64,000 nt of DNA, from positions 1-64,000 of the forward strand of contig JAFTRN010000036.1 in assembly GCA_017462265.1 (NCBI GenBank), given 5' to 3'. The stretch is from Coprobacter sp. (GTDB lineage: Bacteria; Bacteroidota; Bacteroidia; Bacteroidales; UBA11471). The position numbers and the translations under genes are program-made. Shown here in pieces: positions 1 to 64,000 of this stretch (the first letter of the stretch is position 1; each line of letters opens with the position of its first letter). The notes under the pieces are model-generated. The model did not search any database. It was not told the DNA's origin and worked only from the letters and a program-made list of their open reading frames with translations.

Positions 1-177
1 TACAATGAATTACTGCAACAGGCTGTAGCAGTAATTGAAACTTCTCGATTACGAATAGCAAAACAATTGAATACTATTGCGATGTCTTCCTATTGGGAGA
101 TTGGCAAGTTGTTAGACGAGAGAAAAGTTGACAGCAAGCATGGCGACAAGACTAATAAAACGAAGCTCCCCAGTTAA
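1..177 (+). pseudogene. DUF1016 N-terminal fragment (truncated; 5' end outside window)
   Basis: An open frame enters from the left edge and stops at 177. It reads like the DUF1016 N-terminal domain (YhcG-type, PD-(D/E)XK nuclease family): a helix with ETSRLRIAKQLN followed by SSYWEIGKLLDE and KHGD. Full proteins of this family run to about 350 residues with a C-terminal nuclease domain. Here the reading frame leaves the family pattern after KHGDK and ends eight codons later, so only the DNA-binding-like N-terminal part remains and the nuclease domain is absent. Such genes often sit beside restriction systems in Bacteroides, which fits the neighbouring pair. It is probably a remnant; a functional short protein cannot be excluded because the start is not visible. 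Confidence 0.6.
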
Positions 178-191
178 GGGAGTCTCGTTTT
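157..191 (+). terminator. Hairpin terminator overlapping the end of the DUF1016 fragment
   Basis: Arms 157-170 and 178-191 (AAAACGA...CTCCC with GGGAG...TCGTTTT) pair with a small internal mismatch around a 7-nt loop that contains the stop codon; a T run follows. It insulates the fragment from the convergent restriction gene. Confidence 0.6.
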
Positions 192-258
192 TACAATAGT
201 ACTTCATATCCAAATATCTTTAAAAACTAATCGTATATTTCATAAAGCAATATACATT

Positions 259-987
259 TTACTTTGCCATAATTGTATGGTAAACTTTATTTATGAAATT
301 CTCATAGTCATTAAGTATTACTGCACCATCGGGAGCAATACTCGGATATTTATGTCTAGATAACACCATTGTTGGAATATTTCGACGATAATGACGTAAA
401 TAATCTTGTTTTGTATCAACTATCGCTTCATTCACTTCTGGTTGGGGGTGCACAACATATATTAAGGTTTTATTGGGTGTATGAAAAAAACAATTCACAT
501 CATCGTATGATAATCGGCAGTATTTGCTAATATTATGATCTGTAAATTCCTCCCATTTGGACAATTCTCCACTATTTTTGTAGTAAGGGAGCCTATCTAG
601 TATAATAAATATTTGAAAATATGGGCAATTCGCTGTTCTTATATTTGCTGTTTCTCCTAACATATTTTCAAAATAATTATTTGAGTTTTGAGAATAATTT
701 TGCATTACAAATTTTACAGCAATACCCGCTACATCTTTTTGGCTATTTTTATCTTTTATAGTTATATCTACCATTTTTTCCACATATCGACCTTTGATAC
801 TCGCCTCGCGATCATCTCCATAACCTTGCGATTTGACAAGATAGTTTTTACCTAATCTTTCCGCTATATCTTGTGCAATTGCCCCATGAAGAGGTTTAAG
901 TTTTGCTGTACTTCGGGAAGTACCTATAAATATAAAAGACTTAAAAGAGTCTAAAATTTTCTCCAAAAATGCTTGATTGGTCAACAT
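259..987 (-). CDS. Putative type II restriction endonuclease (partner of the adjacent methyltransferase)
   Basis: A 242-residue protein whose start lies 47 bp inside the 3' end of the upstream N6-adenine methyltransferase gene, so the two are almost certainly co-transcribed and translationally coupled. I do not recognise its exact family. A possible PD-(D/E)XK-like core is visible: VDITIKD around residue 74, then GIAVKF with Lys92, followed by a conserved-looking NNYFENMLGE stretch (about 103-112) and the strand FQIFIILD. The acidic residue normally two before the Lys is Ala here, so the catalytic assignment is tentative. Length and location fit a type II restriction enzyme that cuts the site protected by the methyltransferase. 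The gene is AT-rich relative to the core genes, consistent with transfer. Expression should depend on the same invertible promoter as the methyltransferase. Confidence 0.6.
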   Translation of the reverse strand: MLTNQAFLEKILDSFKSFIFIGTSRSTAKLKPLHGAIAQDIAERLGKNYLVKSQGYGDDREASIKGRYVEKMVDITIKDKNSQKDVAGIAVKFVMQNYSQNSNNYFENMLGETANIRTANCPYFQIFIILDRLPYYKNSGELSKWEEFTDHNISKYCRLSYDDVNCFFHTPNKTLIYVVHPQPEVNEAIVDTKQDYLRHYRRNIPTMVLSRHKYPSIAPDGAVILNDYENFINKVYHTIMAK

Positions 988-2422
988 ATTTTTTCTCAGA
1001 TTTATAGGTTATGTAATAGTTTATATATTGCTGTACGTCTTTCGAATTAAATGTATAATAACCACCACTTTTATATTTTTTAAGTAGGCTAACATACTTT
1101 GCAAACTCTTTACTAATAAGTATGCTTCTAATATCCTCATAAGGTATTTTTAATTCACTAATGAGGTATAAGCCACTATATACTCCGCATCCAGCCTTTA
1201 CTATCTCAATCTTTATATCTTTTTCAGTACGAAGTAAGGTATTAATCGCTATTTTATCTTTCCACACATCGGCTAATGCTTGTGTTCTACCAAACTCGTA
1301 GAATGTTGGATAATCTGTCCGCCCCTTTAATAGTTCGTTTTTATGTTTGTTGAAATATTCGCAAACATCTGTATTTGAGAGAGCTATTTCTGGTGGTAAT
1401 AATTTTCCTTTATTGTCGTACGGGAATAGACATTTATACCACTTACCTGTCGATGCTTTCAGTGTCTTTATTGTAATATTAGATTCTGGAATACTATCTC
1501 CGATAAAAACACTATCTGCTAATGTCGCAAAGCCATTTTTAACAGAAACATAAGTCGGACATTTTTTAGTTTTAACTTCTCGTAAAGTTTTAAGACTTTC
1601 TTTATTGGATAAATAGAAATATGAGTCTATAAAACAATCTTCTAACTGTATACGATCGCAAAATATTCGACAATGGTTTATACCATCAAAAGTGTAATAG
1701 TCAAAATGCTTGTCTTTTCTGTTCTTTGCAAATAAAGAAATAATGGTATATGCTGTAGCATTTTCAAATGCTTGGAAGTGCCCTAAATCTACTAAAGAAA
1801 CAAGGTTTTGTTCTTTGAGAATATACAATCTCATATTAAGAGCTGCAATACTATTAAGCCATGAGCTTGGCGTAATATAACACAATTGACCAGTTGAATT
1901 GAGCATACGGAATCCCAGTTCAAAAAATGCCAGATATAAATCTGTCATTCCTCCATTGGCAAATTTATACCGTTTAACCTCATCGTAAAAAGAATCAAGG
2001 TTATGAACACGTACATAAGGCGGATTACCTACAACAAAATCCATCTTTCCATTAAACCTTGTCATTGAAAGAGAACTTTGATTGTATAAGTCCCAATTAA
2101 TATCCTCTATCCCGAACTCTTGTGCAATTTGATTAAGATTTACAATACATTGTTGATAAGCAATTTCATCTGTATCTATACCATGTATATATTCTTCAAG
2201 ATCTAGTTTTATATTGTCAACACCTCTGCCAAGTTTTATTGATTCATTACAATATCTTGTAACTGCGGACTTCAAAAAAGCTCCATCTCCACAACTATTA
2301 TCAATGATATGTTTACCAATTATAGAAGGACCGACATATCCTACATAATTCAACATTTCATCAACAATATATTGTGGAGTAAATACCTGTCCTATTTTTT
2401 TCGTTTTTCTATTTTCTTTCAT
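941..2422 (-). CDS. N6-adenine DNA methyltransferase of a type II-like R-M system
   Basis: A 493-residue SAM-dependent DNA methyltransferase. The motif order is that of the gamma class (TaqI/Eco57I-like): motif X region KKIGQVFTP (residues 8-16), SAM-binding motif DNSCGDGAFL (41-50) and catalytic NPPY (133-136), followed by a C-terminal part that would hold the target-recognition region. It methylates adenine at the exocyclic amine. The gene comes first and overlaps the presumptive endonuclease by 47 bp, the order expected when the host must be protected before cutting starts. The start codon at 2422 lies only 17 bp from a 19-bp inverted repeat, so no room exists for a fixed promoter; transcription is inferred to depend on the orientation of the segment 2440-2630. 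Strongly AT-rich. Confidence 0.88.
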   Translation of the reverse strand: MKENRKTKKIGQVFTPQYIVDEMLNYVGYVGPSIIGKHIIDNSCGDGAFLKSAVTRYCNESIKLGRGVDNIKLDLEEYIHGIDTDEIAYQQCIVNLNQIAQEFGIEDINWDLYNQSSLSMTRFNGKMDFVVGNPPYVRVHNLDSFYDEVKRYKFANGGMTDLYLAFFELGFRMLNSTGQLCYITPSSWLNSIAALNMRLYILKEQNLVSLVDLGHFQAFENATAYTIISLFAKNRKDKHFDYYTFDGINHCRIFCDRIQLEDCFIDSYFYLSNKESLKTLREVKTKKCPTYVSVKNGFATLADSVFIGDSIPESNITIKTLKASTGKWYKCLFPYDNKGKLLPPEIALSNTDVCEYFNKHKNELLKGRTDYPTFYEFGRTQALADVWKDKIAINTLLRTEKDIKIEIVKAGCGVYSGLYLISELKIPYEDIRSILISKEFAKYVSLLKKYKSGGYYTFNSKDVQQYINYYITYKSEKKYVDQSSIFGENFRLF

Positions 2423-2439
2423 TCCGTCTTTGTTAATCT

Positions 2440-2458
2440 TCTCTATGTAAGAGATACT
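2440..2458 (+). repeat. Left 19-bp inverted repeat (recombination site candidate)
   Basis: TCTCTATGTAAGAGATACT; its perfect reverse complement is at 2612-2630. Each repeat is itself a near-palindrome (TCTCT, 5-nt spacer, AGAGA), the shape expected of a tyrosine-recombinase core site. Confidence 0.8.
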
Positions 2459-2508
2459 AAGACAGATGGAACTTGCTGATTATTAGGTGGTATTTTGTTA
2501 TCCTAATC

Positions 2509-2601
2509 TATTTTTGCTAAACAATCACGCGCAATTATATAGCTGTCAGCCTTTTTGTTGGCTCCAAAATGATGTTAGATGCTTTATTTTGCGTATTTTT
2601 G
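2509..2601 (+). promoter_or_regulatory. Two Bacteroidetes -7 boxes inside the invertible segment
   Basis: TATTTTTG occurs at 2509-2516 and again at 2594-2601, both matching TAnnTTTG. No TTTG lies at the ideal 19-20 nt upstream of either, so strength is uncertain. In the present orientation transcription would run into the 3' end of the recombinase gene, antisense to it. Confidence 0.5.
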
Positions 2602-2611
2602 CAGTAAATTA

Positions 2612-2630
2612 AGTATCTCTTACATAGAGA
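2612..2630 (-). repeat. Right 19-bp inverted repeat (recombination site candidate)
   Basis: Perfect reverse complement of 2440-2458. Identity stops exactly at the ends on both sides (2439 versus 2631 and 2459 versus 2611 do not pair). Confidence 0.8.
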
Positions 2631-2659
2631 CCAATCTTTTTGCTAAACATCTTCGCTTT

Positions 2660-3859
2660 CTACAAATCCTTTAATATCTGAGCGTTTGCTCTATCCACGA
2701 GTGCATTATCCAATGATGCCAAATAAATCTGTGTGGTCATTTCCGAATCGTGTCCCATTCCCTCGCTGATTACTGATATTGGGACATTCTTATTCTTTGC
2801 CACACTTGCCCATGAATGCCTTGCAACATACATTGTCAGCGGTAGTTTAATACCCACCATCTTACCAATCTCTTTGAGTTTGCGATTAATGAGATACATA
2901 GCATTCTGATACTGCGTGCGTTCATTGCCATTCATCTGTTTTATGATGGGTAACAGGTATTCAGATCGTGGGTTTTCGTATTTCTCCACAATCTCCTGCA
3001 TACACTTTTCCCAACGGATAAAGAGTTGTTGCCCGGTCTTGCGTCTGCGGTATGATAGTATGCCATTGGAAAGATCTTTCTTCTTGAGGTACGCCATATC
3101 AATAAAAGACATTCCACGAGTATAGAACGAGAAGAGGAACATATCACGAGCGAAGTCTAATGAAGGTTGTAATGACAAATCAAGACTCTTAATCTGCTTG
3201 ATTGCCTTTAATGGGATTGCTCGTTTAACGGTCTTATCAATACCTGTATAAACGTGTTTAAACGGATTTCGATTGGTGGTCAAATCCTTTTCAACTGCAC
3301 GATTATAGACAGCTCGGAGTATTCGCATATAGAACGAGGAACTGTTCTTTATAAGTCCTCTATTATGCAAATAAGCCTCATACATCAGCATTAAATCAGA
3401 GTCAATATTTTCCAATAGCACATCCTTGTCCTCCCTAAACTGCATAAAACTTTTGAGTGTACAGCGATAGGTTTCCGATGTTCGCGGCTTGCACATCTGC
3501 TGTAATTGTGCAATAACACCCTGCATGAAGTTGAATAGCGATTGCACATTTGCTTGCTTACGAAATGTGACGATTATATCATCAGCAGTATATTTTACTC
3601 GCTTGTTCTCCAATTGAGTGATGATGTTTTGCAATCGCCTAATATCCCAATCAATGCGTTCCTCGATGGATTGAAGATAGTTTTGTCGGCTGCTGTTGGT
3701 GGCGATTATTGCATTATTATCCTCATTCCATTCATGCATAAAGAGTCGGTAATCCGTCTTTAACTGACGGATTACACGATTCTGAATGATTTGATAATAG
3801 ATTGTTCCCTCTTTATTTTCGTTTGTCGAGGGTCGAAACTTTACCTTGATACTTGCCAT
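2660..3859 (-). CDS. Tyrosine recombinase/integrase, candidate invertase
   Basis: A 399-residue tyrosine recombinase of the Bacteroides type. An N-terminal arm-binding-like domain (about 1-100) and SAM-like core-binding domain (about 105-205) precede the catalytic domain. Catalytic residues are visible: Arg248 in YTRGMS, Lys274 in RRKTGQ, Arg347 in YVARHS (the usual His three residues earlier is Tyr, common in this group), His370 in GMGHDS and nucleophile Tyr379 in TQIYLAS. The set looks complete, so the enzyme should be active. It lies 29 bp from a 19-bp inverted repeat and is most simply read as the enzyme that flips segment 2440-2630; it could instead be an integrase of a larger element. 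A minus-strand -7 box (TAATTTTG) lies at 3938-3945. Confidence 0.85.
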   Translation of the reverse strand: MASIKVKFRPSTNENKEGTIYYQIIQNRVIRQLKTDYRLFMHEWNEDNNAIIATNSSRQNYLQSIEERIDWDIRRLQNIITQLENKRVKYTADDIIVTFRKQANVQSLFNFMQGVIAQLQQMCKPRTSETYRCTLKSFMQFREDKDVLLENIDSDLMLMYEAYLHNRGLIKNSSSFYMRILRAVYNRAVEKDLTTNRNPFKHVYTGIDKTVKRAIPLKAIKQIKSLDLSLQPSLDFARDMFLFSFYTRGMSFIDMAYLKKKDLSNGILSYRRRKTGQQLFIRWEKCMQEIVEKYENPRSEYLLPIIKQMNGNERTQYQNAMYLINRKLKEIGKMVGIKLPLTMYVARHSWASVAKNKNVPISVISEGMGHDSEMTTQIYLASLDNALVDRANAQILKDL

Positions 3860-4179
3860 AGGTGTACTTCATTTCATATGTTTATTGGTTTGTTGCGAAA
3901 TTAGCCTCTTACGACATACACCTTTTGGGAAATTTATCAAAATTAAACTCAACGGGTATTTTCGTTATGGGGTGGGGAATAGATGTTATGCAACATATTG
4001 GGGCGTGGGGGTATTGTTTTTGTCGGGGGAAATACTTATCTTTATGACCGTTAACCCCGGAAGTCGGGACGTGGTGACTATACGTCGCCTATGGATTAAA
4101 TGTACCACCTCGCAAGAGTGGTGGCCGAAAAAATCTACGACGTAGCGACACGCTCCCGGCCTCGCCTAAAATCTATTCT
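3860..4179. other. Intergenic region at the accessory/core boundary with the hppA leader
   Basis: No gene is supported here. Base composition shifts from AT-rich on the left to GC-balanced at about 4030-4060, so an island edge probably lies here, but I found no duplicated attachment sequence. The right part contains short pairings (CCACC 4105-4109 with GGTGG 4120-4124; GGCCG 4123-4127 with CGGCC 4157-4161; AGCG-ACA-CGCT inside), which could give a structured leader for hppA; no known riboswitch was recognised. Confidence 0.4.
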
Positions 4180-6381
4180 ATGGAAACACCTATCTTCTGG
4201 CTCGTGCCCGCCGCTTCAATCTTGGCATTGGTATTGGCATGGTATTTCTTCAAACAAATGATGCGCGAAAGCGAAGGTACCGAAACCATGCAACGTATCG
4301 CATCGCACGTGCGCATCGGCGCCATGTCGTATCTGAAACAGCAATACAAGGTCGTAACCCTTGTGTTCATAGGCTTGGTGATAATCTTTGCCGTGATGGC
4401 CTATGGGTTCAACTTGCAAAATCCGTGGGTGCCTATCGCCTTCCTCACCGGCGGTTTCTTCTCGGGCCTCGCCGGATTTCTCGGCATGAAGACCGCTACA
4501 TACGCCTCGGCTCGTACTGCCAATGCCGCCCGTCGCTCACTCAATAGCGGATTGCGCATCGCGTTCCGCAGCGGGGCCGTTATGGGCCTTGTGGTCGTGG
4601 GGCTCGGCCTGCTCGACATATCTTTCTGGTATATTCTGCTCGACTATTGTATCCCGACCGACGCCATAAATCCCGCCGCCAAGCTATGTATCATCACCAC
4701 CACGATGCTCACATTCGGCATGGGAGCATCGACGCAAGCGCTCTTTGCCCGCGTAGGTGGGGGCATCTACACCAAAGCGGCCGATGTGGGAGCCGACCTC
4801 GTGGGTAAAGTCGAAGCCGGCATACCCGAGGACGACCCGCGCAACCCCGCCACCATAGCCGATAACGTGGGCGATAACGTGGGCGACGTAGCCGGTATGG
4901 GAGCCGACCTGTACGAGTCGTATTGCGGTTCGATATTAGCCACCTCGGCACTGGGCGCCGCCGCATTCATCGGTACCGACAACGTCGATATGCAGTTCAA
5001 GGCCGTGATTGCCCCCATGCTCATCGCTGCCGTGGGTATCATACTCTCCATCATAGGTATATTCTCGGTACGCACACGCGAGGACGCCAAACTCAAAGAC
5101 CTGTTGAAAGCCCTCTCCATGGGCACCAACCTCAGCTCGGTCCTGATAGTCGTAGCCACGTTTGCCATCTTGTGGGGCTTGCAGATAGACAATTGGCACT
5201 ACATAGGTTGTGCCGTGGTAATAGGCTTGTTGGTAGGTATTGTCATCGGTCGCGCCACGGAATATTACACATCGCAGTCGTACCGCCCCACCCAGAAATT
5301 ATCCGAGAGCGGAAAGACCGGTCCAGCCACCGTCATCATATCGGGTATAGGACTGGGCATGGTATCGACCACCATACCGGTACTGGCCGTCGTGTGCGGT
5401 ATCATACTCTCGTATTGGTTCGCCTCGGGGTTTGACTTTGCCAACATCTCCATGGGGCTCTACGGCATAGGTATCGCCGCCGTGGGTATGCTCTCCACGC
5501 TCGGCATCACCCTGGCCACCGACGCCTACGGTCCCATTGCCGACAATGCCGGCGGTAATGCCGAGATGAGCGCCTTGGGCAAAGAGGTGCGCCAACGCAC
5601 CGACGCCCTCGACTCGCTGGGAAATACCACCGCAGCTACGGGCAAAGGCTTTGCCATAGGTTCGGCCGCCCTCACGGGACTTGCCCTGCTCGCCTCATAC
5701 ATCGAAGAGATACGCATAGGACTTACCCGTTTGGGGCAGGAGACACTCACCATAGGCGAGAGGGTAGTAGATATACACACCGCCTCGTTTGTCGATTTCA
5801 TGTATTATTTCGACGTCACGCTGATGAACCCCAAAGTGTTGTCGGGTATCTTCATCGGCTCGATGATGGCATTCCTGTTCTGCGGCCTCACCATGAACGC
5901 CGTAGGACGCGCCGCCGCGCATATGGTCGAGGAGGTACGCCGTCAGTTCCGCGAGATAAAGGGTATTCTCACCGGTGAAGCCGAGCCCGACTATGCTCGT
6001 TGCGTAGAGATTTCCACGCGTGGAGCTCAGCGTGAAATGATATTCCCCTCGCTCCTTGCCATTGTCGCACCTATAGCCACCGGACTGATATTCGGCGTTC
6101 CGGGTGTTATAGGTCTGCTGATAGGAGGTCTGAGTTCGGGGTTTGTCCTCGCCATATTCATGGCAAACGCGGGCGGAGCCTGGGATAATGCCAAAAAGTA
6201 TGCCGAAGAGGGTAATTTCGGAGGAAAAGGCAGCGACGTGCACAAAGCCACCGTCGTGGGCGATACCGTGGGTGATCCCTTCAAAGATACCTCCGGCCCC
6301 AGTCTCAATATCCTCATCAAGCTCATGAGTATGGTAGCCATTGTTATGGCCGGCCTCACCGTAGCTTGGAGTCTTTTCTGA
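4180..6381 (+). CDS. hppA: Membrane-bound cation-pumping pyrophosphatase
   Basis: A 733-residue integral membrane pyrophosphatase that couples pyrophosphate hydrolysis to H+ and/or Na+ export. The signature substrate-binding segment [11 protein letters not shown] is at 202-212, followed by the acidic repeats NVGDNVGD, and the C-terminal loop carries [15 protein letters not shown]. Roughly 16 hydrophobic segments are present, as expected. The determinant motif [10 protein letters not shown] (481-490) has Ala where K+-independent enzymes have Lys, so it should be K+-dependent; Bacteroides relatives of this group include Na+/H+ dual pumps, but ion choice cannot be read with certainty here. Full family length. 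It stands alone, with a strong terminator downstream and an AT-rich accessory patch upstream. Confidence 0.95.
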
Positions 6382-6415
6382 TTTAAGAAGCTGTTTTTAA
6401 GTAACCCGCAAAAAC

Positions 6416-6450
6416 ATCGCCCCGATAGCTCTGAAAGTTATCGGGGCGAT
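6416..6450. terminator. Bidirectional terminator between hppA and sbcC
   Basis: A perfect 12-bp stem (6416-6427 with 6439-6450, ATCGCCCCGATA) around an 11-nt loop, AT-rich on both sides, between convergent genes. Confidence 0.85.
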
Positions 6451-6472
6451 TATATTTCGATCTAAGTTATCC

Positions 6473-9400
6473 CTACCCTACAATATCTATGCGGCTATGA
6501 CTGTTGCCCACACGCAATACCTGTATCTGCGCAGGTATGCGTTCCGTCATCTCGGCAACGTGCGATATCACACCTATTTTGCGACCTTGTATCTGTAGAT
6601 GGTCGAGGGCGTCCATGGCGGTACGCAACGTCTCGGCATCGAGGGCGCCAAATCCCTCATCGATAAAGAGCGACTCGATGGTCATGCGCGACGATGATAG
6701 CGACGACAATCCCAGTGCCAACGCCAATGATAGGAGAAACGACTCTCCGCCCGACAGAGTATGTACGCTACGTATCTCGCCCAGCATATTGTTGTCGATG
6801 ACTTGCAATGCCAGCAGTCCCGGTACCCGTTGCAGGGTGTATCGGGCCGAGAGATCTTGCAGATGAATGTTGGCATACGTGAGCAGGCGGTCGAGGGTAT
6901 AACCTTGGGCTATACGGCGGAATTTCGCGCCATCGGCCGAGCCGAACAGGTCGTTCAATCGCGCCCAAGCCTCCTTTTGCGGGCGTAACTCTTCGAGACG
7001 CTTTTCGATGGAGACTATCTCTTTCCTATGCTTTTCATCGGTTGCAAAGGCGGCCTTGATGGCAGCTATACGCTCCGTATCCAAGCGATTTTGGTTTTCA
7101 TAGTCGGCATGAAGGGCCTCGAGAGCCTCGGGTTTAGCCTCTTCGGCCGGCCGATAGGGCTCGGAGAGATGGCGTTGCAACCGCTCGGTGCGTTCCTTCA
7201 GCATAGTCGAGGCCTTTGTAAGCCCCTCATTAATACCTGATAGTTCTTTTTTCTCGGCCATAACCCACTCCACGGTATGGGAGAACAACTGAGCCAAGTC
7301 TATACCTATATGCTCACTACGCCATTGTGTTACAGCCGCTTCGGCCACGGCGACTTTTTGTGAAGCCTCTTTTATTGCCTGTTGCTGTTGGCCTATGATA
7401 CCGAGTAATTTCTCTCGTTGATTACCCGCCTCTACACAACTCCTCGTTGCCACATCGACAGACATCTCGGCCACCTTCAACGCCTTTTCATGCTCTGCCG
7501 TCACCTCTTGCAGGCTTTTCCCACCCAACAGTTGCGCGCGCTCCTTCTGCGTTACCGCAAAAGCGTCGGCCGACACTGTAAGTTGCCGACGAGAGCGCTC
7601 CTCGGCCGCCACTAAGGCGACAATTCGTTCATCGCACTCTTTCCGCTTCGTCTCCTCGGTGGCAAGTGTATTTTTCAATTGTTCGAGACGATGCTTACTC
7701 TCGTTCCAATCCGACACCAAACGCTTTATCCGCTCTGCAAGATTTTCGGTATGTTCCCAGTCGGGAATGATACCGGCAAGCTCGGCATGGAGTTGTTTCC
7801 GGCTAAACTCTTTATTCTCCCTACTCATCGCCACCTGTGTCGCCAACTCTATCATATCGGCATTATATTGCTCCACCGATTTTTTACACGTCTCGATATT
7901 GGCGGCCACCTCCTCTTTCTGGCGGTTGAGTTCTTGCGACTGCATACTCTCCACGGCCTCGGCGGTATAGAGGTGATGCCTACTTCCGCAGACCGGGCAC
8001 GGCTCTCCCTCAATCAGCGTAGCACGGAGCTGATATATCTCCGTGGGTTCTAATTTGTTGAGACGTTCGGCCTCGGCTTGCAATCGCTCCATATTTTTCT
8101 GTGCGGCTTGCAACTGCCGCTCCTTGGAGGCTTGCTGTTGCAGTGTGTTTTTCAACTTAGAGTTCTCCATGTTCAGCATAGAGAAGTTGTTCAATATCAC
8201 CTCGGCCCGGGTGGATAGAGGCTCAAATTTCGCCCTCTCGGCAAACCATTTGATTAATTCCCCGACCGATTGATTACAGGTATTGATATTTTTATCGCAG
8301 ATATTACGCTTGTTACGCTCATCATCGAGGGCCTTCTTATCGTTGTGGTGCGACTGTTCATGGTTGGTATATTCCACTTTGCGAGTGGCTATCGACGTGT
8401 CGAGTTCACGAGCTTTATTCCGCTCGACCTCGCCTCCGTTCCAATCGTTTTTCAACCGCTCGACTACATCTTTTGCCTTACCCGCCATCTCATTCTTTTC
8501 CCGCAGCAGGGTTTCCAACGAGGCGAGACGTGCGTTGTTGGCAACAAGAGCCCTACTCTCTCTTTCGATATACGTGCGTTGTTGCGAGGCCTCGTTGTAG
8601 GTATCGCGTATGCCCTGCGCCAAGTCGTATTGCTCCATAAAAGCATATCGGGTAGCGGCATTATCCCGAGCCTCTTGTGCAAGCCTCAATGCCTCTTGCG
8701 CTTCACTTACCGATGCCGTGAGCCGGCGATATTCACTCAGCCAGTGGAGCTGTTTCTGCAACTGTGCGCAAATATTTCGTCGCTCATCTACGGCTTTCTG
8801 CAACATTTGTTGCTCGGCCGTGAACGCCTCGGACTCTTCTTGTGTCAACAACCCTATAAAAGCGATGGGAGCTGCTATTTCGTCATACACCCGCTTACTC
8901 TCTTGCGCCTTGTTATATATCGATTGGGATATTTGCGAATATATCTCGGTACCGGTAATTTTCTCGAGCAGGTCGGCCTTGTCTTTCTCTTGCGATTTCA
9001 GGAACGTGGCAAAATCGCCCTGTGCGAGGACCACGGCCCGGGTAAACTGCTCGAACGTCAGCCCCAGCAACTCGGTAATGCGTTTCAACAGTTCGGTTTT
9101 GGTGCCCTGTTCCTCTCGTTCGAGCGACCGATTATACAGCGATATAGTCTCGTCCTTTATCTTTCCGTTCCGACGATTATAGGCCCGTTGCACACTCCAG
9201 CGCGAGCAATAAGTGTTCCCATCGACGGCTACAAACTCTACCTCGGCATACCCCTCGGTACTCCCGCGACGCAACAAATTGCGCGCGTCGTTTTGCGAAA
9301 GACTGTTTTCGCCCACATCGGCTATCCACACCCGATTCTCTTTCGCGGCTTTCAAGCGGGGGGTATTATTGAACAGCGCCAGGCACATCACATCGAGCAA

Positions 9401-9535
9401 TGTCGATTTTCCGGCACCGGTAGGACCTGTTATCGCAAACAACCCCGCAGAGGCGAGCGGTTCCCGAGTGAAATCCACCTCAAATTCGCCCTCCAACGAA
9501 GCGATATTCTTTCCGCGTATAGCTGTTATCTTCAT
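6473..9535 (-). CDS. sbcC: Exonuclease SbcC (Rad50-like ATPase)
   Basis: A 1020-residue SMC-like ATPase, the large subunit of the SbcCD nuclease that processes hairpins and protein-blocked DNA ends. Walker A GPTGAGKST is at 37-45; two long coiled-coil arms flank a zinc-hook CPVC near residue 512; the ABC signature LSGGES is near 928 and the Walker B segment FIDEGFGALD near 957. Length matches the family. Its start codon overlaps the sbcD stop (ATGA at 9532-9535), so the two are translationally coupled. The opposite strand is unusually open because of codon bias, but shows no protein-like sequence. Confidence 0.95.
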   Translation of the reverse strand: MKITAIRGKNIASLEGEFEVDFTREPLASAGLFAITGPTGAGKSTLLDVMCLALFNNTPRLKAAKENRVWIADVGENSLSQNDARNLLRRGSTEGYAEVEFVAVDGNTYCSRWSVQRAYNRRNGKIKDETISLYNRSLEREEQGTKTELLKRITELLGLTFEQFTRAVVLAQGDFATFLKSQEKDKADLLEKITGTEIYSQISQSIYNKAQESKRVYDEIAAPIAFIGLLTQEESEAFTAEQQMLQKAVDERRNICAQLQKQLHWLSEYRRLTASVSEAQEALRLAQEARDNAATRYAFMEQYDLAQGIRDTYNEASQQRTYIERESRALVANNARLASLETLLREKNEMAGKAKDVVERLKNDWNGGEVERNKARELDTSIATRKVEYTNHEQSHHNDKKALDDERNKRNICDKNINTCNQSVGELIKWFAERAKFEPLSTRAEVILNNFSMLNMENSKLKNTLQQQASKERQLQAAQKNMERLQAEAERLNKLEPTEIYQLRATLIEGEPCPVCGSRHHLYTAEAVESMQSQELNRQKEEVAANIETCKKSVEQYNADMIELATQVAMSRENKEFSRKQLHAELAGIIPDWEHTENLAERIKRLVSDWNESKHRLEQLKNTLATEETKRKECDERIVALVAAEERSRRQLTVSADAFAVTQKERAQLLGGKSLQEVTAEHEKALKVAEMSVDVATRSCVEAGNQREKLLGIIGQQQQAIKEASQKVAVAEAAVTQWRSEHIGIDLAQLFSHTVEWVMAEKKELSGINEGLTKASTMLKERTERLQRHLSEPYRPAEEAKPEALEALHADYENQNRLDTERIAAIKAAFATDEKHRKEIVSIEKRLEELRPQKEAWARLNDLFGSADGAKFRRIAQGYTLDRLLTYANIHLQDLSARYTLQRVPGLLALQVIDNNMLGEIRSVHTLSGGESFLLSLALALGLSSLSSSRMTIESLFIDEGFGALDAETLRTAMDALDHLQIQGRKIGVISHVAEMTERIPAQIQVLRVGNSHSRIDIVG

Positions 9536-10722
9536 AGACTGACCTCCTGCATGATTTGATGTAACAATTTGGCCATATCATCGGGAATCGATTCGCCATA
9601 TTTCGATTGGAAATAATTCTCGGCAATGGTCAACGGGCTGATTTCCTGCAATTCCTTATCTACGATATAAGCCTCGCCATTGTCCTGCGACACGCGAGTC
9701 TCGGCCACCAGTCGGGTGAGGCGCACACTATGGCCCTGTAACGCCGCTTCCAACTCGGCCCGCAACGAGGGTTCGGGGCGGGTGAGGCGTACTTTTATTT
9801 CGAGATACGGAGACTCCTTCGTTATTTCGCCCGAGGGCAATTCGGCAATTCGGGCAAAGACCTCGTCCACATCGCCCTGTATAGAGCACAATTTTACCGG
9901 CGGAGCAAACTCTTTGAAGTCTATAATCGTATCATCATCGAGAATATCGATACATACCACCCCGTGGCGATTGTTTTTCTCGGCAAACGACATCGGTATC
10001 GGCGCGCCGGCATAGCGCACATTCTCTCGCCCCGAGACACGCTGATTTCTATGCAGGTGCCCCAATGCGGTATAACGAATATCTGTAGCGAAAGCATCGG
10101 GCGACACACATTCCAATCCCCCGATAACAGTCCGCTCCGAGCGATCACATTCCGAGATTTCCGAACCCGTTGCTTGCAAATGCCCCATAGCTATAAGAGG
10201 TTTACCAAACTCCGCAGCCTTGGCACGCACGGCCTGATACAACGCCGCCACACCTTGCGAATAGCTGTCGGCCGACGGATAGTCGCCCTGACGCAAATAG
10301 GGCACTGCCAGGCAATAACCCTCGACATTACCCCTGCATCGCAACGGAATGATAAGTCGCTCTATATCGAGCTCACCCTCGGGCGTGCGATGCACGATAC
10401 CTCTCACGGTCACTTGCAGTTCTTCCAACAACGGATTGGGAGCTTCGAGACGAGCCGCCGAGTCGTGATTACCGGCTATTATTACAATCTGCAAATCGGG
10501 ATTCCTGACCGTCGCATCGTGCAAAAATCGATAAAATATCTGCTGCGAAGCCGCCGAAGGATTAGGCGTATCAAACACATCACCGGCAATAAGCAGCACA
10601 TCGGCACGCGTCTCGGAAATCTGCTCGTGTAGCCACGTCAGAAACCGCCCATGCTCATAGGAGCGATCATACTCAAAAAATGTCTGTCCCAAATGCCAGT
10701 CGGCCGTATGCAATATTCTCAT
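9532..10722 (-). CDS. sbcD: Exonuclease SbcD (Mre11-like nuclease)
   Basis: A 396-residue calcineurin-like metallophosphoesterase, the nuclease subunit partnering SbcC. Metal-binding motifs appear in order: TADWH (6-10), GDVFD (47-51), GNHD (84-87) and ALGHLH further on. The C-terminal SbcD domain follows. It is the first gene of a two-gene operon and overlaps sbcC by 4 bp. A minus-strand -7 box, TATATTTG, lies at 10745-10752, about 20 bp before the start codon. Confidence 0.95.
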   Translation of the reverse strand: MRILHTADWHLGQTFFEYDRSYEHGRFLTWLHEQISETRADVLLIAGDVFDTPNPSAASQQIFYRFLHDATVRNPDLQIVIIAGNHDSAARLEAPNPLLEELQVTVRGIVHRTPEGELDIERLIIPLRCRGNVEGYCLAVPYLRQGDYPSADSYSQGVAALYQAVRAKAAEFGKPLIAMGHLQATGSEISECDRSERTVIGGLECVSPDAFATDIRYTALGHLHRNQRVSGRENVRYAGAPIPMSFAEKNNRHGVVCIDILDDDTIIDFKEFAPPVKLCSIQGDVDEVFARIAELPSGEITKESPYLEIKVRLTRPEPSLRAELEAALQGHSVRLTRLVAETRVSQDNGEAYIVDKELQEISPLTIAENYFQSKYGESIPDDMAKLLHQIMQEVSL

Positions 10723-10906
10723 AAAAACAATTCTTGATTATCTGCAAATATACAACTTTCACTCCGATAACCTTTTTACATATTACAATATTTTATCAAC
10801 CTTCGTATCGCTCTCAAAAAATCATTTTCAATGAAATTGCAACAATCATCATAAATTGATTATATTTGCAATCGTATGGTTTATCATCAAAACATAACCC
10901 TATTGT

Positions 10907-12103
10907 ATGAGAAAGCTTTTTATCCTGGCCCCAAACGACCGTTTTAATTATGGTGATTTGCTTTTCCCCCACATATTGACGGCTCACTTCGGCGATATGG
11001 TCGATGAAATCATATACTGCTCCACCTCATCGGCCGACTTGCGCAATAAGGGGGGGCACAAAGTCTCCTCTTTTCACTCGTTATACCGCGTATCTCCCCA
11101 AGACGAGAACTATTTGATTGTCGCCGGTGGGGAGTGTCTCTGCTGTAACTGGTGGATTATCTTTTTCGTACGTAAAAGATTTGAAATCCTCTTTCGATTG
11201 CTCTGGAAAGTACTGAGATTTAGGAAATTAAAACCCGAGCGACGCTGGTATCTTTTCAACAATATATTTCGCAAGGTCATCGGCGGAAAAACATACTACC
11301 CGTTCACCATTGGCAAAAACGAACTTTCCCATTTCAAAGGTGTGTACTACAACTCATTAGGTGGTAGCGGACTTGCCAACGAAATGTTTATCCTTCACGA
11401 CAAACAGGCTCAAAAGATATTGAAAAGCGTCGATTACATAGCCGTACGCGACGAAAAGACGGGGCATTGCCTCGATGCTATAGATGTACCAAACACCGTC
11501 ACTGCCGACTCGGCGATACTCATGTCCGACGTTTTCACGGAAGAGTTGTTGGCAAGCAAAATAAGTCCCTATCCTCGTACATTTCAAGGAAAGAAATACC
11601 TGTTTGTACAAGGGAACCGTGCCGACCTCAAGAAAAATCTGCAAGAAATCTCACTCCAATTGGCAAAATTGTATTCACAGACCGGTCTCGAAATATGTCT
11701 TTGCCCCATCGGCACGGCATTGGGCCATAACGACGACATAGGACTGGCCATGTTGCAACGAGAACTACAAAAGTTGAATATCCCCTCGACACTCATCACC
11801 CGGCCATCGATATATGATATAATGTGGCTCATAAAACATTCCGAGTTGTATATAGGCACAAGTCTGCACGGCGTAATCACCGCTATGAGTTTCGGCGTAC
11901 CCTATTGCAGTTTCATTGTGGAGAAGGTAAGACAGTACATCAGCACATGGGGTGACAGCAAATGTTTCGCTCCTACCATCGATCAGTTGTACGACACCGC
12001 ACAATATGCCCTATCGCAAGCACCTACCGACGTCACAGCCCAGAAAGAGAGTATTCTGCAATCTTTCGCCAATATAAAATCACTCATGGCCCAACGGAAC
12101 TAA
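10907..12103 (+). CDS. Polysaccharide pyruvyl transferase family protein
   Basis: A 398-residue protein of the polysaccharide pyruvyl transferase family, which moves pyruvate from phosphoenolpyruvate to sugars of surface polysaccharides. The N-terminal pattern NYGDLLFPHIL and the C-terminal SELYIGTSLHGVITAM with FGVPY are the diagnostic parts; the middle has the family-typical YIAVRDEKT segment. No membrane segments or signal peptide, so it is cytoplasmic. A -7 box TATATTTG lies at 10861-10868. It opens a run of glycan genes and probably decorates LPS or capsule sugars. The exact acceptor cannot be read. Confidence 0.85.
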   Translation: MRKLFILAPNDRFNYGDLLFPHILTAHFGDMVDEIIYCSTSSADLRNKGGHKVSSFHSLYRVSPQDENYLIVAGGECLCCNWWIIFFVRKRFEILFRLLWKVLRFRKLKPERRWYLFNNIFRKVIGGKTYYPFTIGKNELSHFKGVYYNSLGGSGLANEMFILHDKQAQKILKSVDYIAVRDEKTGHCLDAIDVPNTVTADSAILMSDVFTEELLASKISPYPRTFQGKKYLFVQGNRADLKKNLQEISLQLAKLYSQTGLEICLCPIGTALGHNDDIGLAMLQRELQKLNIPSTLITRPSIYDIMWLIKHSELYIGTSLHGVITAMSFGVPYCSFIVEKVRQYISTWGDSKCFAPTIDQLYDTAQYALSQAPTDVTAQKESILQSFANIKSLMAQRN

Positions 12104-12180
12104 GATGCTGTTTTCACTATTTTATCGTGAACCATTGTTAAAAAATTCATACTTTTGCAATCGGAGTGTTTTTATACCCC

Positions 12181-12948
12181 ATGAACAACGTAAAAGTAGT
12201 CATACCTCTATACAAAACGCCGTTGCCACCGAGAGAGGAACAGGCCGTGCGACATAATGCAGAGATACTCGGCAAGTATCCCCTATGCGTTGTCGTACCA
12301 CAAGGTATGCCCCACGATTACCTGTTGCAACTCGCGCCTCACGCCACTATTATAGAGGTAAGCGACAAATGGCTCGGAGTGAAAAACGGCATTGCCGGCT
12401 ACAATCGCATGATGACAAGCCGGGCGTTCTACGACCTGTTTTCCGATAGCGAATACATACTCGTGTGCCAATCGGACGCATGGATATTCCGCGACGAGTT
12501 GCAAGCATGGTGCGACAAGGGCTACGACTACATAGGAGCGCCGTGGATACGTCCGCCCAAATACGATACCCTGAAATCGAAAATATATCTGATCGCCCAG
12601 CGATTGCTACACCCCACCCGTCGCATACACCGCACCGACATACTCGGCAAGGTGGGAAACGGAGGATTGTCGTTACGAAAAACAGCCTCATTCGCTGACG
12701 CCTGCGACAAATATACCGATATTATCGAGAAATTCGGGCGAAAGAAAGACTCCTTTTACAACGAAGATGTGTTTTGGGCCATGATACCGCAAGAATTCAG
12801 ATACCCCTCGCAAGAGGAGGCCCTGAAATTTGCCATCGACGAGAATCCCGACGTGGCTCTGCGCATGAACGGCAACCAACTGCCCATGGGCTGCCACGGC
12901 TGCACCAAAGACATCTATTATTCTTTCTGGGAACCCTATTTATTATAA
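12181..12948 (+). CDS. DUF5672 family protein, glycosyltransferase-like
   Basis: About 255 residues. The start at 12181 (MNNVKVVIPLYKT) is preferred over an in-frame ATG at 12166 because a -7 box TACTTTTG at 12150-12157 would put transcription start close to 12163. The protein matches the DUF5672 pattern seen in surface-glycan loci: VVIPLYKTPL at the N terminus, a central CQSDAWIF (a DxD-like position), GAPW, and GNGGLSLR with YNEDVFW towards the C terminus, all reminiscent of GT-A glycosyltransferases. No membrane segment. Donor and acceptor are unknown. It lies between the pyruvyl transferase and a glycosyltransferase, consistent with shared work on one glycan. Confidence 0.75.
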   Translation: MNNVKVVIPLYKTPLPPREEQAVRHNAEILGKYPLCVVVPQGMPHDYLLQLAPHATIIEVSDKWLGVKNGIAGYNRMMTSRAFYDLFSDSEYILVCQSDAWIFRDELQAWCDKGYDYIGAPWIRPPKYDTLKSKIYLIAQRLLHPTRRIHRTDILGKVGNGGLSLRKTASFADACDKYTDIIEKFGRKKDSFYNEDVFWAMIPQEFRYPSQEEALKFAIDENPDVALRMNGNQLPMGCHGCTKDIYYSFWEPYLL

Positions 12949-12977
12949 CACCTTCTCATCAGATAAAAACAATACCT

Positions 12978-14048
12978 ATGAAAATATTAGTAGGGAATAA
13001 TCATCTACAACGTACCGGAGGTACAGAAAGTTATACTTATGCTCTTGCTACCGAACTAAAAAATCTCGGACACGAGGTAGAATATTTCACATTTGTAAAA
13101 GGAGACGTTTCTGATATATTCGAGCAAGAAGGTATTCCGTTTATGTCGCAAAGCAGCTACGATCTCATTCTGGCCAACCACACAACTGTGGTTGAAAAGT
13201 TGCATCGCTACGGCTACATCATACAAACCTGTCATGGAACCAAACCTATATTAGAACAACCATCGCCTTTTGCCGATGCACATATCAGTGTAACCGGAGA
13301 AATACAAGAATACCTCAAAACCAAAGGAATACAATCTACCGTATTACACAATGGTATTGATTGCAATCGATTTTCCCCACAAAAACCTATATCTCAACAT
13401 CTCTCTTGCGTATTATCTCTTTCCCAATCGGATAAATTGAACCATTTTATCAAAGATTGTTGTGATACGATGGGGATAAAATTTATCTCTTGTAATAAGT
13501 TCTCGGATAATGTGTGGGAGATCGAACGAAAAATAAACGAAGCCGACCTCGTAGTGGGAATAGGACGTTCATTATATGATGCCATGGCTTGTGGCAGGTG
13601 CGTTATCTCCTACGACAATCGACGATATATCAAAGAATCAATCGGTGATGGATATATCGATAGCAACAACATAGAAAGGGCTATTTTTCATAACTGTTCG
13701 GGCCGAGGTATTCGTAAAACATTTACCAAGGAACAGTTCATCGAAGAATTAAAAAAATACAATCCCGGCGATGGTGCTTGGGCCAGACAATATGCTCTCG
13801 AACATCTGAATATGGCTCATTCGGCGGCTATATATCTGTCGTATTATGACAAATATCAGCAAGATATTGTACAAACACTACAACATCGATATCAAAAATT
13901 GAGCATTATTGCCGACCGCTACCGCGAACAAGAAATAGCCGATTTGCAACGAAAGAAAAAACTTAGAAAAAAAATCAAGCGCATTACCATCATTACGAGT
14001 ATAGTGGTCGCTTTGGCAGGTATCGGCATGGCTTTACTATTAAAATAA
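12978..14048 (+). CDS. GT4-like glycosyltransferase with C-terminal membrane segment
   Basis: A 356-residue protein from ATG at 12978 (MKILVGNNHLQRTGGTESY); the frame stays open further upstream inside the preceding gene, but this start gives the normal N terminus. TGGTESYTYALATEL is the glycine-rich opening of GT-B family 4 enzymes, and a C-terminal half contains GIGRSLYDAMACGRCVI, the usual nucleotide-sugar-binding region although the second Glu of the E-x7-E motif is not clear. The end is a coiled, basic stretch (KKKLRKKIKR) followed by one hydrophobic helix (about 333-354), an unusual tail that would anchor it to the inner membrane. AT-richer than the two genes before it, suggesting a separate origin. 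Confidence 0.75.
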   Translation: MKILVGNNHLQRTGGTESYTYALATELKNLGHEVEYFTFVKGDVSDIFEQEGIPFMSQSSYDLILANHTTVVEKLHRYGYIIQTCHGTKPILEQPSPFADAHISVTGEIQEYLKTKGIQSTVLHNGIDCNRFSPQKPISQHLSCVLSLSQSDKLNHFIKDCCDTMGIKFISCNKFSDNVWEIERKINEADLVVGIGRSLYDAMACGRCVISYDNRRYIKESIGDGYIDSNNIERAIFHNCSGRGIRKTFTKEQFIEELKKYNPGDGAWARQYALEHLNMAHSAAIYLSYYDKYQQDIVQTLQHRYQKLSIIADRYREQEIADLQRKKKLRKKIKRITIITSIVVALAGIGMALLLK

Positions 14049-14059
14049 CAAGCAGAATA

Positions 14060-15037
14060 CTACAATCTATCTCGTTTACAAGTTATCGTCCATGGTAATA
14101 TTCCACTAAACATTTTATTAAATCGCTCTACATAGTAATCTTTTATAGTACCCCCGAGATGTGAATATAGGCTCTCATATAAAGCCTTTTTCTGCATGGG
14201 AGAAGCCTTTAATCGCCCTATTTTCTTCACAAAGCTACCTCTCCTCACACTTCTTTTATAGGCGCCTATTTGTGGGGAATATTCTTCTATTTTTTTTACA
14301 ATGAGTATATCTTCGACGATACCGGCACCTGTGGCTACCGACTGCTTAGTCGTACTATTTTTATGCTGTCTGAATATATTCAGTTTCTGATATATCTCTA
14401 TAACAGAGCCTACTCGTGCCATTTCTACCCAAAACAACCAATCACCGCTATACCGCATTGAGAAACACGAGAAATCTACTATTTTGTCAAAAAACGCCTT
14501 CCGGAATACAACTCCGCTCGCATTATATATGTAGTTTCTCCAGTAAAGATTATGCTCTATATATTCGTTTCCGTCAAAATGCCCTATCTCATACGACTTA
14601 TGTCGCGACGACCAATGATCAAAATCAATAGCAAGAGGCTTATTATCGGCATCTATACAATTCGAGCCCACAAAGGCGAACGATGCGGAAGTATTCTTAT
14701 CAAGAGCCGAAACTGCACATTCCAAAAATGTCGGAAGCGCAACATCATCACTCTCTGCAATCCATATATAACGACCTTTGGCCAAAGTAATCCCCTTCAA
14801 CCATTGCGAGAAAGGAGAACCGGAATTTTCAGTATTTACCTCTATATGAGTTACACGTGCGTCATCGCGATAATTGTTCAATATCGAAACACTTTCGTCG
14901 GAAGAAGCATCGTCCAACAAAATGATTTCATAATCATCATACGTCTGTGCCAATATGGAGTCTATCCGTTGTCGTAAAAAACGGGCGTAATTATAATTAG
15001 GAACAATCACACTCACTGCTATAGACCGGTCACTCAT
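14060..15037 (-). CDS. Family 2 glycosyltransferase
   Basis: A 325-residue GT-A enzyme of family GT2. The N terminus has VSVIVPNYNYARFL and ILLDDASSD, with WIAESDD as the DxD-like metal/nucleotide site around residue 95. It transfers a sugar to a surface glycan precursor at the cytoplasmic face; donor unknown. The gene converges on the preceding glycosyltransferase with an 11-bp gap and diverges from the next one, so it has its own promoter. Part of an AT-rich glycan patch. Confidence 0.87.
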   Translation of the reverse strand: MSDRSIAVSVIVPNYNYARFLRQRIDSILAQTYDDYEIILLDDASSDESVSILNNYRDDARVTHIEVNTENSGSPFSQWLKGITLAKGRYIWIAESDDVALPTFLECAVSALDKNTSASFAFVGSNCIDADNKPLAIDFDHWSSRHKSYEIGHFDGNEYIEHNLYWRNYIYNASGVVFRKAFFDKIVDFSCFSMRYSGDWLFWVEMARVGSVIEIYQKLNIFRQHKNSTTKQSVATGAGIVEDILIVKKIEEYSPQIGAYKRSVRRGSFVKKIGRLKASPMQKKALYESLYSHLGGTIKDYYVERFNKMFSGILPWTITCKRDRL

Positions 15038-15128
15038 ATTATGATATAGTTTTGGTATTGGCTTGACAAAGGTAGAAAATTATATCATCTATTCGTTTGT
15101 TTTCTGAGGAAAAGAAAATATTTCTTAC

Positions 15129-15149
15129 GAAAATTTTAAACAGCTTCTC
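15129..15149 (-). repeat. Partial copy of the dispersed GAAGCTGTTT repeat
   Basis: On the minus strand it reads AGAAGCTGTTTAAAATTTTCG, matching the outer end of the 196-bp element at 16015-16210. It lies between divergent glycosyltransferase genes. Confidence 0.5.
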
Positions 15150-15215
15150 TATATATTTTTCCCAATACAAATAAATTTTATAGTTTTGTAACACTATTGA
15201 CAATACACGACCACG

Positions 15216-16016
15216 ATGAAACGACAAATGGGCATTTCGTTAATAATTTCCACATACAATCGGGCTGACGCATTGGCTGTCTGCGTTAAAAGCGCATTAC
15301 ATCAATCGTTACTACCTAATGAAATAATTATTGCCGATGATGGCTCGGGCCCGGAAACCAAACAAATTATTGACAAATTAGCGGCTAATGCCCCTATTCC
15401 TATAATTCATATATGGCACGAAGACCGCGGTTTCAGACTGGCCGAAATCAGAAACAAAGCTATCGCTAATACTCATTTTCAATATATCATACAAATCGAT
15501 GGAGACATTATACTCCATCGACATTTCATCAAAGACCATATGCGATTTTCCAAATCGGGAACATTTGTTACAGGAAGCCGTATATTGATTTCCGAAAATG
15601 CCACTAAAAAGATACTTAAAGAGAATCGATACAATATATCTATATTCACAAAAGGTATCAAAAACAAGCTCAATGGCGTTCGTTGCCGTTTCTTAAATAT
15701 GCTATTTCAAAATTACCGTCACAACAAGATCGCCTATTCCCGTGGGTGTAATATGGCATTTTGGAAAAAAGACTTAATGATGGTCAATGGGTATAACGAA
15801 GATATTACGGGCTGGGGGTGCGAAGATCATGAATTGGTATGTCGTCTTATCAATGGAGGGATAAGAAAAAGAACCCTGAAGTTTGCCGGAGTTATGTTTC
15901 ATCTTCATCACGACAGGTTCGATACCAACAACTTAAACAACAACCAATTTATACTCGAAAACGCCGTAAAGACGGGATTAGTTCGATGTAATAATGGTAT
16001 TATTAAGGAAAATTAG
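15216..16016 (+). CDS. Family 2 glycosyltransferase with galactosyltransferase-type C-terminal domain
   Basis: A 266-residue GT2 enzyme. N-terminal half: SLIISTYNRADAL, IIADDGSG and a QIDGDIILH metal-binding segment. C-terminal half: SRGCNMAFWKKDL and GYNEDITGWGCEDHEL, the pattern of the glyco_transf_7C domain found in KfoC-like and LPS core transferases, where the GW(G)xED segment binds the acceptor. A -7 box TAGTTTTG lies at 15181-15188. The stop codon (16014-16016) overlaps the left end of a repeat element. AT-rich. Likely works on LPS or O-glycan; substrates unknown. Confidence 0.87.
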   Translation: MKRQMGISLIISTYNRADALAVCVKSALHQSLLPNEIIIADDGSGPETKQIIDKLAANAPIPIIHIWHEDRGFRLAEIRNKAIANTHFQYIIQIDGDIILHRHFIKDHMRFSKSGTFVTGSRILISENATKKILKENRYNISIFTKGIKNKLNGVRCRFLNMLFQNYRHNKIAYSRGCNMAFWKKDLMMVNGYNEDITGWGCEDHELVCRLINGGIRKRTLKFAGVMFHLHHDRFDTNNLNNNQFILENAVKTGLVRCNNGIIKEN

Positions 16017-16210
16017 AAGCTGTTTTAAATTTTATTTCGAGATTATTTTAAGGGATATTTTGGAATGATTTTTTCGACAAATTGCGCAGGTTGTAGCGGG
16101 CTACGTCCAAGCGATTTGGTGGAAAAGGCAACCAAAAGAGCCTTAAAGAATCCGAAACTTTGTTTTTTGAAGCCGTAATAATTTTTTCAAGAAAATTTTA
16201 AACAACTTCT
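16015..16210. mobile_element. 196-bp MITE-like element with imperfect inverted ends
   Basis: The left end (16015-16050) starts AGAAGCTGTTTTAAATTTTA and the right end, read on the minus strand from 16210, starts AGAAGTTGTTTAAAATTTTC; both continue into an ...GATTATT / ...AAATTATT stretch, so about 35 bp are imperfectly inverted. The interior has no open frame. The same end sequence recurs in several other intergenic regions of this window. Both flanking genes end inside the element. It could be a non-autonomous transposable element or an intergenic regulatory repeat. Confidence 0.55.
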
Positions 16211-17359
16211 AGTCCGAGGCAGTAGCGAGGAATATAGATTCAGCAAATCTTCAGCAATTTTTTCTTTTGAAAATCGACGTACATACTCTTTTCCATCAGC
16301 TATCATTTTCGAAGCCAAATTACTATCGTCCAATATACGCAAAATAGCATCAGCCAACGCCTTGCTATCATCAGGAGACACGTAAAGAGAAGAAGGGCCT
16401 CCTGCTTCTTCGAGACAAGAGCCAGTGGCGGCAACTACCGGAACTCCGACATTCATTGCCTCTATTATAGGAATACCAAAACCCTCAAAATATGAGGGAT
16501 ATACCATTACCTCCGCTAATTTGTATAACGCCGGTAAATCGTGATATGCCACATTATGTAAAAGATGTATGCGAGAAGATAGACCCAATCGGCCTGCTTC
16601 TTGCATCACTTTCGTTGTATATGGTGTAGCCCGTCCCACTGCAACCAAATGAACGTCTGCCGGAAGATATACCAACGCCTCCACCATCGATTGTAAATTT
16701 TTACGCTCTTCCAAGGTTCCGACAGTGATAATATATTTATCGGGCAATGTATAAGTAGTTTTCACCCGCGCGCAATCAGCAAGCTCTATCGATGCCGAGA
16801 ACATACTATCACACCCTTGATAAATCACAACAATTTTATCGGGATCTATTCCGAAAAATTTCACTATATCCCTTTTCGTACATTCACTCACAGCCACGAT
16901 CTTATCGGCATATTTACAAGCCCGGCGAAATTTCCATGTGTATATTTTGCGATCAATCAGCTTATAAAATCGAGGGTAACGCAAGAAGATCAAGTCATGA
17001 ATCGTTACCACACCGCGTATTCCTTTCCGAGAAAGTCCTATTGGTAATTCATTGCTCAATCCGTGAAACAGCATCACACCATTTTTTTGCAAATCACCGA
17101 CAATAGCCATTGTACGCCACAATGATGCCATTGTACGCCATATTTTACTTTGGGGTAAGTGTGATGATACATTCTTATGATTAAGCAGGGCTTTATACTC
17201 TGCATTTGGTTTTTCTCGGGGTATATACATTGCCCACTCGATATCACTATCCGCCGAGGCCAAGGCATCTATCACAAAACGGCTATAATTTCCAAGTCCC
17301 GTACGATTGGCATTCGCACGTTTTGCATCAAACCCTATAATTATATTTTCTGTACCCAT
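16187..17359 (-). CDS. Family 4 glycosyltransferase (mannosyltransferase-like)
   Basis: A 390-residue GT-B enzyme of family GT4. N-terminal acceptor domain with TGLGNYSRFVI; the linker VGTLEERKNLQSMVEAL and the C-terminal PSYFEGFGIPIIEAM (E-x7-E donor-binding motif) are diagnostic. It resembles mannosyl- or rhamnosyltransferases of surface polysaccharides. Its last seven codons and the stop lie within the right end of the 196-bp repeat element, so the natural C terminus has been replaced by repeat-derived residues; all catalytic parts are upstream and intact. It is the last gene of the glycan patch. Confidence 0.88.
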   Translation of the reverse strand: MGTENIIIGFDAKRANANRTGLGNYSRFVIDALASADSDIEWAMYIPREKPNAEYKALLNHKNVSSHLPQSKIWRTMASLWRTMAIVGDLQKNGVMLFHGLSNELPIGLSRKGIRGVVTIHDLIFLRYPRFYKLIDRKIYTWKFRRACKYADKIVAVSECTKRDIVKFFGIDPDKIVVIYQGCDSMFSASIELADCARVKTTYTLPDKYIITVGTLEERKNLQSMVEALVYLPADVHLVAVGRATPYTTKVMQEAGRLGLSSRIHLLHNVAYHDLPALYKLAEVMVYPSYFEGFGIPIIEAMNVGVPVVAATGSCLEEAGGPSSLYVSPDDSKALADAILRILDDSNLASKMIADGKEYVRRFSKEKIAEDLLNLYSSLLPRTRSCLKFS

Positions 17360-17367
17360 ATTTCGTC

Positions 17368-17991
17368 TTATTTTCTACCGAAATCGGCGGGGACTTCGCC
17401 CCATTCGCGAGTTTCCCATTTCACTATGCGATTGGCATAGGTATTCTCTCGAAGCCACTTCTCGGCTCGGGCTATCAGGTCGAATATCGGTGCGTTTTTA
17501 TCGGTATGCGCCAACTTGGTTTTGCACTTCTTGGCTTGTACCCAGGCTATGGCGTTGCGACTATCGGAGCAGATGGTTATCGCACTCCCGTTTTTCTTGG
17601 ATAGTGCCAACGCGTGTACCAATGCCAGAAACTCGCCCACATTGTTCGTACCATCGGGCATAGGCCCCACACGGAATATCTCTTGCCCCGTAGCCACGTA
17701 CACACCGCGATACTCCATCAGCCCCGGATTGCCGAGACACGACGCATCTACCGCTATCGCCTCACGCACCCACTCGGGATATTTACCCTTCTCGGCCGAT
17801 TTCTCGACCTTATGAGCGGTGTAATATGCCGTGTAGCCATCGCGATATGCCGCCGTAGCCTCCTCTTGCGTATCAAAACTTTTATATTTGGCATTGGCAT
17901 AGTTCTGCACTTGCAGACGACACTCCGTCCACGAGGTATATATACCGGGAGCCACACCGTCCCACACTACATAATATTTCGATTTTGCCAT
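17368..17991 (-). CDS. Ribonuclease H with viroplasmin-type N-terminal domain
   Basis: 207 residues from ATG at 17991 (MAKSKYYVVWDG). The N-terminal 50 residues form the caulimovirus viroplasmin/RNase H1 hybrid-binding domain (YYVVWDG...GIYTSW...KYKSFDTQEEA). The C-terminal RNase H fold has its acidic residues: Asp82 (VDASCLG), Glu120 (NVGEFLAL), Asp143 (CSDSRNA) and Asp203 (VPADFGRK). It degrades RNA in RNA-DNA hybrids. The frame is open 28 codons further upstream, but the family N terminus begins here. Divergent from aroK. Confidence 0.9.
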   Translation of the reverse strand: MAKSKYYVVWDGVAPGIYTSWTECRLQVQNYANAKYKSFDTQEEATAAYRDGYTAYYTAHKVEKSAEKGKYPEWVREAIAVDASCLGNPGLMEYRGVYVATGQEIFRVGPMPDGTNNVGEFLALVHALALSKKNGSAITICSDSRNAIAWVQAKKCKTKLAHTDKNAPIFDLIARAEKWLRENTYANRIVKWETREWGEVPADFGRK

Positions 17992-18121
17992 GAATAGACC
18001 TATTTTATCATAGTTCGACACGCTCCAAGTCTCCTTTTGATTTTTTCTCAAAGACGCATCATTTTTACGAAACAAATATAGCCATATTTATTGAAAAAAA
18101 GCCTACATTTGTACCAAATAG

Positions 18122-18141
18122 AGAAGCCGTTTCAGAATTTC
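18122..18141 (+). repeat. Short copy of the dispersed repeat in the aroK leader
   Basis: AGAAGCCGTTTCAGAATTTC resembles the outer end of the element at 16015, located after the aroK -7 box and before its start. Short, so weakly supported. Confidence 0.35.
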
Positions 18142-18162
18142 GCTTCCAATCCATCACACAAT

Positions 18163-18711
18163 ATGCAACATAATACAAAACGCATTTTCCTCATAGGATA
18201 TATGGGCTCGGGGAAAAGTACTCTCGGTAAGGCCATGTCGAGAGAGTTGGGGCTCGACTTTATCGATCTCGATTACTATATCGAGGGGCGATACCACAAA
18301 ACCGTGCGTGAAATATTTGCCGAGGGAGGCGAGGCTCGATTTCGAGAGATAGAGCGAAATATGCTGCACGAGGTGGCCGATATCGAAAACGTAATCATCG
18401 CCACCGGTGGCGGTACCCCCTGTTTCTACGACAATATCGAGTATATGAACAGCAAGGGCACCTGCATCTACCTGCAAGCGACGGTAGAGGAACTCTGTCG
18501 CCGGCTGAAGACTTGTCGAGAAAATCGCCCGCTGTTGCGCGACAAAAACGACGACGAATTACGCGATTTCATCGAAAAAAATCTATCTTCGAGGGAACAA
18601 TTCTACACGCAGGCCTCACACCTCTTCGATACCGGAGCACTGCTCTCGCGCAAAGAAATCGAAATCGCCACAAAACGGCTGAAAGATTTTATCGAAAAAA
18701 ATATCTCGTGA
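18163..18711 (+). CDS. aroK: Shikimate kinase
   Basis: 182 residues from ATG at 18163. It phosphorylates shikimate at O3 in the aromatic amino acid pathway. P-loop GYMGSGKST at 12-20, the DLDYYIE segment (shikimate-binding Asp), FREIERN and ATGGGTP, and the lid ENRPLLR are all present. An in-frame upstream ATG exists at 18091, but a -7 box TACATTTG lies at 18104-18111, after that codon, so the later start is chosen. Monocistronic. Confidence 0.93.
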   Translation: MQHNTKRIFLIGYMGSGKSTLGKAMSRELGLDFIDLDYYIEGRYHKTVREIFAEGGEARFREIERNMLHEVADIENVIIATGGGTPCFYDNIEYMNSKGTCIYLQATVEELCRRLKTCRENRPLLRDKNDDELRDFIEKNLSSREQFYTQASHLFDTGALLSRKEIEIATKRLKDFIEKNIS

Positions 18712-18822
18712 AAACTCGCTATTTTTCAAGAAAAAAGAACATCGACAACAAATTTTTGCTTACTTTGCCTTTCCAAAACAAACCCTGCTGATACAACAAA
18801 TCTATATTAAAACTCAGACATC

Positions 18823-20670
18823 ATGTCAGAACAAACACAAGTGAAAGAATTAGAAAAAGTGGTAGTCCGCTTCTCAGGAGACTCGGGCGACGGCATGCAA
18901 CTGGCCGGCAACCTCTTTTCTAACATCTCGGCAGCCATCGGAAACGAAATTTCGACATTCCCCGACTACCCTGCCGAAATTCGTGCCCCGCAAGGAACAT
19001 TGGGCGGTGTATCGGGATTCCAAGTACACATCGGTAAAGGGGTTTACACCCCCGGCGACAAAGCCGACGTATTGGTCGCCATGAACCCCGCTGCCCTCAA
19101 AACCAACATCAAATATGTGAAACCGACCGGTATCGTGATATTCGATACCGACTCGTTCCAAAAAAGCGACCTTGAGAAAGCCGCTTTCACAACCGACGAC
19201 CCTTTCAAAGAATTGGGTATCGCGCAACAACTTGTACCGGTCGCCATATCCTCTCTCGTAAAAGACTCGTTGGCCGACAGTGGCCTCGACAACAAAGCCG
19301 TGTTGCGGTGCAAAAATATGTTTGCGCTCGGCCTCATCTGCTGGCTCTTCGATCGTCCGCTCGACCAAGCCGAACACTTGTTGCATAATAAATTCGCCAA
19401 AAAGCCGTCGGTGCTCGAAGCCAACATCAAAGTTATGACCGATGGTTATAACTATGGTAACAACATTCACGCCTCGGTATCGACCTATCGCATAGAAACC
19501 GCTAATGTGAAAAAGGGTACTTACACCGATATTACCGGTAACAAAGCTACCGCCATGGGACTTATCGCCGCATCGGAGAAGTCGGGCCGTCCGCTCTTCC
19601 TCGGCAGCTACCCCATCACCCCGGCCAGCGACATACTGCACGAACTTGCCAAGCGCAAAGATCTCGGCGTGAAAGTAGTACAGGCCGAGGACGAAATAGC
19701 CGGTGTATGTACCGCCATCGGCGCCTCTTTTGCAGGGAACTTGGCAGCCACATCGACTTCGGGCCCCGGTCTCGCCCTCAAAAGCGAAGCCATAGGCCTC
19801 GCCATCATGGCCGAGCTTCCCCTCGTGGTCATCGATGTGCAACGCGGTGGTCCCTCTACCGGTCTCCCCACCAAGTCGGAACAGACCGACCTGTTGCAAG
19901 CCCTGTATGGTCGCAATGGTGAATCGCCTGCCGTGGTATTGGCAGCCTCTACCCCCACCAATTGTTTCGATATGGCTTTTGAAGCGGCACGCATCGCCCT
20001 CGAACACATGACACCCGTCATATTGCTTACCGATGCGTTTATCGCCAACGGCTCATCGGCATGGCGTATTCCCGAAATGAGCGAATATCCCGAGATAAAG
20101 CCCAACTACGTGAAACCCGAAATGCTGACCGAGGGTTGGAAACCCTATAAACGCGATGCCGAAACCAACGTGCGATATTGGGCTATTCCCGGTACAGAAG
20201 GATTTATGCATCGTCTCGGCGGTCTCGAAAAAGACAACGTGACCAGTGCCATATCTACCGACCCGGCCAACCACCAACGTATGACCAATCTGCGCCAGGC
20301 CAAAATCGACTACATTGCCAACTGCATTCCGGCTCTCGATGTACAAGGAGACCCCGATGCCGACCTGCTCGTAGTAGGCTGGGGAGGCACCTACGGACAT
20401 CTCTATTCGGCCGTGTGCGAGCTCAATGCCGAAGGTAAAAAGGTCGCTTTGGCTCACTTCAACTACATCAACCCGCTACCCGCCAACACCGCCGAGGTGC
20501 TGAAACGCTACAAAAAAGTGGTCGTGTGCGAGCAGAACAACGGACAGTTTGCCACACAACTCTGCTCGAAGATACCCGGCCTCGTAGTTTCGCGCTACAA
20601 TCGCGTAGAGGGACAGCCGTTCATGGTGAGCGATTTGAAAGAACATTTCATCAAACTTATGGAGGAATAA
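18823..20670 (+). CDS. korA: 2-oxoglutarate:ferredoxin oxidoreductase, alpha subunit (gamma-alpha fusion)
   Basis: 615 residues. With KorB it performs the reversible ferredoxin-linked oxidative decarboxylation of 2-oxoglutarate (or a related 2-oxoacid) to the CoA ester in the cytoplasm. The N-terminal about 190 residues are the gamma domain (FSGDSGDGMQLAGN, FPDYPAEIRAPQGTL); the rest is the alpha pyrophosphate/pyrimidine-binding part with GSYPITPAS, ATSTSGPGLALKSEA and QRGGPSTGLPTK. korB follows after 3 bp, so they form an operon. Substrate choice is by family resemblance only. Confidence 0.9.
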   Translation: MSEQTQVKELEKVVVRFSGDSGDGMQLAGNLFSNISAAIGNEISTFPDYPAEIRAPQGTLGGVSGFQVHIGKGVYTPGDKADVLVAMNPAALKTNIKYVKPTGIVIFDTDSFQKSDLEKAAFTTDDPFKELGIAQQLVPVAISSLVKDSLADSGLDNKAVLRCKNMFALGLICWLFDRPLDQAEHLLHNKFAKKPSVLEANIKVMTDGYNYGNNIHASVSTYRIETANVKKGTYTDITGNKATAMGLIAASEKSGRPLFLGSYPITPASDILHELAKRKDLGVKVVQAEDEIAGVCTAIGASFAGNLAATSTSGPGLALKSEAIGLAIMAELPLVVIDVQRGGPSTGLPTKSEQTDLLQALYGRNGESPAVVLAASTPTNCFDMAFEAARIALEHMTPVILLTDAFIANGSSAWRIPEMSEYPEIKPNYVKPEMLTEGWKPYKRDAETNVRYWAIPGTEGFMHRLGGLEKDNVTSAISTDPANHQRMTNLRQAKIDYIANCIPALDVQGDPDADLLVVGWGGTYGHLYSAVCELNAEGKKVALAHFNYINPLPANTAEVLKRYKKVVVCEQNNGQFATQLCSKIPGLVVSRYNRVEGQPFMVSDLKEHFIKLMEE

Positions 20671-20673
20671 ACA

Positions 20674-21687
20674 ATGGACAACAAAGTATATACCGCAAAA
20701 GATTATAAAAGCGACCAATATGTGCGTTGGTGCCCCGGTTGCGGCGACCACGCCGTCGTGACCACCCTGCAAAAAGCCATGGCCGAGCTGGGTATTCCCC
20801 CGCATCAAGTAGCCGTAATCTCGGGTATCGGTTGCTCTTCGCGTCTGCCCTATTATATGAATACGTATGGTTTCCATACCATACACGGACGTGCCGCAGC
20901 CATTGCCACCGGCGCAAAAACCGCCAATCCCGACCTTACCGTATGGCAAGTAAGTGGCGACGGCGACTGTCTCGCCATCGGTGGTAACCACTTCATACAC
21001 GCCTTGCGTCGTAATGTGAACCTCAATATCTTGTTACTCAACAACAAAATCTACGGCCTCACCAAGGGACAATACTCCCCCACAAGCGACCGTGGTGCCG
21101 TGACCAAATCATCGCCCTACGGAACCGTTGAAGATCCGTTCGTACCCGCCGAACTCACCTTTGGTGCTCGCGGACACTTCTTCGCTCGCTCCATCGATGT
21201 CGATCTCGAAGTGGCCAAGGAATGTATGGTGGCCGCCGGTCGCCACAAAGGTGCCGCTGTGGTGGAAATACTCCAGAACTGCGTCATTTTCAACGACAAG
21301 ATACATAGCTACGTTGCCGACCGAGAGTTCCGTGCCGACCGCACGATACACCTGCGCCACGGAGAGAAAATGATTTTCGGCAAAGAGGGTAACAAAGGTC
21401 TCGTACTCGATGGATTCAATCTGCGTGCCGTGACTATTGGCGAAAATGGTGTGACCATCGACGACATTCTCACCCACGATGCCACTACCCCCGACAACTT
21501 CTTGCACCAACGCCTCGCCATGATGGACGGCCATGAACTGCCCCTCGCCGTAGGTGTGATACGTGCCGTGGAAGCGCCTACCTACGACCGAGAGGTAGAG
21601 GCTCAGGTAGAATCTATTCGTGCTAAAAATCCGCAAAAAACACTGCGAGACGTATTGCTCGCCGGTGAAACGTGGGAAGTGAAATAG
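20674..21687 (+). CDS. korB: 2-oxoglutarate:ferredoxin oxidoreductase, beta subunit
   Basis: 337 residues, the thiamine-diphosphate-binding beta subunit. WCPGCGDH near residue 18 gives two cysteines of the single [4Fe-4S] cluster, with GIGCSSR and QNCVIF as candidates for the others. The TPP/Mg motif runs from SGDGDCLAIGG to LNNKIYGLTKGQ. Three bp after korA; terminator directly downstream, so the operon holds two genes. No separate ferredoxin-like delta gene is adjacent. Confidence 0.92.
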   Translation: MDNKVYTAKDYKSDQYVRWCPGCGDHAVVTTLQKAMAELGIPPHQVAVISGIGCSSRLPYYMNTYGFHTIHGRAAAIATGAKTANPDLTVWQVSGDGDCLAIGGNHFIHALRRNVNLNILLLNNKIYGLTKGQYSPTSDRGAVTKSSPYGTVEDPFVPAELTFGARGHFFARSIDVDLEVAKECMVAAGRHKGAAVVEILQNCVIFNDKIHSYVADREFRADRTIHLRHGEKMIFGKEGNKGLVLDGFNLRAVTIGENGVTIDDILTHDATTPDNFLHQRLAMMDGHELPLAVGVIRAVEAPTYDREVEAQVESIRAKNPQKTLRDVLLAGETWEVK

Positions 21688-21698
21688 TTAATTTATAT

Positions 21699-21732
21699 GA
21701 ATGTGGGCAGGCCGACAGACCTGCCCACATTC
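21699..21732. terminator. Terminator after korB
   Basis: A perfect 13-bp stem (21699-21711, GAATGTGGGCAGG, with 21720-21732), 8-nt loop, then TTTA. It lies between convergent korB and the M16 peptidase gene, so it can serve both. Confidence 0.85.
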
Positions 21733-21751
21733 TTTATACTCTAATCCACAT

Positions 21752-22978
21752 TTATATATAAATCAACGTAGAAAGCGCCGATTCATCGAAAATCTCGTTT
21801 GCCACAGCCAATATATCTTGTGCCGACACGCCATTGATGCGGGCAAACGTATCTTCGAGGCTATCATACCGATTGTAATGCATATAAGACTTACCCATTC
21901 CCAGCGCCATACTCTCGTTATTTTCCGATCCGATAGCCATCTGCCCGATAAATTGCCGTTTGGCATTGGCCAATTGCATCGACGATAGGGCCGACTGCCT
22001 CAATCGACGTAACTCCCTATTCAATACCGACAAGCAGGTATCTACTTTCGCCGGGTCGGTACCAAAATAGACCGCAAACACGCCCGTATCGGTATAATTA
22101 GTTACCGACGACTCCACGGTATAAACGTATCCTCTCTTTTCACGTAACGCCACATTGAGACGACTATTCATACCGGGGCCACCCAACAGATTGTTTAGCA
22201 AGAACAGCGCCGGACGACGTGTATCAAACATATCATACGCCCGATTTCCCACCAAAACGTGAGCCTGATGCGTATCGAGTTGTACCCTTCGAGAGAAAGG
22301 ATTGTATCCCGTCGGAGCCTCGCGCATCAATTCCGTGGCCGAGCCGTTTTCCATATCACCCATATAGCGTGTGACAGTAGCTATAACACGCCGAAACGGG
22401 ATAGCCCCCCGGTAAAAAAACACAAGTCGGGAAGGCACATAATGCTTTTGCAGAAATCGACGTCCATCGGCCGATGAGAAAGATAGCAACATATCGCGAT
22501 TGCCCAAGATGTTGTGCCCCAAGGCATGCTGCGAAAACAGCAAATTCTCAAACTCGTCGTATATCTGTTCCGACGGAGTGTCTTTGTAGGAATTTATCTC
22601 ATCGAGAATCACCTCCCTCTCACGCTCTATCTCCACCTCGGGAAACTGAGAATTGCGTATCAAGTCACACATCAACTCCACCGCACGGGAAAGATGCTCC
22701 GATAGAAAGACCGAATATACAACGGTCTCCTCTTTTGAGGTATAGGCATTCAACTCACCCCCTACATTCTCCATACGATTGAGTATGTGCCACGACTTGC
22801 GCCGAGCTGTACCTTTGAAAATAAGATGCTCCACAAAGTGCGCCAATCCCTCCTCGCCGGCACATTCATCGCGTGTACCCACATTCACCGTGAAGCCGGC
22901 GTATGAGACCGACGAGCGACACTGTTGGTATATTATACGCAACCCACCGGGCAGGATATGTGTTAAATATTCGGACAT
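21752..22978 (-). CDS. M16 family zinc peptidase (insulinase-like)
   Basis: 408 residues, one M16 unit pair of the mitochondrial-processing-peptidase type. The inverted zinc motif HFVEH (His47, Glu50, His51) and the third ligand Glu127 in REVILDEI are present, followed by GPGMNSRLN and REKRGYVYTVES in the C-terminal half, as in active beta-type subunits. No signal peptide, so a cytoplasmic peptidase is likely; such proteins degrade short peptides. A minus-strand -7 box TACTTTTG lies at 23000-23007, about 21 bp before the start. It stands alone. Confidence 0.9.
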   Translation of the reverse strand: MSEYLTHILPGGLRIIYQQCRSSVSYAGFTVNVGTRDECAGEEGLAHFVEHLIFKGTARRKSWHILNRMENVGGELNAYTSKEETVVYSVFLSEHLSRAVELMCDLIRNSQFPEVEIEREREVILDEINSYKDTPSEQIYDEFENLLFSQHALGHNILGNRDMLLSFSSADGRRFLQKHYVPSRLVFFYRGAIPFRRVIATVTRYMGDMENGSATELMREAPTGYNPFSRRVQLDTHQAHVLVGNRAYDMFDTRRPALFLLNNLLGGPGMNSRLNVALREKRGYVYTVESSVTNYTDTGVFAVYFGTDPAKVDTCLSVLNRELRRLRQSALSSMQLANAKRQFIGQMAIGSENNESMALGMGKSYMHYNRYDSLEDTFARINGVSAQDILAVANEIFDESALSTLIYI

Positions 22979-23037
22979 TTGTCATTTTTTTGTACGATGC
23001 AAAAGTAACATATTCACACCGCATAGAAAAGAAAAAC

Positions 23038-23086
23038 ACCCAAAAGACCTCTTAAATAATCTCGAAATAAAATTAAAACAACTTCT
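23038..23086 (-). repeat. Copy of the dispersed repeat between divergent genes
   Basis: Read on the minus strand from 23086 it begins AGAAGTTGTTTTAATTTTAT and continues TTCGAGATTATTTAAG, closely matching the left 40 bp of the element at 16015. Identity then decays. It lies between the promoters of the M16 peptidase and the PfkB kinase. Confidence 0.65.
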
Positions 23087-23119
23087 AAATAGATTAACTT
23101 TGCAGAAAACTTTTGCATT

Positions 23120-24064
23120 ATGACAAAAATTATCGGTATCGGCGAGACCATTCTCGACATAATATTCAAGAACAACCAACCTACTCGGGCAGTCCCCGGC
23201 GGCTCCACTTTCAATAGTATGATTACACTCGGTCGTCTGGGAGTACCGGCTCGTTTCATTACCGAGATAGGCGACGACAAGGTAGGCGATATCATACTCC
23301 ACTTTATGCGCGAAAACGGACTCACCACCGAACATGTGGATATATTCGACGCCTCACGTGCCATGTCGCCCGTATCGTTGGCCTTCCTCAACGATGACAA
23401 CGACGCCCAATATGCCTTCTACCATCGCTACCCCGAGAAACGGCTCGACTTCTCATGGCCTATCGTCGAAGCCGGCGACCTGCTGATTTTCGGCTCTTAT
23501 TTTGCCGTAGATCCTCAGTTGCGCAATAAATTGTCCGAATTTCTATCGTATGCCAAGGAGCAAAAAGCCATCATCTATTACGATGTGAATTTCCGCGCGT
23601 CGCACGCTCACGAGGCCATGCGCATCATGCCCGCATTTCTCGAAAATCTGGAATACGCCGACGTGGTACGCGGTTCTCGCGAAGATTTCGAGGCCTTGTT
23701 GCAGGTAAGTGACGCCCAACGGGTATATCGCAATCACATCTCTTTCTACACCCCTAATTTCATTTTCACCGACGGTGGTCGAGGGGTAGATATTTTCTGC
23801 AAAGAGGGGCATCGGCACATCGACGCCCCCGCCATACAACCTACCAGTACTATTGGTGCCGGAGATAATTTTAACGCCGGAATATTGTACGGATTACTCT
23901 TGAAACAATTCTCCGCCGGAGAATTAGAGGGCCTTTCCATCGATACGTGGGTTCCAATCATCGAACATGGACTGGCCTTTGCGTCGGAAGTTTGTACTTC
24001 GTACGACAACTACATTTCCAAGGAATTTGCCACGGCATACCTGCAAAAAACACAAAAGACGTAA
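23120..24064 (+). CDS. PfkB family carbohydrate kinase
   Basis: 314 residues of the ribokinase/PfkB fold. Signature 1 is at GGSTFNSMITLGRLG (about 32-46) and signature 2 around STIGAGDNFNAG with catalytic Asp249. It phosphorylates a sugar or nucleoside using ATP; fructokinase-like annotation is common for relatives, but the substrate cannot be read from sequence. A -7 box TAACTTTG lies at 23095-23102. The next gene has its own promoter, so this is probably a single-gene unit. Confidence 0.88.
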   Translation: MTKIIGIGETILDIIFKNNQPTRAVPGGSTFNSMITLGRLGVPARFITEIGDDKVGDIILHFMRENGLTTEHVDIFDASRAMSPVSLAFLNDDNDAQYAFYHRYPEKRLDFSWPIVEAGDLLIFGSYFAVDPQLRNKLSEFLSYAKEQKAIIYYDVNFRASHAHEAMRIMPAFLENLEYADVVRGSREDFEALLQVSDAQRVYRNHISFYTPNFIFTDGGRGVDIFCKEGHRHIDAPAIQPTSTIGAGDNFNAGILYGLLLKQFSAGELEGLSIDTWVPIIEHGLAFASEVCTSYDNYISKEFATAYLQKTQKT

Positions 24065-24161
24065 AAGGTAAACAGCCTATAATAAAACTTAAAGGATTTA
24101 AAGATTCTCCGATAATCAAAAGATTTATATACTTTTGCTGATACAAAAACGGGAAAAAGGA

Positions 24162-25226
24162 ATGATACGCACCACGAAATTTCTTATGGCTATTGCCCTT
24201 ATACTCACCTCTTGCTCATCGGTAAAACCCGATATCGATGCCGTGTGTGAAGATCTGGGCAACAGTCGGTATATAGTAAAGTGGGAACTCCGGCCCGATG
24301 ATATTAAAGGAAATGTAAAAATCTACGTCTCGGAAGAAGCCGATAATTTCAACCTGCAAAATCCGCCGGCAGCGCTATGCCCCATATCAGATAAGATATG
24401 CGAAATAGACCTTGCAGGACGTCCCAACGTACGATACTATTTCTTATTACGATTCAAGAACAAATATGACTATCATGTTGCCACGCGTGCCCCTCACGTG
24501 AAAGATGGCAGTAACTTCCGCGACCTGGGTGGCTATCGTACCCCCGACGGACAGGTTATCAAATGGGGTTACATCTACCGTTCGGGCGAATTAGACGAGA
24601 TTTCCTCGGCCGGATTGGAAAAATTCCGTAGTCTGCAGGTAAAGACCTGGATCGATTTTCGAGATGAGGCGCGCTATACTCTGCCCGATACGCTGTTGGG
24701 TATAGAATCTTCCCACCATTTTCCCATCAATCTCATCGCAACAAGCCCCATATTCGATCGTTTGAAAAACGAGACTTTGCGTCGAGGTGATGCCAACCTT
24801 TTCATGCAAGACCTCTTCCTGCAACTTATCAACGAAGGTAAATACGCCTTCTCGCAAATGTTTGACCTGCTATGCGACGACGCCAATTATCCTATTGTGC
24901 TCGGCGATAAATTCGGCAAAGATTATGTAGGATTTGCCTCGGCACTCGTATTAGCGGCACTCAACATTCCCGAGGAGACCATCTATCGCGACTACATACT
25001 CAGTAATCAATACCTCGACCGTTGTGCCATACACATCGACCACACAACCTGCTCGACCGATACCCAAGAGGCCGCCACAGCACTCATGACCGTGCGTAAG
25101 CGACAATTGTTCTGCGCCATACGTCGTATAAAACAGCAACACGGCAGTGTATTACAATACCTGCAAAACGAGATAGGTCTCACCCCCGAAAAACAGGCCA
25201 AAATACAGGCTATATTGCTGAAATAA
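24162..25226 (+). CDS. Tyrosine-phosphatase-fold lipoprotein lacking catalytic Cys and Arg (pseudophosphatase)
   Basis: 354 residues from ATG at 24162, chosen because a -7 box TACTTTTG lies at 24130-24137 and the lipoprotein signal then starts normally (MIRTTKFLMAIALILTSCSS; lipobox LTSC). A short beta-rich domain precedes a protein-tyrosine/serine phosphatase domain (NFRDLGGYRTPDG, YIYRSGEL, WIDFRDEARY). In active members the P-loop reads HCxxGKDRTG; here it is GDKFGKDYVG, so His, the nucleophilic Cys (Asp249) and the phosphate-binding Arg (Tyr255) are all replaced. The rest of the fold is preserved and the frame is intact. Catalysis by the classical mechanism is not possible; a binding or regulatory role at the cell envelope is inferred. 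Confidence 0.85.
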   Translation: MIRTTKFLMAIALILTSCSSVKPDIDAVCEDLGNSRYIVKWELRPDDIKGNVKIYVSEEADNFNLQNPPAALCPISDKICEIDLAGRPNVRYYFLLRFKNKYDYHVATRAPHVKDGSNFRDLGGYRTPDGQVIKWGYIYRSGELDEISSAGLEKFRSLQVKTWIDFRDEARYTLPDTLLGIESSHHFPINLIATSPIFDRLKNETLRRGDANLFMQDLFLQLINEGKYAFSQMFDLLCDDANYPIVLGDKFGKDYVGFASALVLAALNIPEETIYRDYILSNQYLDRCAIHIDHTTCSTDTQEAATALMTVRKRQLFCAIRRIKQQHGSVLQYLQNEIGLTPEKQAKIQAILLK

Positions 25227-25318
25227 CAAAATCTTTGTACGCTCTGTCTCTACCGATAGGTGGAAATACCAAATTAATCAATTACCTTTGCGGGCAAAAC
25301 AACTTTTATCCCCCCTGC

Positions 25319-27109
25319 ATGAAGACTTTTGAAGAATTGGGTATATGTCCCGACATACTCCGTGCCATTTCCGAGTTAGGATTCGAACAGCCCATGCCCG
25401 TACAAGAGGCCGTCATTCCATTGTTGCTTAACGACCAAACCGATATTGTAGCCTTAGCGCAGACCGGTACCGGCAAGACAGCCGCTTTCGGCCTCCCCGT
25501 CATACAGAAAACCGATATCGACATTTGTGAGCCACAAACCCTGATACTCAGCCCCACGCGTGAGTTGTGCTTACAAATCGCCGGCGACCTCAGCGACTAC
25601 TCGCGCTACGTCGAGGGATTGAAAGTGCTCCCGGTATATGGTGGTTCGAGCATCGAAAGTCAGATACGCTCTCTACGCAGGGGCGTACACATCATCGTAG
25701 CCACGCCCGGACGACTTATCGACCTCATGCACAGAGGTGTTGTAAAGCTCGACCGTGTGCACACCGTGGTACTCGACGAGGCCGACGAAATGCTCAATAT
25801 GGGATTTACCGAAAGTATCGACGAGATACTCGCCAACGTACCGCAAGAGCGTAATATGCTGCTATTCTCGGCCACCATGCCCCCCGAAATAGCCCGCATT
25901 GCCAAAAATTATATGCGCTCTCCCCAAGAAATAGTTATAGGCAGTAAAAACGAAGGTGCCAAAAATGTAAAACACGTCTATTACCTCGTACACGCCAAAG
26001 ACAAATATCCCGCCCTGAAACGTATTGCCGACTATTACCCCAATATATACGGCATAATATTCTGCCGTACCCGTCTTGAAACCCAGGAAATAGCCGATGC
26101 GTTGATAAAAGATGGCTATAACGCCGACTCGTTGCATGGCGACCTATCGCAGCAACAACGCGACGCCGTAATGCAGAAATTCCGCTTGCGCAATCTGCAA
26201 CTGCTCGTCGCCACCGATGTTGCCGCACGCGGTCTCGATGTCGATGACCTCACCCACGTAATCAATTACGGACTGCCCGAGGATATAGAGACCTATACCC
26301 ACCGCAGCGGACGTACCGGACGAGCCGGAAAAACCGGAACCTCCATCGCCATCGTACATACCAAAGAGAAAACCCGTATGCGCAACATCGAGCGTATCAT
26401 CGGGAAACAATTCGAAAAAGGCTCTATCCCATCGGGCCGGCAGATTTGCGAGAAACAGCTGTTTAACCTCATCGACCGTATCGAAAAGGTCAAGGTCAAT
26501 GAAGATGAAATCGCCACCTATCTGCCCTCTATACTCAAACGCCTCTCATGGTTATCGACCGAAGACCTTGTGAAACGGGTTGTCTCGCTCGAATTCAATC
26601 GTCTTATAGAATACTATGCCGACGCTCCCGAACTCGATATACCCGAGGATAGTAAAAAGATGCAAAAACAGGGAGAGGAAAAGACTCGTGGCCGTTCTCG
26701 CAAACCGACGCCGGGATTCACCCGCCTGCGCATCAATCTGGGAAAAGCCGACGGATTCTACCCCAACACCCTCATCGATATGATGAATCGCAACATCTCA
26801 GGGCGACGTATCGCCATAGGTAAAATAGACATAATGCCCGAATTTTCCTACTTCGAGATAGAGGACGGCGATACCCACATCGTAACTTCATCGCTCAAAA
26901 ACCTCAATTTTTTCGGTAAACGCGTACAAATAGGCACATCGGACGAGCGAAACAAAAAAGCCGGTAAAAAAGAGGGAGAACCACGATTTCATCGAAAAAA
27001 TCGTGAACAAAACGAAGGTCGCGCCGAGAAAAAAAGTTACAGATTCGACGACAGAAGAAAAAAAAACAAAGAATATTCCAAAAAGAACAATCATAAAAAT
27101 AGAGAATAA
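25319..27109 (+). CDS. DEAD-box RNA helicase with DbpA-type RNA-binding domain
   Basis: 596 residues from ATG at 25319; a -7 box TACCTTTG at 25283-25290 rules out the longer frame. Helicase core: Q motif near the start, Walker A AQTGTGKT (about 50-57), DEAD at about 154, SATMPP, and domain 2 with ATDVAARGLDVD and HRSGRTGRAG. A DbpA RNA-binding domain follows (about 485-560, LRINLGKADGFYPN...IDIMPEFSYFEIE), then a Lys/Arg-rich tail. This is the DeaD/CsdA-like helicase for ribosome assembly and mRNA remodelling, common in Bacteroidetes. Confidence 0.92.
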   Translation: MKTFEELGICPDILRAISELGFEQPMPVQEAVIPLLLNDQTDIVALAQTGTGKTAAFGLPVIQKTDIDICEPQTLILSPTRELCLQIAGDLSDYSRYVEGLKVLPVYGGSSIESQIRSLRRGVHIIVATPGRLIDLMHRGVVKLDRVHTVVLDEADEMLNMGFTESIDEILANVPQERNMLLFSATMPPEIARIAKNYMRSPQEIVIGSKNEGAKNVKHVYYLVHAKDKYPALKRIADYYPNIYGIIFCRTRLETQEIADALIKDGYNADSLHGDLSQQQRDAVMQKFRLRNLQLLVATDVAARGLDVDDLTHVINYGLPEDIETYTHRSGRTGRAGKTGTSIAIVHTKEKTRMRNIERIIGKQFEKGSIPSGRQICEKQLFNLIDRIEKVKVNEDEIATYLPSILKRLSWLSTEDLVKRVVSLEFNRLIEYYADAPELDIPEDSKKMQKQGEEKTRGRSRKPTPGFTRLRINLGKADGFYPNTLIDMMNRNISGRRIAIGKIDIMPEFSYFEIEDGDTHIVTSSLKNLNFFGKRVQIGTSDERNKKAGKKEGEPRFHRKNREQNEGRAEKKSYRFDDRRKKNKEYSKKNNHKNRE

Positions 27110-27163
27110 CCCTATCTCTCCGTAAAATATTTTGTACTTTTGTCTGCTAAAATCAAGAGTACT

Positions 27164-28672
27164 ATGTCATCTGCGTCGATTTTCAATCTTTATTTCTCTC
27201 GGCGACATCGGCAACTCGACCAATATGCCGCCCACGGAGATACCATACAGAAGGAGCAATTGCAATATTTGCTCCATACCGCACGACATACCGAGTTTGG
27301 ACAACGTTGCCATTTCGACAATATAAAAAGCTACTCCGACTTTGCCGCGCAAGTCCCCATTATGGGCTATGACGATATAAAGCCCTATATCGAACGTATG
27401 TTGCGGGGCGAGGACAACTTGATATGGCCTTCGAGAATCAAGTGGTTTGCCAAGTCATCGGGAACAACCAACGACAAGAGTAAATTCATTCCTGTCAGCG
27501 ATGAATGTCTGAAAAAATGCCACTATCAGGGTGGGTTCGATGTGGTAGCCACTTACTTTCGCAACTATCCCCATAACAAATTATTCTTCGGCAAGAGTCT
27601 GATTTTGGGAGGAAGTCACGCTCTCAATCCGCTATCGCCGGGAATCTCATGTGGCGATTTGTCGGCAGTACTCCTGCAAAACAGCAGCACATTCGTCAAT
27701 ATCATGCGGGCACCCAAACTTCAAATCGCCCTGATGAGCGAATGGGAAGCCAAAATAAAAGCCATCGTCAAAGACACGATACACCGCAACATCGTAAGCC
27801 TCTCGGGCGTGCCCTCGTGGATGATGACGCTCATCAAACAGGTATTGCAAGAACGTGGCGCACAAAATCTTTGCGAAGTGTGGCCCAATCTCGAAGTATT
27901 TTTCCACGGAGGTATCAGTTTCGAGCCCTACAGACAATACTACAAAGAACTGATACCATCGGACAAAATGCACTATGAGGAGACCTACAACGCCTCGGAA
28001 GGATTCTTCGGCATACAGACCGATCCCGATAGCAGGGATATGCAACTGATGCTCGACCTCGGAGTGTTCTACGAGTTCATTCCGCTTGCCGACATCGATA
28101 AAGAAAATCCGCGAATACTTCCCATTTGGGAGGTAGAACCCGGCGCTACTTACGCCCTTGTAATATCATCGACCAACGGATTGTGGCGATATATCATAGG
28201 CGATACCGTGAAAATCACCTCCACAAATCCCGTAAAATTCGTCATCTCGGGACGTACTAAGCACTTCATCAACGCTTTCGGAGAAGAATTGATGGTGTCG
28301 AATGCCGAGAAGGGATTGGCCAAGGCCTGCGAACTAACCAATAGCAAGGTGCTCAATTATAGTGCCGCACCTGTATTCATGTCGGACAAAAGTCGCGGAC
28401 GCCACCAATGGCTCATCGAGTTCGAAAAAGCACCCGAAGACCTTGAAACTTTCGCCACCATACTCGACACGGCACTGCAAGAGGTAAATTCCGACTACGA
28501 AGCCAAGCGCTACAAAGGTATATTTCTCGACAGACTCGAAATAATCACCGCCCGCCAACACCTGTTCGACGACTGGTTGCGCGAGAAAGGCAAACTGGGC
28601 GGACAGCACAAAATACCTCGATTGAGCAACAACCGCGACCTCATCGACGATATGCTGAAAATGAATTATTAA
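27164..28672 (+). CDS. GH3 auxin-responsive promoter family protein (acyl-adenylating fold)
   Basis: 502 residues from ATG at 27164, after a -7 box TACTTTTG at 27135-27142. The family has the ANL (acyl-adenylate) fold: SSGTTNDKSKFIPVS is the phosphate-binding loop, YNASEGFFG the second ATP motif and GLWRYIIGDTVKI the third. Plant GH3 enzymes join amino acids to hormone acids; the bacterial members are widely conserved in Bacteroidetes without assigned substrate. No membrane segment. Only a copy of the dispersed repeat separates it from metG, so read-through into metG is possible. Confidence 0.88.
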   Translation: MSSASIFNLYFSRRHRQLDQYAAHGDTIQKEQLQYLLHTARHTEFGQRCHFDNIKSYSDFAAQVPIMGYDDIKPYIERMLRGEDNLIWPSRIKWFAKSSGTTNDKSKFIPVSDECLKKCHYQGGFDVVATYFRNYPHNKLFFGKSLILGGSHALNPLSPGISCGDLSAVLLQNSSTFVNIMRAPKLQIALMSEWEAKIKAIVKDTIHRNIVSLSGVPSWMMTLIKQVLQERGAQNLCEVWPNLEVFFHGGISFEPYRQYYKELIPSDKMHYEETYNASEGFFGIQTDPDSRDMQLMLDLGVFYEFIPLADIDKENPRILPIWEVEPGATYALVISSTNGLWRYIIGDTVKITSTNPVKFVISGRTKHFINAFGEELMVSNAEKGLAKACELTNSKVLNYSAAPVFMSDKSRGRHQWLIEFEKAPEDLETFATILDTALQEVNSDYEAKRYKGIFLDRLEIITARQHLFDDWLREKGKLGGQHKIPRLSNNRDLIDDMLKMNY

Positions 28673-28693
28673 CGGGATTACCCGATATATATG

Positions 28694-28740
28694 AGAAGCT
28701 GTTCGGAATTTCCTGAAAATTTCCGGCCTCAAAAAACACG
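28694..28740 (+). repeat. Copy of the dispersed repeat upstream of metG
   Basis: AGAAGCTGTTCGGAATTTCC followed by TGAAAATTTCCGGCCTCAAAAAAC parallels the other copies (GAAGC...TTTCTTGAAAAA...GGCTTCAAAAA). It would form a leader hairpin between its GAAGCTG-side and CGGCCTC-side. Confidence 0.6.
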
Positions 28741-28774
28741 ACATCTTAGAAATCAAAAAAAACAAAAAATAGGA

Positions 28775-30814
28775 ATGGAAAAAAATTTCAAAAGAATTCT
28801 CGTAACCTCCGCCCTGCCTTATGCCAACGGACCGGTACATATCGGTCACCTCGCCGGCGTATATGTACCCGCTGATATTTACACGCGTTATCAACGGCTG
28901 AAAGGTCGCGACGTGTTGTTTATCGGTGGTTCGGACGAACATGGTGTACCCATTACTTTGAAAGCTCGCAAAGAGGGTGTCACCCCACAAGACATCGTGG
29001 ATCGCTACCACTCGATTATAAAAAAATCATTCGAAGAGTTCGGTATATCGTTCGATATATACTCCCGTACCTCGTCGGCTACTCATCGCCAGATGGCATC
29101 GGACTTCTTCCGTAAGCTCTACGATAAAGGCGAGTTCATCGAGAAAACCTCGGAACAATACTACGACGAAGAGGCCGGACAATTCCTTGCCGATCGCTAC
29201 ATCACCGGTACCTGCCCCCATTGCAAAAACGAACGAGCCTATGGCGACCAATGCGAAGCGTGCGGTACCTCGCTCAATGCTACCGACCTCATCAACCCCA
29301 AATCGACCATCAGCGGTAGCACTCCGGTACTGAAAGAGACCAAGCACTGGTATCTCCCCCTCGACAAGCACGAAAGTTTCCTCCGCAAATGGATTCTCGA
29401 AGATCACCCCGAATGGAAACCCAACGTTTACGGACAATGCAAGTCGTGGCTCGACCTCGGTCTGCAACCTCGCGCCGTAAGCCGCGACCTCGATTGGGGC
29501 GTTCCCGTACCGGTCGAAGGTGCCGAAGGTAAAGTATTGTATGTATGGTTCGATGCACCTATCGGATATATCTCCAACACCAAGGAACTACGTCCCGACG
29601 ACTGGGAGCTCTACTGGAAAGACAGCGACACAAAACTTGTTCACTTCATCGGAAAAGACAATATCGTATTCCACTGCATCGTATTCCCCGCCATGCTCAA
29701 AGCCGAGGGTAGTTACACACTCCCCGAGAACGTACCTGCCAACGAATTTCTCAACCTCGAAGGCGACAAAATATCCACCTCACGCAACTGGGCGGTGTGG
29801 TTGCACGAATATCTCGCGGAATTCCCCGGCAAGCAAGATGTGTTGCGCTATGTTCTCACCGCCAACGCCCCCGAGACCAAAGACAACGACTTCACATGGA
29901 AAGATTTCCAAGCTCGCAACAACAACGAGCTGGTGGCCATTCTCGGTAACTTCATCAACCGCTCCATGGTACTTACACACAAATATTTCGAGGGTAGAGT
30001 TCCCGTTTGTGGTGAGTTTACCGACTACGACAAATCGACGTTACAAGAGTTTGCCGATGTAAAAGAGCGTCTCGAAAACTGCATCGAGAATTACCGTTTC
30101 CGCGAGGCCTTGAAAGAGGCTATGAACCTGGCTCGTATCGGTAACAAATATCTGGCCGATACCGAACCTTGGAAATTGACCAAGACCGATATGACTCGTG
30201 TGGCTACAATCCTCAACTTGGCTCTGCAAATCTCGGCCAACCTCTCCATCGCATTCGAACCGTTCCTGCCCTTCTCGGCACAAAAAATACGCACAATGCT
30301 CGATTTGAACAAAACCGACTGGGATATGCTGGGACGTGTGGACATTCTGGCCGAAGGCACTCAACTCGCAACGCCCGTGCTCCTCTTCGAGAAAATAGAA
30401 GACTCCGTGGTAGAGGGACAAATACAGAAACTGCAAGAGACCAAAATCGCCAACGAGAAGGCCAATCATCAAGCCGAGCCTATCGCCCCCACCATCGATT
30501 TCGAGGACTTCTTGAAACTCGACATACGCGTAGGTAAGGTAATTGAATGTCAGAAAGTTCCCAAAGCCGACAAACTGTTGCAATTCCGTATCGACGACGG
30601 CTTGGGCGGTCGCACCATCGTCTCGGGTATAGCCAAACACTACGCCCCCGAAGAGTTAGTGGGTAAACAGGTGTGCTTCATCGCCAACCTGGCTCCTCGC
30701 AAGCTCAAAGGCATTGAGTCGCAAGGCATGATACTCTCGGCCGAAGATGCCGATGGTCGTCTTATCGTCATCACTCCTGCCGACGAGGTAACTCCCGGTT
30801 CGTGTGTAAAATAA
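28775..30814 (+). CDS. metG: Methionyl-tRNA synthetase
   Basis: 679 residues from ATG at 28775. Charges tRNA-Met. HIGH is at 23-26 (VHIGHLAG), the zinc-binding knuckle CPHCKN...CEACGT near 145-165, the signature loop KISTS at about 332 and a C-terminal tRNA-binding domain (about 575-679, [15 protein letters not shown]). The frame is open 28 codons upstream, but that part is repeat-derived sequence and not MetG-like. Full length for the dimeric type with C-terminal extension. Confidence 0.96.
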
Positions 30815-30823
30815 TTTTTCTTT

Positions 30824-30861
30824 ATGAGAGTATCACGACTATGATGTAGCGATACTCTCAT
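30824..30861 (+). terminator. Terminator after metG
   Basis: Stem of 11 bp (ATGAGAGTATC 30824-30834 with 30851-30861), 16-nt loop, then GCTTTT. It lies 12 bp before the flippase start. Confidence 0.7.
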
Positions 30862-30873
30862 GCTTTTCTATAT

Positions 30874-32328
30874 ATGTCGGACAACCTGAAAAAAAGAACC
30901 CTCACCGCCCTCATTTGGAGTTTTATCGACAAATGCGGTCAGCAGGTTCTTTATTTCATTTCGGGGGTTATTTTGGCCAACCTGCTTACCCCCGATGATT
31001 ATGGTAAAATAGGTGTCCTTACGATTTTTATCACCCTATCGAGCATACTTATCGACAGCGGATTCGGCTCGGCACTGATACGCAAGAAAGAGGCTTCAAA
31101 CGCCGATTTCAGCACTATTTTCTATTTCAACCTCGGTATCAGCATACTGTTCTACATCATACTCTTCTTCTCGGCCCCGTTTATTGCCGACTTCTTCGAA
31201 ATACCCTCGCTCACCCTTATCTGCCGAATCTTATTCCTATCGATTATACTGCACGGATTCAGCCTCATACAGCAAGTGCAATTCACGAAGCAAATTGCCT
31301 TCACCCACTTAGCGCGCATCAACATCATCGCCATACTGATAGGCTCTACTACGGCTATTCTCTACGCGCTGATTGAAGGCGGTGTGTGGGCGCTCGTCAT
31401 ACAACAACTCGTTACCGCCCTGGCCAAGGCGGTAATGTTGTGGATTTTCAGCAAATGGCGACCGACAGCCACATTCCGCAAAGAGTCGCTGAAAGAGTCT
31501 CTCGCATACAGTAGCAACCTCATCGGTACCGGCCTGCTCAATGCCATATACAACAACATCTACACCCTGCTCATCGGTAAAATATATGGCACAACCTCGG
31601 TAGGCTACTACTCGCAGGCTTTCAAGTTTCAAGATATACCCTCGTCGCTTATCGCTCTCATATTCCGTAGCGTAGGCTTCCCGGTACTGGCCAGTGTAAA
31701 CGATGACCACGAGCGTATGATACGCATATTCCGCAAATACATTCGCACCATAGCCTTCTTCATATTCCCGCTGATGATGCTGCTCATAGTCGTCGCCGAC
31801 CCGTTCATACGCATTCTTCTGACCGATAAATGGGAGGCTACCATTCCCTATCTCCAATTATTGTGTATCGCCGGAGCGTTCTCGCCGTTTATCATTTTCT
31901 ATTACGACCTATTCAACACCATCGGACGCTCCGACATCAATTTCAAGACCGAACTCGTCAAAAAACTATCGCTCACCATCGGAATTGTGTGTTGTTTCAG
32001 CCAAGGTATTATCTCTCTCATCTGGCTGTGGGTCGCCTACACCCTACTATCATTGCTGGCCTCGGTCGTTCTGGGTGCGCACTATACCGGTTATCGCACA
32101 AGGCAATTCCTGCGCGACATCGCTCCCAGCCTCGCTATCACCATCTTATCGGGGATTGGCGCCGCGATTGCATTTCGCTATTGTAGTACCAATCTGTTGC
32201 GTCTGATACTGCCCTCTATAGCTTTTGCATCTATATATATACTTGCCGGACGTATAGCCCGTATAGAAATGTGGCGCGAGATACGCATTTTACTCGGCAA
32301 GGAATCACCCAACGACGAAACTCGATAA
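30874..32328 (+). CDS. Lipopolysaccharide/oligosaccharide flippase (Wzx-like, MOP superfamily)
   Basis: 484 residues with about 12-14 hydrophobic helices, of the polysaccharide biosynthesis (MATE/MOP) type that moves lipid-linked glycans across the inner membrane. The N-terminal pattern LIWSFIDKCGQQVLYF, VILANLLTPDDYG and DSGFGSALIRKK is typical of the WzxC-like group. A glycosyltransferase gene follows after 5 bp, suggesting they act on one surface glycan. It is outside the main glycan patch at 10.9-17.4 kb. Confidence 0.9.
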   Translation: MSDNLKKRTLTALIWSFIDKCGQQVLYFISGVILANLLTPDDYGKIGVLTIFITLSSILIDSGFGSALIRKKEASNADFSTIFYFNLGISILFYIILFFSAPFIADFFEIPSLTLICRILFLSIILHGFSLIQQVQFTKQIAFTHLARINIIAILIGSTTAILYALIEGGVWALVIQQLVTALAKAVMLWIFSKWRPTATFRKESLKESLAYSSNLIGTGLLNAIYNNIYTLLIGKIYGTTSVGYYSQAFKFQDIPSSLIALIFRSVGFPVLASVNDDHERMIRIFRKYIRTIAFFIFPLMMLLIVVADPFIRILLTDKWEATIPYLQLLCIAGAFSPFIIFYYDLFNTIGRSDINFKTELVKKLSLTIGIVCCFSQGIISLIWLWVAYTLLSLLASVVLGAHYTGYRTRQFLRDIAPSLAITILSGIGAAIAFRYCSTNLLRLILPSIAFASIYILAGRIARIEMWREIRILLGKESPNDETR

Positions 32329-32333
32329 TCCCC

Positions 32334-33086
32334 ATGAGCAGGCCTCTATTCTCCATCATCACCATCACATTCAATGCCGAATCTACCCTCGAGCCTACCC
32401 TGCAATCGGTAGCCTCACAGCTTTTCACCGACTATGAGTACATAATCATCGACGGCGCATCGAAAGACGGCACGCTCGACCTGGCACACCGATACGACAA
32501 ATATATTTCGCGCCTCATCAGTGAGCCCGATAACGGCCTATACGATGCCATGAACAAAGGTATAGCTCAAGCCACCGGCGAGTACCTCATATTCCTCAAT
32601 GCCGGAGACACCCTATACAACAGCGACACATTGGCCAAAATCAACGATTTCATCGGAGAAAATCGCCCCGATATTCTTTATGGAGAAACAGCTATTGTCG
32701 ATGCCAATAGGCAATTTATCGCCATGAGACGGCTGAAAGCTCCTCAAAAACTGACATGGAAAAGTTTCCGTATGGGAATGTTGGTGTGCCACCAGGCATT
32801 TATAGCCCGTCGGGAAATCGCCCCCGCCTACGACCTGCAATATCGCTTCTCGGCCGATTTCGATTGGTGTATCCGGTGTATGAAAAAAGCCCGTTCCATC
32901 GTAAATACCGGTGAAATATTGATTAATTATCTCAACGAAGGTGTCACCACCCGCAACCACAAAGCCTCACTCCGCGAACGTTACCGCATCATGGTGAAAT
33001 ATTACGGGCAAATACCCGTCATGTTGCTACATATATGGTTCGCCCTGCGATATTACACCACCCGCCTACTCGGCCGACAAGTATAA
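32334..33086 (+). CDS. Family 2 glycosyltransferase (colanic-acid WcaE-like)
   Basis: 250 residues from ATG at 32334, 5 bp after the flippase stop. GT2 motifs: FSIITITFNAESTLEPTL, IIIDGASKDGT, SEPDNGLYDAMNKGI and FLNAGD as the metal-binding site. The combination DNGLYDAMNKG is typical of WcaE-like transferases. Co-transcribed with the flippase; converges on the AlkD gene with a gap of 3 bp. Confidence 0.88.
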   Translation: MSRPLFSIITITFNAESTLEPTLQSVASQLFTDYEYIIIDGASKDGTLDLAHRYDKYISRLISEPDNGLYDAMNKGIAQATGEYLIFLNAGDTLYNSDTLAKINDFIGENRPDILYGETAIVDANRQFIAMRRLKAPQKLTWKSFRMGMLVCHQAFIARREIAPAYDLQYRFSADFDWCIRCMKKARSIVNTGEILINYLNEGVTTRNHKASLRERYRIMVKYYGQIPVMLLHIWFALRYYTTRLLGRQV

Positions 33087-33089
33087 CTC

Positions 33090-33818
33090 CTATTTTCGCA
33101 TGAAATAGGCCCTCTCGGCTGGCGAAAATCGCTCTATGGCATAGCGTAGCATAGTACGAGGCATATCGCCGCACCTCGTTTCCAGGAAGGCTGTCAGTAC
33201 GTCTTTATCGTGCTTACCCACCTCACGTAACATCCACCCCACAGCCTTGTGTATCAAGTCGTGTTTGTGCCGTAACAACATATCGGCTATGCGCAATGTT
33301 TCGGAGAAATCATTTCGGCGTATAAACGCGAATGTCGAGACGATGGCGATGCGTTGCTCCCACAACGAGGCAGACTCTGCCAATCGCAAGAGCTCACTCC
33401 TGTCTCGTTGCAAAAGATACTCTCCCACTATTTTATAGGCCGAGAGATCCACCAAGTCCCAATTATTGATATAGGCCGTGTGCGACAGATACAGGCTATA
33501 TATCTGCAACCTCGTCGTTTCCTGAGATTTAGAGAACAAACGTGTCCACACCAATAGGGCCAACATACGACATTCGTGTATTGCGTCGGTAAGTAATGGC
33601 AACACATCTGTAGGCGTCATAAGGTGGGCATATTCTCGCGCCAAGGCGTGTAGTTGAGGCATTTTCACCCCGATAAAACGGTCGCCCTCGCCATACTCCC
33701 CGGGAGCGGTTTTGAAAAATCGAGCCGATATTTCGGCCTGCGCTTTCGAGGCAAGCGACAGTAATCGTTCTCGTGCCTCGACAGCGATAGCCGTAGTGTC
33801 GTTTTCTTGCGGTTTCAT
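33090..33818 (-). CDS. DNA alkylation repair protein, AlkD-like
   Basis: 242 residues made of HEAT-like helical repeats. The family pattern YGEGDRFIGVKMPQLHALA is near residue 41-59, followed by LALLVWTRLF, NNWDLVDLSA and a C-terminal helix pair with MLREVGKHD. AlkD removes N3/N7-alkylated purines by trapping flipped bases without base insertion. Single gene, with no signal peptide. Confidence 0.88.
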   Translation of the reverse strand: MKPQENDTTAIAVEARERLLSLASKAQAEISARFFKTAPGEYGEGDRFIGVKMPQLHALAREYAHLMTPTDVLPLLTDAIHECRMLALLVWTRLFSKSQETTRLQIYSLYLSHTAYINNWDLVDLSAYKIVGEYLLQRDRSELLRLAESASLWEQRIAIVSTFAFIRRNDFSETLRIADMLLRHKHDLIHKAVGWMLREVGKHDKDVLTAFLETRCGDMPRTMLRYAIERFSPAERAYFMRK

Positions 33819-33882
33819 CGAAAAATTCAGATGTTGTTTTTGAAATCAAGTTTAATACTCCAAGAGAGTTGCAACCGATTTC

Positions 33883-34851
33883 TTATACTAAATTTACCTT
33901 ATCGATATCACCACCTTCAAAGAAGTTAATGATATTGCGAGATACGTGCGCGGCCATCTCATGACGCACCTCCACCGTCTGCGTACCGGTATGGGGAGTC
34001 ATCACCACGTTGTCGAGTGCCAATAGCTCGGGAACGGGGAAATTTCCATTCTCAAACACATCGAGCCCTGCAGCCCATATCTCTCCATCGCGCAAAGCTT
34101 TCGCAAGCGCGTACTCATCAATCAGAGCACCCCGTGCCGTGTTTATCAATATTGCCGTAGGTTTCATTTTGCGCAACTGCTCCTCGCCTATCATGTGATG
34201 CGTCTCGCTGTTATGCGGTGAGTTGAGCGAAACTACATCGGCATTTCGCAACAGCACATCGAGCGACACATATTCCGCACCATATTGCCGTTCTATCCGC
34301 TCATCGAGACGATGACGATTGTGGTACATAATCTTCATACCGCAAGCGATCGCTCTACGAGCAAAGGCCCGTCCTATGCGTCCCATACCTATGATACCGA
34401 GTGTAGAGCCATAGAGAGTGTGTCCGAGATTGGACAACAGCTCTACCTTTACACCACCGGGAATACGCAATCGACGGTCGAGTTCCGAGATACGCCTACT
34501 TACCGCCAACAGCAGCCCCATAGCCTGCTCGGCCGTAGGCTCCGTCACCGGGTCGGGAGTATTCGTCACCTGTATTCCTCGCTCCGTCGCATAGGGAATA
34601 TCGATATTGTCATAGCCCACTGCGTAGTTCGACACAATCTTCAACTTAGGTGCGGCGTCCATGAGCCTACGATCTACCGGGAAATCATACATCGATTGCA
34701 GAGCGTCGTAATCGGCTATCATCGCCAGCACCTCGTCGTATGTAAACGACTCCACCCCCTCGGACGGAAACGTCACATCATACTTACGCATCAATTCGGC
34801 ATAGCCCTCACGCCACATATTATACGTAACCAATACTTTCTTCTTCTCCAT
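33883..34851 (-). CDS. D-isomer-specific 2-hydroxyacid dehydrogenase
   Basis: 322 residues. NAD(P)-binding Rossmann motif G155-x-G157-xx-G160 (IIGMGRIGRAF) and the catalytic trio Arg240 (NTARGALID), Glu267 (LDVFENG) and His287 (MTPHTGT). It interconverts a 2-keto acid and a D-2-hydroxy acid; resemblance is closest to glyoxylate/hydroxypyruvate reductases, but lactate or phosphoglycerate activity is not excluded. Divergent from the SpmAB-like gene. Confidence 0.88.
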   Translation of the reverse strand: MEKKKVLVTYNMWREGYAELMRKYDVTFPSEGVESFTYDEVLAMIADYDALQSMYDFPVDRRLMDAAPKLKIVSNYAVGYDNIDIPYATERGIQVTNTPDPVTEPTAEQAMGLLLAVSRRISELDRRLRIPGGVKVELLSNLGHTLYGSTLGIIGMGRIGRAFARRAIACGMKIMYHNRHRLDERIERQYGAEYVSLDVLLRNADVVSLNSPHNSETHHMIGEEQLRKMKPTAILINTARGALIDEYALAKALRDGEIWAAGLDVFENGNFPVPELLALDNVVMTPHTGTQTVEVRHEMAAHVSRNIINFFEGGDIDKVNLV

Positions 34852-34936
34852 AAAAATTCGTATATTGAACTTATCGCAAAGTTATCTATTTTGGGGAATA
34901 TAGCGAAGATTTGCCTCGAAAGTTTCACTTCTTAAA

Positions 34937-34968
34937 TTTGGCGGTACTATCGGTTTGCGCTATTTTTG
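34937..34968 (+). promoter_or_regulatory. Promoter of the SpmAB-like gene
   Basis: TTTG at 34937-34940, 20-nt spacer, TATTTTTG at 34961-34968: a full Bacteroidetes -33/-7 promoter. Start of transcription is expected near 34975, so the repeat copy at 34977 would be the 5' leader. Confidence 0.75.
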
Positions 34969-34976
34969 CAAAACGA

Positions 34977-35024
34977 AGAAGCCGGTTTGAATTTTCTTGA
35001 AAAATTATTACCGCTTCAAAAACA
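34977..35024 (+). repeat. Copy of the dispersed repeat in the SpmAB-like gene leader
   Basis: AGAAGCCGGTTTGAATTTTC, then TTGAAAAATTATTACCGCTTCAAAAAC; the same order as the minus-strand right end of the element at 16163-16210. The two GAAGC(C)GGT and ACCGCTTC parts can pair into a hairpin in the transcript. Confidence 0.65.
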
Positions 35025-35042
35025 GCGTCTAAAACAAGCCCT

Positions 35043-36275
35043 ATGGTTCTCAACTACATCTGGATATTCTTCTTTGTAACGGCATTTATCGTTGCTGTGA
35101 TACAGACCGTTTTTTACGGCAATTTCGACATTTGGAGCGAAATTATGAACTCGACTTTTTCATCGGCAAAAACAGCATTTGAAATATCATTGGGCCTCAC
35201 CGGCGTATTATCGTTGTGGTTGGGATTGATGAAAATAGGCGAGCGAGGTGGAGTAGTTGCCCTGTTTTCCCGCTGGATAAGTCCTCTATTCTGTCGATTA
35301 TTTCCCGATTTACCCAAAAATCACCCGGCTTTCGGCTCTATATTTATGAATATCTCGGCCAATATGTTGGGGCTCGACAATGCCGCTACCCCCATGGGGT
35401 TGAAAGCCATGAAGGAAATGCAGGAGTTGAATCCCGACAAAGAGACTGCCAGCAACCCCATGATCATGTTTCTCGTGCTCAACACCACCGGCCTCACACT
35501 CATACCGCTCAGCGTGATGGTATATAGGGCGCAAATGGGAGCTGAAAATCCGTCGGACATATTCCTACCCATACTCATCGCCACATACGTATCGACACTT
35601 GTGGGACTTATCGCCGTGTGCCTGAAACAGCGCATCAACCTATGCGACAAAGTGATACTTGGTTCACTCGGCGGGCTCACCCTGCTCATTGCCGGCATAT
35701 TGGTATTCTTCATGCAACTACCCCAAGAAAAGATTTCGCTCTACTCGGGATTTATGGCTAATTGTCTGCTGTTCTGCATCATCATCGGGTTCTTGATAGC
35801 CGGCATACGCCGACGCATCAACGTGTATGAGGCCTTCATCGAAGGGGCTAAAGAGGGCTTCAAGACCGCGATAACCATCATACCCTATCTGGTAGCGATA
35901 CTTGTAGCCATCGCCGTGTTCCGAGCCTCGGGTGCCATGGACTATATCATATCGGGTATCGCTGCCGGCATAGAAGCACTCGGCATCAACTCCGACTTCG
36001 TAGGCGCCTTGCCGACCGCCCTCATGAAACCCCTCAGCGGAAGCGGTGCTCGCGGTATGATGGTCGATGCCATGGCCACCTATGGAGCCGACTCGTTCGT
36101 AGGCCGCGTGGCCTCTACGATACAAGGAGCGACCGATACCACTTTCTACATTCTCGCCGTATATTTCGGCAGTGTAGGAATACGCAACACCCGCTATTCG
36201 GCCGGATATGGATTGCTTGCCGATGTAGCCGGCATCGTTACCGCCATAGTGGTGGCCTACATCTTTTTTCATTGA
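35043..36275 (+). CDS. SpmA-SpmB-like fusion membrane protein (nucleoside-recognition/Gate domains)
   Basis: 410 residues with about 9-10 membrane helices. Two Gate-type halves are fused: the first with FGSIFMNISANMLGLDNAATPMGLKAM (SpmA-like), the second with ALPTALMKPLSGSGARGMM and STIQGATDTTFYILAVYFGSVG (SpmB-like). In spore formers SpmA and SpmB affect spore core dehydration; in Bacteroidetes a fused version is common and its transport role is unknown. Driven by a full -33/-7 promoter. Confidence 0.9.
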   Translation: MVLNYIWIFFFVTAFIVAVIQTVFYGNFDIWSEIMNSTFSSAKTAFEISLGLTGVLSLWLGLMKIGERGGVVALFSRWISPLFCRLFPDLPKNHPAFGSIFMNISANMLGLDNAATPMGLKAMKEMQELNPDKETASNPMIMFLVLNTTGLTLIPLSVMVYRAQMGAENPSDIFLPILIATYVSTLVGLIAVCLKQRINLCDKVILGSLGGLTLLIAGILVFFMQLPQEKISLYSGFMANCLLFCIIIGFLIAGIRRRINVYEAFIEGAKEGFKTAITIIPYLVAILVAIAVFRASGAMDYIISGIAAGIEALGINSDFVGALPTALMKPLSGSGARGMMVDAMATYGADSFVGRVASTIQGATDTTFYILAVYFGSVGIRNTRYSAGYGLLADVAGIVTAIVVAYIFFH

Positions 36276-36297
36276 GAAACTTTAACTCTTCCCTACT

Positions 36298-36720
36298 ATG
36301 ATTAGTTATCAAACCGATGGGGTGAAAATGCCCGCTATCAAACGTCGCGACACATCGACCTGGATCAAAGCCGTTGCCGCAAGCCACAACAAGAAAATAG
36401 GCGAAATAGCCTATATATTCTGCTCCGATGAGAAAATTCTCGAAGTAAACAGGGAGTATCTGCAACACGACTACTATACCGACATCATCACATTTGACTA
36501 TTGCGAGGACAACCTCCTCAACGGTGATATTTTCATCAGCCTCGATACGATAAAAACCAACGCGGAACAATTCGGCACGAACTATGAAACCGAACTGCAC
36601 CGCGTCATCATTCACGGCATATTACACCTTTGCGGTATCGACGACAAAGCCCCGGGGGCTCGTCAAGTTATGGAAGAGGCGGAGAATCGCGCCTTATCGC
36701 TACTCCCCGCCCTACAATAG
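36298..36720 (+). CDS. ybeY: Endoribonuclease YbeY
   Basis: 140 residues. A zinc-dependent endoribonuclease needed for 16S rRNA 3' maturation and ribosome quality control. The motif is HGILHLCGIDD: His106 and His110 are kept, while the third His of the usual H3xH5xH pattern is Asp116. I believe this replacement is usual in the phylum. Lies 22 bp after the SpmAB-like gene and probably shares its transcript; a strong terminator follows. Confidence 0.9.
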   Translation: MISYQTDGVKMPAIKRRDTSTWIKAVAASHNKKIGEIAYIFCSDEKILEVNREYLQHDYYTDIITFDYCEDNLLNGDIFISLDTIKTNAEQFGTNYETELHRVIIHGILHLCGIDDKAPGARQVMEEAENRALSLLPALQ

Positions 36721-36737
36721 TTATAAAACACTTTTCT

Positions 36738-36772
36738 AAAATCCGTTGCGAATAAGACACGCAACGGATTTT
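36738..36772. terminator. Bidirectional terminator between ybeY and the GH2 gene
   Basis: Perfect 13-bp stem (AAAATCCGTTGCG 36738-36750 with 36760-36772), 9-nt loop and T runs on the plus strand. Confidence 0.88.
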
Positions 36773-36773
36773 T

Positions 36774-38585
36774 TTATTTCAATGAGCCGGTGAGGCGCTT
36801 ATTGGCCTCGCGCACACGTTCTTCTTCAACTTTCACCACCTTGCGGTCGTAAGTAATGAGGCCATTGACCTCTATCTCCACATCGGTAGTCTGGGTATAT
36901 ACGGCTGCCGAGAAACCTCTTGCTACCATATCGTAGAGCATCGTGGCATATTTCACATATTCGTCGGTAACCTCCTTGGGCGAATTAAACTGTATATAGC
37001 CCCAATTGCGATCGGGTACCCACAAATGCTCTTTTATCGCATATCCTATACCACCATATTCACCCAATACATTGGCTCTCATAGCATCGTAGAGATACAT
37101 TTCGGGGTGGGGATAATTATGCAGGTCGAGCATATCGCCACAAGTGTAGAAGTTACCTCCACTGGCCGGGTTCACCAGTCGTGTAGGATCGTATTGCTTG
37201 GTCCACTCGGCTATTTCCACCGTCTTGAACTGTCCCCAAGCCTCGTTGAAAGGCACCCACGTACCGATACAGGGATAGGAATAGAGATAGTCCATGATTT
37301 CTTTCCACTCTTTGCGGAAATTGGCTTCCGACTCGGCTGTGCGGGTTATTTCCTCACCGTCGAAATATTGACGATTTTGCCATTGCGGGCCCCTGTCACC
37401 ACTCGGCATATCTTGCCACACGATTATACCCTCGCGGTCGCAATGTGTGTACCAGCGGGCAGGCTCCACCTTTATATGCTTACGTATCATATTGAATCCC
37501 AACTTTTTCGTCATCACCACATCATATAGCAATGCCTCGTCGGTAGGCGCAGTGTAGAGGCCATCGGGCCACCAACCTTGGTCGAGAGGGCCAAATTGGA
37601 AAAGCGGTTTATTGTTCAGCTCGAGGCGCACGATACCCTCCTTGTCGCGACGGGTAGAGAATTTACGCATCGCAGCATAGCTACTCACTTTATCGACGAC
37701 CTTCCCCCCACTCGTCAAGCTCACTTTCAAGTCATAGAGGAATGGAGCGTCGGGCGACCACAACTTGGCATCGCGGGGCATCTCTATCTCCACCGCCTCA
37801 CCATTGATGCTCTTACCCGAGGCAACCAATCGGGCACCATCATATACATTTACCGCCACCATATCCGAGGGTGAGGCCGACTCTATTTGAGCCGCCACCG
37901 TCAATAAATGTCTATCTATATCGGGAGTAATGCGCAGATGCTCGATGTGCTTTGCCGACACAGGTTCCAACCACACCGTCTGCCATATACCCGATACCGG
38001 TGTGTACCATATCCCGCCCGGCTCGTTCACCTGTTTTCCACGGGGTTGATAGCCACGGTCGGTGGGGTCCCACACTCTTACGACCACTCGGTTCTCGCCC
38101 TTTACCAATGCGGCGGTAATATCAAACGAGAATGGCACGAAACCTCCGGTATGACTACCCACCTTCACATCATTTACCCACACATCGGCACGCCAATCGA
38201 CCGCACCGAAATGCAACAATATATTCTTTCCCTTCCACGACGAGGGTATAGTAAAACTACGTTGATATACCAATTCCTGACGCTCATTCACACGGCGACC
38301 TACGCCCGACAAGGCCGACTCCACGGCAAACGGCACCAATATTTCACCCTCATATTTATCGGGTAGGGCTGCCCCTTTATCCATTATGGCATATTGCCAC
38401 AATCCGTTCAGATTTTTCCAATCCTCACGCTCCATTATGGGACGCGGATACTCAGGCAATACATTCTGCGGATTGAGTTGCTCCCCCCAGGTAGTCATAA
38501 TTTTATCGCCGGCGGGTTTCCACTGCGCCACACTTTGCACAATAATCACAAATGTAAAGGCCAACAATACAAATAGTTTTTTCAT
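36774..38585 (-). CDS. Secreted glycoside hydrolase family 2 enzyme
   Basis: 603 residues with an N-terminal signal peptide (MKKLFVLLAFTFVIIVQSVA-Q). Sugar-binding jelly-roll domain (about 40-215, PFAVESALSGVG, FGAVDWRADVWVN), an immunoglobulin-like domain, then the TIM barrel with IRKHIKVEP, the acid/base Glu in PFNEAWGQ (about 448) and a candidate nucleophile Glu in LGEYGG (about 508). It releases beta-linked sugars (galactosidase, mannosidase or glucuronidase-like) in the periplasm; specificity cannot be read. It is shorter than large GH2 enzymes because it lacks C-terminal accessory domains. No SusCD pair is near. A minus-strand -7 box TATCTTTG is at 38641-38648. Confidence 0.9.
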   Translation of the reverse strand: MKKLFVLLAFTFVIIVQSVAQWKPAGDKIMTTWGEQLNPQNVLPEYPRPIMEREDWKNLNGLWQYAIMDKGAALPDKYEGEILVPFAVESALSGVGRRVNERQELVYQRSFTIPSSWKGKNILLHFGAVDWRADVWVNDVKVGSHTGGFVPFSFDITAALVKGENRVVVRVWDPTDRGYQPRGKQVNEPGGIWYTPVSGIWQTVWLEPVSAKHIEHLRITPDIDRHLLTVAAQIESASPSDMVAVNVYDGARLVASGKSINGEAVEIEMPRDAKLWSPDAPFLYDLKVSLTSGGKVVDKVSSYAAMRKFSTRRDKEGIVRLELNNKPLFQFGPLDQGWWPDGLYTAPTDEALLYDVVMTKKLGFNMIRKHIKVEPARWYTHCDREGIIVWQDMPSGDRGPQWQNRQYFDGEEITRTAESEANFRKEWKEIMDYLYSYPCIGTWVPFNEAWGQFKTVEIAEWTKQYDPTRLVNPASGGNFYTCGDMLDLHNYPHPEMYLYDAMRANVLGEYGGIGYAIKEHLWVPDRNWGYIQFNSPKEVTDEYVKYATMLYDMVARGFSAAVYTQTTDVEIEVNGLITYDRKVVKVEEERVREANKRLTGSLK

Positions 38586-38756
38586 GATAGTGTTTCGTTT
38601 AGAGTTTATTTTTTAGACAGAATACTTCCATACTACTTTGCAAAGATATTGGAAATAAGCATAGATTCTTTGTTTTTCTGATGCAAAGATTTGTCTATTT
38701 GACAACAAAACCACAACTTTTTAATACCTTTGCGCCCATAATAACAGATTGCTGAT

Positions 38757-40634
38757 ATGAAATTCTCGTATGACGTAATAGTTGTCGGTGCCGGACATGC
38801 CGGTTGCGAAGCGGCGGCCGCTGCCGCCAAGCTTGGCTCTGAGACGCTACTTATCACCATGGATATGAATAAGATAGCGCAGATGAGTTGTAACCCCGCC
38901 ATCGGTGGTATCGCCAAAGGTCAGATTGTGCGCGAAATAGATGCATTGGGCGGGCAAACCGGTATCGTTACCGATAAAACCGCCTTGCAATTTCGTATGC
39001 TCAATCGGTCGAAAGGGCCTGCCATGTGGAGTCCCCGAGCTCAAAGCGACCGACAGAAATATATACAATCCTGGCGAGAAATATTAGAAAATACCGAGCA
39101 CCTATCCATTTGGCAAGATAGCGTTAATAGACTGATTTTCAATAAAGACGGCAGCATTTCGGGTGTCGTCACCAATATGGAGGTGACCTTTTATGCCCGA
39201 GCTGTGGTACTCACCTGTGGTACATTCATGAACGGACTGATGCACATCGGTCGTGTGCAGCTGCATGGTGGTCGTGTTGCCGAGCCGGCCTCGCATGGTA
39301 TCACCGAACAGTTGTCGGAAATGGGCTTTACTGCCGCACGTATGAAGACCGGTACCCCGGTACGTATCGATGGGCGCAGTGTACATTACGACCTGATGAC
39401 CGAGCAAGTAGGCGAAGACGACTTCCACAAATTCTCATACCTCGACAACGTGCAACGCACTCTGCAACAACGGAGTTGCTGGATAACCTACACCAACGAG
39501 GCCGTGCACGAGATATTGCGACAAGGACTGCCCGACTCGCCACTCTACAACGGACAGATAAAGAGTATCGGCCCCCGATATTGTCCCAGCATCGAGACCA
39601 AAATCGTTACATTCCCCGATAAAACCGAACACCAACTTTTCCTCGAACCCGAGGGTGAAACCAGTCAAGAATTATACCTCAACGGCTTCTCTTCATCTCT
39701 GCCGCTCGATATACAGATACGAGCCCTGCAAGAAATTCCCGCATTCCGCGACATACGCATCTATCGACCCGGATACGCCATAGAGTACGACTATTTCGAT
39801 CCCACCCAGCTCACCCACACCCTCGAAACGAAAGCTGTAAAAGGGTTGTTCTTTGCCGGTCAGATAAACGGGACGACAGGTTACGAGGAGGCCGCGGGGC
39901 AAGGTCTTATAGCCGGTATCAACGCTCACCGGCGTTGCCACGGAGGCCCCGAATTTACATTGGCGCGCGACGAAGCCTACATAGGTGTACTCATCGACGA
40001 TCTCGTAACAAAAGGTGTCGATGAGCCATATCGTATGTTTACCTCCCGTGCAGAATACCGCATATTGTTGCGACAAGATGATGCCGATATGCGCCTTACC
40101 CCCAAAGGGTATGAAATAGGGCTGGCTACCGCCGAGCGATACCGCTTGCTGTGCGAGAAACGTGAGAACCGTGACCGACTTATCAATTTTGCTCGGGAGT
40201 ACTCCGTGAAGATGTCGCAAGTAAATTCCGGCCTCGAGCAGATGGGTTGTACACCTTTACGCCAAGGACTGAAACTGCTCGACCTCGTATTGCGTCCGCA
40301 ACTCACCATCGACACCATCGCCGCATGGATTCCTGCATTACAAGAGCAACTCGCTCTCATTCCTTCGCGTCGTGAAGAGATAACCGAGGCCGCCGAGATA
40401 TGTATGAAATACGAAGGCTACATCGAACGCGAAAAGCTCATTGCCGACAAGATTGCCCGCCTCGAAAATATCAAAATCAAGGGTAAATTCGACTATAACA
40501 CTATACAACAAATATCGATTGAGGCACGCCAAAAACTCTCTAAAATAGATCCCGAGACCATTGCGCAAGCATCACGCATACCGGGCATCTCGCCCAGCGA
40601 CATCAATATACTATTAGTGCTTTTAGGACGATAA
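38757..40634 (+). CDS. mnmG: tRNA uridine-5-carboxymethylaminomethyl modification enzyme MnmG (GidA)
   Basis: 625 residues. The FAD-binding subunit that, with MnmE, installs the cmnm5 group on U34 of several tRNAs. FAD motif VVGAGHAGCE (9-18), SCNPAIGGIAKGQIVREID, and GYEEAAGQGLIAGINAH are present, with the helical C-terminal domain to residue 625. A -7 box TACCTTTG lies at 38725-38732. It starts the run mnmG-apt-uvrC-dtd-mazG-deoC. The stop codon abuts a parS-like palindrome. Confidence 0.96.
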   Translation: MKFSYDVIVVGAGHAGCEAAAAAAKLGSETLLITMDMNKIAQMSCNPAIGGIAKGQIVREIDALGGQTGIVTDKTALQFRMLNRSKGPAMWSPRAQSDRQKYIQSWREILENTEHLSIWQDSVNRLIFNKDGSISGVVTNMEVTFYARAVVLTCGTFMNGLMHIGRVQLHGGRVAEPASHGITEQLSEMGFTAARMKTGTPVRIDGRSVHYDLMTEQVGEDDFHKFSYLDNVQRTLQQRSCWITYTNEAVHEILRQGLPDSPLYNGQIKSIGPRYCPSIETKIVTFPDKTEHQLFLEPEGETSQELYLNGFSSSLPLDIQIRALQEIPAFRDIRIYRPGYAIEYDYFDPTQLTHTLETKAVKGLFFAGQINGTTGYEEAAGQGLIAGINAHRRCHGGPEFTLARDEAYIGVLIDDLVTKGVDEPYRMFTSRAEYRILLRQDDADMRLTPKGYEIGLATAERYRLLCEKRENRDRLINFAREYSVKMSQVNSGLEQMGCTPLRQGLKLLDLVLRPQLTIDTIAAWIPALQEQLALIPSRREEITEAAEICMKYEGYIEREKLIADKIARLENIKIKGKFDYNTIQQISIEARQKLSKIDPETIAQASRIPGISPSDINILLVLLGR

Positions 40635-40650
40635 TGTTCCACGTGGAACA
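40635..40650. promoter_or_regulatory. parS chromosome-partition site (ParB-binding palindrome)
   Basis: TGTTCCACGTGGAACA, a perfect 16-bp palindrome that matches the widely conserved ParB/Spo0J target (the variant with CC...GG is known from other bacteria). It begins directly after the mnmG stop. Such sites cluster near the replication origin, and mnmG is often origin-proximal. Confidence 0.85.
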
Positions 40651-40668
40651 ATCAAAAAAAACAAAATC

Positions 40669-41193
40669 ATGAATTACGAAGCGATTATCAAACAGGTACG
40701 CGATATTCCCGACTTTCCCAAGCCCGGGATATTGTTCAAGGACCTTACCACCGTATTCAAAAACGAGGTCTCATTGCAGGCATTGAGCGACGAGTTATAC
40801 CATCTATACAAGGATAAAGGCATCACCAAAGTGGTAGGTATAGAATCTCGCGGATTCATCATGGGCGCCATTTTAGCCTCTCGCTTAGGAGCCGGCTTCA
40901 TACCCATACGCAAGCCCGGGAAACTCCCCGCCGATACGTGGCAAGAAAGTTTCGAAAAAGAATATGGCATCGATACCATAGAGATACATCGCGACGCACT
41001 GTCCGAGAGCGACACCATACTGCTCCACGACGATCTTCTTGCTACAGGTGGAACCATGATTGCTGCCGCAAATCTCGTGCGACGATTTAATCCGCAAAAG
41101 ATTTATATCAACTTTTTATCGGAGATTGTAGCCTTGAACGGACGTGCCGAACTACCGGCAGATATAGAGGTCGAAACCCTACTCAAATTCTAA
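40669..41193 (+). CDS. apt: Adenine phosphoribosyltransferase
   Basis: 174 residues. Salvages adenine with PRPP to AMP. The PRPP loop HDDLLATGGT is at 120-129, and the N-terminal IPDFPKPGILFKDLTTVF is characteristic. Eighteen bp separate it from the parS palindrome, 34 bp from mnmG. uvrC follows after 6 bp, so they share a transcript. Confidence 0.95.
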   Translation: MNYEAIIKQVRDIPDFPKPGILFKDLTTVFKNEVSLQALSDELYHLYKDKGITKVVGIESRGFIMGAILASRLGAGFIPIRKPGKLPADTWQESFEKEYGIDTIEIHRDALSESDTILLHDDLLATGGTMIAAANLVRRFNPQKIYINFLSEIVALNGRAELPADIEVETLLKF

Positions 41194-41199
41194 TCGGCT

Positions 41200-43017
41200 T
41201 TGGCGACAAGAGACGAACATATAAAGCAGTTACTATCGCTCCTCCCCGACTCTCCGGGCGTATATCAATATTACGACAAGGAGGGCACTCTGCTATATGT
41301 CGGTAAGGCCAAAAATCTGAAAAGACGGGTACATAGCTACTTCAATAAAGTACATGAGTCACAACGTACCAACATATTAGTGCGTAAAATCCATGACATA
41401 AAATACATCGTTGTAGCCAGCGAAGAAGATGCCTTGCATCTCGAAAATGCGCTGATAAAAGAGCATAAGCCCTTCTATAACGTCATGCTCAAAGACGATA
41501 AGACCTACCCGTGGATTACCATACGCCAAGAGCCTTTCCCCCGAATTTTTCTTACACGCAAGGTTATTCACGACGGCTCGCGATACTACGGCCCCTATGC
41601 CAATGTGCAACTTGCGCGCACGGTACTCGAACTAATACGGGCCTTATATCCCATACGCACCTGTTCACACCTGCTCACACCCGAAAACATCAATCGTCAC
41701 AAATACAAATTGTGCCTGCAATATCATATAAAGAATTGCAAAGGAGCTTGTGAAGGATTGGAAAGCGAAGAGGAATACCTCAAATACATTACTCAGGTAC
41801 GGCAGATACTCAGCGGAAACATTCAACAACTGAGTGAACATCTCCGTAACGAGATGCAACAACTGTCCGAACAACTGAAATTCGAGGAGGCGCAAGAAAT
41901 CAAAGAAAAATACCTGCTCATCGAAAAATATAAGGCCAAATCGGTCATCGTAAGCGCCTCTATACACAATGTCGATGTCTATTCTTACGACGAAGAAGAG
42001 AACGAATCGTACGTCAATTATATGCATGTGCGCAACGGATCCATCGTACAAAGTTACACCATTGAATACCGAAAAAAACTCGATGAAAGCAAGGAAGAGA
42101 TATTGTCGCTGGCCATAGCCGAGTTACGCACCCGCTTCAAAAGCCTGTCGCGCGAGGTCATCGTGCCATTTCTACCCGAATCGGAATTTGAAAACATACA
42201 ATTCACCATACCTATACGAGGCGACAAAAAACAGCTTCTATTGGTATCGGAGAAGAATGTGAAGCAATATAAAATCGATAAACAGAAGATTGCCGAGAAA
42301 CTCAATCCCGAGCAACGCGTCACACGTATACTTTCCCAGGCACAAAAAGACTTTCGACTACACAACCTGCCTATGCATATCGAGTGTTTCGACAACTCCA
42401 ACATACAAGGCACACTGCCCGTATCGGCCTGCGTGGTATTCAAAAAAGCGAAACCATCGAAAAAAGATTATCGCCATTTCAACGTGAAAACCGTGGAAGG
42501 ACCCGATGATTACGCCACCATGTACGAAGTGATAACCCGACGATACCGACGGCTTGTGGAAGAAAACGCCCCCCTACCCGACCTTATCGTTGTAGATGGA
42601 GGCAAGGGGCAACTTCATGCCGCCTTCGACGCCCTGAAAGACCTCTCTCTCGACATTCCGCTCATAGGTATTGCAGAGAGGCTCGAAAACATATTCTTTC
42701 CCGACGATCCCACCCCCTTGTTTCTCGACAAAAACAGCGAAAGCCTCCGTCTCATTCAGCAGATGCGCGATGAGGCCCACCGTTTCGGTATCACCCATCA
42801 CCGCAACCGCCGTAGCAAGAAGCAGACCGAGTCGGCTCTCGACCATATCAAAGGCATCGGCCCGAAAACTCGCGATGCCCTGCTCTCCAAATATAAAAGC
42901 GTAAAACGCATCAAAGAAGTACCCTTGCAAGAACTATCCCGGCTGATAGGCGAGAAAAAAGCTATCGCACTTCTTGATGGATTAAACAATAATAATTTGA
43001 CAATCAAGCAATTATGA
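41200..43017 (+). CDS. uvrC: Excinuclease ABC subunit C
   Basis: 605 residues starting at TTG 41200 (MATRDEHIKQLLSLLPDSPG), a non-ATG start supported by the family N terminus. UvrC makes both incisions in nucleotide excision repair. GIY-YIG domain (about 14-95: GVYQYYD, LLYVGKAKNLKRR), UVR helix (about 205-245), RNase-H-like endonuclease domain (ECFDNSNIQG, VVDGGKGQ) and tandem HhH (KGIGPKTRDALL). It overlaps dtd by 4 bp (ATGA). Confidence 0.95.
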   Translation: MATRDEHIKQLLSLLPDSPGVYQYYDKEGTLLYVGKAKNLKRRVHSYFNKVHESQRTNILVRKIHDIKYIVVASEEDALHLENALIKEHKPFYNVMLKDDKTYPWITIRQEPFPRIFLTRKVIHDGSRYYGPYANVQLARTVLELIRALYPIRTCSHLLTPENINRHKYKLCLQYHIKNCKGACEGLESEEEYLKYITQVRQILSGNIQQLSEHLRNEMQQLSEQLKFEEAQEIKEKYLLIEKYKAKSVIVSASIHNVDVYSYDEEENESYVNYMHVRNGSIVQSYTIEYRKKLDESKEEILSLAIAELRTRFKSLSREVIVPFLPESEFENIQFTIPIRGDKKQLLLVSEKNVKQYKIDKQKIAEKLNPEQRVTRILSQAQKDFRLHNLPMHIECFDNSNIQGTLPVSACVVFKKAKPSKKDYRHFNVKTVEGPDDYATMYEVITRRYRRLVEENAPLPDLIVVDGGKGQLHAAFDALKDLSLDIPLIGIAERLENIFFPDDPTPLFLDKNSESLRLIQQMRDEAHRFGITHHRNRRSKKQTESALDHIKGIGPKTRDALLSKYKSVKRIKEVPLQELSRLIGEKKAIALLDGLNNNNLTIKQL

Positions 43018-43466
43018 GAACACTCATACAACGTGTATCACACGCATCAGTCACCATCGATGGTATAGTCAAGTCCCATATAACCAGAGGATTGTTAATA
43101 TTCGTAGGTATAGAAGATGCCGATAATGAGAGTGATGTAGAATGGCTTAGTAAAAAGATCGCCAATCTGCGAATTTTTGACGACGAGAATGGCGTGATGA
43201 ACTTATCTGTGAAAGATATTAATGGTGAAACACTGATTGTCAGCCAATTCACACTACACGCTTCGACAAAGAAAGGCAATCGCCCCTCCTACATCAAGGC
43301 GTCTAAGCCCGACCATGCCATACCCTTGTACGAAAGTTTCTGCCGTACCATCGCCACCGAGACCGGGAAAGAGCCGGGGACGGGTCGTTTCGGCGCCGAT
43401 ATGAAAGTAGAACTGCTCAATGATGGCCCCGTCACTATATGGATTGACTCTCAAAACAAAGAATAA
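43014..43466 (+). CDS. dtd: D-aminoacyl-tRNA deacylase
   Basis: 150 residues. Removes D-amino acids and glycine from wrongly charged tRNAs. The two signature segments SQFTLHA (about 77-83) and GPVTIWIDS near the C terminus (cis Gly-Pro motif) are present, and the N terminus MRTLIQRVSHASV is typical. Translationally coupled to uvrC through an ATGA overlap; the MazG-like gene follows by 1 bp. Confidence 0.95.
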   Translation: MRTLIQRVSHASVTIDGIVKSHITRGLLIFVGIEDADNESDVEWLSKKIANLRIFDDENGVMNLSVKDINGETLIVSQFTLHASTKKGNRPSYIKASKPDHAIPLYESFCRTIATETGKEPGTGRFGADMKVELLNDGPVTIWIDSQNKE

Positions 43467-43467
43467 T

Positions 43468-43794
43468 ATGACCATACAAGAAGCTCAGGAAAGCGTCGAT
43501 CGTTGGATTAAGGAATATGGCGTGCGCTACTTCAACGAACTGACCAATATGGCTATTCTCACCGAGGAGGTAGGCGAAGTAGCACGCATCATCGCCCGCA
43601 AATATGGCGAACAATCTTTCAAGGAGAGCGACAAAGGCAAAGATCTGGCCGACGAACTGGCCGATGTACTGTGGGTGCTGATATGTATAGCCAATCAGAC
43701 GGGTACAGACCTCACAGAAGCCCTGAAACGCAACATCGAAAAGAAAACCCTTCGCGACACGCAACGTCATCTGCAAAACGAGAAATTGCGATAA
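43468..43794 (+). CDS. MazG-like nucleotide pyrophosphohydrolase
   Basis: 108 residues from ATG at 43468. All-alpha NTP pyrophosphohydrolase with the metal-binding motifs EEVGE (33-37) and DELAD (62-66). It hydrolyses a nucleoside triphosphate to monophosphate and pyrophosphate, probably house-cleaning of damaged or deoxynucleotides. Single-domain type, about half the size of the E. coli MazG. Start overlaps the end of dtd closely, consistent with co-translation. Confidence 0.87.
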   Translation: MTIQEAQESVDRWIKEYGVRYFNELTNMAILTEEVGEVARIIARKYGEQSFKESDKGKDLADELADVLWVLICIANQTGTDLTEALKRNIEKKTLRDTQRHLQNEKLR

Positions 43795-43834
43795 AATCGC
43801 CATATTCATCGAAAAAAAATCTAACTATTACACT

Positions 43835-44710
43835 ATGGATAAGTACAACGAAATGCTGAACAGCTACAATACCGCTATCGACGACGAAGCGGTGAAACAA
43901 GAGGTGGAAAAGATTCTCCACGACAACATATCGCGCAACAGCAACGAGGAGGTGTATCGACTACTCTTCGGGTGCATCGATCTTACATCGCTCAACCCCA
44001 CCGACCACCAAGAGCAAATAGCCGCCTTCACCCGCCAAGTCAACGAGTTTGATAATCAAAATCCCGAACTGAACCACGTTGCCGCTGTGTGCGTATATCC
44101 CAATTTTGTGGAAAGCGTACGCATGAACCTCGAGGTATCCGATGTAAACATTGCCGCCGTAGCCGGCGGATTTCCCTCCTCTCAAACATTTACTGAGGTG
44201 AAAATTGCCGAGGTGGGACTTGCGGTGGCTGAGGGTGCCAACGAAATAGATATCGTGATGAATGTAGGCCAATTCATCAGCGGTGAATATGAAGAATTAT
44301 GCGATGAAATCGCCGAAATCAAACATATCTGTCGTGATAAAGCCCGCCTCAAAGTCATACTCGAAACCGGTGCTCTGAAAGATTGTTCCCAAGTGAAAAA
44401 AGCGGCACTTCTGGCTATGTATTCGGGAGCCGATTTCATCAAGACCTCTACCGGTAAATTATCGCCGGGAGCCACACCCGAAGCCTTCTATGTCATGTGT
44501 AGAGCCATCAAAGAGTATTACGAAAAAACACACATTCGCATCGGTATCAAAGCTGCAGGTGGTATTTCCACTACAGCCGAGGCCGTGAAATACTACACCA
44601 TAGCCGAGGCTATACTCGGAGAGGAGTGGTTGAACAAAGAATATTTCCGTATCGGAGCCAGCCGATTGGCAGCCCATCTGCTCGAATCGATAGTTTCCGC
44701 CGGAAAGTAA
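43835..44710 (+). CDS. deoC: Deoxyribose-phosphate aldolase
   Basis: 291 residues. Cleaves 2-deoxyribose-5-phosphate to glyceraldehyde-3-phosphate and acetaldehyde. The Schiff-base Lys lies in IKTSTGKLSPGA (about 202-213); the second active-site Lys is in GIKAAGGIS and the Asp in EIDIVMNVGQF. Last gene of the mnmG-deoC run, followed by a strong terminator. The N-terminal extension of about 40 residues is usual for Bacteroidetes members. Confidence 0.94.
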   Translation: MDKYNEMLNSYNTAIDDEAVKQEVEKILHDNISRNSNEEVYRLLFGCIDLTSLNPTDHQEQIAAFTRQVNEFDNQNPELNHVAAVCVYPNFVESVRMNLEVSDVNIAAVAGGFPSSQTFTEVKIAEVGLAVAEGANEIDIVMNVGQFISGEYEELCDEIAEIKHICRDKARLKVILETGALKDCSQVKKAALLAMYSGADFIKTSTGKLSPGATPEAFYVMCRAIKEYYEKTHIRIGIKAAGGISTTAEAVKYYTIAEAILGEEWLNKEYFRIGASRLAAHLLESIVSAGK

Positions 44711-44733
44711 AAATTCTGCGATAAAATCGCACA

Positions 44734-44771
44734 AAAAACGGGGTGTCTCCATAGTGTGACACCCCGTTTTT
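44734..44771. terminator. Bidirectional terminator after deoC
   Basis: Perfect 14-bp stem (AAAAACGGGGTGTC 44734-44747 with 44758-44771), 10-nt loop, A/T runs at both ends. Right after it, GCTCTGTTTAAATTTTATTT (44774-44793) resembles the dispersed repeat end and overlaps the 3' end of the polyprenyl synthase gene. Confidence 0.88.
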
Positions 44772-44787
44772 AGGCTCTGTTTAAATT

Positions 44788-45765
44788 TTATTTTGTGCGC
44801 TTTATCGTATAGTCGAGTACTGCTAATAAGGCACCGGCCGCCTCAGAGGGCATAAAGGGCGACAAGCAAGCCACTGCCTCATCGCGCAATCGTTGCATCA
44901 CCCCCTCGGCATAGTCTATCCCTCCTACCCGCTTGGCATAATCGGTCAGTCGGTTTATATCCTCCGACGACAATTCCGATTTACGCACCAACTCTCGCAT
45001 CGCATCGCATTCGCTACCCTCGCCGTGAGTGAGTGCGTAGATAAGCGGTAGAGTGATTTTTCCCTCGGCGATATCGCTTCCCGTGGTAGGTTTTCCCACC
45101 TCATCGGCCGTGAAATAATCGAAAATATCATCTTTTATCTGGAAACAAAGGCCCAATTTCTCACCAAAATTCATTAACGCCTGTTGTTGCGCTTCAGTAG
45201 CACCGGCAGTCAATGCACCTATCTGCATACAGGCCACAAACAGCGAGGCTGTTTTCTGGCGTATCACATTGAAATAGGCCTTTTCATCGATAATTATATC
45301 TTGTGCTACGGATATCTGGTCTATCTCGCCTTGCGACAACGACTGCCCCAAGTCGCCCAAGATACCCATTATCTTTATTTCACGTGTATAAAGGGCCGCA
45401 CGCGTGGCACTCGATACGAAATAGTCGCCGGCCAACACAGCCACCCGATTGTCCCACAACGCATTCAGAGTGGCCTCTCCCCTGCGCTGTTTCGACTCAT
45501 CTACCACATCATCGTGTATCAACGTAGCATTGTGCAACAACTCTATAGCTGTCGCACCATAGATAGTCTCGAGGCGTACATCACCCAGCAAGCGGGCCGC
45601 CAACAATACCAATATAGGACGTATCTGTTTCCCTTTGGTCGATAGATAATGCTCCACCACACGTGTGAGCAACGGACTTTCCGAAGCAAGCATTTGCGCT
45701 ATCACCTCGTTGAGTCTCACCATTTCGGCTTCAATAGGTTGTTTTATCTTCGACAATATGTCCAT
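44788..45765 (-). CDS. Polyprenyl diphosphate synthase (trans-prenyltransferase)
   Basis: 325 residues. Extends isoprenyl diphosphates with isopentenyl diphosphate for the menaquinone side chain. First aspartate-rich motif DDVVD at 85-89 and second DDIFD at 212-216, with GGKxxRP-like KGKQIRPIL near 44-52. The small residues ahead of the first motif suggest a long-chain product (octaprenyl or longer), inferred only. The last residues KRTK overlap a repeat-like sequence. Divergent from polA. Confidence 0.9.
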   Translation of the reverse strand: MDILSKIKQPIEAEMVRLNEVIAQMLASESPLLTRVVEHYLSTKGKQIRPILVLLAARLLGDVRLETIYGATAIELLHNATLIHDDVVDESKQRRGEATLNALWDNRVAVLAGDYFVSSATRAALYTREIKIMGILGDLGQSLSQGEIDQISVAQDIIIDEKAYFNVIRQKTASLFVACMQIGALTAGATEAQQQALMNFGEKLGLCFQIKDDIFDYFTADEVGKPTTGSDIAEGKITLPLIYALTHGEGSECDAMRELVRKSELSSEDINRLTDYAKRVGGIDYAEGVMQRLRDEAVACLSPFMPSEAAGALLAVLDYTIKRTK

Positions 45766-45948
45766 TGGTGTACAGATTGTTATCTACCCTATCCTTTCCT
45801 TTTGGGGCAAGGAACAGGGCCGCTACCGTTATTTTGCCACAAAAATAGCAATAAAACCCCAAAGATTTGGTAGAATTATCGTAAATTTACCTCGAGATTT
45901 ATTCAAAATCTGTTATTAGGAACAACGAAATAAGCTTCGACAGCGATT

Positions 45949-48735
45949 ATGAACGAGAAAAGACTATTCCTTTTAGACGCCTATGCGCTCATATACAGAG
46001 CCTACTACGGCTTTATCAAAAACCCGCGCATCAATTCCAAGGGTGTGAACACTTCGGCCATATTCGGCTTTGTAAATACACTCGAAGACCTACTGCGTAA
46101 AGAAAATCCCACACACATAGCCGTAGGTTTCGATCCCAAGGGTCCAACTTTCCGCCACGAAGCCTTCGAAGCTTATAAAGCGCAACGCGAGGAGACTCCC
46201 GAGGTGATACGCCTCTCGGTGCCCATCATCAAAGAGATAATACAAGCCTACAACATACCCATCGTCGAGGTTCCGGGTTTCGAGGCCGACGACGTAATAG
46301 GCACCCTGGCCAAGCAAGCCGAGCAGGCAGGTTTCGATACCTATATGATGACTCCCGACAAAGACTACGGGCAGCTCGTGTCGCCACATATATTTATATA
46401 CCGCCCGAAATTTGGTAGTAGCGACTTCGAAATACGAGGTGAAGATGAAATCAAGACCAAGTATGGCATAGAACGGCCCGAGCAGGTAATCGATATACTG
46501 GGATTGATGGGCGACACGGCCGACAACATTCCCGGCTGCCCCGGAGTGGGCGAAAAGACCGCCATAAAATTGGTACAACAATTTGGCTCGGTCGAGAATC
46601 TCTTACAACAGACCGACCAACTCAAGGGGGCGTTGAAAACAAAAATCGAAAATAACAAAGAGCAGATAGAATTTTCAAAATTCTTGGCCACCATCAAAAT
46701 CGATGTACCCATCACCCTCGACGAGGAATCTTTGCGCCGCTCCCCCATCGACGAACCCCGCTTGCGGAAAATTTTCGACGACCTCGAGTTCCGCACACTC
46801 TCCGAACGCATTTTCGGAAAAACCGCCACATCCACACCTGTCGCCGAAAATAAGTCCCAAAATCAACCCTCGCTCTTTGATTTATTTGCGTCCGAGAGTA
46901 CTGCCGACGAAAAATATTCAAATCTCAGAGAGTTAAATCCTACATTACAAAAATACAAACTCGTTGATAAAGAGGAGGATATTCGTGATTTAGCCCACAA
47001 ATTGGAATGTCATGATTTTTTCGCATTTGATACCGAAACCACCGGAATAGAACCTATGACCGCCGAATTGGTGGGTATGTCGTTCGCGATGCAAGAAAAC
47101 GAGGCCTTTTACGTACCCCTCCCGGCAAAAAAAGAGGAAGCCATCGAGATTGTTAAAATTTTCAAACAAGCGTTAGAAAATCCTTCATCACTAAAAATAG
47201 GGCAAAATATAAAATACGACTACATCATGATGCGTCGCTACGGGGTACGCCCTGCCGGAAAATTTTTCGACACCATGATTGCCCACTACTTGTTACAACC
47301 CGATGGCCGACACAACATGGACTATCTCGCCGAGATATATCTGCAATATAAAACTATTTCCATCGAGCAGCTCATCGGCCCCAAAGGCAAAAATCAACTG
47401 TCGATGCGCCAAGTCGCTCCCGAGACGGTATGCCCCTATGCCGCCGAAGATGCCGACATCACCCTGCAACTCAAAAACAAGTTGGAGCAGGAACTGAAAC
47501 GCGAAAAACTCGAAGAGCTGTTCCACACGATAGAGATGCCACTCGTGCGGGTACTCGCCGAGATGGAGATAAGCGGCGTGCGCATCGATACTGCCGCCTT
47601 GCGACAATCATCGACACTGCTCACCGACAAACTTACCGCTACAGAACAGGAAATATATCAATTGGCCGGTACGCCGTTCAACATCAGTTCGGCACGCCAA
47701 GTAGGCGAAATACTCTTCGAGCGCCTCAAAATCGACGAAAAGGCCCGCAAGACCAAGACCGGACAATACTCTACCACCGAGGAGGTATTGGAGAAACTGC
47801 GCTACCGCCACCCCATCGTCGATAAGATACTCGAGTACCGAGGCCTGCGTAAACTGCTCAGCACCTACATCAACGCCCTACCCGACCTTATAAATCCCGC
47901 TACGGGCAAGATACATACCTCTTTCAACCAGACGGTTACCGCCACGGGACGGCTCAGCTCGAGCAACCCCAACCTACAAAATATACCTATTCGCGACAAC
48001 GAGGGCAAAGAGATACGACGGGCCTTCATACCCGAACCGGGCGCAGTCTTCTTCTCGGCCGACTATTCGCAGATAGAACTGCGCATCATGGCGCACCTCA
48101 GTGGCGACAAAGCCATGACCGAGGCCTTCTGTTCGGGCCAAGATATACACGCTGCCACAGCCGCTAAAATCTATAAAATTCCCATCGAGGAGGTTACAAA
48201 AGATATGCGTCGTAAAGCCAAGACTGCCAATTTCGGTATCATCTACGGCATATCCTCGTTCGGGCTCGCCGAGCGCCTCAATATTCCTCGTAGCGAGGCC
48301 AAACAGCTCATCGACGGCTATTTCGAGACCTTCCCGCAGGTGAAAGCCTATATGGACCAAAGCATTGTCATCGCCCGGGAAAAAGGATATGTCGAGACAC
48401 TATGTGGTCGTAAACGTATGCTGCCCGACATCAATTCCCACAACAGCGTGGTACGCGGATATGCCGAGCGCAACGCCATAAACGCCCCCATTCAGGGCAG
48501 CGCCGCCGACATCATAAAAATAGCCATGGTGCGTATTTTCGAACGATTTGAACAAGAAAACATTACCGCGCAAATGATATTGCAGGTACACGACGAACTC
48601 AATTTTTCTGTACCCGGCGACGAACTGGAACGTGTGAAGCGTATCGTGAGCGAAGAGATGGAACAGGCCGCTCATCTGCAAGTTCCCCTCATTGCCGACT
48701 CGGGACAAGGTGCCAACTGGCTCGAAGCCCATTAA
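45949..48735 (+). CDS. polA: DNA polymerase I
   Basis: 928 residues. 5'-3' exonuclease domain (about 1-290, FEADDVIGTLA, GDTADNIPG), a 3'-5' exonuclease domain that keeps FDTETTG at 360-366 and so should proofread, and the polymerase domain with motif A SADYSQIELR (704-713), motif B RRKAKTANFGIIYG and motif C VHDEL (about 880). It fills gaps after Okazaki primer removal and excision repair. The upstream gap has no clear -7 box. Confidence 0.97.
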   Translation: MNEKRLFLLDAYALIYRAYYGFIKNPRINSKGVNTSAIFGFVNTLEDLLRKENPTHIAVGFDPKGPTFRHEAFEAYKAQREETPEVIRLSVPIIKEIIQAYNIPIVEVPGFEADDVIGTLAKQAEQAGFDTYMMTPDKDYGQLVSPHIFIYRPKFGSSDFEIRGEDEIKTKYGIERPEQVIDILGLMGDTADNIPGCPGVGEKTAIKLVQQFGSVENLLQQTDQLKGALKTKIENNKEQIEFSKFLATIKIDVPITLDEESLRRSPIDEPRLRKIFDDLEFRTLSERIFGKTATSTPVAENKSQNQPSLFDLFASESTADEKYSNLRELNPTLQKYKLVDKEEDIRDLAHKLECHDFFAFDTETTGIEPMTAELVGMSFAMQENEAFYVPLPAKKEEAIEIVKIFKQALENPSSLKIGQNIKYDYIMMRRYGVRPAGKFFDTMIAHYLLQPDGRHNMDYLAEIYLQYKTISIEQLIGPKGKNQLSMRQVAPETVCPYAAEDADITLQLKNKLEQELKREKLEELFHTIEMPLVRVLAEMEISGVRIDTAALRQSSTLLTDKLTATEQEIYQLAGTPFNISSARQVGEILFERLKIDEKARKTKTGQYSTTEEVLEKLRYRHPIVDKILEYRGLRKLLSTYINALPDLINPATGKIHTSFNQTVTATGRLSSSNPNLQNIPIRDNEGKEIRRAFIPEPGAVFFSADYSQIELRIMAHLSGDKAMTEAFCSGQDIHAATAAKIYKIPIEEVTKDMRRKAKTANFGIIYGISSFGLAERLNIPRSEAKQLIDGYFETFPQVKAYMDQSIVIAREKGYVETLCGRKRMLPDINSHNSVVRGYAERNAINAPIQGSAADIIKIAMVRIFERFEQENITAQMILQVHDELNFSVPGDELERVKRIVSEEMEQAAHLQVPLIADSGQGANWLEAH

Positions 48736-48773
48736 ATATAGCGATTTATCTCTATTTCAGAGGCCTCATAGCA

Positions 48774-50126
48774 CTATTTCTGTGAGATGAACGGAGCCTC
48801 AAAAGCAGGTGGCGAGGGTATCGGTTTGCCGGCCGTAATATAGGCCGCCGCAATATAATCGCCACCCGTGGCATTCTGAAACACCCGCAACCCAAATCGT
48901 GGCGCCATTATCAGTATATGCTCCACTATACTCGCTTGCACCGACTCATAATCGACCCACGACATGACCGTTGTGAAACAATATATTTCCAGCGGCACAC
49001 CATTCTCGGTCGCCGCAAGTAAGCGAGCCATTATCTCACATCGGGTATCTATCGTCGCGTGATGCGACAGGTACAGATGTATATAAGCCCTGAAAAGCCC
49101 CAAATTACTCTCTATCGAGCCATTCACAAGCCCCGATTCGTTGCGAGTATCCTCTACCCGTCCGGCGAGCTTTTGCGCTCGTTTGGCGGCAATATAGTCA
49201 CGCAATGAAGGTAATGTGCTCAGTGCGTCGAGCTGTTCGGGGCTACATTCCGTGACCGTATCGATGTCGATAAGAAAGGCTCTTTTTATGCGTCGTGCGC
49301 CCGATTGCACCATACCGCGCCAGTTCTGCATCTCGCCCGCCACCAAGGTATAGGGCGGTAACGACACGAGCGTGTGGTCGAAATTTCGCACCTTCACCGT
49401 GCCAAGGGTAATATCCTCGACCACTCCATTGACCAATCTGCCCGGCAGGGTAATCCAGTCACCCCGGCGCACAAGATCGTTCTGTGCCAATTGCACCCCG
49501 GCCACAAACCCGAGTATCGAATCCTTGAATACCAACATCAGTACCGCGGCAAAAGCGCCCAACCCGGTAATCAGTTTCATAGGCGATACCCCTACCAACA
49601 GAGCCACCGAGATGACCACGGCCACTCCGAGTAATATTCCTTTGGCGAGCTGTACCAATCCCTTCAACGGACGGTCGCGCCAAGCGTCGCGCCGGGAAAA
49701 CATATACCACACCATATCGGCAATGCGATTGAGGTAGAAACATACTGCCACCACAAAAGCCATGCGGCACAGGCGTTGCACCCAGTCGATAAGCCGAGGC
49801 ATATCGGCATATATCCACGGCAGAAAGGCAAGCACGATAAGAGGCTGGAATATATATACCGTACCCGAGAACAGGCGATGACGTATAAGTTCACGCAACA
49901 ACCCGCCCCGCGGACCCTCGGCCAATCGGGAAAACAGCCGATGCAAAACCACCCTCAACAACCACGCCAGTAATAGCGATACCGCCACTACGAGTAGCAG
50001 ATATATAAAACCCTCCCAGCGGTCGGCATGAGTCGCGTCCACCCCCACATCGGCCAGCAATCGCTTTATAGCCTCCAGCAACGGCTCGGCCACACGATAC
50101 GATTTATCCGCTTGTTCCATACCCAT
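48774..50126 (-). CDS. Mechanosensitive channel, MscS family (YbdG-like)
   Basis: 450 residues from ATG at 50126; a GTG at 50162 and an ATG at 50120 are alternatives. Five hydrophobic helices (about 35-60, 95-115, 125-145, 180-200, 205-225) end in the pore-lining helix LITGLGAFAAVLMLVFKD, followed by the MscS beta domain (GVQLAQNDLVRRGDWITLP, NGVVEDITLGTVKVRNFD) and a cytoplasmic tail. It releases solutes on hypo-osmotic shock. Convergent with polA, separated by 38 bp without a strong terminator. Confidence 0.9.
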   Translation of the reverse strand: MGMEQADKSYRVAEPLLEAIKRLLADVGVDATHADRWEGFIYLLLVVAVSLLLAWLLRVVLHRLFSRLAEGPRGGLLRELIRHRLFSGTVYIFQPLIVLAFLPWIYADMPRLIDWVQRLCRMAFVVAVCFYLNRIADMVWYMFSRRDAWRDRPLKGLVQLAKGILLGVAVVISVALLVGVSPMKLITGLGAFAAVLMLVFKDSILGFVAGVQLAQNDLVRRGDWITLPGRLVNGVVEDITLGTVKVRNFDHTLVSLPPYTLVAGEMQNWRGMVQSGARRIKRAFLIDIDTVTECSPEQLDALSTLPSLRDYIAAKRAQKLAGRVEDTRNESGLVNGSIESNLGLFRAYIHLYLSHHATIDTRCEIMARLLAATENGVPLEIYCFTTVMSWVDYESVQASIVEHILIMAPRFGLRVFQNATGGDYIAAAYITAGKPIPSPPAFEAPFISQK

Positions 50127-50300
50127 AGAAACAAGACTTCGCACCAAAAAGTTCCTACCCACACCTCACAAAACCCTGCTGAAAACCCTCGAAATACCAC
50201 TCCCGTAACAAAAAATGGGGCAAGCACTTTTTTTCTTCTCACCTTTGCGCTATCTTTGTCGCACTAAAATAAGAATATAAACATAAAACATATTACCTCT

Positions 50301-51593
50301 ATGAATTTCGTAGAAGAACTCGAATGGCGCGGTATGGTACACACCATCATGCCGGGCACCAAAGAACTCCTCGAAAAGGAGATGGTCACTGCCTACCTCG
50401 GTATCGACCCCACGGCCGACTCACTGCACATCGGCCACCTATGCGGTGTGATGATGTTGCGCCACTTCCAACGTTGCGGCCACAAACCCATCGCCCTCGT
50501 AGGCGGAGCCACCGGTATGATAGGCGACCCCTCGGGCAAGTCCCAAGAACGTAACCTGCTCGACGAAGAAACCTTGCGTCACAACCAGGAATGTATCAAA
50601 AAACAATTGAGCAAATTCCTCGACTTCGAGTCCGACGCCCCCAACCGTGCCGAGCTGGTGAACAACTACGACTGGATGAAAAATTTCTCATTCCTCGACT
50701 TCGCCCGCACCGTAGGTAAACACATCACCGTCAATTACATGATGGCCAAGGAGTCCGTTCAGAAACGCCTCAACGGTGAGGCTCGCGATGGTCTCTCCTT
50801 CACCGAATTCACCTATCAATTGCTGCAAGGCTACGACTTCCTGCACCTCTACGAGACCAAAAATTGCAAACTGCAATTAGGCGGTTCCGACCAATGGGGT
50901 AACATCACGACAGGTTCCGAACTCGTGCGTCGTACCAACGGTGGCGAAGTTTTCGCACTCACCTGCCCACTCATTACCAAGGCCGACGGCGGAAAATTCG
51001 GTAAGACCGAGTCGGGCAACGTATGGCTCGACGCCCGCTACACATCGCCCTACAAATTCTACCAATTCTGGCTCAACGTAAGCGACGACGACGCGGCCAA
51101 ATACATCAAAATATTCACCGCGCTACCCCAAGACGAAATCGCAGCCCTCATGGCCGAACAAGAGGCCGCTCCGCACCTACGTCCGTTGCAGAAACGTCTC
51201 GCCCGCGAAGTCACCATCATGGTACACTCCGAGGCCGAGTACAACGCCGCCGTCGAAGCGTCGGGCATACTCTTTGGCAACTCCACATCGGAGCAACTGC
51301 ACCGCCTCGACGAAGCCACACTGCTCGCCGTGTTCGAGGGTGTACCCCAATTCGAAGTATCGCGCGGTGAACTTGCAGCCGGCATACGTGCCGTCGATCT
51401 GCTCACCGACAAGGCCGCCGTATTCCCCTCCAAAGGCGAGATGCGCAAAACCGTGCAAGGTGGAGGCGTATCGGTTAATAAAGAGAAACTTACGACATTC
51501 GACGCCACCCTCTCGACCGATATGTTGCTCAACGACAAATACCTGCTCGTGCAGAAAGGCAAGAAAAATTATTTCCTCATTATTGCAAAATAA
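50301..51593 (+). CDS. tyrS: Tyrosyl-tRNA synthetase
   Basis: 430 residues. Charges tRNA-Tyr. HIGH at 43-46 (LHIGHLCG), KFGKT at about 231 as the KMSKS loop, and a C-terminal S4 RNA-binding domain ([10 protein letters not shown]). A -7 box TATCTTTG at 50251-50258 is preceded by TTTT at the -33 distance. Followed by the tRNA-Gln unit. Confidence 0.96.
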
Positions 51594-51605
51594 TTTGGAA
51601 AAACC

Positions 51606-51636
51606 TTTGCCAATTCAAAAAGTCGTTGTATCTTTG
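51606..51636 (+). promoter_or_regulatory. Promoter of tRNA-Gln
   Basis: TTTG at 51606-51609, 19-nt spacer, TATCTTTG at 51629-51636. Transcription should start near 51643, about 36 nt before the mature tRNA 5' end. Confidence 0.75.
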
Positions 51637-51678
51637 TTGCGCTTTTAGGAGGTATCCATACCGATGAAAGACGAGGAT

Positions 51679-51749
51679 TGTCTTATGGTGTAATGGTAGC
51701 ACAACAGGTTTTGGTTCTGTTTGTCTAGGTTCGAATCCTGGTAAGACAA
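51679..51749 (+). tRNA. tRNA-Gln (anticodon TTG)
   Basis: Acceptor TGTCTTA (51679-51685) pairs with TAAGACA (51742-51748), discriminator A. The anticodon stem ACAGG/TCTGT encloses a TTTTGGT loop with TTG at 51711-51713; the T arm is CTAGGTTCGAATCCTGG. CCA is not encoded. It marks the left border of the type I R-M operon. Confidence 0.95.
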
Positions 51750-51753
51750 CACA

Positions 51754-51782
51754 AGAAAAGGTCGCTCATAGCGACCTTTTCT
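51754..51782 (+). terminator. Terminator after tRNA-Gln
   Basis: Perfect 13-bp stem (AGAAAAGGTCGCT with its complement at 51770-51782), CAT loop, then GTTTTATA. Confidence 0.88.
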
Positions 51783-51820
51783 GTTTTATATCTCGTCATA
51801 TCAAATAAAAATCAATTTAT

Positions 51821-51851
51821 TTTGTTCTCCTCTCACCTTTCACTAAATTTG
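51821..51851 (+). promoter_or_regulatory. Promoter of the hsd operon
   Basis: TTTG at 51821-51824, exactly 19-nt spacer, TAAATTTG at 51844-51851. Leader of about 17 nt to the hsdM start at 51874. Confidence 0.8.
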
Positions 51852-51873
51852 CAGTATATGAAAATCATATATA

Positions 51874-53961
51874 ATGGAACAAAGTCAATATAATCAACTA
51901 TTCTCATTTATCTGGAATATCGCTACCGATGTGCTTGTGTACGCTTTTGACAAAGGTGAGTACAATAAGATTATTATGACTATGATGGTGCTTCGCCGTA
52001 TCGACGTTCTTCTTGAACCAACAAAAGAAACGCTCTTAAAACAGAAGAAAATGCTTGACGACAACAATATCGCCAATCAAGACCCCATTCTTTTCAACAT
52101 CACAGGCTATCCGTTTTATAATACTTCACTCTTCACAATGAAAACATTGAATAGTGAAATAAACCCTTCAAGGCTTAAACAGAATTTTACCGACTACCTT
52201 AATGGGTTCAGTAAAGACGTGCAAGACATTCTTGACAAATTTCACCTTCGTCAGATGGTGGACAATCTTACTGAAGCTGAACGTTTAGGGAGTATTATTG
52301 AGAAATTTACCGATGACAAAATAAACCTCAGCAATAAACCTGTACTTGATGATGCCGGCAATGTCCGTTTGCCGGCATTGGACAACCACACTATGGGTAC
52401 AATGTTCGAGGAACTGCTTCGCAAGTTCAATGAGGAAAACAACGTAACCGAAGCCGGAGAACACTTTACTCCTCGTGATTATGTAAAGTTGCTTGCCGAC
52501 CTTGCGGTAATTCCCATTGCCGACAAAATAAAAGATAATACCTACACTGTTTACGATGGAGCTTGCGGAACCGGTGGTATTCTTACCATTGCACAAGATA
52601 GAATCAGAGAAATTGCAGCCGAAAAGGGCAAGAATGTTCAAGTGCTTATTTATGGACAAGAACTGCAGCCCGAAACATTTGCAACCTGCAAAGCAGACCT
52701 GATGATTTCGGGAGACATTCAATCTTTCCAATATGTACACGGTACCGAAATGCGTGAATATATTGCATTTGATAGTACTATCTCTCGTGATGGCCACCCG
52801 GGGGAAACATACGACTTCTGTATCTCTAACCCTCCATTTGGTACACCGTGGAAAGAAGACCTCAAAAAACGAGGTCTTGCGGAGACCGAGAAAAAGAAGT
52901 TCACGGATAGTCGCTTCACATTGATGGGCTCTAACGGAGAGGAAATCTCTTTTATCCCAGATATTGGCGATTGTCAGATGATGTTCCTTGCGAATAACAT
53001 TTCGAGAATGAAGGGCTCAACGGAGTTGGGTACTCGCATTGTTGAGGTACATAACGGTTCTTCTCTGTTTACCGGTGATGCAGGAAGTGGAGCGAGTAAC
53101 CTACGCCAATATATCATTGAAAACGACCTTTTGGAAGCTATTATAGCAATGCCCGAAAAAGATTTCTATAATACCGGCATAGGCACTTTTATTTGGGTGG
53201 TAACTAATCGCAAGGAGGAGCGTCGTAGAGGATTGGTGCAGTTGATTGATGCAACAGAAATAAAGTCGCCTCTTCGTAAGAATCTTGGAGAGAAGAACTG
53301 CGAAACAACAGAGTCTGACAGAGCACAAATTATAAAACTTCTTACAGATTTTGCAGAGACTCCACAAAGCAAGATTTTCCCCAACAATGAGTTCGGCTAT
53401 TGGAGTGTGAAGGTCTGTCGCCCATTGCGTTTGCGTTTCGACTATAATGAGGAACGAGAGGCTGAGATGTGCAAAAAAGAGAAAGATGCAGCTATCTGTT
53501 GCGAAGTAATGACTTTCGTTAAGCAGTACGAACATTCAGCAGATTACGATTTCAATGCCCTGCAAGAATTGTTAAAGAGTGCTATTAAGGGTATGAAGAG
53601 CAAGCCAAAGAAGAAGCACATCGACTTGCTCCAAAAATACTACACCGTTGCTTGTCCTGAGGCGGAAATTGTACTTGATTCCGATGGCAACCAAATCCCG
53701 GATAAAGCATTGGAGGATTACGAAGTTATTCCATTCCGCTACGAAGGTGGCATTGAGGGCTTCTTGAAGAACGAAATCTTGCCATACACTGCTGATGCGT
53801 GGATTGACATGAAATCTATGCAGGTGGGTTACGAGCTTTCATTTACAAAATATTTCTATAAGCCGAAGGCTCTGCGTTCTATCGAGGATATTACAAAAGA
53901 TATCCGTGCTATCGAGGAGCGCACCGATGGTATGTTGGACGATATTCTTGGTAAGGTATGA
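51874..53961 (+). CDS. hsdM: Type I R-M methyltransferase subunit HsdM
   Basis: 695 residues, N6-adenine methyltransferase subunit of a type I complex. The HsdM N-terminal helical domain is followed by the SAM motif DGACGTGGIL (about 228-237) and catalytic NPPFG (about 319-323). A long C-terminal extension (about 530-695) contains a run KGMKSKPKKKH and a coiled region, longer than the E. coli subunit (529 residues), similar to relatives in Bacteroidetes. First gene of hsdM-hsdS-rhuM-hsdR; overlaps hsdS by 4 bp. AT-richer than the flanking core genes, indicating transfer. It modifies the site selected by HsdS. Confidence 0.94.
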   Translation: MEQSQYNQLFSFIWNIATDVLVYAFDKGEYNKIIMTMMVLRRIDVLLEPTKETLLKQKKMLDDNNIANQDPILFNITGYPFYNTSLFTMKTLNSEINPSRLKQNFTDYLNGFSKDVQDILDKFHLRQMVDNLTEAERLGSIIEKFTDDKINLSNKPVLDDAGNVRLPALDNHTMGTMFEELLRKFNEENNVTEAGEHFTPRDYVKLLADLAVIPIADKIKDNTYTVYDGACGTGGILTIAQDRIREIAAEKGKNVQVLIYGQELQPETFATCKADLMISGDIQSFQYVHGTEMREYIAFDSTISRDGHPGETYDFCISNPPFGTPWKEDLKKRGLAETEKKKFTDSRFTLMGSNGEEISFIPDIGDCQMMFLANNISRMKGSTELGTRIVEVHNGSSLFTGDAGSGASNLRQYIIENDLLEAIIAMPEKDFYNTGIGTFIWVVTNRKEERRRGLVQLIDATEIKSPLRKNLGEKNCETTESDRAQIIKLLTDFAETPQSKIFPNNEFGYWSVKVCRPLRLRFDYNEEREAEMCKKEKDAAICCEVMTFVKQYEHSADYDFNALQELLKSAIKGMKSKPKKKHIDLLQKYYTVACPEAEIVLDSDGNQIPDKALEDYEVIPFRYEGGIEGFLKNEILPYTADAWIDMKSMQVGYELSFTKYFYKPKALRSIEDITKDIRAIEERTDGMLDDILGKV

Positions 53962-55208
53962 AAAGATACGAAGAATATAAGGAAACAGATGTAAAATGGC
54001 TTACTCAAATCCCTTATACCTGGAGCGAAATTCGCTTCAAGTATGCACTACCTATGGTTACAGCTAAAAGCTCTTCTGATGTAAAAATAGGATTAGAAAA
54101 TATAGAAAGTTTTTCCGCTAAATATATTCCTACAGAAAGTGTTTATGGGGGAAATGGAATTGAAGCTAAAAGGGGAGATATATTATATGGCAAATTACGC
54201 CCATATCTTGCTAAAGTTTTGTTAGCAGAATGTGATTATAATGCAGTAGGTGATTTTTATGTATTTAGAAGCAATGAATCAACTTGTAAAGCTACATTCG
54301 CAAAATGGTTAATCCTATCTGATGGGTTTACTCAGATTTGTTCTGCTTCTACTTATGGTGCTAAAATGCCAAGAGTTTCATCAGATTTCATAAATTCTTT
54401 ATATATCCCCATTCCTTCTCTTGCTGAGCAGGAGAAAATAGTTAGATTTCTTGAAAGTAAAACTTTATGTATAGATGCGTATGTCGCAGAGAGAGAGAGA
54501 GAGTTACAGTTGCTTGATGAACTCAAAGAGTCAGAGATAGCAAACATCATCACACGCGGCCTCAACCCCGATGTGAAGATGAAGGATAGTAGAATACCAT
54601 GGCTTGACTCTATCCCTGAACATTGGGGAGAAGAGAGGGCGAAATATCTATTTAATAGAGAGAATAGACCTATCTCAGATGATGATGACATTATTACTTG
54701 TTTTAGAGATGGTCAGGTTACACTTAGAAAAAATAGACGCACTACTGGTTTTACTGAATCATTTAAGGAGTGCGGCTACCAGGGTATTCGCAAGGGTGAT
54801 TTAGTCATACATCAAATGGATGCGTTTGCTGGCTCTGTTGGTATCTCGGATTCTGATGGAAAGGGAACACCAGTCTATATCGTATGCACTCCAAAACGCG
54901 ACGATGTATATAATCCATATTTTGCTTTGGTTATCAGAGAAATGGGGCTTAATGGCTATATTCAATCACTCTATAGAGGTATTCGTGAACGCTCCTCCGA
55001 TTTTAAATTCGATGTATTTAGACAACAATGCTTGCCACTTCCACCTATTGAAGAACAAAAAGCCATTGTATCTCATATTGAGGGGAAAGTAAATAAGGTT
55101 AACTCCTTAATCTCTGAACTTGAAGCAGAGATTGAGTATTTGAAAGAATATAAGCAGAAACTTATTGCCGACTGTGTAACGGGCCAAATTGATGTCAGAA
55201 ATATATAA
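53958..55208 (+). CDS. hsdS: Type I R-M specificity subunit HsdS (with an (AG)8 tract)
   Basis: 416 residues. Two target-recognition domains (about 1-150 and 215-365) alternate with conserved helical spacers (about 155-212: IPIPSLAEQEKIVRFLE; and 370-416: LPPIEEQKAIVSHIEGK), the standard layout; each recognises one half of a split DNA site. Each domain begins with a WL/IPxxW-like segment (WLTQIPYTW, WLDSIPEHW). The first spacer helix (AERERELQLL, residues 177-186) is encoded by a perfect (AG)8 repeat at 54488-54503. Losing one unit reaches TGA within a few codons; gaining one reaches TAG soon after, both leaving only the first domain. Very AT-rich in the first domain. Confidence 0.93.
   Translation: MKRYEEYKETDVKWLTQIPYTWSEIRFKYALPMVTAKSSSDVKIGLENIESFSAKYIPTESVYGGNGIEAKRGDILYGKLRPYLAKVLLAECDYNAVGDFYVFRSNESTCKATFAKWLILSDGFTQICSASTYGAKMPRVSSDFINSLYIPIPSLAEQEKIVRFLESKTLCIDAYVAERERELQLLDELKESEIANIITRGLNPDVKMKDSRIPWLDSIPEHWGEERAKYLFNRENRPISDDDDIITCFRDGQVTLRKNRRTTGFTESFKECGYQGIRKGDLVIHQMDAFAGSVGISDSDGKGTPVYIVCTPKRDDVYNPYFALVIREMGLNGYIQSLYRGIRERSSDFKFDVFRQQCLPLPPIEEQKAIVSHIEGKVNKVNSLISELEAEIEYLKEYKQKLIADCVTGQIDVRNI
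54488..54503 (+). repeat. (AG)8 dinucleotide tract inside hsdS
   Basis: Sixteen bases of uninterrupted AG at codons for Glu-Arg-Glu-Arg-Glu in the central spacer helix. It is the longest simple dinucleotide tract I noticed in the window; slippage would shift the frame between the two target-recognition domains. Confidence 0.9.
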
Positions 55209-55212
55209 TTTT

Positions 55213-56208
55213 ATGGAAAACGGAAATATCATTATATACCAAAGCGAAGACGGGCAAACGCATATAGAGGTGCGTATGGAAGATGAAACGGTGTGGCTGA
55301 GCCAACAACAAATGGCCGAACTGTTTCAAACATCCCGTACCAATGTGGTTGAACACATCAAGCATATTTATGAGGATGGAGAATTGCAAGAGGAGGCAAC
55401 CTGTCGGAAATTCCGACAAGTTCAAACCGAAGGTACCCGACAAGTGAGCCGAGAGATTCCGTTTTATAATCTTGATATGATAATTTCTTTGGGATACAGA
55501 GTTCGTTCCGTCATTGCCACACACTTTCGCCAATGGGCAACTCAGCGTCTCAAAGAGTACATTATCAAGGGGTTTACAATGGACGACGAGCGTCTGAAAC
55601 AGTTAGGAGGAGGCAGCTATTGGAAAGAATTGCTTGACCGCATCAGAGACATTCGTTCTTCGGAACGTGTGCTTTACCGTCAAGTTCTCGACCTCTATGC
55701 CACAGCCGTGGATTACGACCCGCGAAGCAGCCTGTCCATTACATTTTTTAAGATTGTACAGAACAAACTCCATTATGCTGCTCATGGACATACTGCCGCC
55801 GAAGTGTTGTTTGACAGAGCCGACAGTTCAAAACCTTTTATGGGGATGACCACATTCAAGGGTGAATGGCCGACACTGCAAGATGCAAAGGTGGCAAAAA
55901 ACTATCTTACACAAGATGAACTTAAAATCCTGAATAATCTCGTTTCGGGTTACTTTGATTTTGCCGAAATTCAAGCTATGCGACACCAACCGATGTACAT
56001 GGCGGATTACATACAGCAACTTGATACAATCTTGACATCAACAGGGCAAGAGTTACTCACAGGGGCAGGTGCGGTCAGTCACGATGATGCAATGGTTAAA
56101 GTAAAAGCAGAATACGACCAATGGAGAGATCATACGTTGTCTCCTGTTGAACAGGCATACTTTGATACTATAAAAAAGTTGAGTTCAAAGAATAAACGAA
56201 AAAAATAA
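55213..56208 (+). CDS. RhuM family protein within the type I R-M operon
   Basis: 331 residues from ATG at 55213, 4 bp after hsdS. The N-terminal RhuM domain is recognisable: TVWLSQQQMAELFQTSRTNVVEHI (helix-turn-helix-like), YNLDMIISLGYRVRS and RQWATQRLKEYIIKGF. The name derives from a Salmonella virulence-associated locus, but the molecular function is unknown; no Fic HPFxxGN motif is present, and the C-terminal half is helical without a recognised domain. RhuM genes are commonly found inside type I R-M operons, so a regulatory or accessory defence role is inferred. Ten bp separate it from hsdR. Confidence 0.85.
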   Translation: MENGNIIIYQSEDGQTHIEVRMEDETVWLSQQQMAELFQTSRTNVVEHIKHIYEDGELQEEATCRKFRQVQTEGTRQVSREIPFYNLDMIISLGYRVRSVIATHFRQWATQRLKEYIIKGFTMDDERLKQLGGGSYWKELLDRIRDIRSSERVLYRQVLDLYATAVDYDPRSSLSITFFKIVQNKLHYAAHGHTAAEVLFDRADSSKPFMGMTTFKGEWPTLQDAKVAKNYLTQDELKILNNLVSGYFDFAEIQAMRHQPMYMADYIQQLDTILTSTGQELLTGAGAVSHDDAMVKVKAEYDQWRDHTLSPVEQAYFDTIKKLSSKNKRKK

Positions 56209-56218
56209 GAAAACAGAT

Positions 56219-59143
56219 ATGGCAACCGATACATCAGAAAAGAATCTTGAAACCATTCTCGTCAGTTATCTTCGAGACAACCAAGGCTACGAAGAGGGCG
56301 ATTCTGCGGACTACAACAAAGATTACGCACTCGATACAGAGCGTGTAAAGCGGTTTATACTATCCACTCAAAGGAAGAAGGTAGAGAATACCGCTTGTTT
56401 TGCTAACGAATTGGCCGAACGCAGATTCTTTACCGAACTGAGCAAACAACTTGCCAACCGCGGCATAACAGATGTGCTCAGAAAAGGTTTTCGCTATATC
56501 TCGGAATTGTTCGATATGTACTATCCTTTGCCATCGGAACTGAACCCGACGGCACAAGAGATGTATGCAAAGAACATCTTTTGCGTTACAAGACAACTGT
56601 TTTATAGCAAGGACAATTCCAATAGCATAGACGTAATGTTGTCACTCAACGGAATGCCGGTTATGACCATGGAACTGAAGAACCATTATACAGGGCAGAC
56701 CGTGGAAAATGCCATAAAACAATACCGGGCAGACAGAGACGCTAAAGACCCACTACTTGCGCCTAAACGATGTGCAGTACACTTTGCCGTCGATGACGAC
56801 GACATTCGGATGTGTACTTGGTTGTGCGGTCAAAGTTCTTGGTTCTTGCCATTCAACAAAGGTGTGAATGGCGGTGCAGGCAATCCCGTAAATCCTGACG
56901 GTGTGCGAACTGCATACCTTTGGGAAGATATTCTTGAAAAAGAATCCCTATCTGATATTCTTGAAAACTATGCTCAGGTTGTCAAGAAGAAAGACGAGAA
57001 GACCGGCAAAACGAAATTTTCAGTCGTTTGGCCTCGTTATCACCAATTAGAAGTTGTGCGTAAACTGTTAGCTGTAACGAGAGCAAACGGCGTAGGCAAT
57101 CGCTATCTTATCCAACACTCTGCCGGTTCAGGCAAATCAAATTCCATTACTTGGCTTGCTTATCAACTTGTAGGTTTGCTTGACGGCACTCAGCCGTTAA
57201 TGGATAGTGTGATAGTTGTTACCGACCGCATTAATCTTGATAAGCAAATTAGAGATAATATTTCTGCTTTTAAGCGTCTCGAAAATATTGTTGCGTGGGC
57301 TGATAATGCCGAGAATTTGCGTAAGCACTTAGAACGTGGCAAAAAGATTATCATCACCATTGTTCATAAATTCCCTTATATTCTTGACACTATCGGTTCT
57401 GAACTGAAGCATAAGCGTTTCGGTATCATTATCGATGAAGCTCACAGCAGTCAAAACGGGTCAATGTCGGCAAAGATGAATATTGCTTTAAGTGGCAACG
57501 TCGGCGAAGAGGATATGGACTTGGAAGACCGTTTGAATGCTGTTATCGAGGGGCGAAAAATGGTCAAGAACGCCAATTATTACGCTTTCACTGCCACACC
57601 GAAAAATAAAACTCTACAGATGTTTGGAACAGCGTTTGAACAACCCGACGGCGAAATCGGTCATCGCCCATTCCACGAATATTCTATGAAACAAGCCATC
57701 GAAGAGGGCTTTATAATGGACGTTCTCAAACATTATACGACATATAACAGTTATTACAAAATAGCTAAAACGATAGAGTCAGACCCCGAATTTGAGAAGA
57801 AACAGGCTCAAAAGAAATTGCGTGCGTTTGTGGAAAGCCAACCCGAAACGATTCAACAGAAAGCATCAATCATTGTAGAGCATTTCCATACCCAGGTAAT
57901 AGACAAAGGTAAAATGGGAGGACTGGCTCGTGCCATGGTGGTTACAAGCAGTATTCTTCGTGCGATTGAGTTCTATTATACAATCACTCGTCTGCTTGAA
58001 GAGCGCAAAAGCCCATATAAGGCGATTGTCGCATTCTCCGGAAGTAAAAATTATGGAGGAAAAGATGTAACGGAAGCTGATGTAAACGGTTTCCCCTCAA
58101 AGGATATAGAGGACAATATGGAACGCGACCCTTATAGAATACTTGTGGTCGCTGAGAAATTCCAAACAGGTTATGATCAACCTCTTCTCCATACGATGTA
58201 TGTAGATAGAGTGCTTACCGATGTAAAAGCCGTACAAACTCTTTCTCGCTTAAATCGCTGCCACCCTAAGAAAAGAGATACATTTGTGCTTGACTTTGCC
58301 AATGACACAGAGAGTATTCAAACCTCGTTCCAACGCTTCTATAAAACAACCATATTGTCAAAAGAGACTGACCCTAACAAACTGAACGACCTTATTCAAG
58401 AGATAGAAGAGGCTAATATATACACTAAAAACGATGTAGAAAGTCTCAACGACAAGTATTGGAGTGGTGCACCACGAGAAGAGCTTGACCCTGTAATCGA
58501 CACATCTGTGGAACGCTTCAAAGAATTAGAGGAAAACAATCAGGTAAGATGCAAAAGCAGCATCAAAGCATTTCTGAGAACTTATCCATTTCTTGCGGCT
58601 GTATTGCCTTTCAAGAGTATTGAATGGGAGATGCTTAATACTTATTTCTCGTTGCTCATACACAAATTGCCTGTACTCAGAGGAGAAGATTTTACTGAGG
58701 GTTTGATTGATGCTATTGACTTTGACAAATACCGCATCATAAAAGGCGAAGAGCAAAAAATTGAATTGGAAAATACTGATGCTGAAATAGAACCCACACC
58801 GGTCGGAAAAACTAAGGGTACATCGAATCCCGAAATGGCTAAACTAAGTGAGATACTTGATGAGTTTAACAGCATTAATTGGATAGATAAGGAGAAAGCC
58901 AAGCAACAGCTTGAGGAACTACCTGTACGTTTACAATCAGATGAGGCCTTTGTTAATGCGGCTCGCAACAGCGACAAGGAAACCGCACAGCGACAATGCA
59001 ATATGTCATTGATGATGATTATTGCACAAATGCTTAGCGAAAATACAGAATTCTGTAGAAACTACCTTGATAATCCCGATTTTATGAATTTTATAAATCA
59101 ACGCATATTCCAAAACGCATACAATAACATTACCCCAATATAA
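56219..59143 (+). CDS. hsdR: Type I R-M restriction subunit HsdR
   Basis: 974 residues. DNA-translocating endonuclease that cuts unmodified DNA remotely. The nuclease domain has Asp near 137 (SIDVMLSLNG) and MELKN at about 151-155 (PD-(D/E)XK). SF2 motor: Walker A HSAGSGKSN (about 301-309), DEAH at about 406, TATPKN, and SRLNRCHPKK as motif VI region. C-terminal helical part binds HsdM. Intact, full length. Last gene of the operon, with a terminator 10 bp downstream and tRNA-Asn behind it. Confidence 0.95.
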   Translation: MATDTSEKNLETILVSYLRDNQGYEEGDSADYNKDYALDTERVKRFILSTQRKKVENTACFANELAERRFFTELSKQLANRGITDVLRKGFRYISELFDMYYPLPSELNPTAQEMYAKNIFCVTRQLFYSKDNSNSIDVMLSLNGMPVMTMELKNHYTGQTVENAIKQYRADRDAKDPLLAPKRCAVHFAVDDDDIRMCTWLCGQSSWFLPFNKGVNGGAGNPVNPDGVRTAYLWEDILEKESLSDILENYAQVVKKKDEKTGKTKFSVVWPRYHQLEVVRKLLAVTRANGVGNRYLIQHSAGSGKSNSITWLAYQLVGLLDGTQPLMDSVIVVTDRINLDKQIRDNISAFKRLENIVAWADNAENLRKHLERGKKIIITIVHKFPYILDTIGSELKHKRFGIIIDEAHSSQNGSMSAKMNIALSGNVGEEDMDLEDRLNAVIEGRKMVKNANYYAFTATPKNKTLQMFGTAFEQPDGEIGHRPFHEYSMKQAIEEGFIMDVLKHYTTYNSYYKIAKTIESDPEFEKKQAQKKLRAFVESQPETIQQKASIIVEHFHTQVIDKGKMGGLARAMVVTSSILRAIEFYYTITRLLEERKSPYKAIVAFSGSKNYGGKDVTEADVNGFPSKDIEDNMERDPYRILVVAEKFQTGYDQPLLHTMYVDRVLTDVKAVQTLSRLNRCHPKKRDTFVLDFANDTESIQTSFQRFYKTTILSKETDPNKLNDLIQEIEEANIYTKNDVESLNDKYWSGAPREELDPVIDTSVERFKELEENNQVRCKSSIKAFLRTYPFLAAVLPFKSIEWEMLNTYFSLLIHKLPVLRGEDFTEGLIDAIDFDKYRIIKGEEQKIELENTDAEIEPTPVGKTKGTSNPEMAKLSEILDEFNSINWIDKEKAKQQLEELPVRLQSDEAFVNAARNSDKETAQRQCNMSLMMIIAQMLSENTEFCRNYLDNPDFMNFINQRIFQNAYNNITPI

Positions 59144-59152
59144 GAAATACAA

Positions 59153-59182
59153 AAAAAGCGTTGATTTTTATCAACGCTTTTT
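59153..59182. terminator. Terminator between hsdR and tRNA-Asn
   Basis: Perfect 12-bp stem (AAAAAGCGTTGA 59153-59164 with 59171-59182), 6-nt loop, A and T runs on either side, so it can act in both directions. Confidence 0.88.
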
Positions 59183-59183
59183 G

Positions 59184-59257
59184 CTCTTCAGGTTGGACTT
59201 GAACCAACGACACTCTGATTAACAGTCAGATGCTCTAACCGACTGAGCTACTGAAGA
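59184..59257 (-). tRNA. tRNA-Asn (anticodon GTT)
   Basis: On the minus strand: acceptor TCTTCAG pairs with CTGAAGA, discriminator G; D arm GCTCAGTCGGTTAGAGC; anticodon arm CTGACTGTTAATCAG with GTT; T arm GTTGGTTCAAGTCCAAC. CCA is not encoded. It marks the right border of the type I R-M operon. Confidence 0.96.
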
Positions 59258-59344
59258 AGGTTACATTTCTAAAAATGCGAGGCAAAAATAATGCGTTATT
59301 TCCAATTATGCAATATATTTGTAGAAAAATTTGTTTTCAATGTT

Positions 59345-59378
59345 GAAGCTGTCCGATTTTTTCGAGATTTCGACCTCG
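59345..59378 (+). repeat. Partial copy of the dispersed repeat upstream of the S41 peptidase
   Basis: GAAGCTGTCCGATTTTTTCG then AGATTTCG, similar to the left end of the element at 16015 (TTTCGAGATTATT). It follows a -7 box TATATTTG at 59314-59321. Confidence 0.5.
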
Positions 59379-59417
59379 AAACTCTATCGGTACAACTTAC
59401 TAAAACCTACTGAAATT

Positions 59418-61091
59418 ATGCGACATACCACCATTTTTACCTTCAGCCTCATTGTGGGCATCGCCTTTTGGGCCGGCCCGGCTCATGCCCAGAAGAAGAG
59501 TGACAACACCTTCGAAACCAACCAAGCCATCGGCATATTCAGCAATATACTCAAGGAGATAAACACCTTCTATGTAGATACACCCGACGTGGAAAAAATG
59601 GTACAGGAGGGCCTCAACGCCATGCTCTACACGCTCGATCCCTACACCACCTACATACCCGAGACAGAGAGCGACGATTTCAAGTTCATGACTACCGGCG
59701 AGTATGGCGGTATAGGTGCGCTCATAGGTAAGCTCGACAGCTTCACCTACATTACCGAGCCCTACGAGGGACTGCCGGCGCAAATAAAGGGATTAAAAGC
59801 CGGCGATAAGATTCTGCGCATAGACAGTGTAGATACCAAGGGATTGGAGTCGGACAAGGTGAGCAACTGTCTGCGCGGTACTGCCAACACCATAGTGAGA
59901 GTGACCGTAGAGCGCGCCGAGACGCTCGACACCCTTACGTTCGACATCGTGCGCCGTAAAATCACTTTGCCCGCCGTGCCCTATTACGGAGTGCGCGATG
60001 GCGGGGTAGGGTACATCTACCTGCAAAGTTTCACCGACAAAGCCGCTGCCGAAGTGAAAGAGGCCTTTCTCGACCTGAAAAAGAACCACCACATCTCCTC
60101 GCTCATACTCGACCTGCGTGGCAACCCCGGCGGAATACTCGACGAGGCGCTCACCATAATCAACTATTTCGTACCCAAAGGGGTAGAGGTGTTATCTACT
60201 CGCAGCCGCACCGGCCGCTGGGATCGCACCTACAAGACCACCCAGAAACCTATCGACACGCAGATACCCATCACCGTACTCATCAATAGAGAGTCGGCCT
60301 CGGCCTCGGAAATAGTGTCGGGCACCCTGCAAGACCTCGACCGTGCTGTCATCGTGGGCGAACGCTCCTACGGCAAGGGGTTGGTGCAATCTACTCGTCC
60401 GTTACCCTATAACGGTCTGCTGAAAGTCACTACCTCGAAATATTATATTCCCAGCGGGCGCTCCATACAAGCCATCGACTACTCTCATCGCAATGCCGAC
60501 GGACAGGCCGAACGCATACCCGATAGTCTCACCACTGCCTATACCACCGCCGGCGGACGCATAGTGCGCGATGGGGGAGGTATCACACCCGACGTAAAGA
60601 TAGAGTTGCCCCAAGTGGCCAATATCGTGTATTATCTCATGCGCGATATGCATATATTCCGCTATGCCAATCGATTCTGCGCCCACAATGACAGTATTGT
60701 CCCCATAGACCGCTTTGTCATCACCGACGAAATATACGACGATTTCAAGACCTATATAAAAAGCAAAAACTTCAAGTACGATCGTCGTAGCGAGAAGATA
60801 CTCGATGAACTGAAAAAGTCGATGGAGTTTGAAGGATATTACACCGAAGCCGAAGCCGAAATAAACGCTCTCGCACAGAAACTCTCCCACAATCTCGACC
60901 GCGAACTCGATAACTTCCGTCGAGAAATCAGCGAGCAACTCGCTCTCGAAATCGTGAAACGTTACTATTATCAGAAGGGAGAAATAGTCGAAAGCCTCAA
61001 AAACGACGCTATCGTGCAACGCGCCGAGGATATTCTGCGCAACACACAAGAATATAACACGATATTACACCCCACACCCGAAAAAAAATAA
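59418..61091 (+). CDS. S41 family C-terminal processing peptidase
   Basis: 557 residues from ATG at 59418 with a signal peptide (MRHTTIFTFSLIVGIAFWAG-PAHAQ). PDZ domain (about 85-165, TGEYGGIGALIG...GLKAGDKILRID) and the S41 serine peptidase core with Ser295 in ESASASE and Lys320 in SYGKGLVQ as the catalytic dyad. A helical C-terminal part (about 450-557) follows. It degrades or trims envelope proteins in the periplasm. Full length. Confidence 0.92.
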   Translation: MRHTTIFTFSLIVGIAFWAGPAHAQKKSDNTFETNQAIGIFSNILKEINTFYVDTPDVEKMVQEGLNAMLYTLDPYTTYIPETESDDFKFMTTGEYGGIGALIGKLDSFTYITEPYEGLPAQIKGLKAGDKILRIDSVDTKGLESDKVSNCLRGTANTIVRVTVERAETLDTLTFDIVRRKITLPAVPYYGVRDGGVGYIYLQSFTDKAAAEVKEAFLDLKKNHHISSLILDLRGNPGGILDEALTIINYFVPKGVEVLSTRSRTGRWDRTYKTTQKPIDTQIPITVLINRESASASEIVSGTLQDLDRAVIVGERSYGKGLVQSTRPLPYNGLLKVTTSKYYIPSGRSIQAIDYSHRNADGQAERIPDSLTTAYTTAGGRIVRDGGGITPDVKIELPQVANIVYYLMRDMHIFRYANRFCAHNDSIVPIDRFVITDEIYDDFKTYIKSKNFKYDRRSEKILDELKKSMEFEGYYTEAEAEINALAQKLSHNLDRELDNFRREISEQLALEIVKRYYYQKGEIVESLKNDAIVQRAEDILRNTQEYNTILHPTPEKK

Positions 61092-61122
61092 GAGACTTTT
61101 TCAGTTTCAAAAAACGAGCGCT

Positions 61123-61650
61123 ATGATTTCGCCCTATCTCGCCGATTTCCGATACTGTCCACGTTGTGGCTCACCACGATTTATCGACAACAACACGTTA
61201 TCACGCCGTTGCGAGGAGTGCGGATTGGCTTATTACATCAATCCCAAAGCCGCTGTAGTAGCCGTCATCACCAACTCTCGGGGCGATATATTGGTGTGCC
61301 GGCGCGCCAAAGAGCCCGCACGCGGCACGCTCGACCTGCCGGGCGGTTTCTGCGATCCCGAAGAAAGCGCCGAGGAGGCCGTCGCTCGCGAAGTAATGGA
61401 AGAGACCTCGCTCACCGTCACATCATGTCGTTACCTCTTCTCCCTACCCAACGTCTATACCTACACCGGCATGGCTATTCCCACAATGGACCTGTTTTTC
61501 GAATGTGAGGTAGCCTCTCTCTCATCACTTTCGGCCCACGACGACGCGTCCGAGGTACGGTTTATCCCTCGCGACGAGATTGTCCCCGCCGATTTCGGAC
61601 TCACCTCCATACGTCGCGGCATCACCCGCCTACTCGCCCACAAAGAATAA
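61123..61650 (+). CDS. Nudix hydrolase with N-terminal zinc ribbon
   Basis: 175 residues. A zinc ribbon with Cys12, Cys15, Cys30 and Cys33 (YCPRCG, RRCEECG) precedes the Nudix fold; the Nudix box spans 74-96 (GGFCDPEES...AREVMEET). The zinc ribbon resembles NudC (NADH pyrophosphatase) but the extra N-terminal domain of NudC is missing. Hydrolyses a nucleoside diphosphate linked to another moiety; substrate unknown. Lies 31 bp after the S41 peptidase. Confidence 0.9.
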   Translation: MISPYLADFRYCPRCGSPRFIDNNTLSRRCEECGLAYYINPKAAVVAVITNSRGDILVCRRAKEPARGTLDLPGGFCDPEESAEEAVAREVMEETSLTVTSCRYLFSLPNVYTYTGMAIPTMDLFFECEVASLSSLSAHDDASEVRFIPRDEIVPADFGLTSIRRGITRLLAHKE

Positions 61651-61783
61651 GGGTGTCGCCACATTAATCGTAATTTTGAATGATTTTAGAATCCTTCACA
61701 TAAAAAAATAGATATAATAGGTAGTTTTCTAATATATTAATTCATATCTTTGTCAACAGATTTGTTTACAAGTTATCTTTATT

Positions 61784-62356
61784 GTGGAATACAACATTGG
61801 ACAATATATCGAGTTATTGGCACAGCGACACAATATGTCGCAAGCCGAGGTGGCACGTGAAATAAAAGTTTCACGCCAATCGTTGAGCCATATCATTTGC
61901 GGAAAACGCGAATTGTCATTACAACTCGCTATGAAATTAGAGGCCTATTTTTCCCTTCCCGAGGGAGAACTCATGAAATTGCAAGCATTGCAAGCCATAC
62001 AACACCGCAAACACATTATCCGCACCAACTTGTGTAAAAAGCTCATAAGCAAAAATGCTTTTTGGTCTTACGATGTAAAAGACCTATGCGATATTCCCGA
62101 CGATGAAATCATAGAGAAATGTTTTACCACGCTCGATATAGACGATATCGACTTGATGTTTGAACTCTATCCTCGCAAACAAATTATGAAAGTATGGAGA
62201 GAACAAATGGCCATTCGGGGTGAATATATGCAAATGCTCAATGTGATGATTGCCATGTATTATTTCGGTATCAAAGAACCCGAGAAATATATCAAAAAAA
62301 TAGTGCAACAACATCTAAACAAACTATTGCAAAATGCGTCAAGGATTGACTGCTAA
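61784..62356 (+). CDS. HTH antitoxin of an AbiE-like toxin-antitoxin pair
   Basis: 190 residues starting at GTG 61784. An XRE helix-turn-helix is visible at about 17-45 (NMSQAEVAREIKVSRQSLSHIICGKRELS), and the C-terminal half has WSYDVKDLCDIPDDEIIEKCF with LMFELYPRKQIMKVWREQM, a pattern I associate with antitoxins or regulators paired to AbiEii nucleotidyltransferases in Bacteroidetes. It overlaps the toxin by 23 bp, so the two are translated together. A -7 box TATCTTTG is at 61745-61752. Autoregulation is likely by analogy. Confidence 0.75.
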   Translation: MEYNIGQYIELLAQRHNMSQAEVAREIKVSRQSLSHIICGKRELSLQLAMKLEAYFSLPEGELMKLQALQAIQHRKHIIRTNLCKKLISKNAFWSYDVKDLCDIPDDEIIEKCFTTLDIDDIDLMFELYPRKQIMKVWREQMAIRGEYMQMLNVMIAMYYFGIKEPEKYIKKIVQQHLNKLLQNASRIDC

Positions 62357-62978
62357 TATCGAGCATATTATCGACAAAATAGCACTATTGGAGTGTATAA
62401 AACCCTATACACTATGTGGCGGTACGGCACTTGCCATGCAGATAGGCCATCGCCAAAGCGAGGATCTCGACTTCATGATGTGGCGCAAGTCCAAAAAAGA
62501 AAAACCCGAAGTAGATTGGCACAACATCGAAAAAGAACTTACCGAAAAGGTCGGTCCGATTGAAAACTTCAATATGCTCGGATTTGACCAAGTGGAATTT
62601 CTGGTAGGGGGCGTCAAAATATCATTTTTTGTAAGCGATAATTACTCTCCCGTCACTTCCGAAATCGAATATTCGGGCAATATACGTCTTGCCGATATAG
62701 GGGCCATCATGGCTATGAAGATGGAGGTAATGTTACGTCGAATGAAATTTCGCGACTATTACGACATCTATTGTATGTTGCGAGAGGGGTATTCTATCCA
62801 CACCGGTATCGAAAAGGCTCTTAAATACTCCCTTCATCGTCTTTCGACCAAAAACATCATTACCATGCTCCTCGCCGGGCAGTTTGCTCCCGAAAACAAT
62901 TTTACAACATTGACGCCCAAATACAACGTCTCCAAAGAGGATATACGCACATATATTCTTCAAAAGCTAAAAGAATAG
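62334..62978 (+). CDS. AbiEii/AbiGii-like nucleotidyltransferase toxin
   Basis: 214 residues. Nucleotidyltransferase fold with LCGGTALA (27-34, nucleotide-binding turn) and SEDLDFMM (42-49, metal-binding acidic pair), then the family-typical RLADIGAIMAMKMEVMLRR and KFRDYYDIYCM. AbiEii toxins transfer nucleotides to tRNA ends or other targets and are reversibly bacteriostatic, giving phage abortive infection. The N terminus overlaps the antitoxin gene by 23 bp. All expected motifs are intact, so the toxin should be active. Confidence 0.85.
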   Translation: MRQGLTANIEHIIDKIALLECIKPYTLCGGTALAMQIGHRQSEDLDFMMWRKSKKEKPEVDWHNIEKELTEKVGPIENFNMLGFDQVEFLVGGVKISFFVSDNYSPVTSEIEYSGNIRLADIGAIMAMKMEVMLRRMKFRDYYDIYCMLREGYSIHTGIEKALKYSLHRLSTKNIITMLLAGQFAPENNFTTLTPKYNVSKEDIRTYILQKLKE

Positions 62979-63071
62979 TTACCGAAGCTCAAAAAACACC
63001 TCTTTACACCTAAATTTTAGTTTTTTTGAAAAAGAGGTGGGAGAGGGGTTTCATTTTTCGGGCGGAATAGT

Positions 63072-63079
63072 TACCTTTG
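63072..63079 (+). promoter_or_regulatory. Likely -7 box of mutS
   Basis: TACCTTTG, with TTTC at the -33 distance (63049-63052). Predicts a leader of about 155 nt containing a repeat copy at 63145-63190. Confidence 0.5.
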
Positions 63080-63144
63080 TATGGCTGAAAAAAGTCCGTA
63101 CCGAAAGGGCCGAATATCCCCCGTGGCGCAGCCGATATACACAT

Positions 63145-63190
63145 GCTGAACTGTTTAGAACTTTCCTTGAAAAGTTATTCAAAATCAGGT
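63145..63190 (+). repeat. Partial copy of the dispersed repeat in the mutS leader
   Basis: GCTGAACTGTTTAGAACTTT, then CCTTGAAAAGTTATTCAAAATCAGG: follows the order of the family (CTGTTTAAAATTTTCTTGAAAAA). It can pair CTGAACTG with the AATCAGGTTC side. Confidence 0.45.
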
Positions 63191-63240
63191 TCTATAAACA
63201 TATTCACAAATAATAATCATAACACCTAAAACATATTCCC

Positions 63241-64000
63241 GTGGCAAAAGAGATGGTCGAAACCCCGCTGATGAAACAGTATCTCGAGATGAAAGCAGTT
63301 CACCCCGACGCCATATTGCTGTTCCGCGTGGGCGACTTCTACGAAACATTTTCCGACGATGCCATTGCCGCCTCGGAAATATTAGGTATCACCCTCACCC
63401 GTAGAGCCAACGGAGCAGCACAGTATGTAGAGCTTGCCGGATTTCCTCACCACGCTCTCGACACCTATCTGCCCAAGCTCGTGCGTGCCGGTAAGCGTGT
63501 CGCCATCTGCGAACAACTCGAAGATCCCAAACTCACCAAGAAACTCGTAAAGCGCGGTATCACTGAACTGGTGACGCCCGGCGTGTCGATAAACGACAAT
63601 ATACTCAATCACAAAGAGAATAACTTCTTGGCCGGCGTACACTTCGGACGCACCACCTGCGGAGTGGCATTTCTCGACATCTCCACCGGTGAATTTCTCA
63701 CCGCCGAGGGCAATTACGACTATATCGACAAGCTATTAGGCAATTTCCAGCCCAAGGAGGTACTTTTCGAACGTAGCAAGCGTAAAAATTTCGAAGAGCA
63801 TTTCGGTAACCGCTATTGTACGTTCGAACTCGACGACTGGATTTTTACCGAGGAGGCAGCTACCGAACGATTGTTGCGTCACTTCGGCACCAAAAACCTC
63901 AAAGGATTCGGCGTACAGCACCTGCCCCATGGCATCATCGCCTCGGGTGCATTGTTGCACTACCTCGACATTACCAAGCACACACAAATATCGCATATAC
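63241..64000 (+). CDS. mutS: DNA mismatch repair protein MutS (5' part; continues past window)
   Basis: The first 253 residues are visible from GTG at 63241 ([14 protein letters not shown]); an in-frame ATG at 63253 is a less likely start. The mismatch-recognition domain shows [11 protein letters not shown], with the Phe-Tyr-Glu (33-35) that stacks on the mispaired base, [11 protein letters not shown] and EQLEDPK. The gene runs off the right edge. It recognises mispairs and small loops. Confidence 0.95.

What the first reader, a model, noticed from the sequence alone, without database searches (positions are those of the whole stretch)
2422..2660. Restriction-modification pair apparently controlled by an invertible promoter, here in the OFF orientation
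Seen: 19-bp perfect inverted repeats at 2440-2458 and 2612-2630, each a near-palindrome (TCTCT-5 nt-AGAGA); two -7-like TATTTTTG boxes between them, both pointing right; no leftward box; an N6-adenine methyltransferase whose start is 17 bp from the left repeat; a tyrosine recombinase with a full catalytic set 29 bp past the right repeat. Known: Bacteroides use tyrosine recombinases to flip promoters of surface and restriction loci. Inferred: flipping moves a promoter to point at the methyltransferase with a leader of about 40 nt, switching methylation and restriction together.
Basis: partly seen in the sequence, partly recalled or inferred. Interest (0 to 1): 0.85.

Follow-up and report, generated by a model that had tools for sequence, protein, structure and literature searches.

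The report
Flip-promoter switch for a restriction system
A gut bacterium carries a DNA-cutting defence system whose only promoter apparently lies on a short piece of DNA that a neighbouring enzyme can flip, and close relatives of this switch sit in front of many different restriction systems across the Bacteroidales, so defence is probably turned on in only some cells.

Summary
A 191-bp element (2440-2630) has perfect 19-bp inverted ends and an outward promoter box pointing away from a methyltransferase-endonuclease operon. A tyrosine recombinase gene ends 29 bp beyond it. Comparison turns the guess into a well-supported switch. In 87 related recombinase loci, an inverted-repeat element usually follows the recombinase. 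Of 40 non-redundant elements, 35 carry a TAnnTTTG box facing outward 24-35 bp from an end (shuffled mean 0.9; inward 0). Of 53 readable elements, 48 are OFF and 5 ON. One ON element (L124) matches its OFF relatives at 90-94% only when flipped, so the family does invert in nature. The window's exact repeats recur in three other genomes, one with the same operon and two with unrelated restriction systems; 33 of 52 close recombinase relatives precede restriction-modification genes and 0 of 28 distant ones do. So this is one member of a recombinase-plus-invertible-promoter module shared among restriction systems. Not shown: flipping of this copy, orientation-dependent expression, or methylation. 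The mechanism is known (Bacteroides Tsr switches, invertible promoters of capsule and resistance genes). ON/OFF promoter inversion of several non-type-I restriction systems by one recombinase clade was not described in papers I could search.

The parts
2440..2458 (+). left (cargo-side) inverted repeat and recombination site, core TCTCT-ATGTA-AGAGA
   Evidence: perfect; identical in L009, L114, L115
2612..2630 (-). right (recombinase-side) inverted repeat and recombination site
2459..2611 (.). invertible segment, 153 nt, carrying the promoter; 81-88% identical in L009, L114, L115, all in the same orientation
2594..2601 (+). conserved -7 promoter box TATTTTTG (TAnnTTTG), facing the recombinase = OFF
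   Evidence: same position in 35 of 40 non-redundant elements
2509..2516 (+). second TATTTTTG box, not conserved in relatives, probably incidental
941..2422 (-). N6-adenine DNA methyltransferase (Eco57I / N6_Mtase; PADLOC MTase_II E=3e-158), first gene of the switched operon
259..987 (-). probable PD-(D/E)XK restriction endonuclease, overlapping the methyltransferase gene by 47 bp
2660..3859 (-). tyrosine site-specific recombinase (Arm-DNA-bind_5, SAM_5, Phage_integrase) presumed to flip the segment
3938..3945 (-). CAAAATTA = TAATTTTG on the - strand; possible promoter box of the recombinase gene

Best explanation
The 191-bp element 2440-2630 is a recombinase-operated invertible promoter that switches a two-gene type II restriction-modification operon on and off. 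The recombinase encoded just upstream recognises the two TCTCT-ATGTA-AGAGA sites and inverts the 153-bp segment between them. In the assembled orientation the single conserved promoter faces the recombinase 3' end and the operon is OFF or at read-through level. After inversion it lies 46 nt upstream of the methyltransferase start and drives methyltransferase and endonuclease together. The recombinase-plus-promoter module belongs to a recombinase clade that occurs in front of several unrelated restriction systems, and homologues show it inverts in nature. Shown: the anatomy, its conservation, an inverted natural pair in relatives, and cargo exchange. Inferred: flipping of this copy, promoter activity, and the effect on methylation and restriction.
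For: Perfect isolated repeat pair. 35 of 40 non-redundant elements next to related recombinases have an outward TAnnTTTG box 24-35 bp from an end, against 0.9 after shuffling and 0 facing inward. 48 OFF and 5 ON orientations; L124 matches eleven OFF relatives at 90-94% only when inverted, with collinear flanks. Identical 19-bp repeats in L009 with the same operon and in L114 and L115 with other restriction operons, homology ending at the cargo start. In most restriction cargos the first ORF begins within about 50 bp of the element, leaving no room for another promoter. Homologous operons without a recombinase (L006, L007, L008, L010) have a TAnnTTTG box 17-76 bp upstream pointing at the gene. 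Catalytic residues invariant. TAnnTTTG is the experimentally supported Bacteroides -7 element (PMC4747536). Switches of this layout have been tested in B. fragilis (PMC4747536).
Against: No reads were available, so this copy was never seen in the other orientation; L009, L114 and L115 are also OFF. The recombinase is transcribed towards the operon and no terminator was found between them, so OFF may be only a lower level of expression. The -33 element is weak or absent.
Confidence: 0.85

Rival explanations
1. The switch only modulates: the operon is expressed at a basal level by read-through from the co-directional recombinase gene in both orientations, and inversion gives low versus high rather than off versus on.
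For: Recombinase and operon lie on the same strand and no terminator-like site was found in 2380-4000.
Against: Only 17 bp separates the repeat from the start codon, and recombinase-free homologues carry their own box close to the gene, suggesting the operon needs a strong nearby promoter. In B. fragilis, EPS genes behind the comparable IVp-I were induced only in the ON state (PMC4747536).
Confidence: 0.3
2. The repeats and recombinase are the end of an integrated element (integrase and attachment sites), not a promoter switch.
For: The locus is accessory: three same-genus genomes have hppA without it, and the recombinase has an integrase-like domain layout.
Against: Sites are inverted and about 190 bp apart on one side of the recombinase, an outward promoter box is conserved at a fixed distance, and natural inversion is seen in relatives.
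Confidence: 0.05
3. A decayed switch: the anatomy remains but the element is frozen OFF in this lineage.
For: All four elements with this exact repeat are OFF.
Against: Repeats are perfect and identical across four genomes while interior and flanks diverge, and recombinase catalytic residues are intact.
Confidence: 0.08

Closest known systems
Tsr19 / BF2766 and IVp-I of Bacteroides fragilis (PMC4747536)
   Same: Tyrosine recombinase immediately followed by an invertible TAnnTTTG promoter and then the operon; OFF state predominates in culture and most faeces
   Different: Cargo is an extracellular polysaccharide operon; Tsr19 also acts on a distant site, for which no exact second site was found here
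Invertible promoters of resistance genes, IP-ARG classes 1-3 (PMC8748976)
   Same: Invertase directly upstream of an invertible promoter with -7 TANNTTTGY; cargo exchanged downstream of near-identical invertases
   Different: Cargo is antibiotic resistance or glycan genes on conjugative elements; here restriction-modification
Phase-variable type I systems with hsdS shufflons (B. fragilis shufflon BB, PMC3090145; S. pneumoniae, PMC4948785)
   Same: Inversion changes restriction and methylation state of the cell
   Different: There inversion swaps specificity-gene segments; here a promoter is flipped and genes stay intact, giving ON/OFF
pMMCAT plasmid EPS switch (L159-L167)
   Same: Recombinase 54% identical, inverted element with the box 27 bp from its end
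   Different: Element 135 bp past the recombinase and cargo is a UpxY capsule-type operon

Membership tests
Bacteroidales invertible promoter with adjacent tyrosine recombinase (Tsr type) | Short segment between perfect inverted repeats next to the recombinase gene | tested here: met
Bacteroidales invertible promoter with adjacent tyrosine recombinase (Tsr type) | Outward-facing Bacteroides promoter inside the segment | tested here: met
   -7 box at 2594-2601, conserved position in 35 of 40 elements; -33 weak
Bacteroidales invertible promoter with adjacent tyrosine recombinase (Tsr type) | Catalytic R, K, H/W, R, Y residues of tyrosine recombinases | tested here: met
   R248, K274, R347, H370, Y379 in all 87; Y344 replaces the HxxR histidine in 83
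Bacteroidales invertible promoter with adjacent tyrosine recombinase (Tsr type) | Both orientations occur | tested here: inconclusive
   Met for homologous elements (L124 against L051, L052 and others); not seen for this copy because no reads are available
Bacteroidales invertible promoter with adjacent tyrosine recombinase (Tsr type) | Expression depends on orientation | not testable with these tools
   needs RNA or reporter data
Type II restriction-modification system | DNA adenine methyltransferase | tested here: met
   Pfam Eco57I and N6_Mtase, PADLOC MTase_II, M.BseCI and M.TaqI among solved structures
Type II restriction-modification system | Partner protein with a restriction-endonuclease fold | tested here: met
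   AF2 pLDDT 81.7; VIA Z 8-11 to NucC, BsaWI, BbvCI, AgeI, Kpn2I, NgoMIV (rmsd 3.3-4.5 A over 148-179 residues); Foldseek alone weak, best E 0.002; invariant D74, K92, E107 are my guess at the active site
Type II restriction-modification system | Cognate methylation and cleavage specificity | not testable with these tools
   needs methylome and enzyme assay
Phase-variable type I system with hsdS shufflon | Inverted repeats inside or between specificity genes | tested here: not met
   the only long inverted repeats near the operon lie in the promoter region, and no HsdS/HsdR-type gene was found in the operon

The most novel reading that the evidence does not exclude
A clade of Bacteroidales recombinases with a linked invertible promoter acts as a portable ON/OFF switch for anti-phage restriction: near-identical switch modules sit before at least six unrelated restriction-modification types (two-gene type II; split Eco57I methylase with T5orf172/ResIII helicase; fused methylase-helicase; PLD/SNF2 helicase with IIG; type III-like including a DrmD-like helicase; type ISP). 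Most cells keep the system OFF and a minority ON, so populations hedge between phage defence and its costs, including barriers to gene uptake.
Probability: 0.6. Interest if true: 0.75.

Novelty: new variant of a known kind. Interest (0 to 1): 0.6.

Why it matters
Phase-variable restriction is usually described as specificity shuffling (type I) or repeat-tract slippage. A widespread recombinase module that turns whole restriction systems on or off would mean that methylomes, transformability and phage resistance of gut Bacteroidales vary from cell to cell. It would help explain the many apparently silent methyltransferases reported in this group (PMC10333322), and it gives concrete loci where metagenomic read orientation could be compared with phage exposure.

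Tried and rejected
Looked for further copies of the repeat in the own genome as trans targets: only two 3-mismatch sites, about 0.5 expected by chance (my arithmetic). Considered a terminator in the segment: none found. Considered both rightward boxes as promoters: only the one at 2594 is conserved. Sought opposite orientation in 8 near-identical pMMCAT plasmid elements and related viral contigs: plasmids all OFF, three identical viral contigs all ON, so no within-sequence flip there. Seven restriction-linked loci could not be called for orientation; those of L053 type carry a degenerate box TAATTTCG facing the recombinase. Key papers (Jiang 2019, Ben-Assa 2020, Huang 2020) are not held and could not be read. 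Some malformed calls were repeated with corrected input or dropped.

Full report
Observation. The window starts at a contig start (contig C7) of a 62-contig, 2.32-Mb, 79%-complete genome. Reading leftward it encodes a tyrosine recombinase (3859-2660), then a 191-bp element, then a methyltransferase (2422-941) and a 242-aa protein (987-259) whose gene overlaps the methyltransferase by 47 bp. The element ends are perfect 19-bp inverted repeats, TCTCTATGTAAGAGATACT, 153 bp apart. No other perfect pair of 14 bp or more with a spacer of 20-400 bp exists in the 64 kb, and a 19-bp pair within 300 bp is expected less than once in a thousand such windows. Two TATTTTTG boxes inside point right, none left.

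The genes. The methyltransferase matches Pfam Eco57I and N6_Mtase and PADLOC type II methyltransferases at E=3e-158, and by sequence the solved M.BseCI and M.TaqI. The 242-aa partner has no family match. Its predicted structure (pLDDT 81.7) aligns at Z 8-11 with NucC and with restriction enzymes such as BsaWI, AgeI, Kpn2I, NgoMIV and BbvCI. Foldseek alone is weak, best E 0.002, to BstEII. D74, K92 and E107 are invariant in eight homologues, and their spacing resembles the displaced-glutamate active site of the NgoMIV/Cfr10I group (my inference). So this is most likely a two-gene type II restriction-modification operon. Homologous operons occur in Bacteroidales, Clostridia and Mollicutes without this recombinase. 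Those in same-genus or other Bacteroidales genomes carry a TAnnTTTG box 17-76 bp before the methyltransferase, pointing at it (L006, L007, L008, L010; L014 only at 271 bp). The window operon has no such box; its only promoter-like box sits in the invertible segment.

The family of switches. Recombinase homologues were collected from Bacteroidales genomes and 87 loci compared. An inverted-repeat element usually follows the recombinase stop codon by 2-60 bp. Where the symmetric core TCTCT-N5-AGAGA could be read (24 loci), its centre takes 14 different sequences, as expected if the centre is the strand-exchange overlap that must match between partner sites (inference). In 40 non-redundant elements, chosen without regard to the box, 35 have a TAnnTTTG box facing outward 24-35 bp from one end; shuffling the interior gives 0.9 on average and 4 at most, and no inward-facing box occurs there. 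The box faces the recombinase in 48 loci (OFF) and the cargo in 5 (ON). One ON locus, L124, is 90-94% identical to eleven OFF elements only after inversion (about 0.48 uninverted), with collinear sequence on both flanks and exact breakpoints at the repeats. This shows that elements of this family invert in nature. Among loci with restriction cargo, 24 are OFF, 2 ON and 7 not callable; near-copies are counted separately, so this is not an independent sample.

Cargo. The window's exact repeat also occurs in L009, L114 and L115. L009 has the same methyltransferase and endonuclease (85 and 87% identical). L114 has a split Eco57I methylase followed by a third gene whose homologue in L053 is a T5orf172/ResIII helicase. 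L115 has a DrmD-like SNF2 helicase (PADLOC E 2e-202) followed by a type III methylation subunit. Similarity of the four stops just after the distal repeat, at the cargo start. Recombinases about 97% identical to each other likewise precede three different restriction architectures (L118, L116 and L122 types). Of 52 loci with readable cargo and recombinase identity of 61% or more, 33 precede restriction-modification genes; of 28 more distant loci, none does. The labels are mine, from protein clusters plus Pfam and PADLOC of representatives. On the quick recombinase tree the label needs 8 changes against 25.7 after shuffling, though near-copies inflate this. Non-restriction cargo includes capsule, fimbria and other surface-protein genes.

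Mechanism. In the present orientation the conserved box at 2594-2601 drives, if anything, an antisense transcript into the recombinase 3' end. Since the two genes overlap, both would switch together. The recombinase is transcribed towards the operon and no terminator was detected, so OFF could be leaky; that is the main rival.

Known and new. Recombinase plus downstream invertible promoter is the established layout of Tsr19/IVp-I (PMC4747536), and the OFF state predominates there too. Invertase-promoter modules with exchangeable resistance or glycan cargo are described in PMC8748976. Phase-variable restriction in Bacteroides is described mainly as type I specificity shuffling (PMC3090145, PMC5903667, PMC11892184). 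PMC10333322 cites invertible promoters of methyltransferases as a suggested possibility. In the papers I could search I found no description of a recombinase clade that switches entire non-type-I restriction systems, but important papers were not held. The locus is accessory: three same-genus genomes have the neighbouring hppA gene without it.

Verdict. The finding is real and correctly read; this copy is a new member of a mechanism known in outline, and the shared, cargo-swapping restriction switch is a new variant of it.

Noticed in passing
L010:4965-7257: A 71%-identical methyltransferase homologue is split: N-terminal part on one strand, C-terminal part plus endonuclease on the other, with a TTCAAT match at the breakpoints; an inversion inside the gene or a misassembly.
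   Followed up: partly
window 1-174: The window begins at a contig start inside an ORF resembling the DUF1016 N-terminal domain (below Pfam's cut-off), directly behind the restriction operon; the left side of the locus cannot be seen.
   Followed up: no
L159-L167 (pMMCAT-type plasmids): A 54%-identical recombinase precedes an inverted element and a UpxY/EPS operon; the element is OFF in all 8 copies that have it, and one copy (L164) has a transposase there instead.
   Followed up: partly
L154, L155, L156 (IMG/VR contigs): Three viral-collection contigs carry a 60%-identical recombinase with the same element in the ON orientation.
   Followed up: no
L089 (G171:C9), L090 (G241:C88), L049 (G031:C17): Sites of the same TCTCT..AGAGATACT type without a related recombinase nearby (within 8 kb for L089 and L090, 1.5 kb for L049); L048 (same site as L090) and L049 have the paired repeat and box, so they may be targets of recombinases acting in trans.
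   Followed up: no
L112, L128: Recombinases 87% and 70% identical to the window's precede operons with a DO-GTPase2-like or tubulin-like protein and large uncharacterised proteins, possibly other defence systems under the same switch.
   Followed up: partly
window 2520-2580 and L009, L114, L115: A short AGCC-N8-GGCT inverted motif in the middle of the invertible segment is conserved while its surroundings vary; function unknown.
   Followed up: no
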